From assembly GCF_902809835.1 (NCBI RefSeq), contig NZ_CADDWM010000010.1:62001-126000 (forward strand): a DNA stretch of 64,000 nt, given 5' to 3'. Below, in pieces: positions 1-64,000 of this stretch (its first letter is position 1; the number at the start of each line of letters is the position of its first letter). The position numbers and the translations under genes are program-made. The DNA is from Agromyces sp. Marseille-P2726. Lineage in GTDB: Bacteria > Actinomycetota > Actinomycetes > Actinomycetales > Microbacteriaceae. The notes under the pieces are model-generated. The model was not told the DNA's origin. It made no database searches and saw only the letters and a list, made by a program, of their open reading frames with translations.

Positions 1-1
1 C

Positions 2-1420
2 GCCGAGGTGGCGGGGCCCGGCTTCATCAACATCCGGCTCGACGCCGCAGCCGCGGGCGTGCTGGCGAAGACGATCGTCGAGGCGGGCGACCGGTACGGT
101 CACGGCGACTCGCTCGCCGGCCGCAGGATCAACCTCGAGTTCGTGTCGGCGAATCCCACCGGCCCGCTGCACATCGGCCACACCCGGTGGGCCGCGCTCG
201 GCGACTCGATCGGTCGGGTGCTCCGAGCCGCTGGTGCCGAGGTCGCGACAGAGTACTACATCAACGACGCCGGCACCCAGATGGACAACTTCGGCGCCTC
301 GGTGCTCGCGGCGGCGAAGGGCGAGCCCACGCCCGAGGGCGGGTACCCCGGCACCTACATCGCCGACCTCGCCGCCCGCGTGCTCGAGCGCGAGCCGCAC
401 CTGCTGGAGCTCGACGAGGCCGTGGCGCTGCACACGGCCACCGAGATCGCCTACGAGCTGCAGCTGGCCGAGATCCGAGAATCGCTCGAGCGGTTCAACG
501 TGCACTTCGACGTGTGGACGAGCGAGCGGCGCCTGCACGACAAGGCGCCCGACGGTCTGTCCGACGTCGACACGGCGATCGAGCGGCTCCGCGCGCAGGG
601 GCATATCTTCGAGAAGGACGGCGCGGTGTGGGTGCGCACCACCGACTTCGGCGACGACAAAGACCGCGTGATCCGCCGGGCCAACGGCGCGTACACCTAC
701 TTCGCCGCCGACGCGGCGTACTACCTCGACAAGGGCGACCGCGGCTTCGAGCACAAGATCTACCTGCTCGGCGCCGACCACCACGGGTACGTGCACCGTC
801 TCAGGGCGCTCGCCGGCGCCGCCGGCGATCACCCCGAGCGCGACATCGAGGTGCTCATCGGCCAGCTCGTGAGCATCAGCGGCGCCAAGCTCTCCAAGCG
901 CGCGGGCAACATCATCGAGCTCGACGACCTGCAGGCATGGCTCGGCACCGACGCGTTGCGGTACACGCTGGCCCGGTATCCCGCAGACTCGCCGCTCGCG
1001 ATCGACCCCGAGATCCTGCAGCGTCGCACGAACGACAACCCGGTGTTCTACGTGCAGTACGCGCACGCACGCACGGCCGCGGTCGACCGCAACGCGGCAT
1101 CCGTCGGGGTCGACCGCTCGTCCTTCGCGCCCGAGCTGCTGACGCACGAGACCGAATCGGCGCTGCTCGGGGCACTGCAGGAGTTCCCGCGCATCGTCGC
1201 CCAGGCTGCCGAGCTGCGCGAACCGCACCGCATCGCGCGCTACATCGAGGAGCTCGCCGGCCTCTACCACCGCTGGTACGACAACTGCCGCGTGCTGCCC
1301 CTCGGCGACGAGCCGATCGGCGACCTGCACCGCACCCGCCTCTGGCTGAACGACGCGACGCGGCAGGTGATCCGCAACGGACTCGACCTGCTCGGCGTCT
1401 CGGCGCCCGAGCGCATGTAG
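2..1420 (+). CDS. argS: Arginyl-tRNA synthetase, 3' part (cut by window start)
   Basis: Class I aminoacyl-tRNA synthetase that charges tRNA-Arg with arginine in the cytoplasm. The reading frame is open from the first bases of the window, so the N-terminal part (the family is about 550 residues; about 473 codons are here) lies outside. The HIGH signature is seen as LHIGH near bases 169-183, and the KMSKS-type loop appears as KLSKRAGN near 889-912, the form typical of ArgRS. The C-terminal anticodon-binding helical domain and the usual C-terminal Met are present. It is followed after 12 bases by a DUF2993 gene and then lysA, the argS-lysA neighbourhood common in Actinobacteria. The identification is certain; the start cannot be seen. 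Confidence 0.97.
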
Positions 1421-1432
1421 CCCGGTGCTTCG

Positions 1433-2266
1433 ATGACGGATGCCTCGCGCGATGCCCGCCCCACCGAGGTGTACCCCACCGAGGTGCTGGGGTCGGGTAC
1501 GGATGCCACAGCCCCCGCTCCGCGCCGACGCAACCGCGCGGCGCGGGCATGGATCACCGTCCTCGTGATGCTGGCCGTGCTGGCCGGTCTCGTCGTGGCA
1601 GCCGATCTCGTCGTTCGCAACGTCGCCGAACAGCGGGTCGCCGAGCAGCTGGAGCAGAACCTTCCGGCGGGCATCGAGGGCGACGTGAAGGTGCGGCTGG
1701 GCGGGTTCTCGGTGATCGCGCAGTATCTCGCCGGATCGATGGATCATGTCGAGCTCTCGGCACCGGAGCTCATGGTGAACGGCGTGCCGATCGCGGTGCA
1801 GGTCGACGCGCGCGACGTACCGCCGGCGCTCGACGCCCCGGTCGGTCGGGCGACCGCGACGATCGAGGCCGACGAGGCGGCGATCAACGCCCTCATCGAG
1901 ATCCCCGGAGTGCAGGGCGACGTCGCCCTCGACACCGACGCCGTCGCGTACTCCGACACGGTGCGGTTGCTCGGCCTTCCGATCGAGTACACCGTCACCG
2001 CCCGGCCGATGGCCGCGGGCGACACCGTGCTGCTCGAGCCGATCGGTGTCGAGGTGGGCGCAGGTGGCGGCGCGATCGACGTGTCGGGCCTCGCCGACCG
2101 GCTGCTCGGCGACGACCCCGTTCCCGTCTGCGTCGCCGGCTACCTGCCCGAGGGCGTCGAGGTGCGGCAGATCGTGGTCGAACCGGATGCCGCGACCGTC
2201 ACGCTGGGCGCCGCCGGGCTCAGCTTCGACGAGCAGAGCCTCTCCACGCTCGGCAGCTGCGGCTGA
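1433..2266 (+). CDS. DUF2993 (LmeA-type) membrane-anchored protein
   Basis: 277 residues. A basic N-terminal tail is followed by one hydrophobic segment (about residues 40-62), then a beta-rich outside domain with the DUF2993 pattern: a charged amphipathic stretch after the membrane helix, alternating strands, and a segment with paired Gly/Asp near the end. Family members such as mycobacterial LmeA bind phospholipid and affect mannan lipid synthesis in the envelope; the exact role here is inferred from family only. It starts 12 bases after argS, so it is probably cotranscribed with it, and its end is followed by the lysA promoter region. An uncharacterised envelope protein is the safest name. 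Confidence 0.8.
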   Translation: MTDASRDARPTEVYPTEVLGSGTDATAPAPRRRNRAARAWITVLVMLAVLAGLVVAADLVVRNVAEQRVAEQLEQNLPAGIEGDVKVRLGGFSVIAQYLAGSMDHVELSAPELMVNGVPIAVQVDARDVPPALDAPVGRATATIEADEAAINALIEIPGVQGDVALDTDAVAYSDTVRLLGLPIEYTVTARPMAAGDTVLLEPIGVEVGAGGGAIDVSGLADRLLGDDPVPVCVAGYLPEGVEVRQIVVEPDAATVTLGAAGLSFDEQSLSTLGSCG

Positions 2267-2311
2267 GCACCGCGACCCGTTCCCGATTTCGGCGGGGCTC
2301 GGCACGCTCGG

Positions 2312-2344
2312 TAGACTCCGGGGAGGCCGCTTCACAAGAGCGGC
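2312..2344 (+). promoter_or_regulatory. Putative lysA promoter -10 box and leader hairpin
   Basis: A TAGACT hexamer at 2312-2317 fits an actinobacterial -10 box. It would start transcription near 2324, just before a perfect 6-bp hairpin (GCCGCT 2326-2331, AGCGGC 2339-2344, 7-base loop). No convincing -35 box is seen. The remaining leader to the start codon is about 80 bases. Confidence 0.4.
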
Positions 2345-2421
2345 ACGCGTAAGGCTTCAGGAACCGACCCGGGTTCGCTCGCCGTGAGCGTTCCGTCGTC
2401 GTCCGTCCCGTGAGGTTTCCC

Positions 2422-3882
2422 GTGGCATCCATCCAACCCGTCCCCGGGTGGCTCCGGGCGCCCGACGACGCGAACGCGCTCGCCCCGTCGGTCTGGCCCT
2501 CGAGCGCGCACCGCGACCATGATGGCCGGCTGGTCGTCGGCGGCGTCTCCGCCGCCGAACTGGCCGAGCGATTCGGCACGCCGCTCTACGTCGTCGACGA
2601 GTCCGACGCGCGGGCGCGGGCGGCACGCATGCTCGCGGCGTTCGAGGCGGCCGCGGCATCCGTCGGCACCTCCGTGACGGTGTATTACGCGGGCAAGGCG
2701 TTCCTCTCGGGCGCCATCGTGCGCTGGGTCACCGAGGCCGGGCTCGGCGTCGACGTCTGCACCGGCGGGGAGCTGGCCGTCGCGCTCGCGGCCGGAGCCG
2801 ACCCGGCCCGCATCGGATTCCACGGCAACAACAAGTCCGTCGCCGAGATCGAGCGCGCGGTCGAGGCGGGCGTCGGCACCATCGTCATCGACAGCGAGAT
2901 CGAGATCGACCGGGTCGCCGATGCCGCGGCGCGCGCCGGCCGCGTGCAGGGCGTTCGGCTGCGGGTGAACAGCGGCGTGCACGCGTCGACGCACGAGTTC
3001 CTCGCCACCGCCCATGAGGACCAGAAGTTCGGGGTGACGCTCGAGCGCGCCGTCGAGATCGGCACCCGGATCCGCGGGTTCGACTCGCTCGACCTCGTGG
3101 GGCTGCACTGCCACATCGGCTCCCAGATCTTCGACTCCGCCGGGTTCGCCGAATCGGCCGAACGCCTCCTCGTCGCGCACGCCGAGCTCGCGCGCCTCGC
3201 GCCCCTGCCCGAGCTGAACCTCGGCGGAGGCTTCGGGATCGCGTACCCCTCGGCCGATGAGCCCGCCCCGATCGAGCAGATCGCGCTCGGCATCGCGACC
3301 GCGGTCGCAGACGGATGCCGCGACCACGGCGTGCCCGTGCCGAAGCTCGCCTTCGAGCCGGGTCGTGCCATCATCGGGCCCGCGGGCGTCACCCTCTACA
3401 CCGTCGGAACGGTGAAGCCCGTGCCGCTCGACGGCGGCCCATGGCGGCACTACGTCTCGGTCGACGGCGGCATGAGTGACAACATCCGCACCGCGCTGTA
3501 CGGCGCCGACTACACGGTGCGCCTGGCCGGCCGCGTCTCCGACGAGACGCCATCGCTCGTGCGAGTCGCGGGCAAGCACTGCGAGTCGGGCGACATCGTC
3601 GTCGACGCCGACTACCTGCCGCACGACGTCGGCCCCGGCGACCTCGTCGCCGTCGCGGCGACGGGCGCCTACTGCTGGTCGCTCGCGAACAACTACAACC
3701 ACGTGCCGCGCCGTCCGGTGGTCGCCGTCCGCGATGGGATGGCGCGAGTGATCGTGCACGGCGAGACGGAGGACGACCTGCTCTCGCGCGACGCGGAGCT
3801 CGCGGCATCCGGGTCATCGATCGAAACCGAGTCACCAGAGAGATCCGACACATCCGACGCCGCTGGAGGGGCCCCCGCATGA
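2422..3882 (+). CDS. lysA: Diaminopimelate decarboxylase
   Basis: PLP enzyme that decarboxylates meso-diaminopimelate to L-lysine, the last step of lysine synthesis. The N-terminal alanine-racemase-type barrel holds the PLP lysine in YYAGKAF (about residue 92), the CHIGSQ strand, the GGGFG phosphate-binding loop and the RAIIGPAG segment. The C-terminal domain has the active-site CESGD motif followed by DADYLP. I prefer the GTG at 2422 because GTGAGG lies 6 bases upstream; the GTG at 2410 would add four residues. The gene ends in an ATGA overlap with hom, so lysA and hom are translationally coupled, and the threonine genes continue in the same operon. Length (486 residues) is normal. Confidence 0.96.
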   Translation: MASIQPVPGWLRAPDDANALAPSVWPSSAHRDHDGRLVVGGVSAAELAERFGTPLYVVDESDARARAARMLAAFEAAAASVGTSVTVYYAGKAFLSGAIVRWVTEAGLGVDVCTGGELAVALAAGADPARIGFHGNNKSVAEIERAVEAGVGTIVIDSEIEIDRVADAAARAGRVQGVRLRVNSGVHASTHEFLATAHEDQKFGVTLERAVEIGTRIRGFDSLDLVGLHCHIGSQIFDSAGFAESAERLLVAHAELARLAPLPELNLGGGFGIAYPSADEPAPIEQIALGIATAVADGCRDHGVPVPKLAFEPGRAIIGPAGVTLYTVGTVKPVPLDGGPWRHYVSVDGGMSDNIRTALYGADYTVRLAGRVSDETPSLVRVAGKHCESGDIVVDADYLPHDVGPGDLVAVAATGAYCWSLANNYNHVPRRPVVAVRDGMARVIVHGETEDDLLSRDAELAASGSSIETESPERSDTSDAAGGAPA

Positions 3883-5189
3883 TCGAGTACCGCACCATCC
3901 GCGTCGGACTCCTCGGGGCGGGCTCGGTCGGCTCGCAGGTGGCTCGGCTGCTCCTGCACCATACCGACGAGCTCACCCAGCGCATCGGCGCTCGGATCGA
4001 GCTCGTCGGCATTGCGGTTCGCGACCCCGCCGCCAGGCGCGACGTCGACCTGCCAAGCGAGCTCTTCACCACCGATGCCGAGACGCTCATCACGGGCTCC
4101 GACATCGTCATCGAGCTCATGGGCGGCATCGAGCCCGCGCGCACCCTCGTGCTCGAAGCGATCGCCTCGGGAGCCGACGTGGTCACGGGCAACAAGGCGC
4201 TGCTGGCCGGCCACGGGCCCGAGCTGTTCGCCGCCGCCGAGCAGGTCGGTGCGCAGCTCTCGTACGAGGCTGCGGTCGGCGGGGCGATCCCGATCACCCG
4301 TCCCCTGCGCGACAGCCTCGCGGGCGACCGCATCGACCGCATCCTCGGCATCGTGAACGGCACCACCAACTTCATCCTCGACCGCATGGACACGACGGGC
4401 GCGTCGCTCGAGGACGCCCTCGCGACGGCGACCGAGCTCGGCTACGCCGAGGCCGATCCGACGGCCGACATCGGCGGGTACGACGCCGCGCAGAAGGCGG
4501 CGATCCTCGCGAGCCTCGCGTTCCACACGAGCGTCCCGGTCGAGGCGGTGCATCGAGAGGGCATCACGAGCGTCAGCGCCGATCAGGTGGAGTCAGCTCG
4601 GCGCGCCGGCTTCGTCGTGAAGCTGCTCGCGATCTGCGAGCGGTTGATCGATGGCGAGACGGGCGACGAGGGCGTCTCGGCGCGCGTCTACCCGGCGCTC
4701 GTGCCGCGCAGCCATCCGCTCGCCGCCGTGCACGGCGCGAACAACGCGGTCTTCGTCGAGGCCGCCGCCGCCGGCCCGCTCATGTTCTACGGTGCGGGTG
4801 CGGGCGGCGTGCAGACGGCCTCGGCAGTGCTCGGCGACCTCGTCGCGATCGCGCGCCGGCATGTCATCGGCGGCCCGGGCACCGCCGAGTCGACGCACGC
4901 GGAACTGCCCGTGCTCGCGATCGGCCGCATCACCACCCGCTACTCGATCACGCTCGAGGTGGCCGACGAGCCCGGCGTGCTCGAGCAGATCGCGCGGGTC
5001 TTCGCCGAGCACGGCGTCTCGGTCGAGCAGCTCCAGCAGACCGTGGCCGACGGCTCGCAGCGGGCTACGCTGGTCATCGGGACGCATGAGGCGAAGGAGT
5101 CCGCGCTCGCCGAGACCGTCGCCTCCCTCGAGCAGAGTCCCGTCGTCGCATCCGTCGCGTCCGTCCTCCGAGTCGAAGGAGCACTGTGA
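3879..5189 (+). CDS. hom: Homoserine dehydrogenase
   Basis: NAD(P)-dependent reduction of aspartate semialdehyde to homoserine, the branch point to threonine and methionine. 436 residues. The Rossmann start GAGSVGSQV is at about residues 10-18, followed by GGIEPAR, NKALLA and the catalytic-domain motif NGTTNFIL. The C-terminus (from about residue 350) is an ACT domain, the site where threonine gives feedback inhibition in this family. The ATG overlaps the lysA stop (ATGA), with GGAGGG just upstream. The gene ends in a GTGA overlap with thrC. Confidence 0.97.
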   Translation: MIEYRTIRVGLLGAGSVGSQVARLLLHHTDELTQRIGARIELVGIAVRDPAARRDVDLPSELFTTDAETLITGSDIVIELMGGIEPARTLVLEAIASGADVVTGNKALLAGHGPELFAAAEQVGAQLSYEAAVGGAIPITRPLRDSLAGDRIDRILGIVNGTTNFILDRMDTTGASLEDALATATELGYAEADPTADIGGYDAAQKAAILASLAFHTSVPVEAVHREGITSVSADQVESARRAGFVVKLLAICERLIDGETGDEGVSARVYPALVPRSHPLAAVHGANNAVFVEAAAAGPLMFYGAGAGGVQTASAVLGDLVAIARRHVIGGPGTAESTHAELPVLAIGRITTRYSITLEVADEPGVLEQIARVFAEHGVSVEQLQQTVADGSQRATLVIGTHEAKESALAETVASLEQSPVVASVASVLRVEGAL

Positions 5190-6283
5190 ACCACGCCACC
5201 CCCAAGGCATCCTCGCGCCAGTGGCGCGGTGTCATCCGCGAATACGCCGACCGGCTCGACGTGACGGATGCCACGCCCATCGTCACCCTCGGCGAAGGCG
5301 GCACGCCCCTCCTGCCCGCGCCGGCGCTCTCGCGCCGCACCGGCGCCGACGTGTGGGTGAAGTTCGAGGGGATGAACCCGACGGGCTCGTTCAAGGACCG
5401 CGGCATGACCATGGCCGTGACCAAGGCCGTCGAGGGCGGCGCGAAGGTCGTGATCTGCGCATCGACCGGCAACACCTCGGCCTCGGCCGCCGCCTACGCG
5501 ACCCACGCGGGCATCACGGCCGCCGTGCTCGTGCCCGAGGGCAGGATCGCCATGGGCAAGCTCAGCCAGGCCATCGCGCACGATGCCGAGCTCATCCAGG
5601 TGCAGGGCAACTTCGACGACTGCCTCGACATCGCCCGCGACCTCGCCGACAACTACCCGGTGCACCTCGTCAACTCGGTGAACAACGACCGCATCGAGGG
5701 GCAGAAGACGGCCGCCTTCGAGGTCGTCGAGGTGCTCGGCGACGCCCCCGACTTCCACTTCATCCCCGTGGGCAACGCCGGGAACTACACGGCGTACACC
5801 CGCGGCTACCGCGAGGACATCGACGCGGGCAACGCCACGCGGTTGCCGCGCATGTTCGGCTTCCAGGCGTCGGGCTCCGCCCCCATCGTCCGTGGCGAGA
5901 TCGTGCGCGACCCCGACACGATCGCCAGCGCCATCCGCATCGGCAACCCGGCGTCGTGGGAGCTCGCGCTCCAGGCGCGCGACGAGTCGGGCGGCTACTT
6001 CGGCGCGATCGACGACGACAAGATCCTCGAGGCGCAGCGCATCCTCTCGGCCGAGGTCGGCATCTTCGTGGAGCCGGCGTCGGCCATCAGCGTGGCGGGC
6101 CTGCTCGAGCGGGCCGCCGCCGGAGTCGTGCCCGCCGGCGCACGTGTCGTGCTGACCGTCACCGGTCACGGCCTGAAGGACCCCCAGTGGGCGCTCCGCA
6201 CCGCCGACGGCTCCGACGTGCAGCCGACGGTCGTGCCCGTCGACACCGCACAGGTGGCCCGGGTGCTCGGGCTGGTGTCATGA
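5186..6283 (+). CDS. thrC: Threonine synthase
   Basis: PLP enzyme that turns O-phosphohomoserine into threonine. 365 residues, the short actinobacterial form. The PLP lysine lies in GSFKDRGM (about residues 65-72); the cofactor phosphate loop is seen as GNAGNYT, and the ASTGNTSAS stretch is typical of fold-type II enzymes. The GTG start overlaps the hom stop as GTGA, and the stop overlaps the thrB start as ATGA, so hom-thrC-thrB are tightly coupled. No odd features. Confidence 0.97.
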   Translation: MNHATPKASSRQWRGVIREYADRLDVTDATPIVTLGEGGTPLLPAPALSRRTGADVWVKFEGMNPTGSFKDRGMTMAVTKAVEGGAKVVICASTGNTSASAAAYATHAGITAAVLVPEGRIAMGKLSQAIAHDAELIQVQGNFDDCLDIARDLADNYPVHLVNSVNNDRIEGQKTAAFEVVEVLGDAPDFHFIPVGNAGNYTAYTRGYREDIDAGNATRLPRMFGFQASGSAPIVRGEIVRDPDTIASAIRIGNPASWELALQARDESGGYFGAIDDDKILEAQRILSAEVGIFVEPASAISVAGLLERAAAGVVPAGARVVLTVTGHGLKDPQWALRTADGSDVQPTVVPVDTAQVARVLGLVS

Positions 6284-7263
6284 CCAGCGCGACCGTCGCC
6301 CCCGACGCGGGCGCTTCGGCAGCTCCCCTGAGCCCCGTCGAAGGGTCCGTCATCGGCCGCGCCGTGCACGTCAAGGTGCCGGCCACCTCCGCGAACCTCG
6401 GTCCCGGCTTCGACACGCTGGGCCTGGCGCTCGCCCGGTACGACGAGCTCGACGTCGAGGCCACGGATGCCGCAACCCACGACATCCAGGTGCACGGGGT
6501 CGGCGAAGGGGAGGTTCCGCTCGACGAGTCGCATCTCGTCGTTCGCGCGATCGCCCACACCTTCGCGCACGCTGGGATCCCGCTGCCGAGCCTTCGTCTC
6601 GTCGCCCGCAACAGCATCCCGCACGGGCGAGGCCTCGGCTCGTCCGGCGCCGCCATCGTCGCCGGCGTGGTCGCCGCGAAGGGGCTCCTCGAGGGCATCG
6701 TGGAGTTCGGGCCCGACGAGCTCCTCGAGCTCGCCACCCAGCTCGAGGAGCATCCCGACAACGTCGCGCCCGCGCTCTTCGGTGGACTCACGATCGCCTG
6801 GGTGACACCCGAGGGCCCGAGGCACAAGAAGCTCATCGTGCACCGCGGCGTCTCGCCACTCGTGCTGGTGCCCGAGCACGAGATGTCGACCGCGCTCGCC
6901 CGGTCGCTGCAGCCCGAGTCGGTACCGCACGAGGATGCGGTGTTCAACGTGTCGCGCTCGGCCCTGCTCATCGCCGCACTCATCCAGAGCCCCGAGTTGC
7001 TGCTCCAGGCCACGGAGGACAAGCTGCACCAGCACTATCGTGCGCAGGCGATGCCAGAGACCGATCGACTCATCGGCGTGCTGCGGGCGGCGGGGCATCC
7101 CGCCGTGGTCTCCGGGGCCGGTCCGTCGATCCTCGTGCTGGCGAACGATCCGAGCACACGAGCCGACGCGGTGCGCCTCGTCGAGGAGGCGGCCGACACG
7201 GCGTGGCAGGCGCTGCCGCTCGCGGTCGACTTCAAGGGCGCCACGGTCGTGCCCGCCGACTGA
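6280..7263 (+). CDS. thrB: Homoserine kinase
   Basis: GHMP-family kinase that phosphorylates homoserine with ATP, supplying threonine synthase. 327 residues. The substrate segment PATSANLGPGFDTLG lies at about residues 32-46, and the ATP-binding GHMP loop appears as GRGLGSSGAA (about residues 110-120). The ATG overlaps the thrC stop (ATGA). About 25 N-terminal residues precede the conserved domain, so a start further inside cannot be excluded. It is the last gene of the lysine/threonine run; rho follows after a 265-base leader. Confidence 0.96.
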   Translation: MTSATVAPDAGASAAPLSPVEGSVIGRAVHVKVPATSANLGPGFDTLGLALARYDELDVEATDAATHDIQVHGVGEGEVPLDESHLVVRAIAHTFAHAGIPLPSLRLVARNSIPHGRGLGSSGAAIVAGVVAAKGLLEGIVEFGPDELLELATQLEEHPDNVAPALFGGLTIAWVTPEGPRHKKLIVHRGVSPLVLVPEHEMSTALARSLQPESVPHEDAVFNVSRSALLIAALIQSPELLLQATEDKLHQHYRAQAMPETDRLIGVLRAAGHPAVVSGAGPSILVLANDPSTRADAVRLVEEAADTAWQALPLAVDFKGATVVPAD

Positions 7264-7528
7264 CGCGGCGACGAGGTCGTCGAGGTGCGGCCGGCCCCGA
7301 TGCGTCCGGCGCGTCATGCGTCGAAGGCCCCGTCGGTTGGGTGTTAGGATTGACTCGCACCCGGCAGGCGACGCAACTCCTGGCGTTCCCCGCCAATCGT
7401 GCAATTTCCAGCAATCCATTGCTTTCGCTCTCGCGCATGTCTGCGCCACCGCGCACGACATCGCTCGTGCCGGCGATCAAGCTCTCCTGGGTCGGCATTC
7501 TCGCGACCAGGGGAAAGGAACATACCCA
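7264..7528 (+). promoter_or_regulatory. rho promoter and long structured leader
   Basis: The 265-base gap before rho. TAGGAT at 7345-7350 is a candidate -10 box, giving a leader of about 170 bases. The leader is less GC-rich than its surroundings. Hairpin 1 is TGGCG (7381-7385) with CGCCA (7391-7395). Hairpin 2 is AGCAA (7410-7414) with TTGCT (7419-7423). GCAAT also occurs at 7401-7405 and 7411-7415, so two copies can compete for the same ATTGC (7418-7422). A strong ribosome site, GGGGAAAGGAA, lies at 7510-7520 before the GTG. Confidence 0.4.
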
Positions 7529-9835
7529 GTGACCAACGCAACCGACCACGCCGACGTGAGTGTGGCGAATCGCACCCGCCTCAGCGCCATGAAGGTCGCC
7601 GAGCTCCAGGAGCTTGCCGCATCCCTCGGCATCGCGGGTGCTTCGAAGCGCCGAAAGGGAGAACTCGTCGACCTGATCTCCGCCCACCAGAGCGGCGATG
7701 CCACGGCTCAGGCTCCCGCCGAGTCCGATGCGGCCGCCGCCGTCGAGGCCGTCGAGACCCCGGGTCCCGACGCTGCCCCGACGGGCGAGACGGCCGAGCC
7801 CCAAGCCGGGCCCGACACCCCGGCCGAGGTGACGAACGAGGCGGCGGCAGCAACCGAGACCGAGGCGGTCGTCGACTCGGCACGCCTCGTCGAGACGACG
7901 CCGGCACCCGCGCCTGATGCGGCGGCGACCGCCGGGGCCGCTTCGCCGGAGGCCGCTTCGCCCGAGGCCGCGACCGCCGAGGTCGCTTCGCCCGAGGCCG
8001 CGACCGCCGAGGTCGCTTCGCCCGAGGCCGCTTCGCCCGAGGCGCCGCGGACTCGCCAGGGCCGCCAGCCGCGCCGCGCGACGAGCGCCGGCACGGCCGC
8101 GACGCTGCACGTGAACCGCGGCGGAGCCGGGGTCGACCTCGTGCCGACCGGCACCGACGCCGGCGCCGATGCCGGCACCGACGCCGACGCGCGCGAGGCC
8201 GCGCGGGCCGCCGTCCGCGAGGAGCTCGCGGCCGCGACGGGCGAGGGCGCCCGCGACGGGCAGCAGACCGAGGGCGATGGCGAGCCGGCTGCCGAGCAGC
8301 CCCGGCAGGGCCGCAGCCGCAACCGGGGCCGTCGAGGCGGCGACCGCGCTGATCGCGGCGGTGACGACGCGCAGAAGTCCGCAGACGAGCGGCAGGGCCG
8401 CCAGAACGGCGAGCGCGGCGACCGGCAGAACGGTTCCGAGCGCGACACGCGCAAGGGCGACGAGCAGGGTGGCAAGTCCGGCCGCGAGCGCCAGGGCGAC
8501 GGCGACGGCAGCCGTCAGGATGGCGGCCGTGGCCAGCAGGGCCGCGACGCGCAGCCTCAGCCCGAGGGCGAGGGTGGCGGCCGCCGCAACCGCTACCGCG
8601 ATCGCAAGCGCCGCGGTCAGGGTGGCGGCGACGAGATCGAGCCCGAGATCCTCGACGATGACGTGCTGATCCCCATCGCGGGCATCCTCGACGTGCTCGA
8701 CAACTACGCGTTCGTGCGGACCACCGGCTACCTGCCCGGTCCGAGCGACGTGTACGTCTCGCTCGGACAGGTGAAGAAGTACAACCTGCGCAAGGGCGAC
8801 GCGGTCGTCGGTTCGATCAAGCAGCCGCGCGAGGGCGAGTCGAACAGCCGCCAGAAGTACAACGCGCTCGTGAAGGTCGACTCGATCAACGGCCAGACGC
8901 CCGAAGAGTCGTCGACCCGGGTCGAGTTCCAGAAGCTCACGCCGCTGTATCCGCAGGACCGCCTGCGGCTCGAGACCGAGCCCACCAAGCTCACCCAGCG
9001 GATCATCGACCTCGTCGCCCCGATCGGCAAGGGCCAGCGAGGGCTGATCGTGGCGCCTCCGAAGGCGGGCAAGACGATCGTCCTGCAGCAGATCGCGAAC
9101 GCCATCTCGATCAACAACCCCGAGGTGCACCTCATGGTCGTGCTCGTCGACGAGCGCCCCGAAGAGGTCACCGACATGCAGCGCACGGTGAAGGGCGAGG
9201 TCATCGCGTCGACGTTCGACCGTCCGGCCGAAGACCACACGACGGTCGCCGAGCTGGCGATCGAGCGCGCGAAGCGCCTCGTCGAGCTCGGCCACGACGT
9301 GGTCGTGCTGCTCGACTCGATCACTCGCCTCGGCCGCGCGTACAACCTCGCGGCTCCGGCATCCGGTCGCATCCTCTCGGGCGGCGTCGACGCCTCGGCC
9401 CTGTACCCGCCGAAGCGCTTCTTCGGTGCGGCGCGCAACATCGAGAACGGCGGCTCGCTCACGATCCTCGCGACGGCCCTGGTCGAGACCGGTTCGAAGA
9501 TGGACGAGGTCATCTTCGAGGAGTTCAAGGGCACCGGCAATTCAGAGCTCCGACTCTCCCGCCAGCTCGCCGACAAGCGCATCTTCCCGGCCGTCGACGT
9601 CAACGCGTCGTCCACGCGCCGTGAAGAGATGCTGCTCTCGCCCGACGAGGTGAAGATCACGTGGAAGCTCCGGCGCGCCCTGGCCGGACTCGAGCCGCAG
9701 CAGGCGCTCGAGGCCGTGCTCGGTCGCCTGAAGGAGACGCAGTCGAACGTCGAGTTCCTCATGCTCATGCAGAAGTCGATGCCCGTGGCCAACGGCGCGG
9801 CGCACTCGCACGGGCACGAGTCCGACCATCGGTGA
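7529..9835 (+). CDS. rho: Transcription termination factor Rho
   Basis: Hexameric RNA-dependent ATPase/helicase that ends transcripts. 768 residues, much longer than the roughly 420 of E. coli. An N-terminal Rho/SAP-like helical domain (about residues 12-50) is followed by about 320 residues of low-complexity insert: first an Ala/Pro/Glu-rich acidic part, then an Arg/Gly/Gln/Asp-rich part. Then comes the RNA-binding cold-shock-like domain (about 385-450). The ATPase core has P-loop APPKAGKT (about 510-517) and Walker B/Q-loop [13 protein letters not shown] (about 593-605). The insert is typical of actinobacterial Rho and is thought to add RNA contacts. The GTG start is fixed by GGGGAAAGGAA at 7510-7520. 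prfA starts 4 bases after the stop. Confidence 0.97.
7951..8045 (+). repeat. 30-bp in-frame tandem repeat inside rho
   Basis: A 30-bp unit is repeated at 7951-7980 and 7981-8010 with one difference. A partial third copy begins at 8011, and shorter CTTCGCCCGAGGCCG pieces continue to about 8045. It encodes Ala/Ser/Pro/Glu decapeptides in the flexible insert of Rho, so copy number can change without frameshift. Confidence 0.8.
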
Positions 9836-9839
9836 TCGC

Positions 9840-10916
9840 GTGTTCGAGTCCGTCCAGGCCCTGCTCGACGAGCACGGGGAGCTCCAGGAGGAGCTCGCCG
9901 ACCCTGCCCTGCATGCGGACGCCGGACGCGCGAAGCGGGTGAACCGGCGATACGCCGAGCTCAGCCGCATCGTCGCCGCCCACGAGGCGTGGCGGCAGGC
10001 CGCCGACGACCTCGAGGCGGCCCGCGAGCTGGCCAAGGAGGATGATGCCTTCGCCGACGAGATCCCGTCGCTCGAACAGGGCCTGGCCGAGGCGCAGGAG
10101 CGGCTGCGGCGGCTCCTGATCCCTCGCGACCCCGACGACGGTCGTGACGTGATCATGGAGATCAAGGGCGGCGAAGGGGGCGCGGAGAGCGCCCTCTTCG
10201 CGGCGGACCTGCTGCGCATGTACCTGCAGTACGCGCAGTCCAAGGGCTGGAAGACCGAGCTGCTCGAGCGAGACGAGTCCGACCTCGGCGGATACAAGAA
10301 CGTGCAGGTCGCGATCAAGTCGAACGCCACCGATCCGTCGCAGGGTGTCTGGGCGCACCTCAAGTACGAGGGGGGCGTGCACCGCGTCCAGCGCGTGCCC
10401 GTCACCGAGACCCAGGGCCGCATCCACACCTCGACCACGGGCGTGCTCGTCTTCCCCGAGGTCGACGAGCCCGAGGAGGTCGACCTCAACCAGAACGACC
10501 TCAAGATCGACGTCTACCGCTCGTCGGGGCCCGGCGGCCAGTCGGTGAACACGACCGACTCCGCGGTGCGCATCACGCACCTGCCGACGGGCATCGTGGT
10601 CTCGATGCAGAACGAGAAGTCCCAGCTGCAGAACCGCGAGGCCGCGATGCGCGTGCTCCGAGCGCGCCTGCTCGCGCGCCAGCAGGAGGAACTCGCCGCC
10701 GCGGCATCCGATGCCCGCAAGTCGCAGATTCGCTCGATGGACCGTTCCGAGCGCATCCGCACCTACAACTTCCCCGAGAACCGCATCGCCGATCACCGGA
10801 CCGGGTACAAGGCGTACAACCTCGACCAGGTCATGAACGGCGCGCTCGACGCGCTCATCGAATCGGCCGTCCAGGCCGACGAGGAGGCGCGCCTCGCCCA
10901 GCTGGGCGACGAATGA
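9840..10916 (+). CDS. prfA: Peptide chain release factor 1
   Basis: RF1 reads UAA and UAG stop codons and releases the peptide from the ribosome. 358 residues. The catalytic GGQ loop lies in [10 protein letters not shown], followed by [10 protein letters not shown]; this Gln is the target of PrmC methylation. The N-terminal coiled-coil helical domain is rich in Ala/Glu/Arg as expected. GTG is the start; rho ends 4 bases upstream. The stop overlaps the start of an acetyltransferase gene (ATGA), not that of prmC, which sits 3.4 kb further on. Confidence 0.96.
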
Positions 10917-11410
10917 GCCGCGAGCTCGTGATCCGGTCGGCCGCGGCATCCGACTGGGCGCAGATCTACGCGATCATCCAGCAGGTCGTGCGCGAGGGCG
11001 AGACGTACGCCCTCCCCGGGTCCCTGTCATCGGATGCCGCACGCGACCTGTGGATCGAGGAGCCGCCCGGGCACACGGTCGTCGCCGAGCTCGATGGCGC
11101 GATCGTGGGCACGGCCAAGATGGGCCCCAACCGGCCGGGCCACGGCGACCACATCGGCACCGCGTCGTTCATGGTCGACCCGACCGTCCGCGGTGCCGGT
11201 GTGGGCCGGCGTCTCGGGGAGTACGTCGTCGACTGGCACCGGCGCGAGGGCTACGAGGGCATCCAGTTCAACGCGGTCGTCGCATCGAACGAGGCGGCCG
11301 TTCGCCTCTGGACGTCGCTCGGCTTCGAGATCGTCGGAACGGTGCCGAACGCGTTCCGCTCACCGCGCCACGGGCGGGTCGGCCTGCACGTGATGTTCCT
11401 CGCGCTCTGA
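10913..11410 (+). CDS. GNAT-family N-acetyltransferase
   Basis: 165 residues with the GNAT fold: acetyl-CoA loop [10 protein letters not shown] at about residues 92-101 and the C-terminal [13 protein letters not shown] segment that closes the fold. It resembles the uncharacterised GNAT proteins in Actinobacteria related to phosphinothricin-type acetyltransferases; the substrate is unknown. ATG overlaps the prfA stop (ATGA), so it is translated from the same message. The last codons and the stop lie inside a 36-bp tandem duplication. Confidence 0.8.
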
Positions 11411-11471
11411 CGCTCGCCGCGGCATCCGGTCGCCATCGCGCTCTGACGCTCGCCGCGGCATCCGGTAGCCA
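11400..11471 (+). repeat. 36-bp tandem duplication at the end of the GNAT gene
   Basis: Copies at 11400-11435 and 11436-11471 differ at a single base (35 of 36 identical). The first copy contains the last four codons and the stop of the GNAT gene; the second is outside it. Only two copies, no spacers, so this is a local duplication and not a CRISPR array. Confidence 0.9.
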
Positions 11472-11479
11472 CCGCGTTC

Positions 11480-11542
11480 GCTGCGCCACTTCGACTTCGT
11501 CTGCGCCATCATGACTGGCGCAACACGCTGCCAACTGGCGCA
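11480..11542 (+). repeat. Left arm of imperfect inverted repeat around the AbiEi-type gene
   Basis: Bases 11480-11520 match the reverse complement of 12665-12705 at 34 of 41 positions, with a perfect 14-bp outer core and perfect blocks of 9 and 8 bp. Weaker similarity continues to 11542 (about 46 of 63 overall). The arm itself contains TGCGCCA (11502-11508) facing TGGCGCA (11516-11522) across 7 bases, so it can also fold alone and might terminate GNAT transcripts. Confidence 0.75.
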
Positions 11543-11648
11543 GAAGGAGCCCGTCCACCGTTCCTCAACAGGTCGAACGATGCCCGGCGCGTTCGAGGTG
11601 CGGGCGGATGCCGCATCCGCCCGCCGCAGAGGCGGTCATCCTGTCGTC

Positions 11649-12623
11649 ATGGACCTCGATTCGTTGCCGCGAGCGGGTGGAGACGGGATCCCCTCCGCGC
11701 AGGCACGTGCCGTCGGCGTCTCGGCGACGCTCCTGACGGCGCGGGACGCGGGCCACCTCGTCGCGGTACGGCGTGGCATCTACGTTCCTGCGGCGGGACG
11801 CGACGACCTCTCGGCGGTCGATCGACATCGTGAAATGGCATTCGCCGTCGCGCACCAACGGCCCGGCGTGGTGTTCGCCGGCTTCACTGCGGCCCTGCTC
11901 TCGGGGATGCCGGTCGTCGGTGGCGTGTCGCGCGATGTCACGGTGCTCGCGTCGGGCACCTCCGGTCGACGCCGCAACGGGGTGGTCGAGATCGTTCGGC
12001 GAACGGGAGCCCCGATACTCACCGACGACGGCGTCGCGGTGACCCCGATCGTCGACACGCTGATCGAGGTGGCACGCAGCCGGCCTCTGCTCACCGCGCT
12101 CACGATGACAGATGCTGCGCTCTGGGTTCCGCGATTCGGCGCGACGAAGGCGGTGACCACGATCGAGGATCTCCGTTCAGCCTTCGAGGCGCTCCTGCCG
12201 TTCCCGGGCAGCCGCAAGGTCGCCGCGGTGCTCGACCGTGCGACGACACGTGCCGAGACACCCCTCGAGACGCTCAGCCGGGTCCGGATCGAGGAGTTCG
12301 GTTTCCCACGACCAGAACTCCACGTGCTCGTGAACCGCCCTGGAGGGCGTGGGCCGGCGTTCCTGGACTTCGCGTGGCCCCACCATGGTGTCTGGGGTGA
12401 GGCCGACGGAGCGGGCAAGTACCTGGGCAGCGCCCTCTCCGAGGGCGATCGGCGCTCGCCCGGCGAGATCGTTCGGGACGAGAAGATGCGCGAGAACGAC
12501 GTGCGGGCAGTGACGCGATGGGCGTGCGGGCGATGGGACTGGGACGAGGCCTGGACGGGCGGGCCGCTCCGTCGCATCCTGCTCCAGGCAGGCCTCCCGT
12601 TGGTGCGAGCGAGACGGCGCTGA
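11649..12623 (+). CDS. AbiEi-type HTH protein with nuclease-like C-terminal domain
   Basis: 324 residues. The N-terminal 90 residues look like the winged-helix/AbiEi_4 domain (SAQARAVGVSATLL, then RRGIYVP), as in type IV antitoxin AbiEi-like proteins. The C-terminal third has ETPLETLSRVR (about 203), LDFAWP (about 239) and GEADGAGKY (about 249-257). This spacing of acidic residues and Lys recalls the PD-(D/E)XK/DUF559-like fold of many actinobacterial proteins annotated as AbiEi. No AbiEii toxin gene is adjacent, so a toxin-antitoxin pair is not shown. ATG 11649 is preferred over upstream starts because the frame before it runs through the repeat arm. The function is unknown; it could act on DNA in defence or stress. 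Confidence 0.65.
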   Translation: MDLDSLPRAGGDGIPSAQARAVGVSATLLTARDAGHLVAVRRGIYVPAAGRDDLSAVDRHREMAFAVAHQRPGVVFAGFTAALLSGMPVVGGVSRDVTVLASGTSGRRRNGVVEIVRRTGAPILTDDGVAVTPIVDTLIEVARSRPLLTALTMTDAALWVPRFGATKAVTTIEDLRSAFEALLPFPGSRKVAAVLDRATTRAETPLETLSRVRIEEFGFPRPELHVLVNRPGGRGPAFLDFAWPHHGVWGEADGAGKYLGSALSEGDRRSPGEIVRDEKMRENDVRAVTRWACGRWDWDEAWTGGPLRRILLQAGLPLVRARRR

Positions 12624-12642
12624 TTCCGCCTCCGGGCCTCGC

Positions 12643-12705
12643 GGCGCCACTTGTGCGCCCTCTCCGCCAGTCCAGCTGGCGCAGAGGCCGCCGAAGTGGC
12701 GCAGC
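12643..12705 (+). repeat. Right arm of imperfect inverted repeat around the AbiEi-type gene
   Basis: This is the reverse-complement partner of 11480-11542. It contains a perfect hairpin, CGCCAG (12665-12670), 5-base loop, CTGGCG (12676-12681), that can act as a terminator between the convergent AbiEi-type gene and cysE. No target-site duplication is seen outside the arms. Confidence 0.75.
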
Positions 12706-12737
12706 CGGGCGGGGCGGGGGAGCCGACGGGCCGCCGC

Positions 12738-13328
12738 TCAGATGTGCCAGTCGTGCACGCCGCGCGCGGCGTCCGCCGTCGCGTTGGAGAGCGGCTTGAA
12801 GGTCGCCGGGATGCCGACGATGAGCGAGTGCGCCGGGGCATCCTTCGTCACGACCGCGTTGGCGCCGATCGCGCTCCATGCCCCGATGGTGACGTCGCCG
12901 AGCACCTTGGCGCCGGCACCGACGGTGACGCCGTCTTCGAGGGTCGGATGCCGCTTCGCTCCGCGGGGCGCACCCCGCGGGGCCTTCCCGCCCAGCGTGA
13001 CCCCGTGGTAGAGCATGACATCGTCGCCCACGACGGCGGTCTCGCCGATGACCACGCCCATTCCGTGGTCGATGAAGAACCGCCGCCCGATCCTGGCCCC
13101 GGGGTGGATCTCGATTCCCGTGAGGAAGCGGACGAGCTGCGAGCCGACTCGCGCCGGAAGGCGGAAACCGGCCGTCCAGAGACGATGCATGAGCCGGTGC
13201 GCCCAGATCGCATGCAGGCCCGAGTACGCGAGGACGACCTCGGTCGAACTCCGCGAGGCGGGATCATGCGCGCGCGCGGTGGCGATGTCTTCCCTGAGCC
13301 TGCCGAGGATTCCCACCCGGTCAGTCAA
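12738..13328 (-). CDS. cysE: Serine O-acetyltransferase
   Basis: Transfers acetyl from acetyl-CoA to serine, giving O-acetylserine for cysteine synthesis. 196 residues, the short form. A helical N-terminus is followed by a left-handed beta helix of hexapeptide repeats, with the active-site region [17 protein letters not shown] and the cofactor turn LGGKAPRG. The start is a TTG (13328-13326) that overlaps the cysK stop. It is supported by GAAGG five bases upstream; a GTG at 13314 is the alternative. cysK lies directly upstream on the same strand, so the two enzymes of the pathway are coupled. Confidence 0.92.
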
Positions 13329-14256
13329 GCAGACCTTCGTACAGCACGGTCGACAGGTAGCGCTCCCCGTAGCTCGCGACGATCACGACGATCGTCTTGC
13401 CGGCGTTCTCGGGACGCTTGGCGACCTGCGTGGCCGCATACACCGTGGCGCCCGACGAGATGCCGCCGAGGATGCCCTCCTCGACGCCGAGCCGCCGAGC
13501 CGTCGCGACCGACTGCTCGATGTCGACGTCGATGATCTCGTCGTAGGCGTCGCGGTCGAGGATCGCGGGCACGAAGTTCGCGCCGATGCCCTGGATCTTG
13601 TGCGGACCTGGCTGGCCGCCGTTCAGGATCGGCGACTCGGCAGGCTCGACGCCGATGACCTGCACCTCGGGCTTGCGCTCCTTCAGCACCTGGCCGACTC
13701 CCGTGACCGTTCCGCCGGTTCCGATCCCGGACACGAAGATGTCGACCCCGCCGTCGGTGTCGGCCCACACCTCCTCGGCCGTCGTGCGTCGGTGGATGTC
13801 GACGTTCGCCTGGTTCTCGAACTGGCGAGCGAGCACCGCGCCGGGCCGCTCTGCGGCGATCTGCTCGGCCCGGGCGACCGCACCCTTCATGCCCTCGCCG
13901 CCGGGCGTCAGCACCAGTTCCGCGCCGTAGGCGCGCAGCAGTCCGCGCCGCTCGCGGCTCATCGTCTCGGGCATCGCGATGACGACCTCGTAACCGCGGG
14001 CGGCGCCGATCATGGCGAGCGCGATACCGGTGTTGCCGCTCGTCGCCTCCACGATCGTGCCGCCGGGCTGCAGCTCACCCGATGACTCGGCGGCATCGAC
14101 GATGCCGATGGCGAGGCGGTCCTTCACGCTCGCCGACGGGTTGTAGAACTCGAGCTTGGCCAGCACCGTGGCATCCGCTCCGTCGGTCACCCGACGGAGT
14201 CGCACGAGCGGTGTGCCGCCGAAGACCTCGGTGATGTTGTCGTAGACCTTGGCCAT
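13321..14256 (-). CDS. cysK: Cysteine synthase A (O-acetylserine sulfhydrylase)
   Basis: PLP enzyme that makes L-cysteine from O-acetylserine and sulfide. 311 residues, the usual length. The PLP lysine lies in NPSASVKDR (about residues 38-46). The substrate loop is EATSGNTG and the phosphate-binding loop is GIGTGGT. ATG at 14256 is preceded by GAGAGGAA. It is first in the cysK-cysE pair and divergent from prmC, with 91 bases between the two starts. Confidence 0.96.
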
Positions 14257-14334
14257 CGTGGGTTCCTCTCGAGGTTCGGGTGCGTCGGGTGCCTCGTTCA
14301 GCCTACGACCGGCGTCGCGAGCGGGCGACTGCGT

Positions 14335-14340
14335 TACCCT
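14335..14340 (+). promoter_or_regulatory. prmC -10 box, leaderless architecture
   Basis: TACCCT ends 7 bases before the GTG at 14348, so the transcript would begin at or next to the start codon. No Shine-Dalgarno sequence precedes that GTG, which agrees with leaderless translation. Confidence 0.45.
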
Positions 14341-14347
14341 CCAAGTC

Positions 14348-15232
14348 GTGGGTGAACGGATGCCGCAGGCCGGCGCGCGACCGCTGCGGACGGTGCGCGA
14401 CGAGACGGTGGCGCGGCTCTCCGCCGCCGGCGTGCCCGACGCCGAGGTCGACGCGGAGCTGCTCATCGGACACGTGCTCGGGCTCTCCCGAGGGGGCGTG
14501 CAGGCGAGGCTCGTCCTGGGGGCCGAGATCGATGCAGCGGATGCCGCAGAGCTCGCGCCGCTCGTCGCCCGGCGTGCGGCGCGCGAGCCCCTCCAGCACC
14601 TCACCGGACGCGCTGCGTTCCGGTCGCTCGAACTCGCCGTCGGGCCCGGGGTGTTCGTGCCGCGTCCCGAGACGGAGCAGGTCGTGCAGCTGGCGATCGA
14701 CGCCCTCCGCGCTGCCGCCGAACCCGAGCCGATCGCCATCGACCTGGGCGCCGGAAGCGGCGCCATCGCGCTCGCCATGGCCACCGAGGTGCCGCACGCG
14801 CGCGTCTGGGCGGTCGAGAACTCGCCCGACGCCTTCGCGTGGACGCGGCGGAACGTCGACGAGGTCGGCGTCGCGAACCTGGAGCTCGTGCTCGGCGATC
14901 TCGCGACCGCGCTCGACTCCCTCGTCGGCCGCGCCGCCGTCGTCATCTCGAACCCGCCGTACGTGCCGTCGGGTGAGCTCCCGCCCGACCCGGAGGTGCG
15001 GCTCCACGATCCCGATGCAGCCCTGTACGGCGGAGTCGACGGGCTCGACGTCGTGCGGGTGATCTCGGGCCGGGCGGCCGAGTTGCTGCATCCCGGCGGC
15101 ATGCTCGTGCTCGAGCACGCCGAGACGCAGTCCGTGGCGATCGCCGGGCTCCTCGAGCGCGACGGCTGGCGTGCGATCGCGCACCACCGGGACCTCACCG
15201 GGCGCGACCGCGCGACGACCGCGGTGCGCTGA
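14348..15232 (+). CDS. prmC: Release factor glutamine methyltransferase
   Basis: SAM-dependent enzyme that methylates the Gln of the GGQ motif in RF1 and RF2. 294 residues. The N-terminal helical domain recognises the release factor. The Rossmann methyltransferase core starts with [12 protein letters not shown] (about residues 137-148), and the signature NPPYVP binds the target glutamine. GTG 14348 is chosen because of the -10 box 7 bases upstream; ATG 14360 is the alternative. Unlike most Actinobacteria, it is separated from prfA by 3.4 kb and from tsaC by 3 kb. Confidence 0.94.
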
Positions 15233-15252
15233 CCGGACCCGAGGGCGGGTGA

Positions 15253-16251
15253 TCAGCCCGACCGCTCGGCCTTCTCGCGGGCCTGCTTCTCCCGCTCGAG
15301 CGCACGCTTGATCGCCTCGCGCTCGCGCTTCTGGGCCTCGCGCAGCGCCTTCTCGGCTTCTCGCCGTGCCTTGGCGGCCTCCCTGACCTTGGGATCGCGG
15401 GGCGGCTCGAGTTCAGGCGGGAGTGCGGCACGCCTCGCCGGCGCCTCGCCGGCCTCCACTCGGGAGACATGGAACGCGATGCCGTCGAGGATGCGCTCGA
15501 GCCCGAACTCGAAATCCTCCTGGGTGTCGATCGCGTCGATGTCGCCCGAGCGGCTGCCGGGCTCGGCGACGTACCCTCCGGCCGCGAAGAGGGGCGCGAG
15601 ATAGGGGAACCGTTCGGGAGTCACGAATTCGGCGAGCGCCGCGAAGGCGTTCTCGCCCGACACGTCCGCCGGGTCGGATGCCGCAGCAGCGGCCCTGAGG
15701 TCGCGATCCTGCGCGCTCGTGGCTCGCGAATAGCTCGTGACGAGCAGGAGCGCCGACATCTTCTCGCCGTCGGTCAACGGGAGGTCGCGCACCTCGCGGA
15801 GGAACCAGTCGACGATCGTGAAGCTGTTCGGCGTGATCGGCGCGCCCGAGATCGGGATGTCGACGAGCCACGGGTGCTCCCGGTAGGCGGCGCGCATGGC
15901 GAGCACCCAGGCCGTCACCCCATCGCGCCAGTTGCGCTCGACGGAGTCGTCGGGCGGGACGGCGACGAGGCTCGCCTCCTCCTGCATGAGCAGGATCAGG
16001 TCGTCCTTGCTCGTCACGTAGCGATAGAGCGACATCGTGGTGAAGCCGAGGTTGGCGGCGACCCGGCTCATCGACACGGCGCCGAGTCCTTCGGCGTCTG
16101 CGATCTCCATCGCCGCCTCGACGATGCGCTCGATGGAGAGCTCGCGCTTGGGCCCACGCTGCGGGTTCGCCGCGATTCCCCAGGCGAGCGCCACTGCACG
16201 CGGAAGCTCGGGGTCGGGCTGCGCCGGGGGAGTGGGCGTGGAGTTCTGCAT
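15253..16251 (-). CDS. TetR-family regulator with long charged tail
   Basis: 332 residues, long for the family (about 200). The N-terminal HTH spans about residues 38-85 (IVEAAMEIADAEGLGAVSM, then LYRYVTSKDDL). The C-terminal ligand domain is of the tetracycline-repressor type. The last 60 residues are an Ala/Lys/Arg/Glu-rich helix, probably coiled coil, which is unusual. It is divergent from the ABC exporter at 16383 and likely represses it through the AT-rich promoter between them. The ligand is unknown. It ends 20 bases from the convergent prmC stop. Confidence 0.88.
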   Translation of the reverse strand: MQNSTPTPPAQPDPELPRAVALAWGIAANPQRGPKRELSIERIVEAAMEIADAEGLGAVSMSRVAANLGFTTMSLYRYVTSKDDLILLMQEEASLVAVPPDDSVERNWRDGVTAWVLAMRAAYREHPWLVDIPISGAPITPNSFTIVDWFLREVRDLPLTDGEKMSALLLVTSYSRATSAQDRDLRAAAAASDPADVSGENAFAALAEFVTPERFPYLAPLFAAGGYVAEPGSRSGDIDAIDTQEDFEFGLERILDGIAFHVSRVEAGEAPARRAALPPELEPPRDPKVREAAKARREAEKALREAQKREREAIKRALEREKQAREKAERSG

Positions 16252-16284
16252 CGGCTCCCGTTCTCATCGAGATTCCTGCGGGTG

Positions 16285-16356
16285 TTGACGCTCAGTCTAG
16301 AACTGTGTATTACTTAAACGGCAGTGGATGCTATAAACAGTTTGCGTCCTACACAG
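16285..16356 (+). promoter_or_regulatory. Promoter and candidate operator of the ABC exporter operon
   Basis: TTGACG (16285-16290), a 17-base spacer and TATTAC (16308-16313) form the best sigma-A type promoter in the window. CTGTGTA (16303-16309) overlaps the -10 box and is mirrored by TACACAG (16350-16356). A palindrome AAACAGTTT lies between them (16335-16343). These are good candidates for binding by the divergent TetR regulator. The stretch is clearly more AT-rich than its surroundings. Confidence 0.6.
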
Positions 16357-16382
16357 AGTACACCGATCGAAAGGAAACGGCC

Positions 16383-17291
16383 ATGACGCTCGCCATCGAC
16401 GCTCGCGGCCTTCGCAAGCGCTTCGGCCGCACCGAAGTGCTCGCGGGGCTCGACCTGGCGGTGCCTTCTGGTACCGTCTTCGCCCTGCTCGGCCCGAACG
16501 GCGCCGGCAAGACGACGACCATCAACATCCTCACGACGCTCATCCGACCCGATGCCGGAAGTGCCCGCGTCGCCGGGTACGACGTCGTCGAGCAGGGCGA
16601 CGACGTCAAGCGGCGGATCAGCCTCACCGGGCAGGCGGCCGCCGTCGACGAGGTGCTCACCGCAACCGAGAACGTGGTGATGATGGGCCGGCTCTCGGGC
16701 CTGTCCCGTCGTGAGGCGCACTCGCGCGCCGCCGCGCTGCTCGAGCGCTTCGAGCTGACGGATGCCGCCGGACGACGGGTCGGCACCTACTCGGGCGGCA
16801 TGCGCCGGCGCCTCGACCTCGCGCTGAGCCTCGTCGTTCCCGTCTCGGTGCTCTTCCTCGACGAGCCGACCACCGGCCTCGACACGCGCAGCCGCAAGGA
16901 ACTGTGGAGCGTCATCCGCTCGCTCGCCGACGACGGCACGACGGTGTTCCTCACCACGCAGTACCTCGAGGAGGCCGACCGGCTGGCCGACCGCATCGCC
17001 GTGCTCGACCGCGGTCGCGTCGCCGCCGAGGGAACCGCCGGCGAGCTCAAGGCCCGCATCGGCGGTGATGTCGTCGAACTTCGCGACGCCGACGGCCTGC
17101 TGCTCGTCGAGCTGCCCACCGACGGCACCGTGCACGGCCTCCGAGCCGCGATCGACGAGCTCGACCGCCTGCCGGTCGCGAGCGCACCCGGCGGCGTCGT
17201 CTCCATCCGTCGTCCCAGCCTCGACGACGTCTTCCTCGCGATCACCGACCGTGCGGCGGCGCCCGCACCAGAGCTCATCGAATCGAAGTGA
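16383..17291 (+). CDS. ABC exporter ATP-binding protein (DrrA type)
   Basis: 302 residues. Complete ABC ATPase: Walker A GPNGAGKTT (about residues 38-46), signature YSGGMRRR, Walker B LFLDEPTTGLD, then the C-terminal daunorubicin-resistance type extension ending in a DDVFLAI-like segment. It drives export with the permease at 17288. ATG 16383 is fixed by GAAAGGAAA upstream; an upstream in-frame ATG at 16305 lies inside the promoter and is rejected. Likely repressed by the divergent TetR protein. Substrate not known; drug or lipid export is inferred from family. Confidence 0.92.
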   Translation: MTLAIDARGLRKRFGRTEVLAGLDLAVPSGTVFALLGPNGAGKTTTINILTTLIRPDAGSARVAGYDVVEQGDDVKRRISLTGQAAAVDEVLTATENVVMMGRLSGLSRREAHSRAAALLERFELTDAAGRRVGTYSGGMRRRLDLALSLVVPVSVLFLDEPTTGLDTRSRKELWSVIRSLADDGTTVFLTTQYLEEADRLADRIAVLDRGRVAAEGTAGELKARIGGDVVELRDADGLLLVELPTDGTVHGLRAAIDELDRLPVASAPGGVVSIRRPSLDDVFLAITDRAAAPAPELIESK

Positions 17292-18091
17292 ATGCCATGA
17301 CCGCCACCGCGCTCGCCCCCGCCCGTCCCCGTCTCGGCGCCCTCACCGCCGAGTCGACCTTCATCGCCCGGAGCATGCGGCACTCCCTGCGCGACGTCGA
17401 GGCGCTGCTCATGTCCGTCATGCTCCCCGTGATGCTCATGCTCATGTTCACGTGGATCTTCGGCAACGCGATCGACCCGTCGGGCGGCTACGTCGACTAC
17501 GTCGTGCCCGGCATCATCCTGCTCTGCGCGGGTTTCGGCGCCTCGTCGACGGCCGTCTCGGTTTCGCGCGACATGACCACCGGCATCATCGACCGCTTCC
17601 GCACCATGCCCCTCCGCAGCGGTGCCGTGCTCACCGGCCACGTCGTCGCGAGCCTCGTGCGCAACCTCTTCGCCACGGCGGTCGTGATCGCGGTCGGCCT
17701 GCTCGTCGGCTTCCGTCCGAGCGCCGGCCCGCTGGAGTGGCTCGGCGCGTTCGGGGTCGTCGCGCTGTACATCCTGGCGATCACCTACCTGTTCGCGGCG
17801 ATCGGACTCGCGGCCTCGACGCCCGAGGCGGCGGTGGGCTACGGGTTCATCCTCCTGTTCCTGCCCTACGTGTCGAGCGCGTTCGTGCCGGTCGAGACGA
17901 TGCCCGAGTGGCTGCAGCCGATCGCCGAGTACCAGCCGATCACGCCGGTCATCGAGGCGATCCGCGCCCTGCTCATGGATCAGCCGGTCGGCGACAACGT
18001 CCTCTGGGCCGTGGTCTGGTGCGTCGCGATCGTCGCGGTCAGCGTCGTCTGGGGCGCGTGGCTCTTCCGGCGCAAGGCCGGGCGCCGCTGA
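17288..18091 (+). CDS. ABC-2 type exporter permease (DrrB type)
   Basis: 267 residues with six hydrophobic segments, the ABC-2 membrane layout: an N-terminal cytoplasmic helix, then paired segments starting about residue 40, and a conserved FVPVETMP loop before the last helices. It is the membrane partner of the ATPase just upstream, and its GTG overlaps the ATPase stop as GTGA. ATG 17297 is an alternative start three codons in. Export substrate unknown. Confidence 0.9.
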   Translation: MNAMTATALAPARPRLGALTAESTFIARSMRHSLRDVEALLMSVMLPVMLMLMFTWIFGNAIDPSGGYVDYVVPGIILLCAGFGASSTAVSVSRDMTTGIIDRFRTMPLRSGAVLTGHVVASLVRNLFATAVVIAVGLLVGFRPSAGPLEWLGAFGVVALYILAITYLFAAIGLAASTPEAAVGYGFILLFLPYVSSAFVPVETMPEWLQPIAEYQPITPVIEAIRALLMDQPVGDNVLWAVVWCVAIVAVSVVWGAWLFRRKAGRR

Positions 18092-18173
18092 CGGCGACTG
18101 CAGATCGACGGCTGCCGCGGGCTGCACGGGCCCGCGGCATCCGCGGAGGCGGGCGGGGACTGCCGCACCAGCA

Positions 18174-18179
18174 TAGAAT
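18174..18179 (+). promoter_or_regulatory. tsaC -10 box, very short leader
   Basis: TAGAAT ends 10 bases before the ATG at 18190, so a leader of only a few bases is expected. No clear -35 box is seen. Confidence 0.4.
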
Positions 18180-18189
18180 CGTGCAGGTC

Positions 18190-18981
18190 ATGACACCCAT
18201 CTACGACTGTTCGGTCGACACGGAGTTGCTCGCCGGCATGCGGCTCGCCCGCGCAGCCATCGGTCGCGGCGAACTCGTGGTGATCCCGACCGACACGGTC
18301 TACGGCGTGGCGGCCGACGCGTTCACCCCCGCCGCCGTTGCGCGCCTGCTCGAGGCGAAGGGACGCGAGCGCACGTCGCCGCCACCCGTGCTCATCCCCG
18401 GCATCCCCACGCTCGACGCCCTCGCGAGCGAGGTGCCCGAACCCGTGCGCCGGCTCGTCGCCGAGTTCTGGCCCGGAGGGCTCACGGTGATCCTCCGCGC
18501 CCAGCCGTCGCTGCAGTGGGATCTCGGCGAGACGCGCGGCACGGTCGCCCTGCGCATGCCCGCGCATCCGATCGCGCTCGAACTCCTCTCCGAGACGGGT
18601 CCGCTGGCCGTGTCGTCGGCCAACGTGTCGGGTCAGCCGTCGGCCACGACCGCCGCCGATGCCGAGGCGATGCTCGGGGACTCCGTGACCGTGTATCTCG
18701 ACGGTGGCCCCGCGGGTGAGGGCTACGAGGCGATCGGCGAACGTGCCGGCGACACCTCGTCGACGATCGTCGACGCGACCGGGCTCGATGACGACGGGGG
18801 AGTGCTCCGGATCGTCCGCAGCGGCGTCGTCTCGCGCGGGCGCATCGCGCAGGTCATCGGCGAGGAGCTCCTCGCCGAGCCTGCAGCGCCCCGCGATGTC
18901 GCTGCAGCCGCCGATGCGGCCGCATCGAGAGCCGGCGAACCCGCGGCATCCGACGCCGATGGGGATGCCGCCGCGTCATGA
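18190..18981 (+). CDS. tsaC: Threonylcarbamoyl-AMP synthase (TsaC/Sua5/YrdC)
   Basis: Makes threonylcarbamoyl-AMP from threonine, bicarbonate and ATP for the t6A37 modification of ANN-decoding tRNAs. 263 residues. The YrdC fold shows IPTDTVYGVA at about residues 35-44, then a Lys/Arg-rich loop (EAKGRERTSPP), FWPGGLTVIL and SSANVSGQPS. After about residue 215 there is a low-complexity Ala/Asp/Pro tail of about 45 residues, not part of the fold. The stop overlaps the start of the sugar-phosphate transferase (ATGA), an order conserved in Actinobacteria. Confidence 0.93.
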   Translation: MTPIYDCSVDTELLAGMRLARAAIGRGELVVIPTDTVYGVAADAFTPAAVARLLEAKGRERTSPPPVLIPGIPTLDALASEVPEPVRRLVAEFWPGGLTVILRAQPSLQWDLGETRGTVALRMPAHPIALELLSETGPLAVSSANVSGQPSATTAADAEAMLGDSVTVYLDGGPAGEGYEAIGERAGDTSSTIVDATGLDDDGGVLRIVRSGVVSRGRIAQVIGEELLAEPAAPRDVAAAADAAASRAGEPAASDADGDAAAS

Positions 18982-20249
18982 CCCTCTTCCTCGTGCTCGC
19001 CCTCGTGGCCGCGCTCGTCACCTTCGGCGGCTCGGTGCTCGTGTGGAAGCTGAGCCTGAAATACCGCCTGTATCCGAAGATCCGCGAGCGCGACGTGCAC
19101 ACGCGCCCGACCCCGCGACTCGGGGGCATCGCGATGTTCGTGGGCATCCTGACCGCGATCGGGGCGGCCGCATTCGTCTCGTCGCTCGGATCGACGAGGT
19201 TCTCGAACGTGTCGATCGTGTTCCAGAACCCGGCGCAGATCCTCGCGATCCTCGGCGCGGCGCTGCTGATCGTGCTGATCGGCGTCGCCGACGACATCTG
19301 GGACCTCGACTGGACGACGAAGCTCGCCGGGCAGTTCATCGCGGCGGGGCTCATCGCCTGGCAGGGCGTGTCGATCGTCTCGTTGCCCATCGGCGGCATC
19401 ACCGTGGGCTCGTCGTGGATGAGCGCCACCATCACGGTGTTCGCGATCGTGCTCGTGATGAACGCGATCAACTTCATCGACGGCCTCGACGGGCTCGTGG
19501 CCGGCGTCGCCCTCATCGCGAACGGCGTCTTCTTCCTCTACACGTACCTGCTCGTGCAGGAGACGTCGCCGCTCAACTACTTCAACCTCGCGTCGCTGCT
19601 CGCGATCATCCTCGTCGGCGCCTGCGCCGGGTTCCTGCCGCTCAACTGGCACCCGGCCAAGCTCTTCATGGGCGACGCGGGTGCGCTCCTCATCGGCCTG
19701 CTCATGGCGACGTCGGCGATCTCGGTCACGGGCCAGCTGAATCCCACGGGCGTCGGCTTCGACCAGCTCTTCGCGGCGTTCATCCCGATCCTGCTGCCAT
19801 TCGCCGTGCTCGTGATCCCGCTGCTCGACTTCGGACTCGCCGTCGTGCGACGACTCCGGGCGGGCAAGTCGCCGTTCGCCGCCGACCGGAAGCACCTGCA
19901 CCACCGGCTGCTCGACATGGGGCACTCGCACCTGAACGCGGTGCTCATCTTCTACGCCTGGACGGCGGTCGCCTCGGTCGGATGCCTCCTGACGTATGTC
20001 TTCCCCGTGTACTTCGACATCGACTCGGGCTGGGCCTTCCTGCTGCTCGGCATCGGGTTCCTCATCTGCGCCGCCCTCACCCTCGCGCCCCTCGGACGCC
20101 GGAAGCGGCTCACGGTGGCGGCCGAGGCCGAGGCGTCGCGCGCAGGTGCCGGGTCACTCGATGAGCTGGAACCCACGGCCGTTCCCGGCGGGAGCCCGCG
20201 AGATTCCCGCACCCCCGGATTGGAGCACGATGACCGACCGACGTCCTGA
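18978..20249 (+). CDS. Undecaprenyl-phosphate GlcNAc-1-phosphate transferase (WecA/TagO type)
   Basis: Integral membrane enzyme that moves a HexNAc-1-phosphate from UDP-sugar to undecaprenyl phosphate, the first step of wall polymer synthesis. 423 residues and about 11 membrane segments. Family motifs are all present: VADDIWDLDW, NAINFIDGLDG, FMGDAGALLIG and the HHRL box (KHLHHRL). A cytoplasmic tail of about 50 polar residues ends it. It is coupled to tsaC by ATGA and overlaps the next gene by 20 bases. Rfe/WecA is the usual name in this position; UDP-GlcNAc as substrate is inferred from family. Confidence 0.92.
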   Translation: MTLFLVLALVAALVTFGGSVLVWKLSLKYRLYPKIRERDVHTRPTPRLGGIAMFVGILTAIGAAAFVSSLGSTRFSNVSIVFQNPAQILAILGAALLIVLIGVADDIWDLDWTTKLAGQFIAAGLIAWQGVSIVSLPIGGITVGSSWMSATITVFAIVLVMNAINFIDGLDGLVAGVALIANGVFFLYTYLLVQETSPLNYFNLASLLAIILVGACAGFLPLNWHPAKLFMGDAGALLIGLLMATSAISVTGQLNPTGVGFDQLFAAFIPILLPFAVLVIPLLDFGLAVVRRLRAGKSPFAADRKHLHHRLLDMGHSHLNAVLIFYAWTAVASVGCLLTYVFPVYFDIDSGWAFLLLGIGFLICAALTLAPLGRRKRLTVAAEAEASRAGAGSLDELEPTAVPGGSPRDSRTPGLEHDDRPTS

Positions 20250-20709
20250 CCCCGTCGACCGCACGCCCACATCGAACCCGGTGCTGCGCCGGGCGCTCGC
20301 GTGGGGCGGGATCCTCGCCGCGGTCGTCCTCGTCGTCAGCGGCATCCTCGGGTTCGTCTTCGCCGGGGCCGAGGGGCTCGTGAGCGCACTCCTCGGCACG
20401 CTGATGGCGGTCGTGTTCATGGGCATCACGGCGGCGAGCATCCTGCTCGCGAACCGGTTCGCCTCGAGCGACGTGTTCGTCGGCGTGTTCTTCGGCATCG
20501 TGCTCGGCGGATGGATCATCAAGTTCGTCGTCTTCCTCGTGCTCGTCGTGGTGCTGCGCGACGCGTCGTGGCTCAATCCCACCGTGCTCTTCCTCAGTCT
20601 CGTGGCCGGAGTGATCGCGTCCCTCGTCGTCGACGTCCTCGTGGTCGCGAGATCGCGCATGCCGTACGCGAGCGACGTCGAGCTTCCGAAGGCTCCCACC
20701 GACGACTGA
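20230..20709 (+). CDS. AtpI-like small membrane protein
   Basis: 159 residues with four hydrophobic segments (about residues 27-50, 55-75, 87-112 and 117-140) between a short polar head and tail. Sequence alone is not diagnostic, but position directly before atpB and the four-helix layout match the AtpI-type protein of other actinobacterial atp loci, which helps c-ring assembly in other bacteria. ATG 20230 has TGGAG five bases upstream and lies inside the end of the previous gene. It is followed by the atp promoter region. Confidence 0.7.
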   Translation: MTDRRPDPVDRTPTSNPVLRRALAWGGILAAVVLVVSGILGFVFAGAEGLVSALLGTLMAVVFMGITAASILLANRFASSDVFVGVFFGIVLGGWIIKFVVFLVLVVVLRDASWLNPTVLFLSLVAGVIASLVVDVLVVARSRMPYASDVELPKAPTDD

Positions 20710-20744
20710 CGACCTTCGGCGATTCGTTCGCCGACGCGAAGTAT

Positions 20745-20753
20745 TGCTAGAGT
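20745..20753 (+). promoter_or_regulatory. ATP synthase operon promoter (extended -10)
   Basis: TGCTAGAGT is an extended -10 box (TGn followed by TAGAGT). The transcript would start near 20760, giving a leader of about 100 bases before atpB. The -35 region is weak. Confidence 0.45.
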
Positions 20754-20860
20754 GTTGGGGATCCCCGACGGCCTCCACCCGGCTCACGCCTGTGTGGAAT
20801 CCGTTCCCGATGTTCGTCGTCGCGAGAGTCCCACTCGACGCCCCGAAACAGGAGACAGCG

Positions 20861-21670
20861 CTGCTAGCTCACGCCTTGAACCTGCTGGTTCCGATGTCAA
20901 CAGATGACGAGTTCCACGGGCCGTCCGTCACGGAGTTCTTCCCCGGGCCCCTGTTCCTCGAGGGCACGCCGTTCGAGGTCAACCGCATCATGCTGGTCCG
21001 CTTCGTGGCGGTCGCGGCGCTGCTGCTCGTGTTCTGGCTCGGCACCCGCCGCATGAGCGTCGTCCCCGGCCGGTTCCAGAGCCTCGTCGAGATGGGCCTC
21101 GACCTCGTTCGCGTGAACATCGCCGACGACCTGCTCGGCAAGAAAGACGGCAAGCGGTTCCTGCCGCTGCTCATGACGATCTTCTTCATGATCCTGTTCA
21201 TGAACCTCACGGGCGTCGTCCCGTTCCTGAACATCGCCGGCACGTCGGTCATCGGCGTGCCCCTCGTGCTCGCGGTCGTCGCCTACGTGGCGTTCATCTA
21301 CGCCGGCATCAAGAAGAGCCCTGCAGGGTTCTTCAAGAATTCGCTCTTCCCCGCGGGCGTGCCGTGGGTCCTGTACCTCATCGTCACCCCGATCGAGTTC
21401 ATCTCCACATTCGTGCTCCGTCCGATCACGCTCACGCTCCGACTCCTGATGAACATGATGGTCGGGCACATCCTGCTCGTGCTCTTCTTCGCCGCGACCC
21501 AGTTCTTCGTCGTGCAGCTCGGCGGATGGTACACGGCACTCGGCGTCGGCACGCTGGCCTTCGGCCTCGCGTTCACGGTCTTCGAGATCCTCGTCGCCGT
21601 GCTGCAGGCCTACATCTTCGCGCTCCTCACCGCGGTCTACATCCAGCTCGCGGTGGCCGAGGAGCACTGA
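20861..21670 (+). CDS. atpB: F0F1 ATP synthase subunit a
   Basis: Membrane stator subunit that forms the proton half-channels facing the c ring. About 269 residues and six membrane segments. The conserved helix with the essential Arg is seen in LRPITLTLRLLMNMMVGH, and the last helix ends in TAVYIQLAVAEEH. Start choice is unusual: AGGAG (20850-20854) is well placed for a CTG at 20861, which gives LLAHALNLLVP as N-terminus. TTG 20876 and ATG 20894 are in frame but have no ribosome site. A longer reading from 20744 would overlap the promoter and is rejected. Confidence 0.9.
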   Translation: MLAHALNLLVPMSTDDEFHGPSVTEFFPGPLFLEGTPFEVNRIMLVRFVAVAALLLVFWLGTRRMSVVPGRFQSLVEMGLDLVRVNIADDLLGKKDGKRFLPLLMTIFFMILFMNLTGVVPFLNIAGTSVIGVPLVLAVVAYVAFIYAGIKKSPAGFFKNSLFPAGVPWVLYLIVTPIEFISTFVLRPITLTLRLLMNMMVGHILLVLFFAATQFFVVQLGGWYTALGVGTLAFGLAFTVFEILVAVLQAYIFALLTAVYIQLAVAEEH

Positions 21671-21699
21671 GCCCGGGCGCCCGCCCAGAACCTCCCTAG

Positions 21700-21951
<252 letters not shown>

Positions 21952-21980
21952 TCCCTTCCGCAGCGATATAGGAGGCCAAC

Positions 21981-22547
21981 GTGCTTCATGCAGTACTGAG
22001 CGCTGCAGCCGAGGGTGGCGAGGCGAGCCCGAGTCCCATCATCCCCGCCTGGTACGACATCATCTGGTCGTCGGTCTGCTTCGTCATCATCCTCGTCTTC
22101 TTCTGGCGATACGTGCTGCCGCGCATGCAGAAGCTCCTCGACGAGCGTGCCGAGGCGATCGAGGGCAACATCGCGAAGGCCGACGAGGCCCAGCGCAAGG
22201 CCGAGGCTGCGCTCGAGGAGTACACGGCGCAGCTCGCCGACGCACGGGCCGAGGCGGGAAACATCCGCGAGTCCGCCCGTGAAGACGGCAAGCGGATCGT
22301 CGCAGAGGCGAAGAACGCCGCGCAGGCCGAGGCCGCTCGTGTCACTGCGAGCGCGCAGGCCCAGATCGAGGCCGAGCGACAGGCTGCGCTCGTCTCGCTC
22401 CGCTCCGAGGTGGGCACGTTGGCGATCGACCTCGCGTCGGGCGTCATCGGCGAGTCGCTCTCCGACGACGCGAAGGCGACCGCCGTCGTCGACCGATTCC
22501 TCGCCGACCTGGAGGCCTCCGAGGCCGCCGCCGGAGGGAAGAAGTAA
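21981..22547 (+). CDS. atpF: F0F1 ATP synthase subunit b
   Basis: 188 residues: one membrane helix (about residues 28-48) followed by a long charged Ala/Glu/Arg-rich coiled coil that forms the peripheral stalk to F1. GTG start with GGAGG upstream. Four bases before atpH, unlike mycobacteria where a b-delta fusion exists. Confidence 0.95.
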   Translation: MLHAVLSAAAEGGEASPSPIIPAWYDIIWSSVCFVIILVFFWRYVLPRMQKLLDERAEAIEGNIAKADEAQRKAEAALEEYTAQLADARAEAGNIRESAREDGKRIVAEAKNAAQAEAARVTASAQAQIEAERQAALVSLRSEVGTLAIDLASGVIGESLSDDAKATAVVDRFLADLEASEAAAGGKK

Positions 22548-22550
22548 TCC

Positions 22551-23342
22551 ATGGGTAGTGCTACGAGGCAGGCCCTCGCCGGTTCGCGAGCCGCACTCGC
22601 GGAGCTCGGCCGGGCCGACCTGAAGGTCGCCGAGGACCTCCTCGCCGCCGAGCGCACCATCAGCGGTTCGTCCCAGCTGCGCGCGGCGCTCACCGACACC
22701 GAGGCCGACGCGGCCCAGAAGCGAGCCCTCGTCGGTGCGGTCTTCGGCTCGAGGATCGCGCCCGATGCGGTCACCCTGCTCGTGGGCGCGTCCTCCAGCC
22801 GGTGGTCCGACGACCAGGACTTCCTCGCCGGCATCGAGGAGCTCGCCTACCGGGCCGCCGCGGAGTCCGCGCCCGAGGGCGTCGACATCGACGCCGAGCT
22901 GTTCGCCTTCGAGCGCGCGGTCGCTTCCGACTCCGAGCTCGAACTCGCGTTGGGCAGCAAGCTCAGTGCGCCCGAGGCGAAGACGAAGATCGTCGATCGG
23001 CTCCTCGACGGCAAGGCGACCCCGCAGACCATCGCGATCGTGCGGCACCTCGTGCAGGAACCCCGCGGTCGTCGCATCGGCGAGATGCTGCGCCACGCGG
23101 CATCCGTCATCGCGAACCAGCGTGGATTCGACATCGCGACCGTCACCACGGCGGTTCCGCTCAGCGACGCGCAGCTCTCCCGCCTCGAGCAGGGGCTCGC
23201 ACAAGACGGGCGCCGCATCCGATTCGACACCATCGTCGACCCCTCCGTACTCGGCGGGGTCCGGGTGCAGATCGGCGACGACGTCATCGACGGCAGCGTC
23301 GCCTCGCGTCTCAGCTCGCTGAGGCAGAAGCTTGCCGGCTGA
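22551..23342 (+). CDS. atpH: F0F1 ATP synthase subunit delta
   Basis: 263 residues, longer than the roughly 180 of E. coli but usual for this order. It caps F1 and binds the b stalk. The C-terminal conserved stretch is FDTIVDPSVLGGVRVQIGDDVIDGSV, seen here as separate short motifs DPSVLGG and IDGSV. The N-terminal helical part is Ala/Glu/Asp-rich. The start is 3 bases after the atpF stop. Confidence 0.94.
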   Translation: MGSATRQALAGSRAALAELGRADLKVAEDLLAAERTISGSSQLRAALTDTEADAAQKRALVGAVFGSRIAPDAVTLLVGASSSRWSDDQDFLAGIEELAYRAAAESAPEGVDIDAELFAFERAVASDSELELALGSKLSAPEAKTKIVDRLLDGKATPQTIAIVRHLVQEPRGRRIGEMLRHAASVIANQRGFDIATVTTAVPLSDAQLSRLEQGLAQDGRRIRFDTIVDPSVLGGVRVQIGDDVIDGSVASRLSSLRQKLAG

Positions 23343-23402
23343 CGCCGGTTGAACACGACCGGCGTCCTGCGCCGCGACCCAGCCCCAGAAAAGGAAAAGG
23401 CA

Positions 23403-25043
23403 ATGGCAGAACTCTCCATCAGCCCCGATGAGATCCGTTCGGCTCTCTCGGAGTTCGTCTCATCGTACGAACCCGACCAGGCGCAGAAGACCGAGGTCGG
23501 ATACGTCACCGACGCGGCCGACGGCATCGCGCACGTCGAGGGCCTGCCCTCGGCCATGGCGAACGAGCTCGTGCGCTTCGCCGACGGCACGCTCGGCCTC
23601 GCGCTGAACCTCGACGAAGACGAGATCGGCGTGGTGGTGCTCGGCGAGTTCACCGGCATCGAAGAGGGCATGGAGGTGACCCGCACCGGCGAGGTCCTGT
23701 CGGTCCCCGTCGGCGAGGGATACCTCGGCCGCGTCGTCGACCCGCTCGGCAACCCCATCGACGGCCTCGGCGAGATCACCGGCATCGAGGGCCGCCGTGC
23801 GCTCGAGCTCCAGGCTCCCGGCGTCATGCAGCGCAAGTCGGTGCACGAGCCGCTGCAGACCGGCATCAAGGCCATCGACGCCATGATCCCGATCGGCCGC
23901 GGCCAGCGCCAGCTGATCATCGGCGACCGCCAGACCGGCAAGACCGCCATCGCCATCGACACGATCATCAACCAGAAGGCGAACTGGGAGTCGGGCGACC
24001 CGAACAAGCAGGTCCGCTGCATCTACGTCGCGATCGGCCAGAAGGGCTCCACGATCGCCTCGGTGAAGGGCGCCCTCGAAGACGCCGGTGCGATGGAGTA
24101 CACGACCATCGTCGCGGCCCCGGCCTCCGACCCTGCCGGCTTCAAGTACCTCGCGCCCTACACCGGCTCGGCGATCGGCCAGCACTGGATGTACGACTCG
24201 AAGCACGTGCTCATCATCTTCGATGACCTGTCGAAGCAGGCCGAGGCCTACCGCGCCGTCTCGCTGCTGCTCCGCCGCCCGCCGGGCCGTGAGGCCTACC
24301 CCGGCGACGTGTTCTACCTCCACTCGCGTCTGCTCGAGCGCTGCGCGAAGCTGAGCGACGAACTGGGCGCCGGCTCCATGACGGGCCTTCCGATCATCGA
24401 GACCAAGGCGAACGACGTCTCGGCGTACATCCCGACCAACGTGATCTCGATCACCGATGGCCAGATCTTCCTGCAGTCCGACCTGTTCAACTCCAACCAG
24501 CGTCCGGCGGTCGACGTGGGCATCTCGGTGTCCCGGGTCGGCGGCGACGCGCAGGTCAAGTCGATCAAGAAGGTCTCCGGCACGCTGAAACTCGAGCTGG
24601 CGCAGTACCGCTCGCTCGAGGCCTTCGCGATGTTCGCGAGCGACCTCGACGCGGCCAGCCGCCGTCAGCTCGCCCGCGGCGCCCGCCTGACCGAGCTCCT
24701 CAAGCAGCCGCAGTACTCGCCCTACCCCGTCGAGGAGCAGGTCGTCTCGATCTGGGCCGGCACCAACGGCAAGCTCGACGAGGTTCCCGTCGAGGACATC
24801 CTGCGCTTCGAGCGTGAGCTTCTCGATTACCTCGGCCGGAACACCACGGTGCTCAGCGAGCTCCGCGACACCAACGTGCTGTCCGACGAGAACATCGCGA
24901 CGCTCGAGGCGGAGGTCGACAAGTTCAAGCTCGAGTTCCAGACCGGTGAGGGCAAGCCGCTCGCCTCGGTCGGGCGCGAGGAGTTCGAGGCGATCGCCGA
25001 AGAGGACGTCAACCAGGAGAAGATCGTCAAGTCCCGCCGCTAG
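23403..25043 (+). CDS. atpA: F0F1 ATP synthase subunit alpha
   Basis: Non-catalytic nucleotide-binding F1 subunit, 546 residues. P-loop GDRQTGKTA lies at about residues 175-183, the signature [13 protein letters not shown] near 365, and the adenine/Arg-finger region follows. ATG 23403 is fixed by AAAAGGAAAAGG upstream; an in-frame start at 23349 would lie ahead of that ribosome site. It is followed by atpG after 40 bases. Confidence 0.97.
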
Positions 25044-25083
25044 GCCGCGACCACCGATCGGATTCTAGGGATACAGGAGAGAC

Positions 25084-27461
<2,378 letters not shown>

Positions 27462-27463
27462 GC

Positions 27464-27724
27464 ATGGCCGCGCTCAACGTGAGCGTCGTCTCGGCCGACC
27501 AGGAGGTCTGGTCGGGCGAGGCGTCGATGGTGGTCGCTCGCACGGTTGAAGGCGAGATCGGCATTCTGCCGGGGCACGAGCCGATGCTCGCGATCCTGGC
27601 CGGCGGTGAGGTGCGTGTGACGCTGCCGGGCGGTGAGAAGCTCACCGCCAACGCGGAGGACGGATTCCTGTCGGTGCAGTCCGACGCCGTGCAGGTCGTC
27701 GCCTCTCGCGCCGGACTCGCCTGA
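27464..27724 (+). CDS. atpC: F0F1 ATP synthase subunit epsilon
   Basis: 86 residues, only the N-terminal beta-sandwich domain (GEIGILPGHEPML). The C-terminal helical hairpin of E. coli epsilon is missing, so the helix-extension kind of inhibition is unlikely. Short epsilon is common in Actinobacteria. AAGGAGAA lies upstream inside the end of atpD. Confidence 0.95.
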   Translation: MAALNVSVVSADQEVWSGEASMVVARTVEGEIGILPGHEPMLAILAGGEVRVTLPGGEKLTANAEDGFLSVQSDAVQVVASRAGLA

Positions 27725-27734
27725 GGAGGACCGG

Positions 27735-28307
27735 ATGCAGGGGGAGCAGCCGTTCGACCGTCAGTTCGGTGACCTGACCGTCACCCAGCTCGTCGTCATG
27801 GCAGGGTTGCCGGCGGCCGGCAAGTCCACGATCGCCGAGATCATCGGCGCACGCCTGGGCGCGACCGTCGTCTCCGTCGACCCGATCGAGTCCGCGATCC
27901 TGCGCGCCGGAATCGATGCCGATCAGCCCACCGGCCTCGCGGCGTACCTCGTGGCCGAGGAGATCGCCCAGAAGGAGCTCGACTCGGGCCGCACCGTCAT
28001 CGTCGATGCGGTGAACGCCGCCGAGGCGGCCCGACTGCAGTGGCGCGACCTGGCCGCGCGCGCCGACGTGCGTCTTCGGGTGATCGAAGTCGTGTGTTCC
28101 GACGAGGCGCTGCACCGGGCACGTCTCGCGAAGCGGGAGGGCCGGATGCCGCACTACGAGGAGACCACCTGGCGGGCCGTCGAGCAGAGTCTCGAAGGGT
28201 ACGCGCCGTGGTCGGGCCCCTCATCGGCCCTGCCGCGCGTGACGGTCGACAGCGTCCACCCGCTGGGGTCGAACGTCGAGGCGGCACTCGCCTTCATCGC
28301 CTCGTAG
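27735..28307 (+). CDS. P-loop kinase-like ATPase (AAA_33/zeta-toxin-like fold)
   Basis: 190 residues. P-loop GLPAAGKSTI at about residues 28-37, a short Walker B-like IVDAVNA strand near 92, and a LID-like Arg-rich segment (LHRARLAKREGRMP). This is the layout of small-molecule or nucleotide kinases of the AAA_33 group. The substrate is unknown. GAGGAGGA lies just upstream, 10 bases after atpC, and the next gene starts directly after its stop, so it rides on the atp message. Confidence 0.75.
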   Translation: MQGEQPFDRQFGDLTVTQLVVMAGLPAAGKSTIAEIIGARLGATVVSVDPIESAILRAGIDADQPTGLAAYLVAEEIAQKELDSGRTVIVDAVNAAEAARLQWRDLAARADVRLRVIEVVCSDEALHRARLAKREGRMPHYEETTWRAVEQSLEGYAPWSGPSSALPRVTVDSVHPLGSNVEAALAFIAS

Positions 28308-29069
28308 ATGCTCGTTCTGCTGCCACCGTCGGAGACGAAGCGCGACGGCGGCGACCGGCCACCACTCGATCTCGCCGCGCTTCATCACCCCGAGCTCGCC
28401 GAGATCCGGTCGGGGCTCGTCGATCGGGTCGTCGCACTCGCCGACGACGTCGCCGCTGCCCTTCACGCCTTGAAGCTCGGGCCCCGGCAGGTCGCTGAGG
28501 TCGAACGGAACCGCCGCCTGCGCACATCGGGCACGATGCCGGCGATCGATCGCTACACCGGCGTGCTCTTCGACGCCCTTGATGCCGCACGCCTCGACAC
28601 GGCCTCCCGTGCGTTCGCCGGGCAGGCGGTCATGGTGCATTCGGCCCTCTTCGGCCTCGTCGGGGCGCTCGATCCCATCCCGGCGTATCGCCTGTCGCAC
28701 GATTCGCGGGTGCCCGGTGTTCGGCTTCGTTCGCTGTGGCAGGCGCCCCTCGAGGCGTGTCTGGCGGAGCGCCGCGGGCTCATCGTCGACCTTCGCTCGG
28801 AGGGATACGCGTCGCTGGGACGGGCGCCGACCCGTGCCGGCAGCGCCTTCGTGCGCGTGGTATCGGAGGATGGCGACGGACGGCGACGCACTCTCAACCA
28901 CTTCAACAAGCAGGCGAAAGGCGCGTTCACCCGTGCGATGGTCGTCGACCGCCCGTCGCTGCACACGGTCGACGACCTCATCGCCTGGGCCGGGGAAGCG
29001 GGATTCTCACTCGACCTCGGGTCGTCGCGACGTGCCGACGGACCCATCGAGCTCGAACTCGTCGCTTGA
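28308..29069 (+). CDS. yaaA: YaaA family peroxide-stress protein (UPF0246)
   Basis: 253 residues. The YaaA pattern is clear: N-terminal LLPPSETKR, RYTGVLFDAL in the middle, and HFNKQAKGAFTR near the C-terminus. In E. coli YaaA lowers free iron and DNA damage under hydrogen peroxide and binds DNA; the same role is inferred here. The ATG begins directly after the upstream TAG. It is the end of the atp-side message; the next gene is convergent after 25 bases. Confidence 0.88.
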   Translation: MLVLLPPSETKRDGGDRPPLDLAALHHPELAEIRSGLVDRVVALADDVAAALHALKLGPRQVAEVERNRRLRTSGTMPAIDRYTGVLFDALDAARLDTASRAFAGQAVMVHSALFGLVGALDPIPAYRLSHDSRVPGVRLRSLWQAPLEACLAERRGLIVDLRSEGYASLGRAPTRAGSAFVRVVSEDGDGRRRTLNHFNKQAKGAFTRAMVVDRPSLHTVDDLIAWAGEAGFSLDLGSSRRADGPIELELVA

Positions 29070-29094
29070 GCCCTGACCACCGACCTGGCCTGGA

Positions 29095-29706
29095 TCAGGA
29101 GGCGACGCTGGCAGGAACGGCGTTGCGCGCCCGGAAGCAGCCGCTCAGGTGATCGTCGACCATGCCGGCCGCCTGCATCAGCGCGTACATCGTGGTCGGA
29201 CCGACGAAACGGAAGCCGAGCTTGCGCAGACTGCGACTCATCGCTTCGGACTCGGGAGTGGTCGCGGGGACGTCTGCGAAGGTCGTCGGAGGTGCAGGTC
29301 GTGCCGGGGAAGCGAAGCTCCAGAGCAGTTCGTCGATCGGCACCTCGAGCGCGAGCGTCGCCCGGGCGTTCTGGATGGTGGCCTCGATCTTGCCACGGTG
29401 CCTGATGATGCGGGCATCACCGAGCAGCCGCTCGACATCGGCTTCGCCCATCGCGGCCACGCGTTCGACGTCGAACCCGTGGAAGACCTCGCGAAACGCG
29501 GGGCGGCGCCGCAGGATCGTGATCCACGACAGCCCGGCCTGGAACCCCTCGAGGCAGACCTTCTCGAAGAGCCGGACCGGATCGTGCTGTGGGGTTCCCC
29601 ACTCCTCGTCGTGGTAGCGGCGGTACTCGGGGTCATGGGCACCCCAGGCGCATCGGATGCGCCCGTCGTCGCCCTCGACGAGTTCGGCTCGCGGAACGAC
29701 GCTCAT
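29095..29706 (-). CDS. tag: DNA-3-methyladenine glycosylase I
   Basis: Removes 3-methyladenine from alkylated DNA. 203 residues. Zinc ligands of the Tag family are in place: Cys in RCAWG, His in YHDEEWG, and the C-terminal His and Cys in DHLSGC. The body has FEKVCLEGFQAGLSW and the helix-hairpin part. Start ATG 29706 overlaps the ogt stop (ATGA), so the two alkylation-repair genes form one operon. Confidence 0.94.
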   Translation of the reverse strand: MSVVPRAELVEGDDGRIRCAWGAHDPEYRRYHDEEWGTPQHDPVRLFEKVCLEGFQAGLSWITILRRRPAFREVFHGFDVERVAAMGEADVERLLGDARIIRHRGKIEATIQNARATLALEVPIDELLWSFASPARPAPPTTFADVPATTPESEAMSRSLRKLGFRFVGPTTMYALMQAAGMVDDHLSGCFRARNAVPASVAS

Positions 29707-30194
29707 GCGGCGAAGCCGATGCGCTCGTGGCCGAGGAGCCAGAGCTTGGTCGGGATGCCGTTGCCACCGGAGTAGCCGGTGATGCGCCCATCTGCGGCGA
29801 GCACCCGGTGGCAGCCGACGATGATCGGCACCGGGTTGGCGCCGACGGCCGCGCCGATGGCGCGCGCCGACCCCGGCCTGCCGACCGCGACCGCCAGCGC
29901 CCCGTACGAGGTGGCTTCGCCCCACCCGAGCCGGTCGAGTTGCGACCAGACGGCCTGCTGGAACGGCGTGCCGGCACGGCGCACCGGGATGTCGAAGGCG
30001 ACACGGGAACCCGCGAAGTACTCGAGCAACTGCTCACGGGCACGGTCGAGGACGGCGTTGCTGCGCTCTGGCTCGTCGTCGTGGGGAAGGGCCCCGTCGC
30101 GCTCGATGGAGAGGGACGTGACGGCGACGTCGTCGCCGACGAGCTCGATGCGCCCGATCGGGCTCTCGAGCCGGGTGAGGAACACGTTGGTCAT
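29703..30194 (-). CDS. ogt: Methylated-DNA-protein cysteine methyltransferase (variant active site)
   Basis: Takes the alkyl group from O6-methylguanine onto its own cysteine. 163 residues. The acceptor is Cys128, but the usual Pro-Cys-His-Arg is Gly-Cys-His-Arg here (GCHRVL). The rest of the DNA-binding domain is normal: TPFQQAVW, SYGALAVAVGRP, SARAIGAAVGANP, GYSGGNGIPTKLWLL. The start ATG is followed by a short N-terminal domain. Pairs with tag downstream. The Pro to Gly change may tune activity; loss of function is not shown. Confidence 0.9.
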   Translation of the reverse strand: MTNVFLTRLESPIGRIELVGDDVAVTSLSIERDGALPHDDEPERSNAVLDRAREQLLEYFAGSRVAFDIPVRRAGTPFQQAVWSQLDRLGWGEATSYGALAVAVGRPGSARAIGAAVGANPVPIIVGCHRVLAADGRITGYSGGNGIPTKLWLLGHERIGFAA

Positions 30195-30332
30195 GTCTCG
30201 AGCGTAGCCGCGGCATCCGACATCGACTCGCGGGATTCGGACATCGGAACGGGGTCGCCGGGGTCGTCGCCTGTGGAGGGGAAGTGCGAGCACCGCCGTC
30301 CGCGGCATCCGACCCTCCTCGGCCGTCGGGCA

Positions 30333-30338
30333 TAGGCT
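30333..30338 (+). promoter_or_regulatory. Aldo-keto reductase gene -10 box, leaderless architecture
   Basis: TAGGCT ends 6 bases before the GTG at 30345, so the message should start at the start codon itself. Confidence 0.5.
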
Positions 30339-30344
30339 CGAGGG

Positions 30345-31313
30345 GTGACGGAACTCGAGTACCGGTCCCTCGGCCGCTCCGGCCTGCGCGTGTCGGCCGT
30401 CGGCCTGGGCGGCAACAACTTCGGCCGAGCCGGCACGGCCACCGAGACGCAGGAGGGCACGAATGCGGTGGTCGCAGCGGCCCTCGAGTCCGGCGTGACG
30501 CTCCTCGACACGGCCGACACCTACGGCAGGGAGTACGGACTGAGCGAGACGCTCCTCGGCAACGCGCTGCAGGGCCACCGCGATGAGGTCGTGATCGCCA
30601 CGAAATTCGGCCACGAGCAGATGCATTCGCCGATTCCCGCATGGGGGGCGCGCGGTTCCCGACGATACGTGCGTCTCGCGGTCGAGGGCTCGTTGCGCCG
30701 GCTCCGGACCGATTGGATCGACCTCTACCAGCTGCACACGCCCGACCCGGTGACGCCGATCGAGGAGACCCTCGCCGCGCTCGACGACCTCGTGCGCGAG
30801 GGCAAGGTGCGGTACATCGGTCACTCGAACCTGGCCGGGTGGCAGATCGCCGAGGCGGAGTTCGTCGCGCGCGAGCTCGGCGCGAACCGCTTCATCTCGG
30901 CGCAGAACGAGTACAACCTGCTCGCCCGGGCCGCGGAGTCGGAGGTGCTGCCTGCAGTCCGGCGGTTCGGGCTGGGATTCCTTCCGTTCTTCCCGTTGCA
31001 GAATGGCCTGCTCACTGGGAAGTTCCGGCGAGACGATACGCCGCCCGACACCCGCATCATGCGGCAGCGTCGGCACATCGTCGACGACGCACCGTGGGAC
31101 GTGCTCGACCGCTACCGGTCGTTCGCGGAGGACCGCGGCATCACCATGCTCGAGGCCACGTTCGGGTGGATGCTCGCCCAGCCCGCGCTTGCGAGTGTGA
31201 TCGCCGGAGCGACGCGACCCGAGCAGGTCTCACAGAATGCCGCGGCGGGCGGCCGATGGAAGCCGACGCCCGCCGAGCTCGCCGAGGTCTCGGAGCTGTT
31301 CGCGCTCGGTTGA
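30345..31313 (+). CDS. Aldo/keto reductase
   Basis: 322 residues, NADPH-dependent TIM-barrel oxidoreductase. The catalytic tetrad is seen: Asp and Tyr in DTADTYG (about residues 51-57), Lys in ATKFG, His in LYQLHTPD. The cofactor end has VIAGATRPEQV. It resembles the YajO/general stress AKR group; substrate unknown. GTG start chosen by the -10 box 6 bases upstream. Divergent from ogt. Confidence 0.92.
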   Translation: MTELEYRSLGRSGLRVSAVGLGGNNFGRAGTATETQEGTNAVVAAALESGVTLLDTADTYGREYGLSETLLGNALQGHRDEVVIATKFGHEQMHSPIPAWGARGSRRYVRLAVEGSLRRLRTDWIDLYQLHTPDPVTPIEETLAALDDLVREGKVRYIGHSNLAGWQIAEAEFVARELGANRFISAQNEYNLLARAAESEVLPAVRRFGLGFLPFFPLQNGLLTGKFRRDDTPPDTRIMRQRRHIVDDAPWDVLDRYRSFAEDRGITMLEATFGWMLAQPALASVIAGATRPEQVSQNAAAGGRWKPTPAELAEVSELFALG

Positions 31314-31405
31314 CTCGTCCTCCACAGGCGTGGCGCCGCGCGCGGGTCACACCCGGGTTCACCGCTTCGGCGAGGGGGCGGATGCCGCGGCGGCACGCTG
31401 TCGGC

Positions 31406-32581
31406 ATGACCACCATCATCCGAGCCGGCGCACCGCACGATCTCCTCGCGCTCGTCCCCGCACTCGCGGGCTTCCTCCCCGAGCGCTCCGTTGTCTGCGT
31501 GGCGTTCCGGGGAAACCGCTCAGCGGGCGTCCTCCGGCACGACCTTCCACGACACGCCCGCGACCGCGCCGCGGTCGTCGACGCCATCATCGGCACGATG
31601 TGTCGGATGCCGGGTGTCGATGCCATCGTGCCGATCGTGTACACCGACGCCACCTTCGCCGGCGCAGCGGGCATTCCCGAACGCACGCTGCTCTCCCTCG
31701 TCGTGCGACGCGCCGAGCAGGCGGGATTCCACGTGCGCGATGCGCTGTGCCGGGCGGCCGACGCGTGGGGCTCGCTGCTCGACCGCGACGGTCCGGCGAC
31801 GGGCCATCCGCTCGAGCTGATCGATCAGAGTCCGGCGGCACGGCAGGCGCCTGATTCCGGCGCAGCCCTCGGCACCGCGTCGTCCCTCGCGGAGCTTCCC
31901 GAACCTGATGCCGCGACGGCCGGGGCGATCGCATCGGAGCTTGCCGCGCTCGCCGACGAGCGGACGCTCGAGGCCCGACTCGTCCGACTCGGTGCCAACG
32001 CGGATCCGGTCGAGCTCGTGGAGTCGCTCGTCGCACCTGGTGCCTCGAAGCAGCCCCCTCTCCGACTGGCTTGGTTCCTCCATCTCGCGGGGCGCCCGCC
32101 GATCCGTGACGCGATGTTGCTGCAGTTCGCGTTCGGGCCCGCGATCGGCGAGGCGGCTCACCTCGACGCGGAGCAGACGGCCGCCCGGGCCGAGGAGGAG
32201 GGTCTCACGGTGGACGAGTTGGTATGCCGCGATGAGGAGCACGGCGTGCTCGACGAGGCGACCGACCTGCTCGGTCGCCTCATGCTCGGCCAGTCGCCGC
32301 TCCGGCCCGATGTCCGACGCGTCGAGCGGGCCCTCACCGTCGTGCGCACGGCGATCGCCGCCGCGCCGACCGAGTCTCGCTGCGGCGCGCTCTGCATCGC
32401 GGCCTGGCTCGCCTGGTCGATCGGCCGTGGCTCGGGCGCGAGCGCACTGCTCGACCAGGCGCTCGCCATCGACCCCGGGCACACGATGGCCGCACTGCTG
32501 ACCGAGTTCATCGGCAGCGGGGCGCTGCCGGAATGGGCATTCGCCGAGTCGGGGGCGACGGGGCCGGTCAGTGCCCGGTGA
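31406..32581 (+). CDS. DUF4192 family protein
   Basis: 391 residues. The N-terminus TIIRAGAPHDLLALVPALAGF with the following SVVCVAFRG strand is the DUF4192 signature, found only in Actinobacteria. The C-terminal part is helical and Ala-rich with a TPR-like SGASALLDQALAIDPGH segment. No known function. The ATG lies 92 bases after the AKR stop. It overlaps the convergent oxidoreductase gene by 14 bases. Confidence 0.8.
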   Translation: MTTIIRAGAPHDLLALVPALAGFLPERSVVCVAFRGNRSAGVLRHDLPRHARDRAAVVDAIIGTMCRMPGVDAIVPIVYTDATFAGAAGIPERTLLSLVVRRAEQAGFHVRDALCRAADAWGSLLDRDGPATGHPLELIDQSPAARQAPDSGAALGTASSLAELPEPDAATAGAIASELAALADERTLEARLVRLGANADPVELVESLVAPGASKQPPLRLAWFLHLAGRPPIRDAMLLQFAFGPAIGEAAHLDAEQTAARAEEEGLTVDELVCRDEEHGVLDEATDLLGRLMLGQSPLRPDVRRVERALTVVRTAIAAAPTESRCGALCIAAWLAWSIGRGSGASALLDQALAIDPGHTMAALLTEFIGSGALPEWAFAESGATGPVSAR

Positions 32582-34019
32582 ACGGGGCGATCACGCGGGC
32601 GGTGAGCGACGGTCGCGCCGTGATCCGCTCCTCCACGTCGGCGAGGGCCATCCCCAGGAGGCCGAGATTGGTACCCGCGAACCGCAGCGGCTCGGGTTCC
32701 CACAGGGGAGAGCGGTGATTCGTCCACGGCAGCCGCACCAGGTCGGTGTCGTGCCCCAGTACGAGGTCGGCCAGGGTGCGTCCGGCGAGGTTCGTCGTCG
32801 AGAGCCCGTCGCCGACGTACCCGCCGGCGAAGCCGACGCCCGTGCGGGGGTTGTAGCTCGCGCTGGCATGCCAGTCGCGCGCGATGCCCAGCGGTCCGCC
32901 CCATCGGTGCGTGACCTGGGCACCGCCCACCGCCGGGAACAGGTCGCGCAGGGCGGCGTGCAGGTGCTCGAAGACGCGCTCGTCGCGTTCGAACTCCGGT
33001 CCGATCGCGCTGCCCCAGTGGTAGCGCGCCCCGCGTCCGCCGAACGCGAACCGGTTGTCCGCGGTGCGCTGACCGTAGACGAGCAGGTGGCGATAGTCGC
33101 TGAAGGTCTGGCCGTGGCGGATGCCGATCTCGTCCCAGACCTCCTCGGGCAACGGCTCCGTGGCGATCATGAGCGAGTGGATCGGCGCGACGCGCCGCCG
33201 CGCACGAGGGAGCTGCGATCCGTACCCCTCGAGCGCGATGATCACGTGCCGAGCCGACACGACGCCTTCCCGGTGGCCATCGACCGCGCTGAACCGCACC
33301 TTGCCCGCCGACCAGTCGAGCACCTCCGTGCGTTCGAAGATCGAGACCCCCATCGTTTCGACCACCTCGGCGAGTCCACGCACGAGCTTCGCGGGGTGCA
33401 CCCTGGCGCACGCGGGGTCGAACGTGGCAGCGGGCGCCTCACCGTCGAGGCCGGTCGCACCGAATCGACCGCTGACGGTGCGCTGATCCCAGTACTCGAT
33501 GCGATCGACGCCGAAGCGCGCCGCCTCGGCGGCCTCGGCGCGGGCGGCCCCCCGCTGCACGTCGTTCCGCGCGAACACCACCGTGCCGCCCAACTCGTAG
33601 TCGCAGTCGATGCCCTCGGCTCGCGTGACGCGGCCGACCTCCTCGACGGTGTCGACCATCGCCTGCCGCATGGCGACCGCCGCCTCGAAGCCGGCGTCGC
33701 GTTCGAGTCGCCCCGCCGAACGAGGGAACAGCGCCGAGCACCATCCGCCGTTCCGCCCCGAGGCGCCGAACCCGGCGATCTCGCGCTCGATCACCGCGAT
33801 CCGAAGCGCCCGATCGGCCTTCGCGAGGGCGTACGCCGTCCACAATGCGGTCAACCCGCCGCCGACGAGGCAGACATCGAACCGCGCGTCGCTCGTGAGC
33901 GGCGCCCTGGGCTGGAGCCGATCTCGTCCGGCGACCACGAGGTCATCGAGCCAGAAGCTCGCGCGCCGGTACGAGGCCTGCGAACCGTCCGTCTGCGCAG
34001 GCCTCGCCACCTTCGCCAT
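32568..34019 (-). CDS. FAD-dependent amine oxidoreductase (PuuB/DAO family)
   Basis: 483 residues. N-terminal FAD fold VGGGLTALWTAYALAKAD at about residues 51-68, then the GRNGGWCSALFP segment typical of the PuuB-like group, and the C-terminal GYVGDGLSTTNLAGRTLADL flavin loop. In this family the enzyme oxidises amino groups of polyamine derivatives. Its start overlaps the aminotransferase stop by one base (TGATG), so both act in one pathway, likely putrescine or diamine breakdown under the Lrp regulator upstream. Confidence 0.85.
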   Translation of the reverse strand: MAKVARPAQTDGSQASYRRASFWLDDLVVAGRDRLQPRAPLTSDARFDVCLVGGGLTALWTAYALAKADRALRIAVIEREIAGFGASGRNGGWCSALFPRSAGRLERDAGFEAAVAMRQAMVDTVEEVGRVTRAEGIDCDYELGGTVVFARNDVQRGAARAEAAEAARFGVDRIEYWDQRTVSGRFGATGLDGEAPAATFDPACARVHPAKLVRGLAEVVETMGVSIFERTEVLDWSAGKVRFSAVDGHREGVVSARHVIIALEGYGSQLPRARRRVAPIHSLMIATEPLPEEVWDEIGIRHGQTFSDYRHLLVYGQRTADNRFAFGGRGARYHWGSAIGPEFERDERVFEHLHAALRDLFPAVGGAQVTHRWGGPLGIARDWHASASYNPRTGVGFAGGYVGDGLSTTNLAGRTLADLVLGHDTDLVRLPWTNHRSPLWEPEPLRFAGTNLGLLGMALADVEERITARPSLTARVIAPFTGH

Positions 34020-35491
34020 CAGACTCGCGCCGGCACGAGGAGGTGTTCTCCGCCGTGCTCGTGACCCCGGAAGTCGGCGGCACGGTTCGTGGCCTCGGTC
34101 AGCACGCCTCGCAGGATCTGCTCGATCTCCTGGAACTCGGGCACGCCGATCGTGAGCGGGGGTGCCAGCTGGATGACGGGGTCGCCGCGGTCGTCGGCAC
34201 GGCAGTACAGGCCCGCGTCGTACAGCGCCTTCGAGAGGAAGCCGCGCAGCAGGTGCTCGGACTCCTCGTCGTTGAACGTCTCGCGGGTCGCCCGGTCCTT
34301 CACGAGTTCGATGCCGAAGAAGTACCCGTCGCCGCGCACGTCGCCGACGACCGGGATGTCGAGCAGCTTCTCGAGCTCCGCACGGAACAACGGCGAGTTC
34401 TCGCGCACACGCTCGTTGAGGCCCTCCTCCTCGAAGATGTCGAGGTTCGCCAGCGCCACGGCGGCCGACACGGGGTGCCCGCCGAACGTGTAGCCGTGGT
34501 AGAACGACGTCGTGCCGGTCTTGAAGGGCTCGTAGATCCGGTCGGAGATGATGGTGGCGCCGATCGGGGAGTAGCCCGAGGTCATGCCCTTGGCGCAGGT
34601 GATCATGTCGGGAACGTAGCCGTATGCATCGCACGCGAACATGTGCCCGATGCGACCGAAGGCGCAGATCACCTCGTCGGAGACGAGCAGCACGTCGTAC
34701 TCGTCGCAGATCTCGCGCACGCGCTGGAAGTAGCCGGGCGGCGGCGGGAAGCATCCGCCCGAGTTCTGCACCGGCTCGAGGAAGACCGCGGCGACGGTCT
34801 CGGGGCCCTCGAAGAGGATCATCTCCTCGATGCGGTTCGCCGCCCAGACGCCGAAGGCCTCGAGGTCGTCGGCGGGAGCGCCGACGTCGGCCGCCCGGTA
34901 GAAGTTCGTGTTCGGCACGCGGAACCCGCCCGGCGTGACCGGCTCGAACATCTCCTTCATCGCCGGGATACCGGTGATGGCGAGGGCACCCTGGGGGGTG
35001 CCGTGGTAGGCCACGGCTCGCGAGATCACCTTGTGCTTCGTCGGCCGGCCCATCAGCTTCCAGTAGTACTTGGCGAGCTTGAACGCCGTCTCGACGGCCT
35101 CGCCGCCGCCTGTGGAGAAGAAGACGCGGTTGAGGTCACCCGGGGCGTAGCCGGCCAGGCGGTCGGCGAGTTCGATGGCCGCCGGGTGGGCGTACGACCA
35201 GATCGGGAAGAAGGCGAGCTCCTCGGCCTGCTTCGCCGCCACCTCGGCGAGGCGGCGACGACCGTGACCCGCGTTGACGACGAAGAGTCCCGAGAGCCCG
35301 TCGAAGTACTGCCGACCGTCGACGTCGTAGATGTGGTGCCCCTCGCCGCGCGTGATGATCGGCACGCCCGACGTCTCCATCGTGGACTGCCGGGCGAAGT
35401 GCATCCAGAGGTGGTCCTTCGCCTTCTGCTGCAGGTCGTCGGGGTCGTACGCCACGGAGTTGCGGCTCGGCGGCATGTCGAGGGTCGTCAT
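34019..35491 (-). CDS. Class III aminotransferase, putrescine/diamine type
   Basis: 490 residues, PLP enzyme. PLP lysine in CAKGMTSGYSPIG, the preceding SDEVICAFGRIG strand, and the FSTGGGEAVE phosphate-binding region. Overall pattern (MHFARQ at the N-terminus, HLWMHF) fits the SpuC-like putrescine or polyamine:pyruvate transaminases. Operon: Lrp regulator, this enzyme, then the oxidoreductase. Polyamine uptake genes lie 18 kb downstream. Exact amine is inferred. Confidence 0.87.
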   Translation of the reverse strand: MTTLDMPPSRNSVAYDPDDLQQKAKDHLWMHFARQSTMETSGVPIITRGEGHHIYDVDGRQYFDGLSGLFVVNAGHGRRRLAEVAAKQAEELAFFPIWSYAHPAAIELADRLAGYAPGDLNRVFFSTGGGEAVETAFKLAKYYWKLMGRPTKHKVISRAVAYHGTPQGALAITGIPAMKEMFEPVTPGGFRVPNTNFYRAADVGAPADDLEAFGVWAANRIEEMILFEGPETVAAVFLEPVQNSGGCFPPPPGYFQRVREICDEYDVLLVSDEVICAFGRIGHMFACDAYGYVPDMITCAKGMTSGYSPIGATIISDRIYEPFKTGTTSFYHGYTFGGHPVSAAVALANLDIFEEEGLNERVRENSPLFRAELEKLLDIPVVGDVRGDGYFFGIELVKDRATRETFNDEESEHLLRGFLSKALYDAGLYCRADDRGDPVIQLAPPLTIGVPEFQEIEQILRGVLTEATNRAADFRGHEHGGEHLLVPARV

Positions 35492-35515
35492 CTTCTTCCT
35501 CCTTCGGAGTCCCGC

Positions 35516-35998
35516 TCAGCGGGTGCCCCAGTTGTAGTACTGCTTCTGAAGCTTCAGGTACACGAACGTCTCGGTGCTCTGCACGCCCTCGAGATTGCGG
35601 ATGCTCGAGTTCAGCAGGGTGATGAGCTCGTCGTCGTCCTCGCACACCACCTCGGCGAGCAGGTCGAAGCTCCCCGCCGTGAGCACGACGTAATCGATCT
35701 CTGGGATCTCGGCGAGGCGCTCGGCGAGCACGCGGGTGTCGCCGTCGGCACGGATTCCGATCATCGCCTGACGCGTGAAGCCGAGCTGCATCGGGTCGGT
35801 CACCGCGACGATCTGCATGACGCCGGCCTCGGTGAGTCGCTGGACGCGCTGCCGCACGGCCGCCTCCGACAGGCCGACCGCCTTGCCGATGTCGGCGTAC
35901 GACCGTCGGCCGTCGGCCTGCAGCTGCTCGATGATCGCCTTCGACACGTCGTCGAGGTTCACCGGGCGCGGCACACCGTTGCGGAGGGCATTCGTCAT
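35516..35998 (-). CDS. Lrp/AsnC family transcriptional regulator
   Basis: 160 residues: N-terminal winged HTH (about residues 20-62; KAIIEQLQADGRRSYADIG) and a C-terminal RAM/ACT-like sensing domain (about 75-150; SFDLLAEVVCEDDDEL). Likely controls the two catabolic genes directly downstream in answer to an amine or amino acid. ATG 35998 is supported by a promoter that places the transcript start at the codon. Confidence 0.92.
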   Translation of the reverse strand: MTNALRNGVPRPVNLDDVSKAIIEQLQADGRRSYADIGKAVGLSEAAVRQRVQRLTEAGVMQIVAVTDPMQLGFTRQAMIGIRADGDTRVLAERLAEIPEIDYVVLTAGSFDLLAEVVCEDDDELITLLNSSIRNLEGVQSTETFVYLKLQKQYYNWGTR

Positions 35999-36004
35999 TC
36001 GTCG

Positions 36005-36033
36005 ATTGTGACAGTGAAGGATGCCTCTGGCAA
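36005..36033 (-). promoter_or_regulatory. Lrp gene promoter with overlapping palindrome
   Basis: On the minus strand, TTGCCA (36033-36028), 17-base spacer, CACAAT (36010-36005), then 6 bases to the ATG, a leaderless layout. TGCC-TCT-GGCA (36022-36032) is an inverted repeat covering the -35 box and could be the Lrp self-control site. Confidence 0.5.
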
Positions 36034-36126
36034 GCGATTCCGTCGCCATGAGGCCGCGCGACAACTGATTTCGCTGCACCAGCGCCTGGTTCGCCCACAG
36101 GCGGCGCGAGTGCCAGACTGGTCGTC

Positions 36127-37209
36127 ATGGTCGCGGGATCCGTCACGAGCGCGGCGGTGACCGGTGCCCCCGCGTGGGACGTCGTCGTCGGCGAACGATT
36201 CATCGCGGCGATCGCCGCGCCGTCGCCCGATCGCTGCTCGAGTGCGCTCGCCGACGCGTCGACCGACGAACGCATCGGCATCGAACAGCTCGTCGGGCTC
36301 GTGCCCGTCGGAGGGGCCGACGCGGTCGAGTCGTTCGCGATCCTCTGGTGGCCGCGAACCGGCGGTGAGGTGACCGCGGTGGTCCGCGGAACCGCCGTCG
36401 GCGACCTGGGCTCGCCCGGTGGCGTGCGCCGATTCGATGCGCGCGGCATCCACCCGTGGCACCTCGCCGAGTTCGGGGGCGTGACCGCCCTGCGGATCAC
36501 CTCGGCGGAGTCGCCGCTCGACGGCCTCGGCGACGCGCCCGACCCGGGGCGCCAGTCGCGGGCGGGCCTGCGAGCATCGTCCGTCGAATGGGCGCCCGGC
36601 GCGAACGGCAGCGGCGGTGCGCGTCTCGAGCACGACATGGTGCGAGGCCACTCCGACTCCGATACCCAGCTCATGGTCACGCGGCATCCCGCCGATGCTG
36701 AAGGCCCGGTCGCCACGACGCCGATCTCGGTCATCCCCGAAGCGATGATCCTGCGCTCGGAAGTCACGGCCCTCAGGACCGACCCCAGCGCGAACCCCTC
36801 GCAACCGCAGGACGGCTCGCCCGACGCCGAGGCTGCGACGTCACTGCCGTACCCCCCGGGGTTCCGCATCGGCTCCGGCCCGGTGCGGCGAGTCACCGGA
36901 CCGGTGCTCGTCGGGCGACGGCCCCTGCCGCCACGCATCCCGGATCGGCCGGATTCACCAGTCGAGCTGGTCACCGTCGCGTCGCCCGGCGGCGTCGTCT
37001 CAGGCACCCACCTCGAGCTCCGGGTGCAGGGCGAGCGGCTCGTCGCCACCGATCTGCGCTCGACGAACGGCACGATCGGCCGCCCCTCCTCGGGGGTTCG
37101 GCGCATGCGGGCCGGCGAATCCATCGTCGTCGCACCGGGCACGAGCCTCGACCTCGGAGACGGTACGATCATCCAGATCGTCCACTCCCCTGAACGTCGC
37201 CCCGAGTGA
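36127..37209 (+). CDS. FHA-domain protein, first gene of the 17.6 kb block
   Basis: 360 residues. The N-terminal 130 residues are a compact domain of unknown type. A disordered linker (about 145-240) follows. The C-terminal FHA domain (about 250-355) has the phosphothreonine-binding residues in VSGTHLE and DLRSTNGT, preceded by VGRRP. It is expected to bind Thr-phosphorylated partners of the kinase at 38188. PP2C phosphatase follows after 25 bases, then the kinase. Possible -10 CAGACT (36114-36119) ends 7 bases before the ATG. No membrane segment. Confidence 0.82.
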   Translation: MVAGSVTSAAVTGAPAWDVVVGERFIAAIAAPSPDRCSSALADASTDERIGIEQLVGLVPVGGADAVESFAILWWPRTGGEVTAVVRGTAVGDLGSPGGVRRFDARGIHPWHLAEFGGVTALRITSAESPLDGLGDAPDPGRQSRAGLRASSVEWAPGANGSGGARLEHDMVRGHSDSDTQLMVTRHPADAEGPVATTPISVIPEAMILRSEVTALRTDPSANPSQPQDGSPDAEAATSLPYPPGFRIGSGPVRRVTGPVLVGRRPLPPRIPDRPDSPVELVTVASPGGVVSGTHLELRVQGERLVATDLRSTNGTIGRPSSGVRRMRAGESIVVAPGTSLDLGDGTIIQIVHSPERRPE

Positions 37210-37234
37210 CCCAGAGAGACAGCAGGCTCAACGC

Positions 37235-38062
37235 GTGACGCAGATCGGCAACGGCAATGCCAGGCATCGCGTGATCCTGCCCGACGAGACGGAGATCACC
37301 ATCTCCTGGGCCGCGATGACCGACACCGGTCTGCGACGAGAGGTGAACGAAGACAGCTTCGTCGCGCAGGCGCCGATCTTCGCCGTCGCCGACGGCATGG
37401 GCGGTCACGCCGCAGGCGACTTCGCGAGTGCGGCCGTCGTCACTCGCCTCGCCGAGTACGGCGGCAAGCCCATCATCGGCACGCCCGAGATCGATCACGC
37501 CCTGCGGCTCGCCGTCCAGGACATGGGGCGAGGAGCCGGCGTCACCGACGAGGGGAGCGGGACCACGGTCACCGGGGCGGCGCTCGGTGCCGTGTCCGAC
37601 GAGCCGGCCTGGATCGTCTTCAACATCGGCGACTCCCGCGTCTACCGCCTCGTGGGGGGTGTGCTCGAGCAGCTCACCGTCGACCACTCGATCGTGCAGG
37701 AGCTCGTCGATGCCGGGCAGATCACCCGCGAGGAGGCCGACACCCATCCCCACTCGAACGTGATCACGCGTGCCGTCGGATTCCACGAGGCGCCCATCCC
37801 CGACTACCGCGCGGTCGCCGTCGAGGAGGGGATGCGACTGCTCATCTGCTCCGACGGGCTGACGAAGGAGCTGACCTCCTACGGCATCCGCCATTTCCTC
37901 CTGGCCAATCAGCGCTCCGAGAAGGCTGCGCGCCAGCTCGTCGAAGCGGCGCTCGGCAACGGGGGGCGCGACAACATCACCGTCGTCGTCGTCGACGTGT
38001 TGAAGGTCGCCCGCCGGCACCCGCCGAGACACGGCCGCTCGGGGGCCGACGAGCTGAACTGA
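37235..38062 (+). CDS. PP2C-type protein serine/threonine phosphatase
   Basis: 275 residues. All metal-binding motifs are present: NEDSF, VADGMGGHAAGDFAS, FNIGDSRVY, ICSDGLT and GGRDNITVVVVD. It removes phosphate from Ser/Thr residues and most probably opposes the kinase 126 bases downstream. Unlike mycobacterial PstP it has no C-terminal membrane segment, so it is cytoplasmic. GTG start. Confidence 0.93.
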   Translation: MTQIGNGNARHRVILPDETEITISWAAMTDTGLRREVNEDSFVAQAPIFAVADGMGGHAAGDFASAAVVTRLAEYGGKPIIGTPEIDHALRLAVQDMGRGAGVTDEGSGTTVTGAALGAVSDEPAWIVFNIGDSRVYRLVGGVLEQLTVDHSIVQELVDAGQITREEADTHPHSNVITRAVGFHEAPIPDYRAVAVEEGMRLLICSDGLTKELTSYGIRHFLLANQRSEKAARQLVEAALGNGGRDNITVVVVDVLKVARRHPPRHGRSGADELN

Positions 38063-38124
38063 GGGATGCCGCGCCGCGAGTGATGCCTGTCCACCAGACG
38101 GCGATGCCGCATCCGCGCCCAATC

Positions 38125-38130
38125 TACAAT
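38125..38130 (+). promoter_or_regulatory. Promoter -10 box before the kinase
   Basis: TACAAT lies 57 bases before the GTG of the kinase and suggests that the genes from 38188 onward can be transcribed apart from the FHA-phosphatase pair. Confidence 0.45.
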
Positions 38131-38187
38131 GGGGGCACCGAGCCGCCGTGACACGGTCGGCTCGATGGACCGAGCGCTGGGAGGATC

Positions 38188-39621
38188 GTGTCGAGGCGTC
38201 TGCCGTCCACCCCGCCGAACCTGCCCGGGTTCGCGTTCATCCGAGTGCTCGGCTCGGGGGGATTCGCCGACGTGTTCCTCTACGAGCAGAACATGCCCAG
38301 GCGGCTCGTCGCCGTGAAGGTGCTGCTTCCCGAGGTCGTCAACGACGAGCTCCGGCAGATGTTCCAGGCCGAGGCGAACCTGATGGCGCAGCTGTCGTCG
38401 CATCCGTCGATCCTCACCGTCTACCAGGCGAGCGTCGCTGCCGACGGCCGGCCCTACCTCGTGATGGAGTACTGCTCGTCGACGCTCGGCCAGCGCTACC
38501 GAGCCGTGCAGCTGCCGCTGGCCGAGGTGCTCTCGATCGGCGTGCGCGTGGCAAGCGCCGTCGAGACCGCACACCGGCAGGGCGTGCTGCACCGCGACAT
38601 CAAGCCCTCGAACATCCTGACGACCGCGTACGGTCATCCCGTCCTCTCCGACTTCGGCATCGCCGCGACGCTCGGTGAAGCCGAGACCACCGACGCGGTT
38701 GGACTGTCGATCCCGTGGTCGGCGCCCGAGGTGCTCCACGACGAGGTCTCCGGCTCGGTCGCCAGCGAGGTCTGGTCGCTCGGTGCGACCGTCTACTCCC
38801 TCGTCGCGGGTCGCAGCCCGTTCGAGGTTCCCGGCGGCGACAACGCCCCGGCCGCCCTCATGGCACGCATCGAGAAGGCGAAGCCCGCGCCCACCGGCCG
38901 TGTCGACGTTCCACCGAGCCTCGAGCGGGTCCTCGCACGTGCGATGTCGAAGCGTCCCCAAGACCGCCAGTCGAGTGCGCTGGAGTTCATCCGCGACCTG
39001 CAGTCCGTGGAGGACGAGCTCGGCCTCCCGCAGACACCGCTCGAGGTCGCGATGGACGACTGGGCACTCGCCACCGCGGTCGATCTCGACGAGCGCACGC
39101 GCATCGGCGGCCAGCACGCCATCTCCGAGGCCGGCGGCGCCCGCCGCCGCATCCGGCGCGCCGCGAACCGGGGCTCCAACACGGCGCTCGGCGTCGACTC
39201 GCGAGCGCCCGAGGTCACGACGGGTCGTGCCCGGTCGTCACCGCCGACGACCAAGCGGCTCGTCTGGGGCATCTCCATCGTGGCGGCGCTCCTCGTCGCG
39301 CTCGTCGGTGCGGGCGCGCTCGCGGTGGTCCAGGGCACCCGGTCGATCCCCGTCGTCACCGATCTCAGGGGCATGGTGGCCGAGGGCGACGGAACCGCGG
39401 TCATGTTCTCCTGGGACGACCCCGGCCTCCGGGCCGGCGATGCCTACGTCGTGCAGATCAACGGCACCTCGAGTCCGCCCCAGCGCATGGCGACGATCGC
39501 GGTGCCAGCCGACGACGGCGACCACGTGTGCGCCGTCGTCACGGTGACCCGCGACGGCAAGTCCGGCGCGCCGAGTGCCGAGAAATGCGTCGACGTCGAG
39601 GTCCAGGCGGGGGTCGGATGA
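38188..39621 (+). CDS. Membrane serine/threonine protein kinase with outside FN3-like domain
   Basis: 477 residues. Cytoplasmic kinase domain (about residues 16-290): GSGGFADVF loop, VAVKVLL lysine, HRDIKPSN catalytic loop, DFGIAAT, and SAPEVL. A juxtamembrane linker rich in Arg follows. One membrane helix is at about 357-378. The outside part (about 385-475) has a fibronectin-III-like strand pattern and two Cys, in place of PASTA repeats. So it does not look like a peptidoglycan-sensing PknB. GGGAGGA precedes the GTG. Stop overlaps the giant protein start (ATGA), so sensor and surface protein are coupled. Confidence 0.92.
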   Translation: MSRRLPSTPPNLPGFAFIRVLGSGGFADVFLYEQNMPRRLVAVKVLLPEVVNDELRQMFQAEANLMAQLSSHPSILTVYQASVAADGRPYLVMEYCSSTLGQRYRAVQLPLAEVLSIGVRVASAVETAHRQGVLHRDIKPSNILTTAYGHPVLSDFGIAATLGEAETTDAVGLSIPWSAPEVLHDEVSGSVASEVWSLGATVYSLVAGRSPFEVPGGDNAPAALMARIEKAKPAPTGRVDVPPSLERVLARAMSKRPQDRQSSALEFIRDLQSVEDELGLPQTPLEVAMDDWALATAVDLDERTRIGGQHAISEAGGARRRIRRAANRGSNTALGVDSRAPEVTTGRARSSPPTTKRLVWGISIVAALLVALVGAGALAVVQGTRSIPVVTDLRGMVAEGDGTAVMFSWDDPGLRAGDAYVVQINGTSSPPQRMATIAVPADDGDHVCAVVTVTRDGKSGAPSAEKCVDVEVQAGVG

Positions 39622-42600
39622 TGTGGACGCCACGCCTGGCTGCGCATCGGTCGGCGCTCATCACCGCGGGGGCGATCACGGCGGTCGTCGCGGTCGTCGC
39701 CGGAGCGGCGCTCGCCTCCGGCGGGTATGCCGCGCAGCGCGTCGATCTCGGAGACGCGTCGGTCTGGGTGGTCAACGATGGCGAGAACTCGATCGGCCGC
39801 GCCAACACGGCGTTGCTCGAGCTCAACTCGGTGGTGCTGTCGGGCAGTGCCAGTGCCGAGGTCGTGCAGCAGGGCTCCACCGTGCTCGTGCTCGACCGCG
39901 ATCGCGCGAGCGTCGGCATCGTCGATCCTGCCACGTCCACGATCGTGGAGAGCGTGGCGGTTCCACCCGACGACCCGTCGGTCGCCCTCGCCGGCTCGCG
40001 TGTCGTGGTCGCCTCTGCCGGCGACGTGTGGTCGGTCCCTGCGGAGCTGCTCGCCGACTTCGACAGTGAGTCCGATCCGGCCCTCACGTTCGGGGCAGGC
40101 ACCGTGACCTCCGTCGACCCCTCGGGCGTGCTCTTCGCGTACACGCCGACGACGGGCGACATCGCTCGGGTCGACGCCGCCGATGAGGAGACCGTCGACG
40201 CGTGGTGGCAGATCCCGCCGGTCGAGGATCACCACCAGGTGCAGATCACCTCGATCAACGGTCGTTGGGTGGTCCTGGATGCCACCGCGGGCGTGCTGCA
40301 CTTCGAGGGGCGCGCCGACGTCGACCTCACACGGGTGCTCGAGTCGCCCGACCTGCTTTCGCTGCAGCTCCCATCGGCGTCGGGCGACACGGTCGCCGTC
40401 GCCCATCGCCGAGGCCTCCTCGTCGTGGACGTCGACGGGGGTGACCCGCGGGTGTTCGTCGAGGGTGTGTCGGGCACGCCCGCCGCGCCCATCGAGCACG
40501 GCGGCTGCCTTCACGCGGCGTGGGCGAGCGGTGAGGCCTGGCGGTCGTGCGGCGACGACGGAGCAGACGGCGGAACCCCGATCAGGCTCGAGAACGCTGA
40601 CGGTTCGGGCGAGTTCGCGTTCCGGGTGAACGGCTCGGCGCTCGCGCTGAACGATGCCCGCAGCGGCGTCAGCTGGGCTGCCGCCGATGACTACGGCGTG
40701 ATCGACAACTGGAACGAGCTGCTTGCGAGCGAACGCGACGAGAAGACCGTCGAGCTGCCCGACGCCGAGACGCCGCCGATCGTCGAGAAGAGCCAGGTGC
40801 CGCCGGTGGCCGTCGCCGACGAGTTCGGCGCGCGCCCCGGGCGGTCGACGCTGCTGCCGGTGCTGCTCAACGACTACGACGCGAACGGCGACGCCCTCGT
40901 GATCGAGGCGACCGACGGCGACCTCCCGCCGTGGGCGCACCTGGAGCGGGTCGCCGAGAACCAGCAGCTGCAGCTCAGGCTCGAGGATGCGGCATCCGGC
41001 GCGTTCTCGTTCGGCTACACCATCAGCGACGGACACGAGGCGACGGTACGGGCCGTCGTGACCGTGAGCGTGCGCGAGCCCGACGAGAACGGTCCGCCCG
41101 CGCCCGCTGAGCAGCGGGTCAGCAGGGCGTCGGTCGTGAGCGGCGGTCGGGTCACCGCTTCCGTGCTGGGCGACTGGGTCGACCCCGACGGCGATCCGGT
41201 CTTCCTCAAGTCTGCCTCGGCCGGCTCAGGTGACGTGTCGTGGACGGCGGAGGGGGTCGTCGTGTTCACTGAGCGCGGCGGAGGCGCCGGCTCCGAGCAC
41301 ACCGTGTCGCTCGTCGTCTCCGACGGCCGGGAGGAGCGGGCCGGCACGCTCACCATCGATGTGCATGCCCCTGGCGCCGTGCCGCCGATCGCGGAACCGT
41401 TCGTGGTCCTCGCGACCGCCGACAAGGAGATCCGGGTCGACCCGCTCCGTCACGTGCGAGGAGGGTCCGGTCCGATCAGGCTCAGCGCCGTGCCAGCGAA
41501 GCCCGACGCCGTGCTGACCCCCGACTTCGACGGCGGGAGTTTCCGGTTCACGAGCGCCGTGGAGCGCACGCACTTCCTCGAGTACACCGTGACCGACGGC
41601 TACGAGACGGCGACGGGCATCGTGCGCGTCGAGGTGTCGGCGCCGCACGACCGCAACACCAAGCCGATCACGGTGCCGCACACGGCGTTCGTCCGCCCGG
41701 ATCAGGCGGTCGACGTCGACGTGCTCGCCACCGACATCGATCCGACCGGTGGCGTGCTCGTCGTGTCAGGGGTCGTCGAACCGGTCGACCCGGCGATCCG
41801 GGTGGAGGTCATCGACCATCGGATCCTCAGGGTGACGTCGATGGATCCGGATGAGACCGGGCCCACGGCGTTCGGCTACACCGTGAGCAACGGACTCGGC
41901 GAGGCGGTGGGCGAGGTCACGGTCGTGCGGATGCCGCCCCTCGCCATCGCGCAGCCGCCGGTGGCGGCCCCCGACACCATCGCAGCGCGGACGGGCGACG
42001 TCGTCGACATCCCCGTGCTGGCGAACGACGAGCATCCCGATCAGCTGTCGCTCACGCTCTCGCCCGAGCTCGTCGCGGCGCCGGCGTCAGGGCAGGGATT
42101 GCTGTTCGTCGCCGGCGACCGGCTGCGGTACTTCGCGCCCGATGATCCCGGCGAGTTCACCGCTCGCTACGAGGTCACCGCCTCCGATGGGCAGTTCGCG
42201 CCGGCTGACGTCAGCATCTCCGTGCGGCCCGCCGATCCCGACACGAACTCGCCGCCCGTGCCTCCCGCCGTGACGGCCCGGGTGCTCGCGGGCGACAAGG
42301 TGCGGATTCCGATCCCCCTCGGCGGCGTCGACCCCGACGGCGACTCGGTGCAGTTGCTGAGCCAGGAGTCGAACCCCGAACGAGGCACGGTCATCGATCG
42401 GGGCGCCGACTGGCTCGAATACCAGGCGGGCGACTACTCGGCCGGGACCGACACCTTCCAGTACTCCGTGATCGACGCGCTCGGTGCCCGCGCGGTCGGG
42501 TCGATCCGGGTGGGCATCGCCGCCCCGCTCAGCGTGGCTCGCGCGCCCGTCGCCGTCGACGACGTGGTCACGGTCCGTCCTGGGCGCACGATCTCGGTTC

Positions 42601-45512
42601 GCGTGCTCGAGAACGACTCCGACCCGGACGGCGACGCACTCTCGGTGCAGTCGATCGAGACGATCCACGGCGACGTCGAGGCGACCACCGTCGACGGCCA
42701 CACGGTCCAGGTGGCAGTGCCCCCGACCGAGGGCGACCTCGGCTTCATCTACACGGCGGCGAACGACCATCTCGGAACGGCGTCGGCATTCCTCAGGGTG
42801 GAGGCTCGAGAGGATGCGCCGCTGGCCCGTCCCGAGGCCCACGACACCGTGCTGAGCCTGAGTGACATCCTCGACAAGGAGGTGGTCGACGTCGAGGTGC
42901 TGCGCAACGTGTTCCTCGCCGATGACGATGTGGCCGACGCCGTCGTCGGGCTCGTTCCCGGCTACGACGAGGGCGCCCGCGTGCGCCGCGACGGGAGCGT
43001 CCGGATCGAGGTGGAGGACCGCCAGCGGATCATCCCGTTCTCGGTCAGCCACCCCGACGACCCCGAGAACACCGCGCACGCCTTCATCTGGGTACCGGGC
43101 CGCGACGACGCCCTGCCGCAGCTGCGTCGCGACGCACCGAAGGTGCAGGTGCGCAGCGGCGAGGAGGTGCAGTTCGAACTCGAGGAGTTCGTGATCGCGG
43201 CGTCGGGGCGGCCCGTGCGCATCACCGACACGGCGAGCGTGCGCGCCTCGCACAGCGATGGCACCGATCTCGTCGTCGATCACGACACCCTCCGGTTCCG
43301 CAGCGCATCCGGCTACTACGGGCCGGCGTCGCTGTCGTTCACGGTGACCGACGGTGAGTCGGCGACCGACCCCGGGGCGCGCACCGGCACCATCGTCATC
43401 CCCATCGACGTGAAGCCCGCCGACGACCAACCGCCGGCCTTCACCGGCGGGGTGGTCGACTTCGAACCGGGGCAATCGAAGACGATCGATCTCCTCAAGC
43501 TCACGAACTACCTGTATCCCGACAAGGTCGAGGAGCTCCAGTACCGCGTGCTGCCGCCCGCGGCGGAGGGATTCGGCACCTCGCTCAACGACCGGGAGCT
43601 CACCATCACGGCCGCCGACTCGACCCCGACCGGCACCCGTGGGCTCGTGTCGATCGCCGTCGCGGATGCCGCGGGCGTCGGTCCGCCCGGCAGGATCGAG
43701 CTTCGGGTGGTCCCGTCGACTCGGCCGATCGCCCGGCCGGCACCCGACCATGCCGTCGTCGCTCGTGGGCGCACGACGACGATCGACGTACTCGAGAACG
43801 ATCGTGCGACCAACCCGTTCCCCGACACCCCGCTGCGAGTGGTGGGCGTGCGCGGCCTCGGTCAGAACCTGCCCCCCGGCGTGCACATCGACCCGAGCGA
43901 CGATCGCTCGACGCTCACGGTCCGCGTCGACGAGCGAGCCGACCCCGTCGACACGACGCTCCACTACCAGGTCGCCGACGCGACGGGTGAACCGAGCAGG
44001 TATGCCACGGGCACGGTGGTCATCTCGGTGCAGGATCGACCCGATCCCGTCACGGGGCCGCAGGTCACGGGATTCGGTGACGGCTACCTCGATGTGACCT
44101 TCGGTGCCGGCGGATTCAACAACTCGCCGATCACGGGCTACGAGATCGCCCTCGTGGATCCGGCCGACGGTGCGGTTCGGGCGACGTCCACGTGCGACGC
44201 GACCACGTGCACCGTGCCGACGCCCGGCAACGGCGAGGGCAATCCGGTTCTCGTGCGGGTGCAGGCTCGCAATGCGATCGGGCTGTCCGATCCCGTCGAG
44301 GCGCCGGGTCCCGTCTGGTCGGACGTGATCCCCCCGCCGCCGCAGGACGTGCGTGCGGTCCCGCTCGACGGCGGCCTGGAGATCACGTGGTCTCCCGTCT
44401 CGGCCGGCGCGGGCTCCGAGGTGGAGTCGTACGTCGTCACGGTCGCCGGCGTCGCGAGCCAGCTGCGGGCGAGTGCCTGCACGACCAGTTCGTGCTCGAC
44501 CCGGGTCTACGGTCTCTTCAACGGAAGCCAGGTCCCGTTCACGGTGAGCGCGCGGAACCAGGCGTACCCCGCGCTCGCAGCATGGACCGAGGCCGGCGGC
44601 ATGGGCGTGCCCTTCGGCGCCCCGATCGCCGGGGCGATCGACGTCAGCCCGAACGCGGCGGCGGGCACGGTCACCGTGTCGTGGACGCCGTTCGACGGGA
44701 ACGGCGACGGCATCGGCGGCTACTTCGTCCAGCGGCTCGCAGACGGGCAGACCAGCGTCCCCACCGGGCCGCAGGCCTGCTCGGTGACGAGCCCGCCGCC
44801 CGGGCAGGTGGTGCCGCCTTCGAGCGGTGGCACGGTCGCCGAGGTCGTGCAGGTCGGTCCCGATGCCTCGAGCGTGGAGTTCGCCGGCGCCGTCACGGAG
44901 TCGACGACGTACGCCTTCGTGGTGTGGGGCTACAACCGGTCGGCATGCGTGAACACGCAGGTGGCGGGTGTCGTCGTGCGGCCGGCGCCGGGTGCGGTGA
45001 CCGGCGTGCAGAGCCGCATGGACTGGATGAACGCCGAGACCTGGGACCGCTACGTCGACCGTGTCGACTCCGGCGGCTCCTCGCTCCAGATCGTCGCCGT
45101 CGACGCCAACGGGGCGCAGATCGGCCAACCGCAGCAATTCGCCGGATCCGGCTGGCTCCGGGCGGTGCTCAACCGACCGTTCGGCGAGTCGGCGCGGTTC
45201 CAGGTCCGCTCCTGTTCGATCTGGGGCAGTTGCGGACCATGGTCGGCGGTGTTCCCGGCCGACGCCCGACCGTCGCTGACGTTCGCGTTGCCGACCCGGG
45301 CGTGGGATGGTGCGACCGCGACCTGGTCGTGGATGGCAGCCCCTGACAACGCCGGCCTGCCGGCCGCATTCCGGTGCGGCGTCGACGGGCAGGGTGAGGG
45401 CCGCAACGCACAGACGGCGACGACCTGCCAGATCCCGAACGCCCAACCGGCGGATCGAGTCTGGCTGGACGTGGAGATCGCGGGCGTGACGGCCCGGTAC
45501 TGGAATCGATGA
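39618..45512 (+). CDS. Giant Ig/cadherin-like repeat surface protein with FN3 domains
   Basis: 1964 residues. One N-terminal membrane anchor (about 12-36) and then outside domains. Residues about 45-385 are rich in beta strands with WVVNDG and VLVLDRD motifs, propeller-like. About 11 repeats of about 100 residues follow (starts near 392, 494, 590, 683, 780, 880, 974, 1070, 1165, 1270 and 1369), with cadherin/VCBS hallmarks such as VLLNDYDANGDAL and VLENDSDPDGDAL. Then FN3 domains (about 1473, 1572 and 1668), and a Cys-containing end. There is no LPXTG and no C-terminal helix. The Asp/Asn-rich turns suggest calcium binding. It could be a stalk, adhesin or wall scaffold; function unknown. It is coupled to the kinase and followed by MoxR after 13 bases. 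Confidence 0.85.
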   Translation: MMWTPRLAAHRSALITAGAITAVVAVVAGAALASGGYAAQRVDLGDASVWVVNDGENSIGRANTALLELNSVVLSGSASAEVVQQGSTVLVLDRDRASVGIVDPATSTIVESVAVPPDDPSVALAGSRVVVASAGDVWSVPAELLADFDSESDPALTFGAGTVTSVDPSGVLFAYTPTTGDIARVDAADEETVDAWWQIPPVEDHHQVQITSINGRWVVLDATAGVLHFEGRADVDLTRVLESPDLLSLQLPSASGDTVAVAHRRGLLVVDVDGGDPRVFVEGVSGTPAAPIEHGGCLHAAWASGEAWRSCGDDGADGGTPIRLENADGSGEFAFRVNGSALALNDARSGVSWAAADDYGVIDNWNELLASERDEKTVELPDAETPPIVEKSQVPPVAVADEFGARPGRSTLLPVLLNDYDANGDALVIEATDGDLPPWAHLERVAENQQLQLRLEDAASGAFSFGYTISDGHEATVRAVVTVSVREPDENGPPAPAEQRVSRASVVSGGRVTASVLGDWVDPDGDPVFLKSASAGSGDVSWTAEGVVVFTERGGGAGSEHTVSLVVSDGREERAGTLTIDVHAPGAVPPIAEPFVVLATADKEIRVDPLRHVRGGSGPIRLSAVPAKPDAVLTPDFDGGSFRFTSAVERTHFLEYTVTDGYETATGIVRVEVSAPHDRNTKPITVPHTAFVRPDQAVDVDVLATDIDPTGGVLVVSGVVEPVDPAIRVEVIDHRILRVTSMDPDETGPTAFGYTVSNGLGEAVGEVTVVRMPPLAIAQPPVAAPDTIAARTGDVVDIPVLANDEHPDQLSLTLSPELVAAPASGQGLLFVAGDRLRYFAPDDPGEFTARYEVTASDGQFAPADVSISVRPADPDTNSPPVPPAVTARVLAGDKVRIPIPLGGVDPDGDSVQLLSQESNPERGTVIDRGADWLEYQAGDYSAGTDTFQYSVIDALGARAVGSIRVGIAAPLSVARAPVAVDDVVTVRPGRTISVRVLENDSDPDGDALSVQSIETIHGDVEATTVDGHTVQVAVPPTEGDLGFIYTAANDHLGTASAFLRVEAREDAPLARPEAHDTVLSLSDILDKEVVDVEVLRNVFLADDDVADAVVGLVPGYDEGARVRRDGSVRIEVEDRQRIIPFSVSHPDDPENTAHAFIWVPGRDDALPQLRRDAPKVQVRSGEEVQFELEEFVIAASGRPVRITDTASVRASHSDGTDLVVDHDTLRFRSASGYYGPASLSFTVTDGESATDPGARTGTIVIPIDVKPADDQPPAFTGGVVDFEPGQSKTIDLLKLTNYLYPDKVEELQYRVLPPAAEGFGTSLNDRELTITAADSTPTGTRGLVSIAVADAAGVGPPGRIELRVVPSTRPIARPAPDHAVVARGRTTTIDVLENDRATNPFPDTPLRVVGVRGLGQNLPPGVHIDPSDDRSTLTVRVDERADPVDTTLHYQVADATGEPSRYATGTVVISVQDRPDPVTGPQVTGFGDGYLDVTFGAGGFNNSPITGYEIALVDPADGAVRATSTCDATTCTVPTPGNGEGNPVLVRVQARNAIGLSDPVEAPGPVWSDVIPPPPQDVRAVPLDGGLEITWSPVSAGAGSEVESYVVTVAGVASQLRASACTTSSCSTRVYGLFNGSQVPFTVSARNQAYPALAAWTEAGGMGVPFGAPIAGAIDVSPNAAAGTVTVSWTPFDGNGDGIGGYFVQRLADGQTSVPTGPQACSVTSPPPGQVVPPSSGGTVAEVVQVGPDASSVEFAGAVTESTTYAFVVWGYNRSACVNTQVAGVVVRPAPGAVTGVQSRMDWMNAETWDRYVDRVDSGGSSLQIVAVDANGAQIGQPQQFAGSGWLRAVLNRPFGESARFQVRSCSIWGSCGPWSAVFPADARPSLTFALPTRAWDGATATWSWMAAPDNAGLPAAFRCGVDGQGEGRNAQTATTCQIPNAQPADRVWLDVEIAGVTARYWNR

Positions 45513-45525
45513 GCGAGGAGCGGAC

Positions 45526-46497
45526 ATGACGATGACCCCTGAGGAGGCGACGCGGTTCGCCGCGAACCTCGACCGCCTCGTCGGCGCGGTCGAGGAAGTG
45601 CTGCTCGGCAAGAACCGAGTGGTGCGCCTCGCGTTCACCGCGCTCCTCAGCGAAGGCCATCTCCTCCTCGACGACGTGCCGGGCACGGGCAAGACCTCGC
45701 TCGCGCGTGCGATGGCGCAGTCGGTAGCGGGCACGAGCAACCGGGTGCAGTTCACTCCCGACCTGCTTCCCGGCGACATCACGGGCGTCACGGTCTACGA
45801 CCAGCGAACGGGCGCCTTCGAGTTCCACCCAGGTCCCGTCTTCGCAAGCATCGTGCTCGCCGACGAGATCAACCGGGCGAGCCCGAAGACCCAGTCGGCA
45901 CTGCTCGAGGTGATGGAGGAGGGGCAGGTCACGATCGACGGGCAGACGCATCCCGTCGGCCGCCCCTTCATGGTCATCGCGACGCAGAATCCCGTCGAGC
46001 AGGCGGGCACGTACCGCCTGCCCGAGGCGCAGCTCGACCGATTCCTCATGCGCTCCTCGATCGGCTACCCCGACCACTCGTCCACGATCCGGATCCTCGA
46101 GGGCGCCGACCAGCGGGCGCACGAACATCGCGTCCCCGCCCAACTCGATGCGGAGGAGGTCATCGAGATGGCGGCGCTCGCCAGGACCGTGTATGTCGAC
46201 CCGACGATCCACGACTACGTGTCGCGGCTCGTCGACGCGACCCGCACGGCCAGAGAGGTGCGGCTCGGCGTGAGCGTGCGCGGTGCGCTCGCCCTCATCC
46301 GGGCGGCGAAGTCGCACGCTGCCGGTCGCGGCCGCCACTACGTGGTTCCCGACGACGTGAAGGCGCTGGCGGAGCCCGTGCTCGCCCACCGGCTGATCCT
46401 CGATCCCGAGGCGGAGTTCGACGGTGTGACCGCATCGAACATGATCGCGCAGGTGCTCATCGAGACGCCGCCGCCATCCAGTAGGCAGGCCATGTGA
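45526..46497 (+). CDS. MoxR-type AAA+ ATPase
   Basis: 323 residues. Walker A DVPGTGKTSLA (about residues 49-59), Walker B VLADEINRA, sensor 1 ATQNP, and the C-terminal AAA lid. MoxR proteins act as chaperone ATPases, usually beside DUF58 and transglutaminase genes, as here. GAGGAG is upstream of the ATG. The stop overlaps the DUF58 start. Confidence 0.93.
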   Translation: MTMTPEEATRFAANLDRLVGAVEEVLLGKNRVVRLAFTALLSEGHLLLDDVPGTGKTSLARAMAQSVAGTSNRVQFTPDLLPGDITGVTVYDQRTGAFEFHPGPVFASIVLADEINRASPKTQSALLEVMEEGQVTIDGQTHPVGRPFMVIATQNPVEQAGTYRLPEAQLDRFLMRSSIGYPDHSSTIRILEGADQRAHEHRVPAQLDAEEVIEMAALARTVYVDPTIHDYVSRLVDATRTAREVRLGVSVRGALALIRAAKSHAAGRGRHYVVPDDVKALAEPVLAHRLILDPEAEFDGVTASNMIAQVLIETPPPSSRQAM

Positions 46498-47816
46498 CCC
46501 TCATCCAGACGCGAACGGCGATCCCCGAGGACCCCAGGAAAGAGGGTCTGCTCGCGGTCGTGATCGCGCGCGCCGTGCGCGGGATGGCCGCGGCCGCCGC
46601 CGTGCTCGTCCACTGGGCGCGAGCGGTGCAGGGCGTCGTCACTCCGCTCGGATGGACCGTCGTTGCCGGGTCGATCGCCGCACTCCTCGTGGGCTACACG
46701 TGGGGGTGGATCGAGTTCGTCGCGGTGGGATGGGGCCTCGCGGTGCTCGTCGTCGTGGCATCCGTCTGGCTGATCGGTCGCGGGGCGTCGACGATCGAAC
46801 TCGCCCTGCCGACGCCCCGGGTGGTCGTCGGAGATCAGGCCGAAGCGCGGATCACGGCCACGAACCCGGGCCGGCGCCGTTTCGGCGGCGTGCAGCTCGA
46901 GGTTCCCGTGGGACCGCGCATCATCGAGCGCGTGCTTCCCGGCCTTCCGCGGGGCGGGGAGTTCGACGAGCAGTTCCGTATTCCGACCGATCGGCGCGGT
47001 GTGATCCCGGTCGGGCCTGCACGGACGGTACGCGCCGATCCCATCGGCCTCATCCGTCGCGAGATCGTCTGGTCGCAGACGGTGGAGCTCCACGTCCACC
47101 CGCGCACCATCGCCATCGAGGCACTGAGCACCGGATTCATCCGCGACCTCGAGGGCTCGCCGACCCGGGACCTCACTGCGAGCGACATCGCATTCCACGC
47201 GCTTCGAGAGTACGTCCGGGGCGACGACCGCCGGTTCATCCACTGGAAGAGCACGGCGAAGACGGGCACGTTCATGGTGCGCCAGTTCGAGGAGACCCGG
47301 CGCAGCCGGCTCATGGTGCTGCTCGATCTCGACCCGGGCGCCTACGCCGACGACGGGGAGTTCGAGCTCGCCGTGAGCGCGGCGGCGTCCGTGGGAGCGA
47401 GGGCGATCCGGGATGCGAGAACCGTTTCGTTCGTGGTGTCGGGGCGCGGTCGCGACGGTGCGAGCCGCGGCAGCGGCATGCGCGAGCTGCCCACGGTCTC
47501 CCGGGATCGGCTGCTCGACGCCCTGTGCCTCGTCGAGCGCGACGACGCGTCGGTGATGCTGCCCGATGTCGCGCGCACGGCGGCCGAGGAGCTGCCGGGC
47601 GTGTCGCTCGCGTTCCTCGTCACCGGCACATCCCGGGGTGTCGCGCCGTTGCGAGCCGCGGCCTCACGATTGCCGTCGGGCGTCGAGGCCATCGCCGTGC
47701 AGTGCTCGCCCGAGGGCGCCGCGCGTGCTCGCACCATCGCCGGGCTCACGGTGTTCGGCATCGGGTACCTCGAAGACCTCCGGGCGATGCTCGTCAGATC
47801 GGCGTCGGTGGCATGA
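46494..47816 (+). CDS. DUF58 membrane protein
   Basis: 440 residues. Two hydrophobic segments near residues 55-100, then a beta-rich part and the DUF58 signature REYVRGDDRRFIHWKSTAKTG (written in the family as a D-D-R...H-W-K pattern; here at about residues 240-260), followed by a vWA-like fold with LLDLDPG. It works with MoxR in known pairs, though the substrate is unknown. GTG start overlapping the MoxR stop; ATGA overlap with the next gene. Confidence 0.9.
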   Translation: MTLIQTRTAIPEDPRKEGLLAVVIARAVRGMAAAAAVLVHWARAVQGVVTPLGWTVVAGSIAALLVGYTWGWIEFVAVGWGLAVLVVVASVWLIGRGASTIELALPTPRVVVGDQAEARITATNPGRRRFGGVQLEVPVGPRIIERVLPGLPRGGEFDEQFRIPTDRRGVIPVGPARTVRADPIGLIRREIVWSQTVELHVHPRTIAIEALSTGFIRDLEGSPTRDLTASDIAFHALREYVRGDDRRFIHWKSTAKTGTFMVRQFEETRRSRLMVLLDLDPGAYADDGEFELAVSAAASVGARAIRDARTVSFVVSGRGRDGASRGSGMRELPTVSRDRLLDALCLVERDDASVMLPDVARTAAEELPGVSLAFLVTGTSRGVAPLRAAASRLPSGVEAIAVQCSPEGAARARTIAGLTVFGIGYLEDLRAMLVRSASVA

Positions 47817-50131
47817 GCCCCCATCGACGTGCAGCGGGTGCCGATCGGCTCTGGCCGACGATGGTCACCGTCGTGCTGCTCGTGTTCATGCTCGCGGCCG
47901 CGATGGTGCCGTGGTGGCCGATCTACGAGAGCTGGGCCTTCGTGGTCGCGGCGGCCATCGCGATCCTCGCCGGCTGCGGGATCGGTGTGGCCGGTGCCGC
48001 ATTCCGTTGGCCGGCGTGGGCGGTGGCGATCATGGTGTTCGGCGCCTATCTCGTCCTCGGCGTCCCGGCCGCGGTGCCCGGCCGGGCCATCGCTGGCGTC
48101 GCACCCACCGCGCAGGGGGTCGTCGAACTGCTCGCCGCCACCGCCCTGTCATGGAAGCAGCTCGTGACCATCGCCGTGCCGGTCGGTTCCTACCAGGCGT
48201 TGCTCGTGCCGCCGTTCCTCCTCGGCCTCATCGCCGCGACGGTGACGACCACCATCGCCCTTCGGAGTCGACGGCCGTCGGCTGCCGTCCTCCCGCCGAC
48301 GCTGCTGCTCATCGGCGGGATCGCGCTCGGGGTCGTCCACGACGACCTCGCCATCCAGACTGGGCTCGTGTTCCTGATCGCCGTCGTCGCCTGGCTGGTG
48401 CGGGTCGCGATCGCGAACCGCCGTGCGATCACGGCCGGGCGGCCCGTGGAAGCGGCTCTTGCGGACGCCCGACGGGTGCTCGGCGCGTCGGGAATCGTCG
48501 CGGTCGCGCTCATCGGCGCCACCGCGGCATCCGTCGCCCTCCCGGTGGCCGCCCGCAACGTCGTCCGAGCCGAACTGCAGCCCCCGTTCGAACCGCAGTC
48601 CCAGCAGAGCCCTCTTGCCGGCTTCCGGGCGGCGTTCGAGCGCGAGATCGTCGATGACGTCATGCTCGAGGTCCGCGGGCTCCCAGAGGGTGCAGGCATT
48701 CGCGTGGCGACCCTCGACACCTACGACGGCATCGTGTACTCGGTCGGCGGTGGCGACGGCTCCGCGGCATCCGGACGCTTCACGCGCGTGCCGTACCGGC
48801 TCGACCAGTCCGACGCCGGCCAGGTGGGCGAGGACGTTGATCGGGTGACGCTCGACGTGACCGTGCGCGGATACTCCGACGTCTGGGTCCCGGGGCTCGG
48901 CGACCTCGAGCGGATCGTGTTCAGCGGGCCCCGCGCCGAGGAGCTCGGCGACGCGTACTTCTACAACGCCGAGACGGGAACCGGCGCCGTCGCGCCCGGC
49001 CTGCGAGCCGACGACCGGTACACGGCGGTCTCGGTCGTGCCGGTCGCGGGGGATCGGCTGTCGGAGCTCCGCCCCGGCCAGACCCTGCTGCCCCCGCTGC
49101 CCGAGCTGCCCGTCAACCTCGTGCGCCTCCTCGACGAGTGGGCACCAGCGTCGGGCAGCGCCGGTGAACGACTCGAAGCGGTCATCGCCGGGTTCCAACG
49201 CGAGGGATACGTGAGCCACGGCGTCGACGGACAACCACCGAACCGATCCGGTCACGCCCTCGATCGGCTCGAGGAGCTCGTGACCGATCGACCGATGGTC
49301 GGGGACGGCGAGCAGTACGCCGTCGCGGCTGCCCTGATGGCCCGCCAGATCGGCTTCCCGGCCCGTGTGGTCGTCGGGTACCTTCCCGATCCGGCCCAGG
49401 AACCTCAGGATGACGCGGGGGCCGCGATCGCCTTCAGGAGCGGCCAGCTCCAGGCGTGGATCGAGGTGCAGACATCGGATGGCGCGTGGGTCTCGGTCGA
49501 CCCGAACCCCGATATCGGGAAGGACATCCCCGAGCCCGAGCCCGACGAACCGACGGTGGTGTCGCGACCGCAGTCGGCCCTGCCGCCGCCGGCCGACCGA
49601 ACCCTCGTCGATGACCCGGGATCGGATCCCGACCTCGCGCTCGACCCCCGCGATGACGACATCGAACCCTGGGTGAGCGTGCTCCTCGCGGTGCTCACCG
49701 TCGCAGGGTGGGTGCTCCTCGGCCTCGCCCTGGTCGTCAGCCCGTTCCTCGCGATCTTCGTGGCCAAGCTGCGACGCCGGCGCCTCCGACGGCGCGCCGC
49801 GACGCCGGTCGAGCGGATCGAGGGCGGTTGGCAGGAGTTCGCCGATGCCGCCGTCGACTTCGGGTATCCGATCCGGGCGAACACGACGAGGGCCGAGCAG
49901 GCCGCCACCGTCGGGGGACTCGCGCCGCTCGTGCTCGCGTCCGTCGTCGACCGGGCGGTGTTCGCTCCCGATGGGCCGGCCGACGGCGACGACGTCCGGG
50001 TCTGGGACAGCGTGGACGACCTGCAGGCGCGCCTCGCGGCGCCGCGCAGTCGTCGTGAGCGGCTGCTCGCCGCGATCTCGCTCACCTCGCTCACCGGGTA
50101 CGCTTTCACGCGGAGAGGAGCGACCCCGTGA
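47813..50131 (+). CDS. Transglutaminase-fold membrane protein lacking catalytic Cys and His
   Basis: 772 residues. About six membrane segments in the first 240 residues, a long outside part, a transglutaminase-core-like domain (about 440-570), one more membrane helix (about 620-645) and a cytoplasmic tail. The family core motif around the nucleophile reads GDGEQYA, with Gly499 where Cys is normal. The His position before AW is Gln547 (QAWIEV). The Asp (Asp563 in SVDPNP) remains. The fold-defining PARVVVGY is intact. So it should bind but not cleave or crosslink peptides. Third member of the MoxR-DUF58-transglutaminase trio. ATGA and GTGA overlaps on both sides. Confidence 0.87.
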   Translation: MSPHRRAAGADRLWPTMVTVVLLVFMLAAAMVPWWPIYESWAFVVAAAIAILAGCGIGVAGAAFRWPAWAVAIMVFGAYLVLGVPAAVPGRAIAGVAPTAQGVVELLAATALSWKQLVTIAVPVGSYQALLVPPFLLGLIAATVTTTIALRSRRPSAAVLPPTLLLIGGIALGVVHDDLAIQTGLVFLIAVVAWLVRVAIANRRAITAGRPVEAALADARRVLGASGIVAVALIGATAASVALPVAARNVVRAELQPPFEPQSQQSPLAGFRAAFEREIVDDVMLEVRGLPEGAGIRVATLDTYDGIVYSVGGGDGSAASGRFTRVPYRLDQSDAGQVGEDVDRVTLDVTVRGYSDVWVPGLGDLERIVFSGPRAEELGDAYFYNAETGTGAVAPGLRADDRYTAVSVVPVAGDRLSELRPGQTLLPPLPELPVNLVRLLDEWAPASGSAGERLEAVIAGFQREGYVSHGVDGQPPNRSGHALDRLEELVTDRPMVGDGEQYAVAAALMARQIGFPARVVVGYLPDPAQEPQDDAGAAIAFRSGQLQAWIEVQTSDGAWVSVDPNPDIGKDIPEPEPDEPTVVSRPQSALPPPADRTLVDDPGSDPDLALDPRDDDIEPWVSVLLAVLTVAGWVLLGLALVVSPFLAIFVAKLRRRRLRRRAATPVERIEGGWQEFADAAVDFGYPIRANTTRAEQAATVGGLAPLVLASVVDRAVFAPDGPADGDDVRVWDSVDDLQARLAAPRSRRERLLAAISLTSLTGYAFTRRGATP

Positions 50132-50709
50132 CGTGCCGGATCTGCGGGGCGGAGCTCCCCGAAGACGCGATGTTCTGCGGCGACTGCGGCAGCTCGACGA
50201 GCGCGACCCCCGAGTCGAGGCGCCGATGGGACCCGCGGCCGGGTGACACCACCGCATTCGAGCGATCGTCCCCTCCGAAGAGCGGGGTGATCAGCGTCCC
50301 GCTCGACGGGTTCCATGCCGTTCGGCAGCTCCGGATCGGCGAAGTCGACGAGCCGCGCGCCGGTCGTGACTTCGTCGGCGGGATGCCTCGCTTCGTGCTC
50401 GCCTTCAGCACGGGCGAGACCCGCACGGTGTTCGGCACCGGGCTCATCGGTCGGAAGCCGCTGCCGCAGCCCGGGGAGACGTTCGATCACCTGGTCCAGG
50501 TCGCCGATGAGACGTTGTCGGTTTCGAAGACCCATCTCGAGTTCGGCGAGCACGATGGGCTGCTCTGGATCGCCGACCGCTTCTCCGGGAACGGGACCAT
50601 CGTCCGTCGCCCCGACGACGGCGCCCTGCGATGCGAACCCGGCCGTCGCTACCTCGTCCCACGCGGGAGCCGCGTCGAACTCGCGGAGCAGTTCTTCACC
50701 GTCGTCTGA
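50128..50709 (+). CDS. Zinc-ribbon FHA-domain protein
   Basis: 193 residues. N-terminal zinc ribbon with two Cys pairs (CRICG, CGDCG, about residues 3-20), a linker, and a C-terminal FHA domain (about 95-190) with GRKP, SKTHLE and SGNGT. It should read phosphothreonine marks, with the ribbon as a binding head. GTG overlaps the stop of the previous gene. Together with the FHA protein at 36127 it brackets the block. EccC-like ATPase follows after 111 bases. Confidence 0.87.
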   Translation: MTCRICGAELPEDAMFCGDCGSSTSATPESRRRWDPRPGDTTAFERSSPPKSGVISVPLDGFHAVRQLRIGEVDEPRAGRDFVGGMPRFVLAFSTGETRTVFGTGLIGRKPLPQPGETFDHLVQVADETLSVSKTHLEFGEHDGLLWIADRFSGNGTIVRRPDDGALRCEPGRRYLVPRGSRVELAEQFFTVV

Positions 50710-50820
50710 GGGCGGACGGCCCGGGGCACTCATCCTCCCCAACCGGAGTCGGCCGTGCGCGAGTGAGACCCGAACGGATGACGCAGCGCGCGCCTCTTCG
50801 CCCGGTGGTCGGATGACGGA

Positions 50821-53724
50821 GTGGACCCTGCCCCGCTCCGGGAACCCGCCGCTCCGGCCATCCCACTCTCCCTGCCCCCGCACCCGCCCGCTCCCGCGCC
50901 GGCCGCGTTCCCGCTGCTCGCGACCATCGCGCCGATGGCCGGTGCGGTGGTGTTGTGGCTGGTCACCGGTTCGCCGATCGCGCTGGCGTTCGCCGCGCTC
51001 GGACCGGTCGTCGCCGTCGCCTCGGTGTTCGATGCCCGGCGGCAGGCGCGGCGTTCGAAGCGACGCGGTGCGACCGAGCGCGCATCGCGGCTCGAGGAGT
51101 TGCGGGACTCGATCGCTGCCCGACACGAGGCCGAGCGAGCCGACGCCTGGCGGCGTACTCCGTCGGCCCGCACGATCGTCGAGCGCCAGTCGGTCGACTG
51201 GAGCGACCGCTCGTCGGGGCCGGTCGTGCTGGGGCGTGGCGCGGTGCCGAGCATCCTGCGTATCGACGGGGCACCGGTCGACGAGACCGATCGGGCGGTG
51301 CTCGAGACGGCGGGTCGACTGCTCGACGCGCCGGTGCTCGGCGTGCCGTCGAAGGGCATCGGCATCGTCGGGCCGCCACCGCTCGCCCAGGCGCTCGCCC
51401 GGTCCCTGCTGGTCCAGGTGGCGCACCGCTGCCGTCCCGACGGCGCCGGCGTCGAGGTCCCCGGTACGTCGACATGGGAGTGGGCCGGCCTGCTTCCGCA
51501 TCACGCTCGCGATGATCGTGGTGTCATCCGCGTCGTCGACCCGACGGTCATGATCCCGCGCGGGCCCGACGCCGCGACGATCGCCCTTTCCGACGATCTC
51601 GTGGCACTGCCGCCGGGGCTCGAGACGGTCGTCGTCGTGCACGGACCGCGACGTGCCGTCGTCGAGTTCCGCGGCATCGCCCCTCGGGTCGTGGTGCCCG
51701 AGCTGCTCACCGAGGCCGAGGCCGCGACGTGGGCGCGGTCGGTCGGCGCGGCGGCTGCGCGCGAGGGCCTCCGCCGCGACGACGGTGCACTGTCGGGGGG
51801 CCGCGAACTAGGCGACCTGCCACAGCCCGTCTCATCGCCCGAAGCGCGATCGTCTCTGCGGGCGGCGGTCGGCATGACCGCACGCGGCCCGCTCGAGATC
51901 GACCTCGCCAAGGGGCCGCATGCGATCGTCGGAGGCACGACCGGCAGCGGCAAGAGCGAGTTCCTCCTTGCCTGGGTCGCGGCCATGGCGGCGAGCCATC
52001 GACCGAGCCGCGTCTCATTCCTCCTGATCGATTTCAAGGGTGGCGCGGCGTTCGAGCCGCTCCGCGAGCTGCCCCATGTGGCCGGAATCGTCACCGACCT
52101 CGACGAGGCCGAGGCCGAGCGCGCCGTGCAGAGCCTGCGTGCCGAGCTGCGCCATCGCGAGAGTGTGCTCCGTGACGCACGGGTGCGCGACATCGTCGAC
52201 CTCGGCTCCGACGTCGACCTCGCCCGTCTCGTGATCGTCGTCGACGAGTACCAGGCGATGATCGAGCGCTTCCCCGACCTCGGCACGGTGATCGCCGACA
52301 TCGCAGCCCGCGGGCGTTCCCTGGGCGTGCATCTCGTCCTGGCCTCGCAACGACCGAATGGCGTCGTCCGCGAGCAGGTGACGGCGAACTGCCCGATCCG
52401 CGTGTCGCTGCGAGTGATGCAGCGCGCCGACAGCGTTGCGGTCGTCGGCACCGACGCCGCAGCCTCGATCGGATCCGACACTCCCGGACGCGGCATCGCC
52501 GACGTGGGTGACGGACTTCCCGTGGCGTTCCAGTCCGCAAGGGCGGGCCCGTCGTCGCTCGACAGGATTCGAAGGGCGAACACCGGCGTCCCGGTGGCGA
52601 GACGTCCGTGGGCGGATCCGCTGCCCGACCGACTCGATCCCGCACGGCTCGTCGAGTTCGACGCCGCCGAGCCTGCGCCCGCCGGAACCTGGGGCATCGG
52701 GCTCGTCGATGAGCCCGAGCGGCAGCGGCACGGGCTCGCCGCTTGGACGCCGGCCGTCGAGGGGCACCTCCTCGTCGCGGGTTCGTCGGGCAGCGGTCGC
52801 GCCACCGCACTCGCGGCGGTGGCCTGGGCGGCGGCACGCGACACGAGGGCGGACCCGGTCGTCCAGCTCCACGGACCGCGCAGTTCGCAATGGGACGCCC
52901 TGCACGACCTGCTCGACCAGGTCAGGACCCGAACGGCTCGCGGCGTGATGCTGATCGATGATCTCGACATTCGCTTCCGCGACTGGCCAGACGACTACCG
53001 GGTCGCCGCGATGTCCCTGCTCGAATCCGTGCTTCGCGAGGGCCGGGCCTGCGGCTTCGCGGTGGCGGCGGCGGTCGCACAGCCACATCGACTTCCGTCG
53101 GGCGTTCGCGAGGCGTTCGGCACGACGCTGCTGCTGCGGCAGCCCACGCGCTCGGATCTCCTGCACTCCGGCGGCGTCGGCGAGCTGTGGCGAGCCGGCG
53201 ACCCGGTCGGGTCCGGCCAGTGGCGAGGCCGGCGGTTGCAGATCGTCGCCGCTCCGCCGCCCGCTGGGCACACCGCCGCCGTGATACCGGCGTTCGACCT
53301 CGCCGACACGGCCCGCGTGGTCCTCGTCGTCTCACGATCACCCAAGACGGATGCCGCGACGCTGGGAGCACTCCGCGCGGGCGTGGACCCCATCGTGCTG
53401 GAGCCGACCGGTGAAGCCGCGGCACGAGCAGTGCTCGCCGCCTCCCGAAGCCATGACGACGATCGACTCGTGGTCGTCGGGGACGCCGACGCATGGGCGG
53501 CGAGCTGGCCCCTCGCGGCGCAGCTCAGGGAGGACGCGACGATCGTGGTGCACGGCGGTTCACGTGAGTATCGCGTCCTCGGGTCGGACCTCGGGTTGCC
53601 TCCGCTGCTCGACGACCCCGTCGCACAGTGCTGGGTGATCCCGCGGCATGGACCCGTTCGACGTGCTTGGTGGATGAGTCCCGATACGACTGAAACCGAG
53701 GCGCCAGCCGCGACTCGAAACTGA
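50821..53724 (+). CDS. FtsK/SpoIIIE-type ATPase related to EccC
   Basis: 967 residues. Two membrane helices (about residues 25-70), a middle domain, then ATPase domain 1: Walker A GGTTGSGKSE (about 372-381), Walker B VIVVDEY (about 470-476), and LASQRPNGVV. ATPase domain 2 (about 640-800) has a weakened P-loop, GSSGSGRAT with Arg for Lys, but keeps MLIDDLD. The layout (two helices plus serial FtsK domains) is that of EccC, the motor of type VII secretion. EccB, EccD, EccE, mycosin and WXG100 genes are not near it. A substrate translocase role in the envelope is inferred. GTG start; no upstream in-frame start exists. Confidence 0.88.
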   Translation: MDPAPLREPAAPAIPLSLPPHPPAPAPAAFPLLATIAPMAGAVVLWLVTGSPIALAFAALGPVVAVASVFDARRQARRSKRRGATERASRLEELRDSIAARHEAERADAWRRTPSARTIVERQSVDWSDRSSGPVVLGRGAVPSILRIDGAPVDETDRAVLETAGRLLDAPVLGVPSKGIGIVGPPPLAQALARSLLVQVAHRCRPDGAGVEVPGTSTWEWAGLLPHHARDDRGVIRVVDPTVMIPRGPDAATIALSDDLVALPPGLETVVVVHGPRRAVVEFRGIAPRVVVPELLTEAEAATWARSVGAAAAREGLRRDDGALSGGRELGDLPQPVSSPEARSSLRAAVGMTARGPLEIDLAKGPHAIVGGTTGSGKSEFLLAWVAAMAASHRPSRVSFLLIDFKGGAAFEPLRELPHVAGIVTDLDEAEAERAVQSLRAELRHRESVLRDARVRDIVDLGSDVDLARLVIVVDEYQAMIERFPDLGTVIADIAARGRSLGVHLVLASQRPNGVVREQVTANCPIRVSLRVMQRADSVAVVGTDAAASIGSDTPGRGIADVGDGLPVAFQSARAGPSSLDRIRRANTGVPVARRPWADPLPDRLDPARLVEFDAAEPAPAGTWGIGLVDEPERQRHGLAAWTPAVEGHLLVAGSSGSGRATALAAVAWAAARDTRADPVVQLHGPRSSQWDALHDLLDQVRTRTARGVMLIDDLDIRFRDWPDDYRVAAMSLLESVLREGRACGFAVAAAVAQPHRLPSGVREAFGTTLLLRQPTRSDLLHSGGVGELWRAGDPVGSGQWRGRRLQIVAAPPPAGHTAAVIPAFDLADTARVVLVVSRSPKTDAATLGALRAGVDPIVLEPTGEAAARAVLAASRSHDDDRLVVVGDADAWAASWPLAAQLREDATIVVHGGSREYRVLGSDLGLPPLLDDPVAQCWVIPRHGPVRRAWWMSPDTTETEAPAATRN

Positions 53725-53753
53725 ATCCGCACCGCATCCGGCAGAAAATTAAC

Positions 53754-53799
53754 GATTCGGTCATGATCTCGTGAATCTCGGCTCGCCGTGTGGCAGGAT
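53754..53799 (+). promoter_or_regulatory. Possible operator and -10 before the polyamine uptake operon
   Basis: An AT-rich patch before potD holds an inverted repeat GATTC (53754-53758) and GAATC (53773-53777) around a TCATGA centre. CAGGAT (53794-53799) could be the -10 box. It may be a binding site for the Lrp protein at 35516, but no shared site was proven. Confidence 0.3.
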
Positions 53800-53843
53800 C
53801 TACGCACCCCCAGCACGTGTCTGCGTTCCGAATGGAGTTCCCC

Positions 53844-55058
53844 GTGACCGCTCGACCCCTTCCCGAAGACCCGATGATCCGTTCGCTGATCGCTTCCGCG
53901 CGCAGGGCCCAGTTGAACCGCCGTGCGCTGCTCGCCGGCGCCGGTGCCGGGGCGTCGGCGCTGGCTCTGGCCGCCTGTTCGACCGGGAGCGGTGAGGCGC
54001 GACCGAGCGCGGCGGCCGACAAGTCCTCGAGTGACAAGACGCTCAATTGGGCGAACTGGGCGGCCTACATCGACGAAGACGACGCCGGCAACTACCCGAC
54101 CCTGGTCGCGTTCACCGAAGAGACGGGCATCTCCGTCAACTACGAGGTCGCGGTCGACGACAACAACACGTACTACGGCAAGGTCAAGGACCAGCTCGCC
54201 CTCGGCCAGGACATCGGCGCCGATACCGTGTGCCTCACCGACTGGATGGTCTCGCGCTGGATCCGCCTCGGGTACACGCAGGAACTCGACCACGACAACA
54301 TCCCGAACCTCTCGAACCTCACCCCGTCGTTGCGCGAGCCCGACTTCGACCCGGGGCGCGCCCACTCGATCCCGTGGCAGGGCGGCTTCGCCGGCATCGC
54401 CTGGAACAAGGAGGCCATTCCCGGAGGCCTCGAGAGCGTGTCCGACCTCTGGGATTCGTCGCTCAAGGGCCGCGTCGGCGTGCTCTCCGAGATGCGCGAC
54501 ACCATGGGCTGCATCATGCTCGACAACGGTGTCGACATCTCGGGCGACTGGGGCGATGAGGAGTACTCGGCGTCGATCGAGATCCTGCGGGAGCAGGTCG
54601 AGAGCGGCCAGGTGCGGAACATCAAGGGCAACTCGTACCTGGAGGACCTCAAGAGCGAAGACACGCTCGCGGCGATCGTGTGGTCCGGCGACATCACGGT
54701 CCTCAACGCCGAGGCGGGCGACAAGTGGGAGTTCGCGATCCCCTCGGCAGGCGGCACCCTCTGGAACGACAACTTCCTGGTCCCCATCGGCTCGCCGCGC
54801 AAGACCAACGCCGAAACGCTCATCAACTACTACTACGAGCCCGAGGTCGCCGCCGAGGTCGCCGCCTGGGTGAACTTCATCACCCCCGTCGTCGGTGCCA
54901 AGGAGGCCGCGATCGCGATCGATCCCGAACTCGCCGAGAACCAGCTCATCTTCCCGAACGAGCAGACGCTCTCGACGGCGCACATCTTCCGTTCGCTGAG
55001 CGGAGCGGAGGAGCAGAAGTACCAGGCCGAGTTCCAGAGCATCCTGCTGGGCGCGTGA
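53844..55058 (+). CDS. potD: Spermidine/putrescine-binding lipoprotein
   Basis: 404 residues, substrate-binding protein of a polyamine ABC importer. The N-terminus has a twin-arginine motif (NRRALLAG) ahead of a lipobox ending in LALAAC, so it is probably a Tat-exported lipoprotein. The mature part starts with the family pattern LNWANWAAYID, and has TVCLTDWM and IPWQGGFAGIAWN. GTG 53844 is chosen because GGAG lies 8 bases upstream; earlier in-frame starts have none. First gene of potD-A-B-C. Confidence 0.92.
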   Translation: MTARPLPEDPMIRSLIASARRAQLNRRALLAGAGAGASALALAACSTGSGEARPSAAADKSSSDKTLNWANWAAYIDEDDAGNYPTLVAFTEETGISVNYEVAVDDNNTYYGKVKDQLALGQDIGADTVCLTDWMVSRWIRLGYTQELDHDNIPNLSNLTPSLREPDFDPGRAHSIPWQGGFAGIAWNKEAIPGGLESVSDLWDSSLKGRVGVLSEMRDTMGCIMLDNGVDISGDWGDEEYSASIEILREQVESGQVRNIKGNSYLEDLKSEDTLAAIVWSGDITVLNAEAGDKWEFAIPSAGGTLWNDNFLVPIGSPRKTNAETLINYYYEPEVAAEVAAWVNFITPVVGAKEAAIAIDPELAENQLIFPNEQTLSTAHIFRSLSGAEEQKYQAEFQSILLGA

Positions 55059-56260
55059 CCATGGTCGTACGAGAGTTCGCCGAGCGCGGCGCCGATCTCG
55101 AACTCGTCGGGATCCAGAAGCGGTTCCCCGGATTCACGGCGATCGAGTCCCTCGACCTCACGATCCCCGCCGGTTCGTTCTTCGCCCTCCTCGGCCCTTC
55201 GGGCTGCGGCAAGACCACGACGTTGCGCCTCGTCGCAGGCCTCGAGGAACCCACGCAGGGTCGCATCCTCATCGGCGGCAAAGACGTCACCGCGACGAAG
55301 TCGCACCAGCGACCGGTCAACACCGTGTTCCAGAGCTACGCGCTCTTCCCGCACATGACGGTGCTCGAGAACGTCGCGTTCGGGCTGAAGCGCCGTCGTA
55401 TCGGCGACCCGCTCGGCAAGGCGCACGAGGCGCTCCGACTCGTCGAACTGGATCACCTCGCGCAACGGCGGCCGCAGCAGCTCTCGGGCGGGCAGCAGCA
55501 GCGGGTGGCGCTCGCTCGTGCGATCGTCAACCGGCCCGCGCTCCTGCTGCTCGACGAGCCGCTCGGTGCACTCGACCTGAAGCTGCGCCGGCAGATGCAG
55601 CTCGAGCTGAAGAGCATTCAGGAGGAGGTGGGCCTCACGTTCCTCCATGTCACGCACGACCAGGAGGAGGCCATGACCATGGCCGACACCGTCGCCGTCA
55701 TGAACAAGGGCGCCATCGAGCAGATGGGCGCGCCCGAGGTGCTCTACGAGCTGCCGCGCACCACGTTCGTCGCCAACTTCCTCGGCCAGTCGAACCTGTT
55801 CACGGGCGCGGTGGTGGCGACGACCGGCGCCGCCATCACCGTCGAAGCGGGCGGTTCCCGCATCGTCGTGCCGACCGCACGAGCGCAGCGCCACCAGGGC
55901 GAGGTCACCGTCGGCGTGCGACCCGAGAAGGTTGTGCTCCACCTCGAGGAACCCACGGCGACCCCCGATCGCAACCTTCTCGGCCCGGGTCGGATCATCG
56001 ACGTCTCGTTCTCGGGCGTCAGCACGCAGTACATCATCGAGACGCCCGGACTCGGAACCGTCCTCGTGTTCGCGCAGAACGTCGGCATGGGCCCGGCGGC
56101 CGCCGTCGGTGACGAGGTGTGGGTCAGCTGGGACGTCGAGCACGGCTTCGGCCTCGACGACGATCCCGCCGAGGCCGGCCGATTCCCGGCCGACGCCTCC
56201 ACGCGCTCCATCGCCGTGCAACAGCGCGAAGCGCTCGTCACGGAGCTCGAGGAGAACTGA
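55055..56260 (+). CDS. potA: Spermidine/putrescine ABC transporter ATP-binding protein
   Basis: 401 residues. Walker A GPSGCGKTT (about residues 47-55), Q-loop VFQSYALFPHMTV, signature LSGGQQQR, Walker B LLLLDEPLGALD. The C-terminal TOBE domain includes GVRPEKV. GTG overlaps the potD stop (GTGA); ATG 55061 is an alternative. Energises uptake through PotB-PotC. Confidence 0.95.
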   Translation: MTMVVREFAERGADLELVGIQKRFPGFTAIESLDLTIPAGSFFALLGPSGCGKTTTLRLVAGLEEPTQGRILIGGKDVTATKSHQRPVNTVFQSYALFPHMTVLENVAFGLKRRRIGDPLGKAHEALRLVELDHLAQRRPQQLSGGQQQRVALARAIVNRPALLLLDEPLGALDLKLRRQMQLELKSIQEEVGLTFLHVTHDQEEAMTMADTVAVMNKGAIEQMGAPEVLYELPRTTFVANFLGQSNLFTGAVVATTGAAITVEAGGSRIVVPTARAQRHQGEVTVGVRPEKVVLHLEEPTATPDRNLLGPGRIIDVSFSGVSTQYIIETPGLGTVLVFAQNVGMGPAAAVGDEVWVSWDVEHGFGLDDDPAEAGRFPADASTRSIAVQQREALVTELEEN

Positions 56261-56262
56261 CG

Positions 56263-57174
56263 ATGGCCTTCGCAGCGTTCGCGACGGCGGAGGCATTGCC
56301 GCAGGCACCGAAGCGCAGGAGCCGTATCGCGCTGTTCCTGCTCCTGCCGGGCATCCTCTACCTCGTCCTGTTCTTCCTGACGCCGCTCGTGTCGCTCGTG
56401 CTGACCTCCCTGCAGGCGCCGAGCGAGTTCGGCGACATCGGCCAGTACGACTACGCGTTCAACTGGCAGAACTACGTGGCGGTCGTGGAGGCGTACCTCC
56501 CGCACATCCTGCGCTCGTTCGGCTATGCGCTCGTGGCGACGGTGCTGGCGCTGCTGTTCAGCTACCCGCTGGCCTACTTCATCGGGGTCAAGGCACGACG
56601 CTGGCCGCTCCTGCAGAGCCTGATGCTCGTGCTCGTGATCGCCCCGTTCTTCATCAGCTTCCTCCTGCGTACGCTGGCGTGGAAGCAGATCCTCTCCGAC
56701 GAGTCCTTCATCATCACCTCGCTGAAGGCGCTGTCGCTCATGGCGCCCGACGGCCACTTCACCGGCACGCCGTTCGCCGTGATCTTCGGCCTCACCTACA
56801 ACTTCATCCCCTTCATGACTCTGCCGCTGTACTCGACGCTCGAGCGCCTCGACACCCGGTACCTCGAGGCCGGCAGCGATCTCTACGCGAACGCCTTCAC
56901 GGTGTTCCGCAAGATCACGATCCCGCTCTCCATGCCGGGCATCGTCGCCGGAACGCTGCTCACGTTCATCCCGGCTGCGGGCGACTACATCAACGCGAGT
57001 CGCGACTTCCTCGGTGGGCCCGACACGCAGATGATGGGCAACGTGATCGAGGCCAACTTCCTCGTGCTGCAGAACTATCCTGCGGCCGCGGCGCTCTCGA
57101 TCATCCTCATGGCCGTGATCCTCGTGTTCGTCGGTGTCTACGTGAAGCGCTCCGGAACGGAGGACCTGCTGTGA
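56263..57174 (+). CDS. potB: Spermidine/putrescine ABC transporter permease PotB
   Basis: 303 residues and six membrane segments. The ABC EAA loop that meets the ATPase is seen as EAGSDLYANAFTVFRKITIPLSMPG. GGAGAA precedes the ATG. The stop overlaps potC (GTGA). Confidence 0.94.
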   Translation: MAFAAFATAEALPQAPKRRSRIALFLLLPGILYLVLFFLTPLVSLVLTSLQAPSEFGDIGQYDYAFNWQNYVAVVEAYLPHILRSFGYALVATVLALLFSYPLAYFIGVKARRWPLLQSLMLVLVIAPFFISFLLRTLAWKQILSDESFIITSLKALSLMAPDGHFTGTPFAVIFGLTYNFIPFMTLPLYSTLERLDTRYLEAGSDLYANAFTVFRKITIPLSMPGIVAGTLLTFIPAAGDYINASRDFLGGPDTQMMGNVIEANFLVLQNYPAAAALSIILMAVILVFVGVYVKRSGTEDLL

Positions 57175-58070
57175 GTGGCGAAGTCCAGGCCGCCGCCGTC
57201 CTCGGCGGACTCGCCGAGGGCGAACAACTCGAGGACCGCCGACCTCCGAGGCGCCCTCGCGATCGGCGCATCGGACTCGGCGACTGGCTCCTGCCCGCCT
57301 ACGCGGTCATCGCGTTCGTGTTCCTGCTGATCCCCATCGCCTACACGTTCGTGTTCTCCTTCAACGACTCGATCAAGTCGAACATCGCGTGGCGCGGATT
57401 CACCCTCGACAAGTGGCTGAACGTGTGCAACGTCGAGGGCGGCGCCGTCTGCGAGGCCTTCGGGAACAGCATCGTCATCGGCCTCGTGGCCACCGTCGTC
57501 GCGACGGCACTCGGCACGATGATCGCCATCGCGTTGGTGCGGTACCGGTTCCGCGCGCGCTCCTCGATCAGCCTGCTGCTGTTCCTGCCGATGGCCACGC
57601 CCGAGGTCGTGCTGGGTGCGGGTCTCGCCGCTCAGTTCCTGGCGGTCGGTGTTCCGAAGGACATGACGACGATCATCCTGGCGCACACGATGTTCTGCAT
57701 CAGCTTCGTCGTGGTCACGGTGAAGGCGCGCGTTGCGAGCCTCGACCCAGCCCTCGAGGAGGCCGGTCGCGACCTGTACGGCTCTCCCGCCCAGGTGTTC
57801 TGGCGGATCACCTTCCCGCTGCTCACCCCGGGCATCCTGGCGGCGGCGCTGCTGTCCTTCGCGCTGAGCTTCGACGACTTCATCATCACGAACTTCAACT
57901 CGGGCTCGGTCTCGACCTTCCCCAAGTACATCTACATCTCCGCGTCCCGCGGGATTCCGGCCGAGGCGAACGTCATCGCGTCCGCGGTGTTCCTCTTCGC
58001 GCTGATCCTGGTGATCGTCGCGCAGGTCTCGCGCGCGGCACGAGCCAAACGGCTCGCGAAGCTCGGCTGA
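57171..58070 (+). CDS. potC: Spermidine/putrescine ABC transporter permease PotC
   Basis: 299 residues and six membrane segments after a basic, Arg-rich cytoplasmic head. EAA loop: EEAGRDLYGSPAQVFWRITFPLLTPG. The SFDDFIITNF segment is typical of PotC. GTG overlaps the potB stop. Last gene of the import operon; asparaginase is convergent 67 bases on. Confidence 0.94.
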   Translation: MSGEVQAAAVLGGLAEGEQLEDRRPPRRPRDRRIGLGDWLLPAYAVIAFVFLLIPIAYTFVFSFNDSIKSNIAWRGFTLDKWLNVCNVEGGAVCEAFGNSIVIGLVATVVATALGTMIAIALVRYRFRARSSISLLLFLPMATPEVVLGAGLAAQFLAVGVPKDMTTIILAHTMFCISFVVVTVKARVASLDPALEEAGRDLYGSPAQVFWRITFPLLTPGILAAALLSFALSFDDFIITNFNSGSVSTFPKYIYISASRGIPAEANVIASAVFLFALILVIVAQVSRAARAKRLAKLG

Positions 58071-58137
58071 CCCGAACCGAGCACGGGGGCGGGTGCCGCA
58101 GCACGACGTTTGCCGCGGCATCCGCTCACCACCGCGG

Positions 58138-59127
58138 TCAGACCGAGGCGCGGATCTCGCCGACCCGGCGCTCGCCGCCCATGACCCAGAGGTCGAGCTC
58201 GGTCTGCACTTCGTCGACCGCGGCGTCATCGACTGCGCCGGCACCGGCGAGCAGCCGGAGCGCGATGATGGTCGACGCTCGCGAGGAGCCGTCGAGCACC
58301 TTCAGCGCCGTCGTCGTGCCGTCGGGCGCGGTCATCACCATGACCCCCTCGGCGCCGACCTTGGCGAACACGCCCAGGCGTTCGATCGCGACGGAGTCGG
58401 GCTGGCCCGGCCCGCCCACCGCCCAAGCGTGCTCGCGCACGGCATCGGTGAGCGCCGCGGCTTCGCGGAACAGCGCGAACGGCGACGCGGAAGCAGCGGT
58501 CGTGATCTTCTGCACGCCTCTCGCCAGCGCGTACAGGCTGACGGCGTGCACGGGGGCGCCGCATCCGTCGACCGCGGTGGCCGCTGGTCGCTCGCCGGTG
58601 AACCGCTCGACCACGTCGAGGATGCGCTTCTGCAGCGGATGCGCGGGGTCGAGGTAGCCGTCGAGCGGCCAGCCGTTCGCGACGCAGGCCAAGAGCATCG
58701 CCGCATGCTTGCCGGAGCAGTTCATGTACACGCGTTCGCGCGACCCGCCACGGCGCAGGAGCTCCTCGCGTGCCGCCTGGTCGGTCGGCGCCGCCGGAGG
58801 GCAGCCGAGAGCGGAGGCGGGGAGCGACGCCCGGTCGAGCAGGCCGCGCACGAGGGCGACGTGCGCCGCCGTGCCCGAGTGGCTCGCCGTCGCGATCGCG
58901 GCGTCCTCACCGCGAAGCGTCACCCCCGACGTCATCACGGCCACCGCCTGGAACGGCTTCAGGCACGACCTCGGGAACGTGGGGGTGCGGATGTCGCCGA
59001 GGGCACGCACGACCTCGCCCTCGGGGGAGAGCACGACGGCAGAACCGGCGTGCCTGGACTCGATGAAACCACTGCGCTCGACCACGGCGAGTTCGACGGC
59101 GTCGGTGACGGAGAATGTGCCGGGCAC
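58138..59127 (-). CDS. L-asparaginase II (thermolabile type)
   Basis: 329 residues of the COG4448 family, unrelated to the classic AnsA/AnsB fold. Motifs: RSGFIESRHAGSAVV near the N-terminus, SCLKPFQA with the reactive Ser/Lys pair (about residues 54-61), NCSGKHAAML, and DGCGAPVHA. Hydrolyses asparagine to aspartate and ammonia. GTG start lies 4 bases after the gabT stop, so it shares the gabT message. Confidence 0.9.
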   Translation of the reverse strand: MPGTFSVTDAVELAVVERSGFIESRHAGSAVVLSPEGEVVRALGDIRTPTFPRSCLKPFQAVAVMTSGVTLRGEDAAIATASHSGTAAHVALVRGLLDRASLPASALGCPPAAPTDQAAREELLRRGGSRERVYMNCSGKHAAMLLACVANGWPLDGYLDPAHPLQKRILDVVERFTGERPAATAVDGCGAPVHAVSLYALARGVQKITTAASASPFALFREAAALTDAVREHAWAVGGPGQPDSVAIERLGVFAKVGAEGVMVMTAPDGTTTALKVLDGSSRASTIIALRLLAGAGAVDDAAVDEVQTELDLWVMGGERRVGEIRASV

Positions 59128-59131
59128 CGCG

Positions 59132-60508
59132 CTACCCGAGCGACGCCAAGCCGTCGTCGAGCACGTGCAGTGCGTCGTCGATGAGGGAGTCGCTCACGGC
59201 GAGGCTCGGGAGGAAGCGCAGCACGTTGCCCCACGTGCCCGCGCTCAGGAAGAGCACGCCGTGCTGCGCCGCGTGGGCGACGAGGCGCGAGACGGCGTCG
59301 GGGTTCGGCACCTTGGTACTGTCGCCCGTGCCCGGCTGCACGAGCTCGATCGCGATCATCGCGCCTCTGCCGCGGATGTCGCCGATGACGTCGTAGCGCT
59401 GCTTCAACCGCTCGAGGCCGGCCTTCAGGCTCGACCCGATGCGGTCGGCCTCGGCGAGCAGCCCGTTCGACTCGATCGATTCGAAGACCGCGACCGCCGC
59501 GGCACATGCCACCGGGTTGCCCCCGAACGTGCCGCCCAGTCCGCCGGGGTGCGACGCGTCCATGATCTCCGCCCGGCCCGTGACGGCGGCGAGCGGCAGA
59601 CCCCCGGCGATGCCCTTCGCGGAAAGCACCAGGTCGGGAACCCACTCGAAGTGCTCGCTCGCGAAGTACCGGCCTGTGCGGGCCATACCGCTCTGGATCT
59701 CGTCGGCGATCATCACGACGCCGTTCTCGGTGCACCACGACTGCAGGGTCGGCAGAAAACCGTCGGCGGGAACCATGAACCCGCCCTCGCCCTGGATCGG
59801 CTCGACGACGAGGCAGGCGAGATCGCTCGCCCCGACGACCTTCTCGAGGTAGGCGATCGTTCGCGCCGCGGCATCCTGGCCCGACAGGCCATCGCGGTAG
59901 GGATACGAGCTCGGCGCGTGGTAGACGTCGCCCGCGAAGGGGCCGTAGCCCGTGGCGTACGGATGGGCCTTGTAGTTCATGGCCATGGTCAGGTTCGTTC
60001 GGCCGTGATAGGCGTGGTCGAGTACCGCGACCGCCCGACGACCGGTGAACTTGCGTGCGATCTTCACCCCGTTCTCGACGGCCTCGGCACCCGAGTTGAC
60101 GAGCACGGACTTCTTCTCGAAGCGGCCGGGGGTGTGGGTGGCGAGGAGCTCGGCGACGCGCACGTACTCCTCGTACGGCGTGATGGTGAACAGCGTGTGG
60201 ATGACGTCCTGCAGCTGGTCGGCGGCCGCGGCGACGACGCGCTGCTCGGTGTGGCCGATGGTGGTCACGCCGATGCCCGCGCCGAAGTCGATGAACTGGT
60301 TGCCGTCGACATCGACGAGGATCGCCCCGTTCGCGCGCTCGATGTACACGGGCAGGGCGGAGGACACGCCCGAGGAGACGACCTTCGATCGCCGGGCATG
60401 CAGTTCCTCGGACTTCGGACCCGGGACGGCAGTCACGATCCGGCGTTCTTGCGGCACGGAATACACGGGCGCGGACGCGGTCTCTGCAGGGATCTGGGTG
60501 TCAGTCAT
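59132..60508 (-). CDS. gabT: 4-aminobutyrate aminotransferase
   Basis: 458 residues, PLP class III. Converts GABA with 2-oxoglutarate into succinate semialdehyde and glutamate, the end of putrescine breakdown. PLP lysine in SAKGIAGGLPL; preceding ADEIQSGMARTG; NSGAEAVENGVKIAR phosphate loop. A TAGGCT box (60523-60518) ends 9 bases before the ATG. Lies next to the polyamine importer, which fits the pathway. The aldehyde dehydrogenase step is not in the window. Confidence 0.94.
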   Translation of the reverse strand: MTDTQIPAETASAPVYSVPQERRIVTAVPGPKSEELHARRSKVVSSGVSSALPVYIERANGAILVDVDGNQFIDFGAGIGVTTIGHTEQRVVAAAADQLQDVIHTLFTITPYEEYVRVAELLATHTPGRFEKKSVLVNSGAEAVENGVKIARKFTGRRAVAVLDHAYHGRTNLTMAMNYKAHPYATGYGPFAGDVYHAPSSYPYRDGLSGQDAAARTIAYLEKVVGASDLACLVVEPIQGEGGFMVPADGFLPTLQSWCTENGVVMIADEIQSGMARTGRYFASEHFEWVPDLVLSAKGIAGGLPLAAVTGRAEIMDASHPGGLGGTFGGNPVACAAAVAVFESIESNGLLAEADRIGSSLKAGLERLKQRYDVIGDIRGRGAMIAIELVQPGTGDSTKVPNPDAVSRLVAHAAQHGVLFLSAGTWGNVLRFLPSLAVSDSLIDDALHVLDDGLASLG

Positions 60509-60600
60509 GATGGGCTAAGCCTATCCCGGTGGGGCATGGCCGCCGAGGCCGCCGACCGTGCAGAATCGGATGACGCGACCCACTGATCGGAGGCGACGGC

Positions 60601-61077
60601 ATGCTCGGCGAACACCGGTACGAGGTCGAGGTCGAATGGCTCGGCGATCGTGGGGAGGGAACGGCGGACTACCGGGCGTACGGACGCCAGCACGTCGTGC
60701 GGGCTCCGGGGAAGACGCACGATCTCGACGGCTCGAGCGATCGCGTGTTCCACGGCGACCGCGAACGATGGAATCCCGAGGAGCTGCTGCTCGCCGCGCT
60801 CAGCCAGTGCCACATGCTCTCGTACCTGCATGTCGCGACTCGGCACGGCGTGATCGTGCGCGGGTACACCGATGCCGCGACGGGAACCATGGTCGAGGAC
60901 GGACGCGGTGGCGGCGCCTTCATCGAGGCGACGCTCCGGCCCAGGGTGGTGGTGGCGGACGCCACGATGCTGGCGCTCGCCGACGAGATCCACGCCGAGG
61001 CATCCGACAAGTGCTTCATCGCGGCATCGGTCGCGTTCCCGGTGCATCACAAGCCGGTCGCCGTCGTCGCCGACTGA
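60601..61077 (+). CDS. OsmC family peroxiredoxin-like protein
   Basis: 158 residues. The two reactive cysteines of the family are in LSQCHMLSY (about residue 70) and ASDKCFIA (about 140). The strand pattern matches OsmC/Ohr hydroperoxide reductases, closer to the YhfA-like group. Expected to reduce organic peroxides in the cytoplasm. GGAGG precedes the ATG; CAGAAT (60561-60566) could be the -10. Confidence 0.9.
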   Translation: MLGEHRYEVEVEWLGDRGEGTADYRAYGRQHVVRAPGKTHDLDGSSDRVFHGDRERWNPEELLLAALSQCHMLSYLHVATRHGVIVRGYTDAATGTMVEDGRGGGAFIEATLRPRVVVADATMLALADEIHAEASDKCFIAASVAFPVHHKPVAVVAD

Positions 61078-61089
61078 CTCCGGCCGGGA

Positions 61090-61986
61090 TCAGCCGACCG
61101 ACGGCACCGTGGCGGGTGGGCACGCCTCACCGCCGACGAGCCGCGAGCAGGGCGGGAAGAACGAGGGGAGCCGCTCGGCCTCGGGGTCGCCGAACCAGCG
61201 ATGCCAGATGCGCCAGAAGTTGAGGTTGCCGAAGGCCGAGCAGGCGTCGCCCGAGTCGGGGTCGGCGAGCGTCGCATCGCTCGGCTGGTACGGCGTGTAG
61301 TTGTAGAGGTTCGCGGTGGCCTGGTTGCGGATCTCGACGGGGGAGGCGCCACAGGCGGCATCGGGGTGGTACCCGACGTCGACGGTGCCGACGTGGAAGC
61401 GGCGGTCGGGTTGCTCCGTGTACTGCCGGAACTGCCAGGCGGCGTTGTACACCTGGTTGAAGAAGCCGAAGTACTTCGTGTCGCAGTCGGCGGTGTCGGG
61501 GCATCCGTAGCCGGTCGCACGCTCGTACCCCGACACCGTCGGTCGCGTGAGCAGCGACTGCTCCTTCTGCAGCAGCACGAGCAGGGTCTGCGGGCTGATC
61601 CCGCACGCGACCGACACCTTCGCGATGATCCGGCTGGCACGCTCCCGGATGCCGCCACGGTACTCGGAGCAGTGGCCGTCGCCCTCGGCAGGTTGGGTCG
61701 TGGTCGTCTGGCGGTGGTCGGCGAGGCACCGCACATCCTCATCGGGCCGACACGGCACCGACTCGAGGAAGGCCTGGATGTCGTCCTCGTCCATGGCCGA
61801 GCTGTCGAAGAACGCGTCGTCGCTGACGATGAAGCCCGGATCGAACTCCGAGGTCGGCCGTTCCTGGGCCTCGGCCGTCGCTGCGGGGGTGGGCGACGGC
61901 GTCGCCTCGCCCGGCGCCGAGCAGGCGGCCAGGGCGAGCGCCGCGAGAGCGGCTGCGGCGGCTCCGGCGACCTTGGTGATGCTCAT
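61090..61986 (-). CDS. Lipoprotein with lysozyme-like region
   Basis: 298 residues. Signal peptide and lipobox ending LALAAC at about residue 22, then a Pro/Thr/Ala linker. The conserved part begins FIVSDDAFFDSSAMDEDDI and has ASRIIAKVSVACGISPQTLLVLLQKEQSLLT. This helical stretch with a central Glu recalls the lysozyme-like glucosaminidase fold. Many Cys follow (YGCPDTADCD, ACGAS, DACSAFGN), likely disulfides, and NFWRIWHRWFG near the end. The same region is seen in other actinobacterial surface proteins. A wall-cutting role is only inferred. Confidence 0.75.
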   Translation of the reverse strand: MSITKVAGAAAAALAALALAACSAPGEATPSPTPAATAEAQERPTSEFDPGFIVSDDAFFDSSAMDEDDIQAFLESVPCRPDEDVRCLADHRQTTTTQPAEGDGHCSEYRGGIRERASRIIAKVSVACGISPQTLLVLLQKEQSLLTRPTVSGYERATGYGCPDTADCDTKYFGFFNQVYNAAWQFRQYTEQPDRRFHVGTVDVGYHPDAACGASPVEIRNQATANLYNYTPYQPSDATLADPDSGDACSAFGNLNFWRIWHRWFGDPEAERLPSFFPPCSRLVGGEACPPATVPSVG

Positions 61987-62034
61987 CGGCGACGACGATA
62001 CCGGGCGTGCTCGAACCGCGGCTGGGAATCGGGT

Positions 62035-62793
62035 CTACACGCGCTCTCGCGGCACGACGCGGTCGGCGAGCTTCGCGAGCGCCCCCTGCGGCGGGGCCTC
62101 GTTGTAGCGATTCGCCGGCTCCTGGCCGGTGAGCTCCTGGATGGCCGCCATGATCTCGTCCGTGGCCGCCCGCCGCGCCCGGCCCGACGACGCCGGACCG
62201 TGCCGCGAGAGGTCGATGGGCGCACCGAAGCGCACCGTCACCGGCCGCACGCGCGGCAGCTTCGCGCCGACCGGCTGGATCTCCTGCGTGCCGACGAGGC
62301 CGACCGGCACGACCGTGGCGCCCGTCTCGAGCGCCAGCCATGCGACGCCGGTGCGCCCACGGTAGAGACGGCCGTCGAGCGACCTCGTGCCCTCGGGGTA
62401 GAGGGCGAAGGCGGCGCCCGATTCGAGGATGCGACGGCCCTGGTCGAGCGCCGTCTGGGCCTGCGCGCCCGCGCCCCGCTCGACGCTCACGGCGCCGATG
62501 GCGCCGAAGAACGTGCGGGAGAGCCAGCCCGAGATGCCCGTGCCCGTGAAGTAGTGCGACTTGGCCAGGAACTGCACGGGCCGCGGCGATGCGAGCGGGA
62601 TCACGATGCTGTCGACGAACGACAGGTGGTTGCTGGCGAAGATGACCGGGCCGTGCTTCGGCACCCGCTCGGCGCCGGTGATCACCGGGCGGTAGACGAG
62701 GTGGACGAGCGGTCGCAGGATGCCGCGGACGATGCGGTAGATCGGACCCTGCCGAACGGGTGCTCGCGCCGCGTCGGTTTCGATCTCGCTCAC
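62035..62793 (-). CDS. plsC: 1-acyl-sn-glycerol-3-phosphate acyltransferase
   Basis: 252 residues. Adds the second acyl chain in phospholipid synthesis. Acyltransferase box NHLSFVD (HX4D type) and the substrate box YPEGTRS are present, and GTGISGWL and VPVGLVGT match the family. GTG 62793 is preferred over ATG 62832 because TATCGT lies 6 bases upstream, and the longer form would cover the divergent promoter. Divergent from the gene at 62844. Confidence 0.93.
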   Translation of the reverse strand: MSEIETDAARAPVRQGPIYRIVRGILRPLVHLVYRPVITGAERVPKHGPVIFASNHLSFVDSIVIPLASPRPVQFLAKSHYFTGTGISGWLSRTFFGAIGAVSVERGAGAQAQTALDQGRRILESGAAFALYPEGTRSLDGRLYRGRTGVAWLALETGATVVPVGLVGTQEIQPVGAKLPRVRPVTVRFGAPIDLSRHGPASSGRARRAATDEIMAAIQELTGQEPANRYNEAPPQGALAKLADRVVPRERV

Positions 62794-62799
62794 CCTCCG

Positions 62800-62837
62800 A
62801 CGATAGGCGCGGCGGTATTCCCGGCTCGGCATACCAT
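62800..62837. promoter_or_regulatory. Divergent leaderless promoters of plsC and the PPTase-like gene
   Basis: Minus strand: TATCGT (62805-62800) with 6 bases to the plsC GTG. Plus strand: TACCAT (62832-62837) with 6 bases to the ATG at 62844. The two start codons are only 50 bases apart, so the -35 regions overlap and the promoters probably compete. Confidence 0.55.
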
Positions 62838-62843
62838 GGCCGC

Positions 62844-63482
62844 ATGGACGTGTCGACCGACGGCCAGCTGGTCGAGCTCGCGGAGGCCGGGATCCGCGTG
62901 CTCATGGTCACGGGCAGCCGGCGCCCGCCGTCGGCCGGCGCGACCCTGCGCGGACTCGTCGGCGAGGTGTCGGGCGTCCCTGCCGACGACGTGGAACTCG
63001 TGCACGCCTGCGCCGTGTGCGGGGCGCGTCATGGCCGCGTCGCCATCGGCTATCCGCTGACGCCGTCGGGCGCGCCCTGGTACGCCGACGTCGCGGTGTG
63101 CGGCGATGCGGTGCTCGCCGCGGCGACGACGCGGCATCCGCTCGGAGTGGGCATGGAACCCGCGACCCTCGACCCGGGTGTCGTCATCGACGAGGCGGCC
63201 TTCCACGCGAGCGAACGCGATGCGCTCGACGAACTCGATCCGACCCGGCGTCCGCTCGTGCGGGCGGCGCTCTGGGCTCGCAAGACCGCCTTCCTTCGCG
63301 CGGTGGGGCACTCCGACTTCCTCGAGCCGTCTCGACTCGCGTTGACGATCCCGGGTGCCGACGGCGGCGAGGGGCGCATCGCCCGGAGCGCACCCGAGTT
63401 CGATTCGGTGTGGCAGCGGGTTCGGTTCCACGACGTGCCGGTACCGGGCGACCGCGTGGCATCCGTCGCCGTCATCGGTTGA
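62844..63482 (+). CDS. Degenerate phosphopantetheinyl-transferase-like protein
   Basis: 212 residues. The order of motifs is that of Sfp-type 4'-phosphopantetheinyl transferases: CAVCGARHG (about residues 54-62), a strand AVCGDAVLAAATT, then the metal motif, then FHASERDAL and LWARKTAFLRAVG. But GVDVE is GVGME (Gly103 for the metal-binding Asp, Glu105 kept), and the KE pair is Lys147-Thr148. So activity may be lost or changed. No carrier protein or synthase gene is near. Start fixed by TACCAT 6 bases upstream. Confidence 0.6.
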   Translation: MDVSTDGQLVELAEAGIRVLMVTGSRRPPSAGATLRGLVGEVSGVPADDVELVHACAVCGARHGRVAIGYPLTPSGAPWYADVAVCGDAVLAAATTRHPLGVGMEPATLDPGVVIDEAAFHASERDALDELDPTRRPLVRAALWARKTAFLRAVGHSDFLEPSRLALTIPGADGGEGRIARSAPEFDSVWQRVRFHDVPVPGDRVASVAVIG

Positions 63483-63509
63483 GCGACGGCGCAGGCGGGA
63501 GCGACACCC

Positions 63510-63551
63510 GCGCCCCGTGGAGTGGGACCGGTGCCCCGTAGGGTGGGACCG
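63510..63551 (+). repeat. 21-bp tandem duplication containing the dxr promoter
   Basis: Copies 63510-63530 and 63531-63551 agree at 18 of 21 positions. The second copy has TAGGGT (63539-63544), a good -10 box exactly 6 bases before the dxr GTG; the first copy has TGGAGT at the same place. Confidence 0.7.
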
Positions 63552-64000
63552 TGCGCAGCGTCATCATCCTCGGTTCCTCGGGTTCGATCGGCACCCAGGC
63601 GCTCGACGTGATCCGAGCCAATCCGCGGCGCTTCGACGTCGTCGGGCTCGCGGTCGGCTCCAATCGCGTGCTGCTGGCGGAGCAGGCGGCGGAGTTCTCG
63701 GTCGAGCACACCGCCGTCGGCATCGACGAGGCGGTGCAACTCGTTCGCGATGCCGACGCCGACGTGGTGCTCAACGGGATCACGGGGTCGGTCGGTCTCG
63801 CGCCGACGCTGGCGGCGCTGCGACGTGGCAGCACCCTCGCGCTCGCGAACAAGGAATCGCTCATCGTGGGCGGCGACCTCGTCACCCGGCTCGCCGCGCC
63901 CGGCCAGATCGTGCCGGTGGACTCGGAGCACTCCGCGATCGCGCAGGCGCTCCGAGCGGGCACCGACGACGAGGTGCGTCGCCTCGTGCTCACCGCATCC
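63551..64000 (+). CDS. dxr: 1-deoxy-D-xylulose 5-phosphate reductoisomerase, 5' part (cut by window end)
   Basis: NADPH-dependent enzyme that makes 2-C-methyl-D-erythritol 4-phosphate in the non-mevalonate isoprenoid route. 150 codons are in the window and run open to the end; the family is about 390 residues. The nucleotide-binding start is [16 protein letters not shown] (about residues 6-21). [11 protein letters not shown] and VDSEHSAI are the family markers for substrate and metal binding. GTG start set by the TAGGGT box 6 bases upstream (leaderless). Confidence 0.96.

Follow-up and report, generated by a model that had tools for sequence, protein, structure and literature searches.

The 64,000-nucleotide stretch of Agromyces sp. 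Marseille-P2726 DNA analysed here, hereafter the window, contains a gene for a nuclease-like protein, lying in an intergenic region with a palindrome on either side. The ORFs give the order prfA, a GNAT gene, the AbiEi/nuclease-like gene, cysE, cysK and prmC, where prfA, cysE, cysK and prmC are the names given to these neighbors on the basis of their sequences. Pfam assigned the preceding gene as GNAT and the next one, cysE on the other strand, as a hexapeptide transferase; neither the ORFs nor Pfam revealed an AbiEii nucleotidyltransferase toxin gene beside the AbiEi/nuclease-like gene at this locus. The start of the gene was set at 11649, from which its homologs align, within a longer ORF spanning 11511–12623. 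The first-pass annotation had treated the flanking sequences as inverted-repeat arms of one 1.2-kb unit, possibly mobile or else bound by the gene's own product. The features of the locus are:

11482–11542, unstranded: R1 copy 1 (left arm), with boxes TGCGCCA at 11482, TGCGCCA at 11502, TGGCGCA at 11516 and TGGCGCA at 11536; from the sequence and the genome-wide pattern and profile.
11600–11624, unstranded: short hairpin GCGGGCGGATGCCGCATCCGCCCGC between element copy 1 and the start codon; from the sequence.
11649–12623, forward strand: nuclease-like gene, an ORF of 324 aa with a predicted AbiEi-type wHTH/antitoxin fold and a predicted EDxHD/Vsr-like nuclease domain.
11649–12245, forward strand: predicted AbiEi antitoxin-like part, residues 1–199; from fold comparison.
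12252–12602, forward strand: predicted nuclease-like domain, residues 202–318; from fold comparison and conserved residues.
12643–12703, unstranded: R1 copy 2 (right arm), with boxes 1–2 decayed and boxes 3–4 intact at 12677 and 12697; profile score 60.2 bits, E 7e-16.

Hairpins similar to GGATGCC..GGCATCC (11600–11624), which lies inside the unit in the window, occupy the prfA–cysE gap of many relatives that lack the gene. The GNAT gene ends in a 36-bp tandem duplication (copies 11400–11435 and 11436–11471, 97% identical) that stops 10 bp before element copy 1.

Sequence searches with the window protein gave a PADLOC AbiEi match at 3e-4, a Pfam AbiEi_4 match at 0.017, which is below the cut-off, no relevant match in NCBIfam and no relative among solved structures at E ≤ 1. 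Across the homologs, Pfam matched AbiEi_4, AbiEi_1, DUF559 and MTES_1575 at E ≤ 0.01 and no others. The window protein was modeled with AlphaFold2 on 28 homologs (pLDDT 88.9). In this model, residues 1–199 superimpose on the AbiEi antitoxin of S. agalactiae (6y8q; Z 8.2, rmsd 6.4, 176 aligned) and on Rv2827c of M. tuberculosis (1zel; Z 7.0, rmsd 5.3), and the C-terminal domain (204–318) superimposes on I-Bth0305I (3r3p; Z 10.4, rmsd 2.5, 94 aligned) and Vsr (1cw0; Z 8.1). Foldseek alone returned nothing below 0.001 for the model, its best match being 6y8q at 0.005. A second model, of a distant homolog from G221 that is 25% identical to the window protein, gave the same pair of folds (6y8q, Z 10.7, rmsd 6.5; 3r3p, Z 9.8). 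All 19 homologs compared share the E, D, E-x-D-G and K-Y of the nuclease domain without variation; the conserved residues of the window protein are E207, D240, E251-x-D253-G and K257, so that it and its homologs read E-x-D where the name EDxHD has HD. The window protein is accordingly predicted to join a DNA-binding part of AbiEi type to a nuclease domain of EDxHD/Vsr type, and its fold and conserved residues suggest a nuclease function. The PADLOC and fold matches agree with the earlier call of an AbiEi/nuclease-like gene between the arms. Neither the Pfam matches (E ≤ 0.01) nor the fold matches show a Y1/HUH tyrosine transposase domain.

Recomputing the arms (11480–11520 and 12665–12705) reproduced the reported figures, an inverse match at 34 of 41 positions with an outer run of 14 bp, and the similarity said to go on inward to about 63 bp was found as 46 of 63; a repeat search of the window paired the arms over 62 nt at 74%. 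These arm coordinates, however, cut across the actual features, each of which is a full palindrome. The element, R1, is 61 bp long and has four boxes, TGCGCCA-N13-TGCGCCA-N7-TGGCGCA-N13-TGGCGCA, at offsets 0, 20, 34 and 54. Searching the genome of the window (3.56 Mb, 15 contigs) with a three-box pattern allowing up to three mismatches yielded 21 matches at 11 places, against none for the reversed control pattern in the same 3.56-Mb genome, and the pattern is therefore not a product of chance. A profile built from these 11 copies returned exactly these places, with E ≤ 2.6e-10 for the better-scoring strand in every case and the next match at 0.04. Two of the 11 copies flank the gene, and nine stand alone elsewhere with unrelated flanks. 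Since either arm is complete in itself and the palindrome also stands by itself at nine other places, we discarded the reading of the pair as terminal inverted repeats bounding a single IS-like unit; no target duplication around the gene and arms was seen by eye.

The conservation of R1 is concentrated in its boxes. Its consensus is symmetric and contains neither the word GTAG nor the word CGTC. In the spacers, covariation between the two arms is absent, with 0.685 observed against 0.66 expected in G070 and 0.503 against 0.513 in G000, so that a RAYT-like hairpin route is unsupported for R1. A known structured RNA was also considered and rejected, since Rfam at gathering scores returned nothing on five loci and the arms do not covary.

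The copies of R1 track the gene across Agromyces. Among 60 Agromyces genomes, we defined the gene subfamily as the 15 whose best match has E ≤ 5.6e-68, a cut-off chosen after the list was inspected; the next genome below it, G001 (1.6e-64), has its gene at another locus with another element. Of the 15 subfamily genes, 11 have R1 on both sides, three (L069, L070 and L071) on one side and one (L073, in G003) on neither. Copies of the arms thus flank 14 of 15 subfamily genes, which bears out the view that they belong to the gene, whereas 20 loci of other homologs showed R1 matches at chance level only (the test had a 36th source, L018, which records the L060 locus again). At E ≤ 1e-4, R1 was found in 14 of the 15 gene-bearing genomes and in 9 of the 45 others (Fisher p 5.8e-7), with a median of 11 copies versus 0 and a range of 0 to about 45 copies per gene-bearing genome. 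The gene-bearing genome without R1 at this threshold, G078, has weak flanking copies scoring 22.8 and 15.9 bits.

Among genomes without an intact gene, G004 carries 26 R1 copies and keeps, in its 190-bp prfA–cysE gap, a gene remnant of 35 residues (window residues 165–199, 60% identity, E 3e-9). The other gene-less genomes with R1 are G060 (6 copies), G013 (4), G002 (3 or 4) and G022 (2), together with G064, G029, G018 and G019 (a single copy each); a gene remnant at prfA–cysE was found in none of these. Weak AbiEi matches (E about 1e-4) beyond cysE in L096, L099, L108 and L202 were treated as chance. On a prfA plus cysE tree of 45 genomes, from which G005 was left out, the state of the gene changes at least seven times on well supported branches. 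Over seven independent pairs, the element (at least two copies) changed in the same direction as the gene in 4.7 and in the opposite direction in 0.2 on average, with a median p of 0.0625. The link between gene and element is therefore not one clade's accident, with the tree-aware test by itself borderline.

Comparison of gene and element positions suggests that the unit is old and that it is the element that moves. In the subfamily genomes, the gene occupies the prfA–cysE gap in all but G005 (14 of 15). It is thus present at this locus in only 14 of 60 Agromyces genomes, and the unit is far from fixed, while arm copies do occur beside AbiEi-like genes. In 26 gene-less genomes, the prfA–cysE gap measures 13–112 bp in 21 and is longer in G082, G064, G029, G004 and G060; some other gene-less genomes hold a GNAT gene between prfA and cysE. 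The gene therefore appears to be inherited mainly vertically at prfA–cysE and to have been lost repeatedly, and the palindrome appears to be what disperses. The mobility suspected in the first-pass annotation would accordingly apply to the palindrome, which recurs at 11 places in the genome of the window and in other Agromyces, rather than to the gene, which sits mostly at one locus. Cargo of a phage or plasmid was rejected as an explanation, as the window protein had no tblastn match at 1e-5 in phage or plasmid records.

Eight of the nine dispersed G000 sites (C10:170307 was left out) were compared in six relatives. G030 and G072 carry the element at three of them, the other five are filled in G000 alone, and G077, G009, G074 and G080 have it at none. 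Clean insertion junctions between G000 and the six relatives were not obtainable, the intergenic regions being too diverged. In the close pair G070 and G004, eight G070 sites corresponded to none of 19 G004 element loci. Of these, L262 has a clean empty site in G004, L253, L257 and L260 are empty with messy indels, and the comparison gave no call for L255, L258, L268 and L271. At L262, G070 is 78 bp longer than G004 and holds the element with the 7-bp GCCGCTG at both ends, so that a single element is present in one species and absent from the other; this could reflect either an insertion that duplicated 7 bp or a loss from G004 by deletion across the GCCGCTG repeat. Two G070 elements 6.5 kb apart (L264 and L265) are identical over 61 bp and have different outer flanks. 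Where these two bracket about 6.5 kb in G070 (L312, 1580–8170), G004 (L313) has about 1 kb of other DNA; elements may border variable segments.

Many other members of the protein family are flanked by different palindromes, among them TGAGGGCC boxes at L074, L076 and L077, GTCGGAGG at L082 and L088, and GGAATCCC at L084 and L087. A second profile, R2, for which the flanks of the TGAGGGCC genes in G001, G006 and G016 were the sole input, gave 44 two-strand matches in G016, 36 in G001 and 24 in G006, six training copies included, and 2 in G024, which correspond to one copy; it was absent from the other 56 of the 60 Agromyces genomes. Its boxes lie at offsets 0, 18 or 19, 35 or 36, and 54 or 55, a geometry similar to that of R1 in different letters. 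Both elements are symmetric, 61–62 bp long and present in 1 to about 45 copies where they occur.

The two flanks of a gene matched each other above z 6 in 13 of the 17 Agromyces homologs that fall outside the R1 subfamily (19 of 31 with the subfamily included) and in 12 of 21 from other genera. None of the 30 cysE and 18 other control genes did so; above z 4, the controls gave 3 of 30 and 1 of 18. This test omits L078 (z 175), L122 (z 23) and L141, whose loci are cut by contig ends, and some of the cysE control loci contain the gene–element unit itself. A palindrome score of at least 12 was reached in both flanks of 10 of 17 other-subfamily, 11 of 15 R1-subfamily and 10 of 20 other-genera homologs, compared with 3 of 40 controls (2 of 22 cysE and 1 of 18 others). 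In at least one flank, it was reached by 19 of 20 distant homologs versus 17 of 22 cysE and 9 of 18 other controls. Palindromes on one flank are thus so common among controls that they provide no evidence, and the both-flank count alone separates the homologs. Protein identity correlates with element similarity (r 0.57 over 28 homologs, 0 of 2000 permutations as high), and equally so for the 16 homologs outside the R1 subfamily (r 0.57, 0 of 2000), indicating that protein and palindrome match subfamily by subfamily. The flanking-palindrome rule is not universal, as a clear matching pair is missing in about half of the distant homologs.

The genome of the window also encodes a paralog, L005, whose own palindrome, ATCGAGAAGTCGC...GCGACTTCTCGAT, has one copy upstream and two downstream. 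On contig C9 of G000, the paralogs L003 and L004 (G000:C9:14538-15407 and 62200-63069) have equal scores and opposite orientation, and a pair of weak profile matches is mirrored at C9:22659 and C9:54918; this pattern suggests a long inverted duplication on the contig, either genuine or produced by the assembly.

A profile of 28 homologs (E ≤ 1e-25) found the family in 11 of 149 genomes of the actinobacterial phylum, representing nine genera with Agromyces included. Searching eight flank palindromes in seven genomes of other genera revealed copies far from the gene in five of the seven among the matches listed. The G221 element has at least 35 copies in its genome, at least 33 of them far from the gene; the corresponding far copies, among the matches listed, number at least 17 in G135, at least 11 and at least 2 for two elements in G053, at least 4 in G041 and at least 4 in G199. 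G037 and G167 gave 5 and 3 palindrome matches in all. Twenty G221 copies are near-identical units of 55–57 bp that form a near-perfect hairpin; their edges are sharp, and the sequences beside them are unrelated. Conservation extends over the full 55 bp, and one stem pair of the hairpin, which reads T-A, G-C or A-T, is complementary in 19 of the 20 copies.

We propose that the AbiEi/nuclease-like gene and its cognate palindrome form a two-part system, in which the palindrome, standing on both sides of the gene and dispersed through the genome, is spread or maintained by the protein, a reading we hold with moderate confidence. In such a system, a dimer of the protein, or a pair of dimers, would recognize the palindrome via the boxes. 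We propose dimer binding because AbiEi proteins bind palindromes upstream of their own genes (PMC11062541) and because I-Bth0305I is reported to dimerize on nearly 60 bp (PMC3943268). The nuclease domain would then nick or cut DNA at the palindrome, and repair or replication might copy this short sequence to new sites, so that the gene could sustain a population of non-autonomous elements. The flanking copies may double as operators for autoregulation. Whether the homologs of the actinobacterial phylum, with their subfamily-specific letters and similar element size of about 50–80 bp, make up a second class of self-spreading palindromic repeats, independent of RAYT, is in our judgment close to an even call.

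The palindromes might instead be operators of a transcription regulator or nucleoid-type binder whose nuclease domain is degenerate or incidental. This would agree with AbiEi proteins, which occupy a pair of palindromes in the promoter of their own gene and can also act at other sites (PMC11062541), with the restriction of R1 conservation to the boxes, as in a bound site, and with the three of eight sites that are occupied alike in G000, G030 and G072. The genes around the dispersed copies give a divided picture. Read by eye, the eight G000 copies comprise two between convergent, four between co-directional and two between divergent genes, and the last two would suit operators. In G070 and G221, where contexts were assigned by a GC3 heuristic, 17 of 20 G070 copies with a context were 11 convergent, 6 co-directional and 0 divergent (the rest being two called inside a gene and one unclear), and the 19 G221 copies were 8 convergent, 6 co-directional, 2 divergent and 3 inside genes. 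So few divergent placements make it less likely, without settling the matter, that the copies serve mainly as operators. The variation in copy number among gene-bearing genomes, the conservation of the full 55 bp in G221 and the invariance of the nuclease residues also speak against this explanation, which we regard as unlikely.

A role of the gene as a defence or selfish nuclease, of a free-standing homing or abortive-infection type, with the palindromes as self-markers, decoys or protected sites, is more doubtful still. The AbiEi-like and EDxHD homing-endonuclease-like folds and the repeated gain or loss of the gene would fit such a role; yet the locus lacks a toxin partner, phage and plasmid records gave no tblastn match at 1e-5, and near-identical 55-bp copies with unrelated flanks would be left unexplained. 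Finally, the palindromes could be moved by another host enzyme, such as a RAYT, with the gene merely tending to sit beside them. The layout of RAYT/REP systems is indeed similar (PMC2817692), but the subfamily-by-subfamily match of protein and element, together with the confinement of R2 to the three genomes whose gene carries it and one copy in G024, makes this very improbable.

Short dispersed palindromes are present in many bacterial genomes, and the RAYT is the linked enzyme in the papers found; in the open-licence literature, we found no paper linking AbiEi or DUF559-type nucleases to dispersed palindromes. If the two-part system holds, a second, unrelated enzyme would be tied to such repeats, from a family that Pfam barely recognizes. 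A use is thereby proposed for AbiEi–nuclease fusions, and the natural set of protein–palindrome pairs with differing letters would make the spread and persistence of repeats directly testable.

Each part of the protein has a known counterpart with a different setting. The N-terminal two thirds of the window protein resemble AbiEi type IV antitoxins in the predicted wHTH and C-terminal fold, with a weak sequence match; the locus differs in having no AbiEii toxin gene, an extra nuclease domain, and palindromes that also stand downstream and dispersed. The C-terminal domain shares its predicted fold with the EDxHD homing endonuclease I-Bth0305I, Vsr endonuclease and DUF559, and the dimer site reported for I-Bth0305I (PMC3943268) is the size of these palindromes. 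Unlike an EDxHD homing endonuclease gene, however, this gene is not in an intron or intein, and it has intact palindromes on both sides rather than one split site.

The organization is reminiscent of the RAYT/REP systems, for which PMC2817692 describes a flanking palindrome pair, a correlation of gene presence with palindrome abundance, and joint divergence. Likewise, the Agromyces gene stands between two copies of its own palindrome (on both sides in 11 of 15, with a flanking pair in about half to three quarters of the homologs from other subfamilies and genera), its presence tracks the cognate copy number with a borderline tree-aware test, and gene and palindrome diverge together. The differences lie in the parts. 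The Agromyces protein is of predicted AbiEi type plus EDxHD/Vsr type, not an HUH/Y1 transposase; R1 and R2 are symmetric, 61–62 bp long and less numerous (1 to about 45 copies, versus the more than 100 usual for REPs in PMC2817692), with no arm covariation in R1; and the R1 consensus bears neither GTAG nor CGTC, the tags of the REP super-families named in PMC3733652. Given the shared layout without a Y1 domain, the pair probably works like RAYT/REP but is not a member of it. What sets the pairing with dispersed palindromes apart is the protein, which bears no relation to the enzyme tied to repeats in the papers found; the organization itself has a known analogue.
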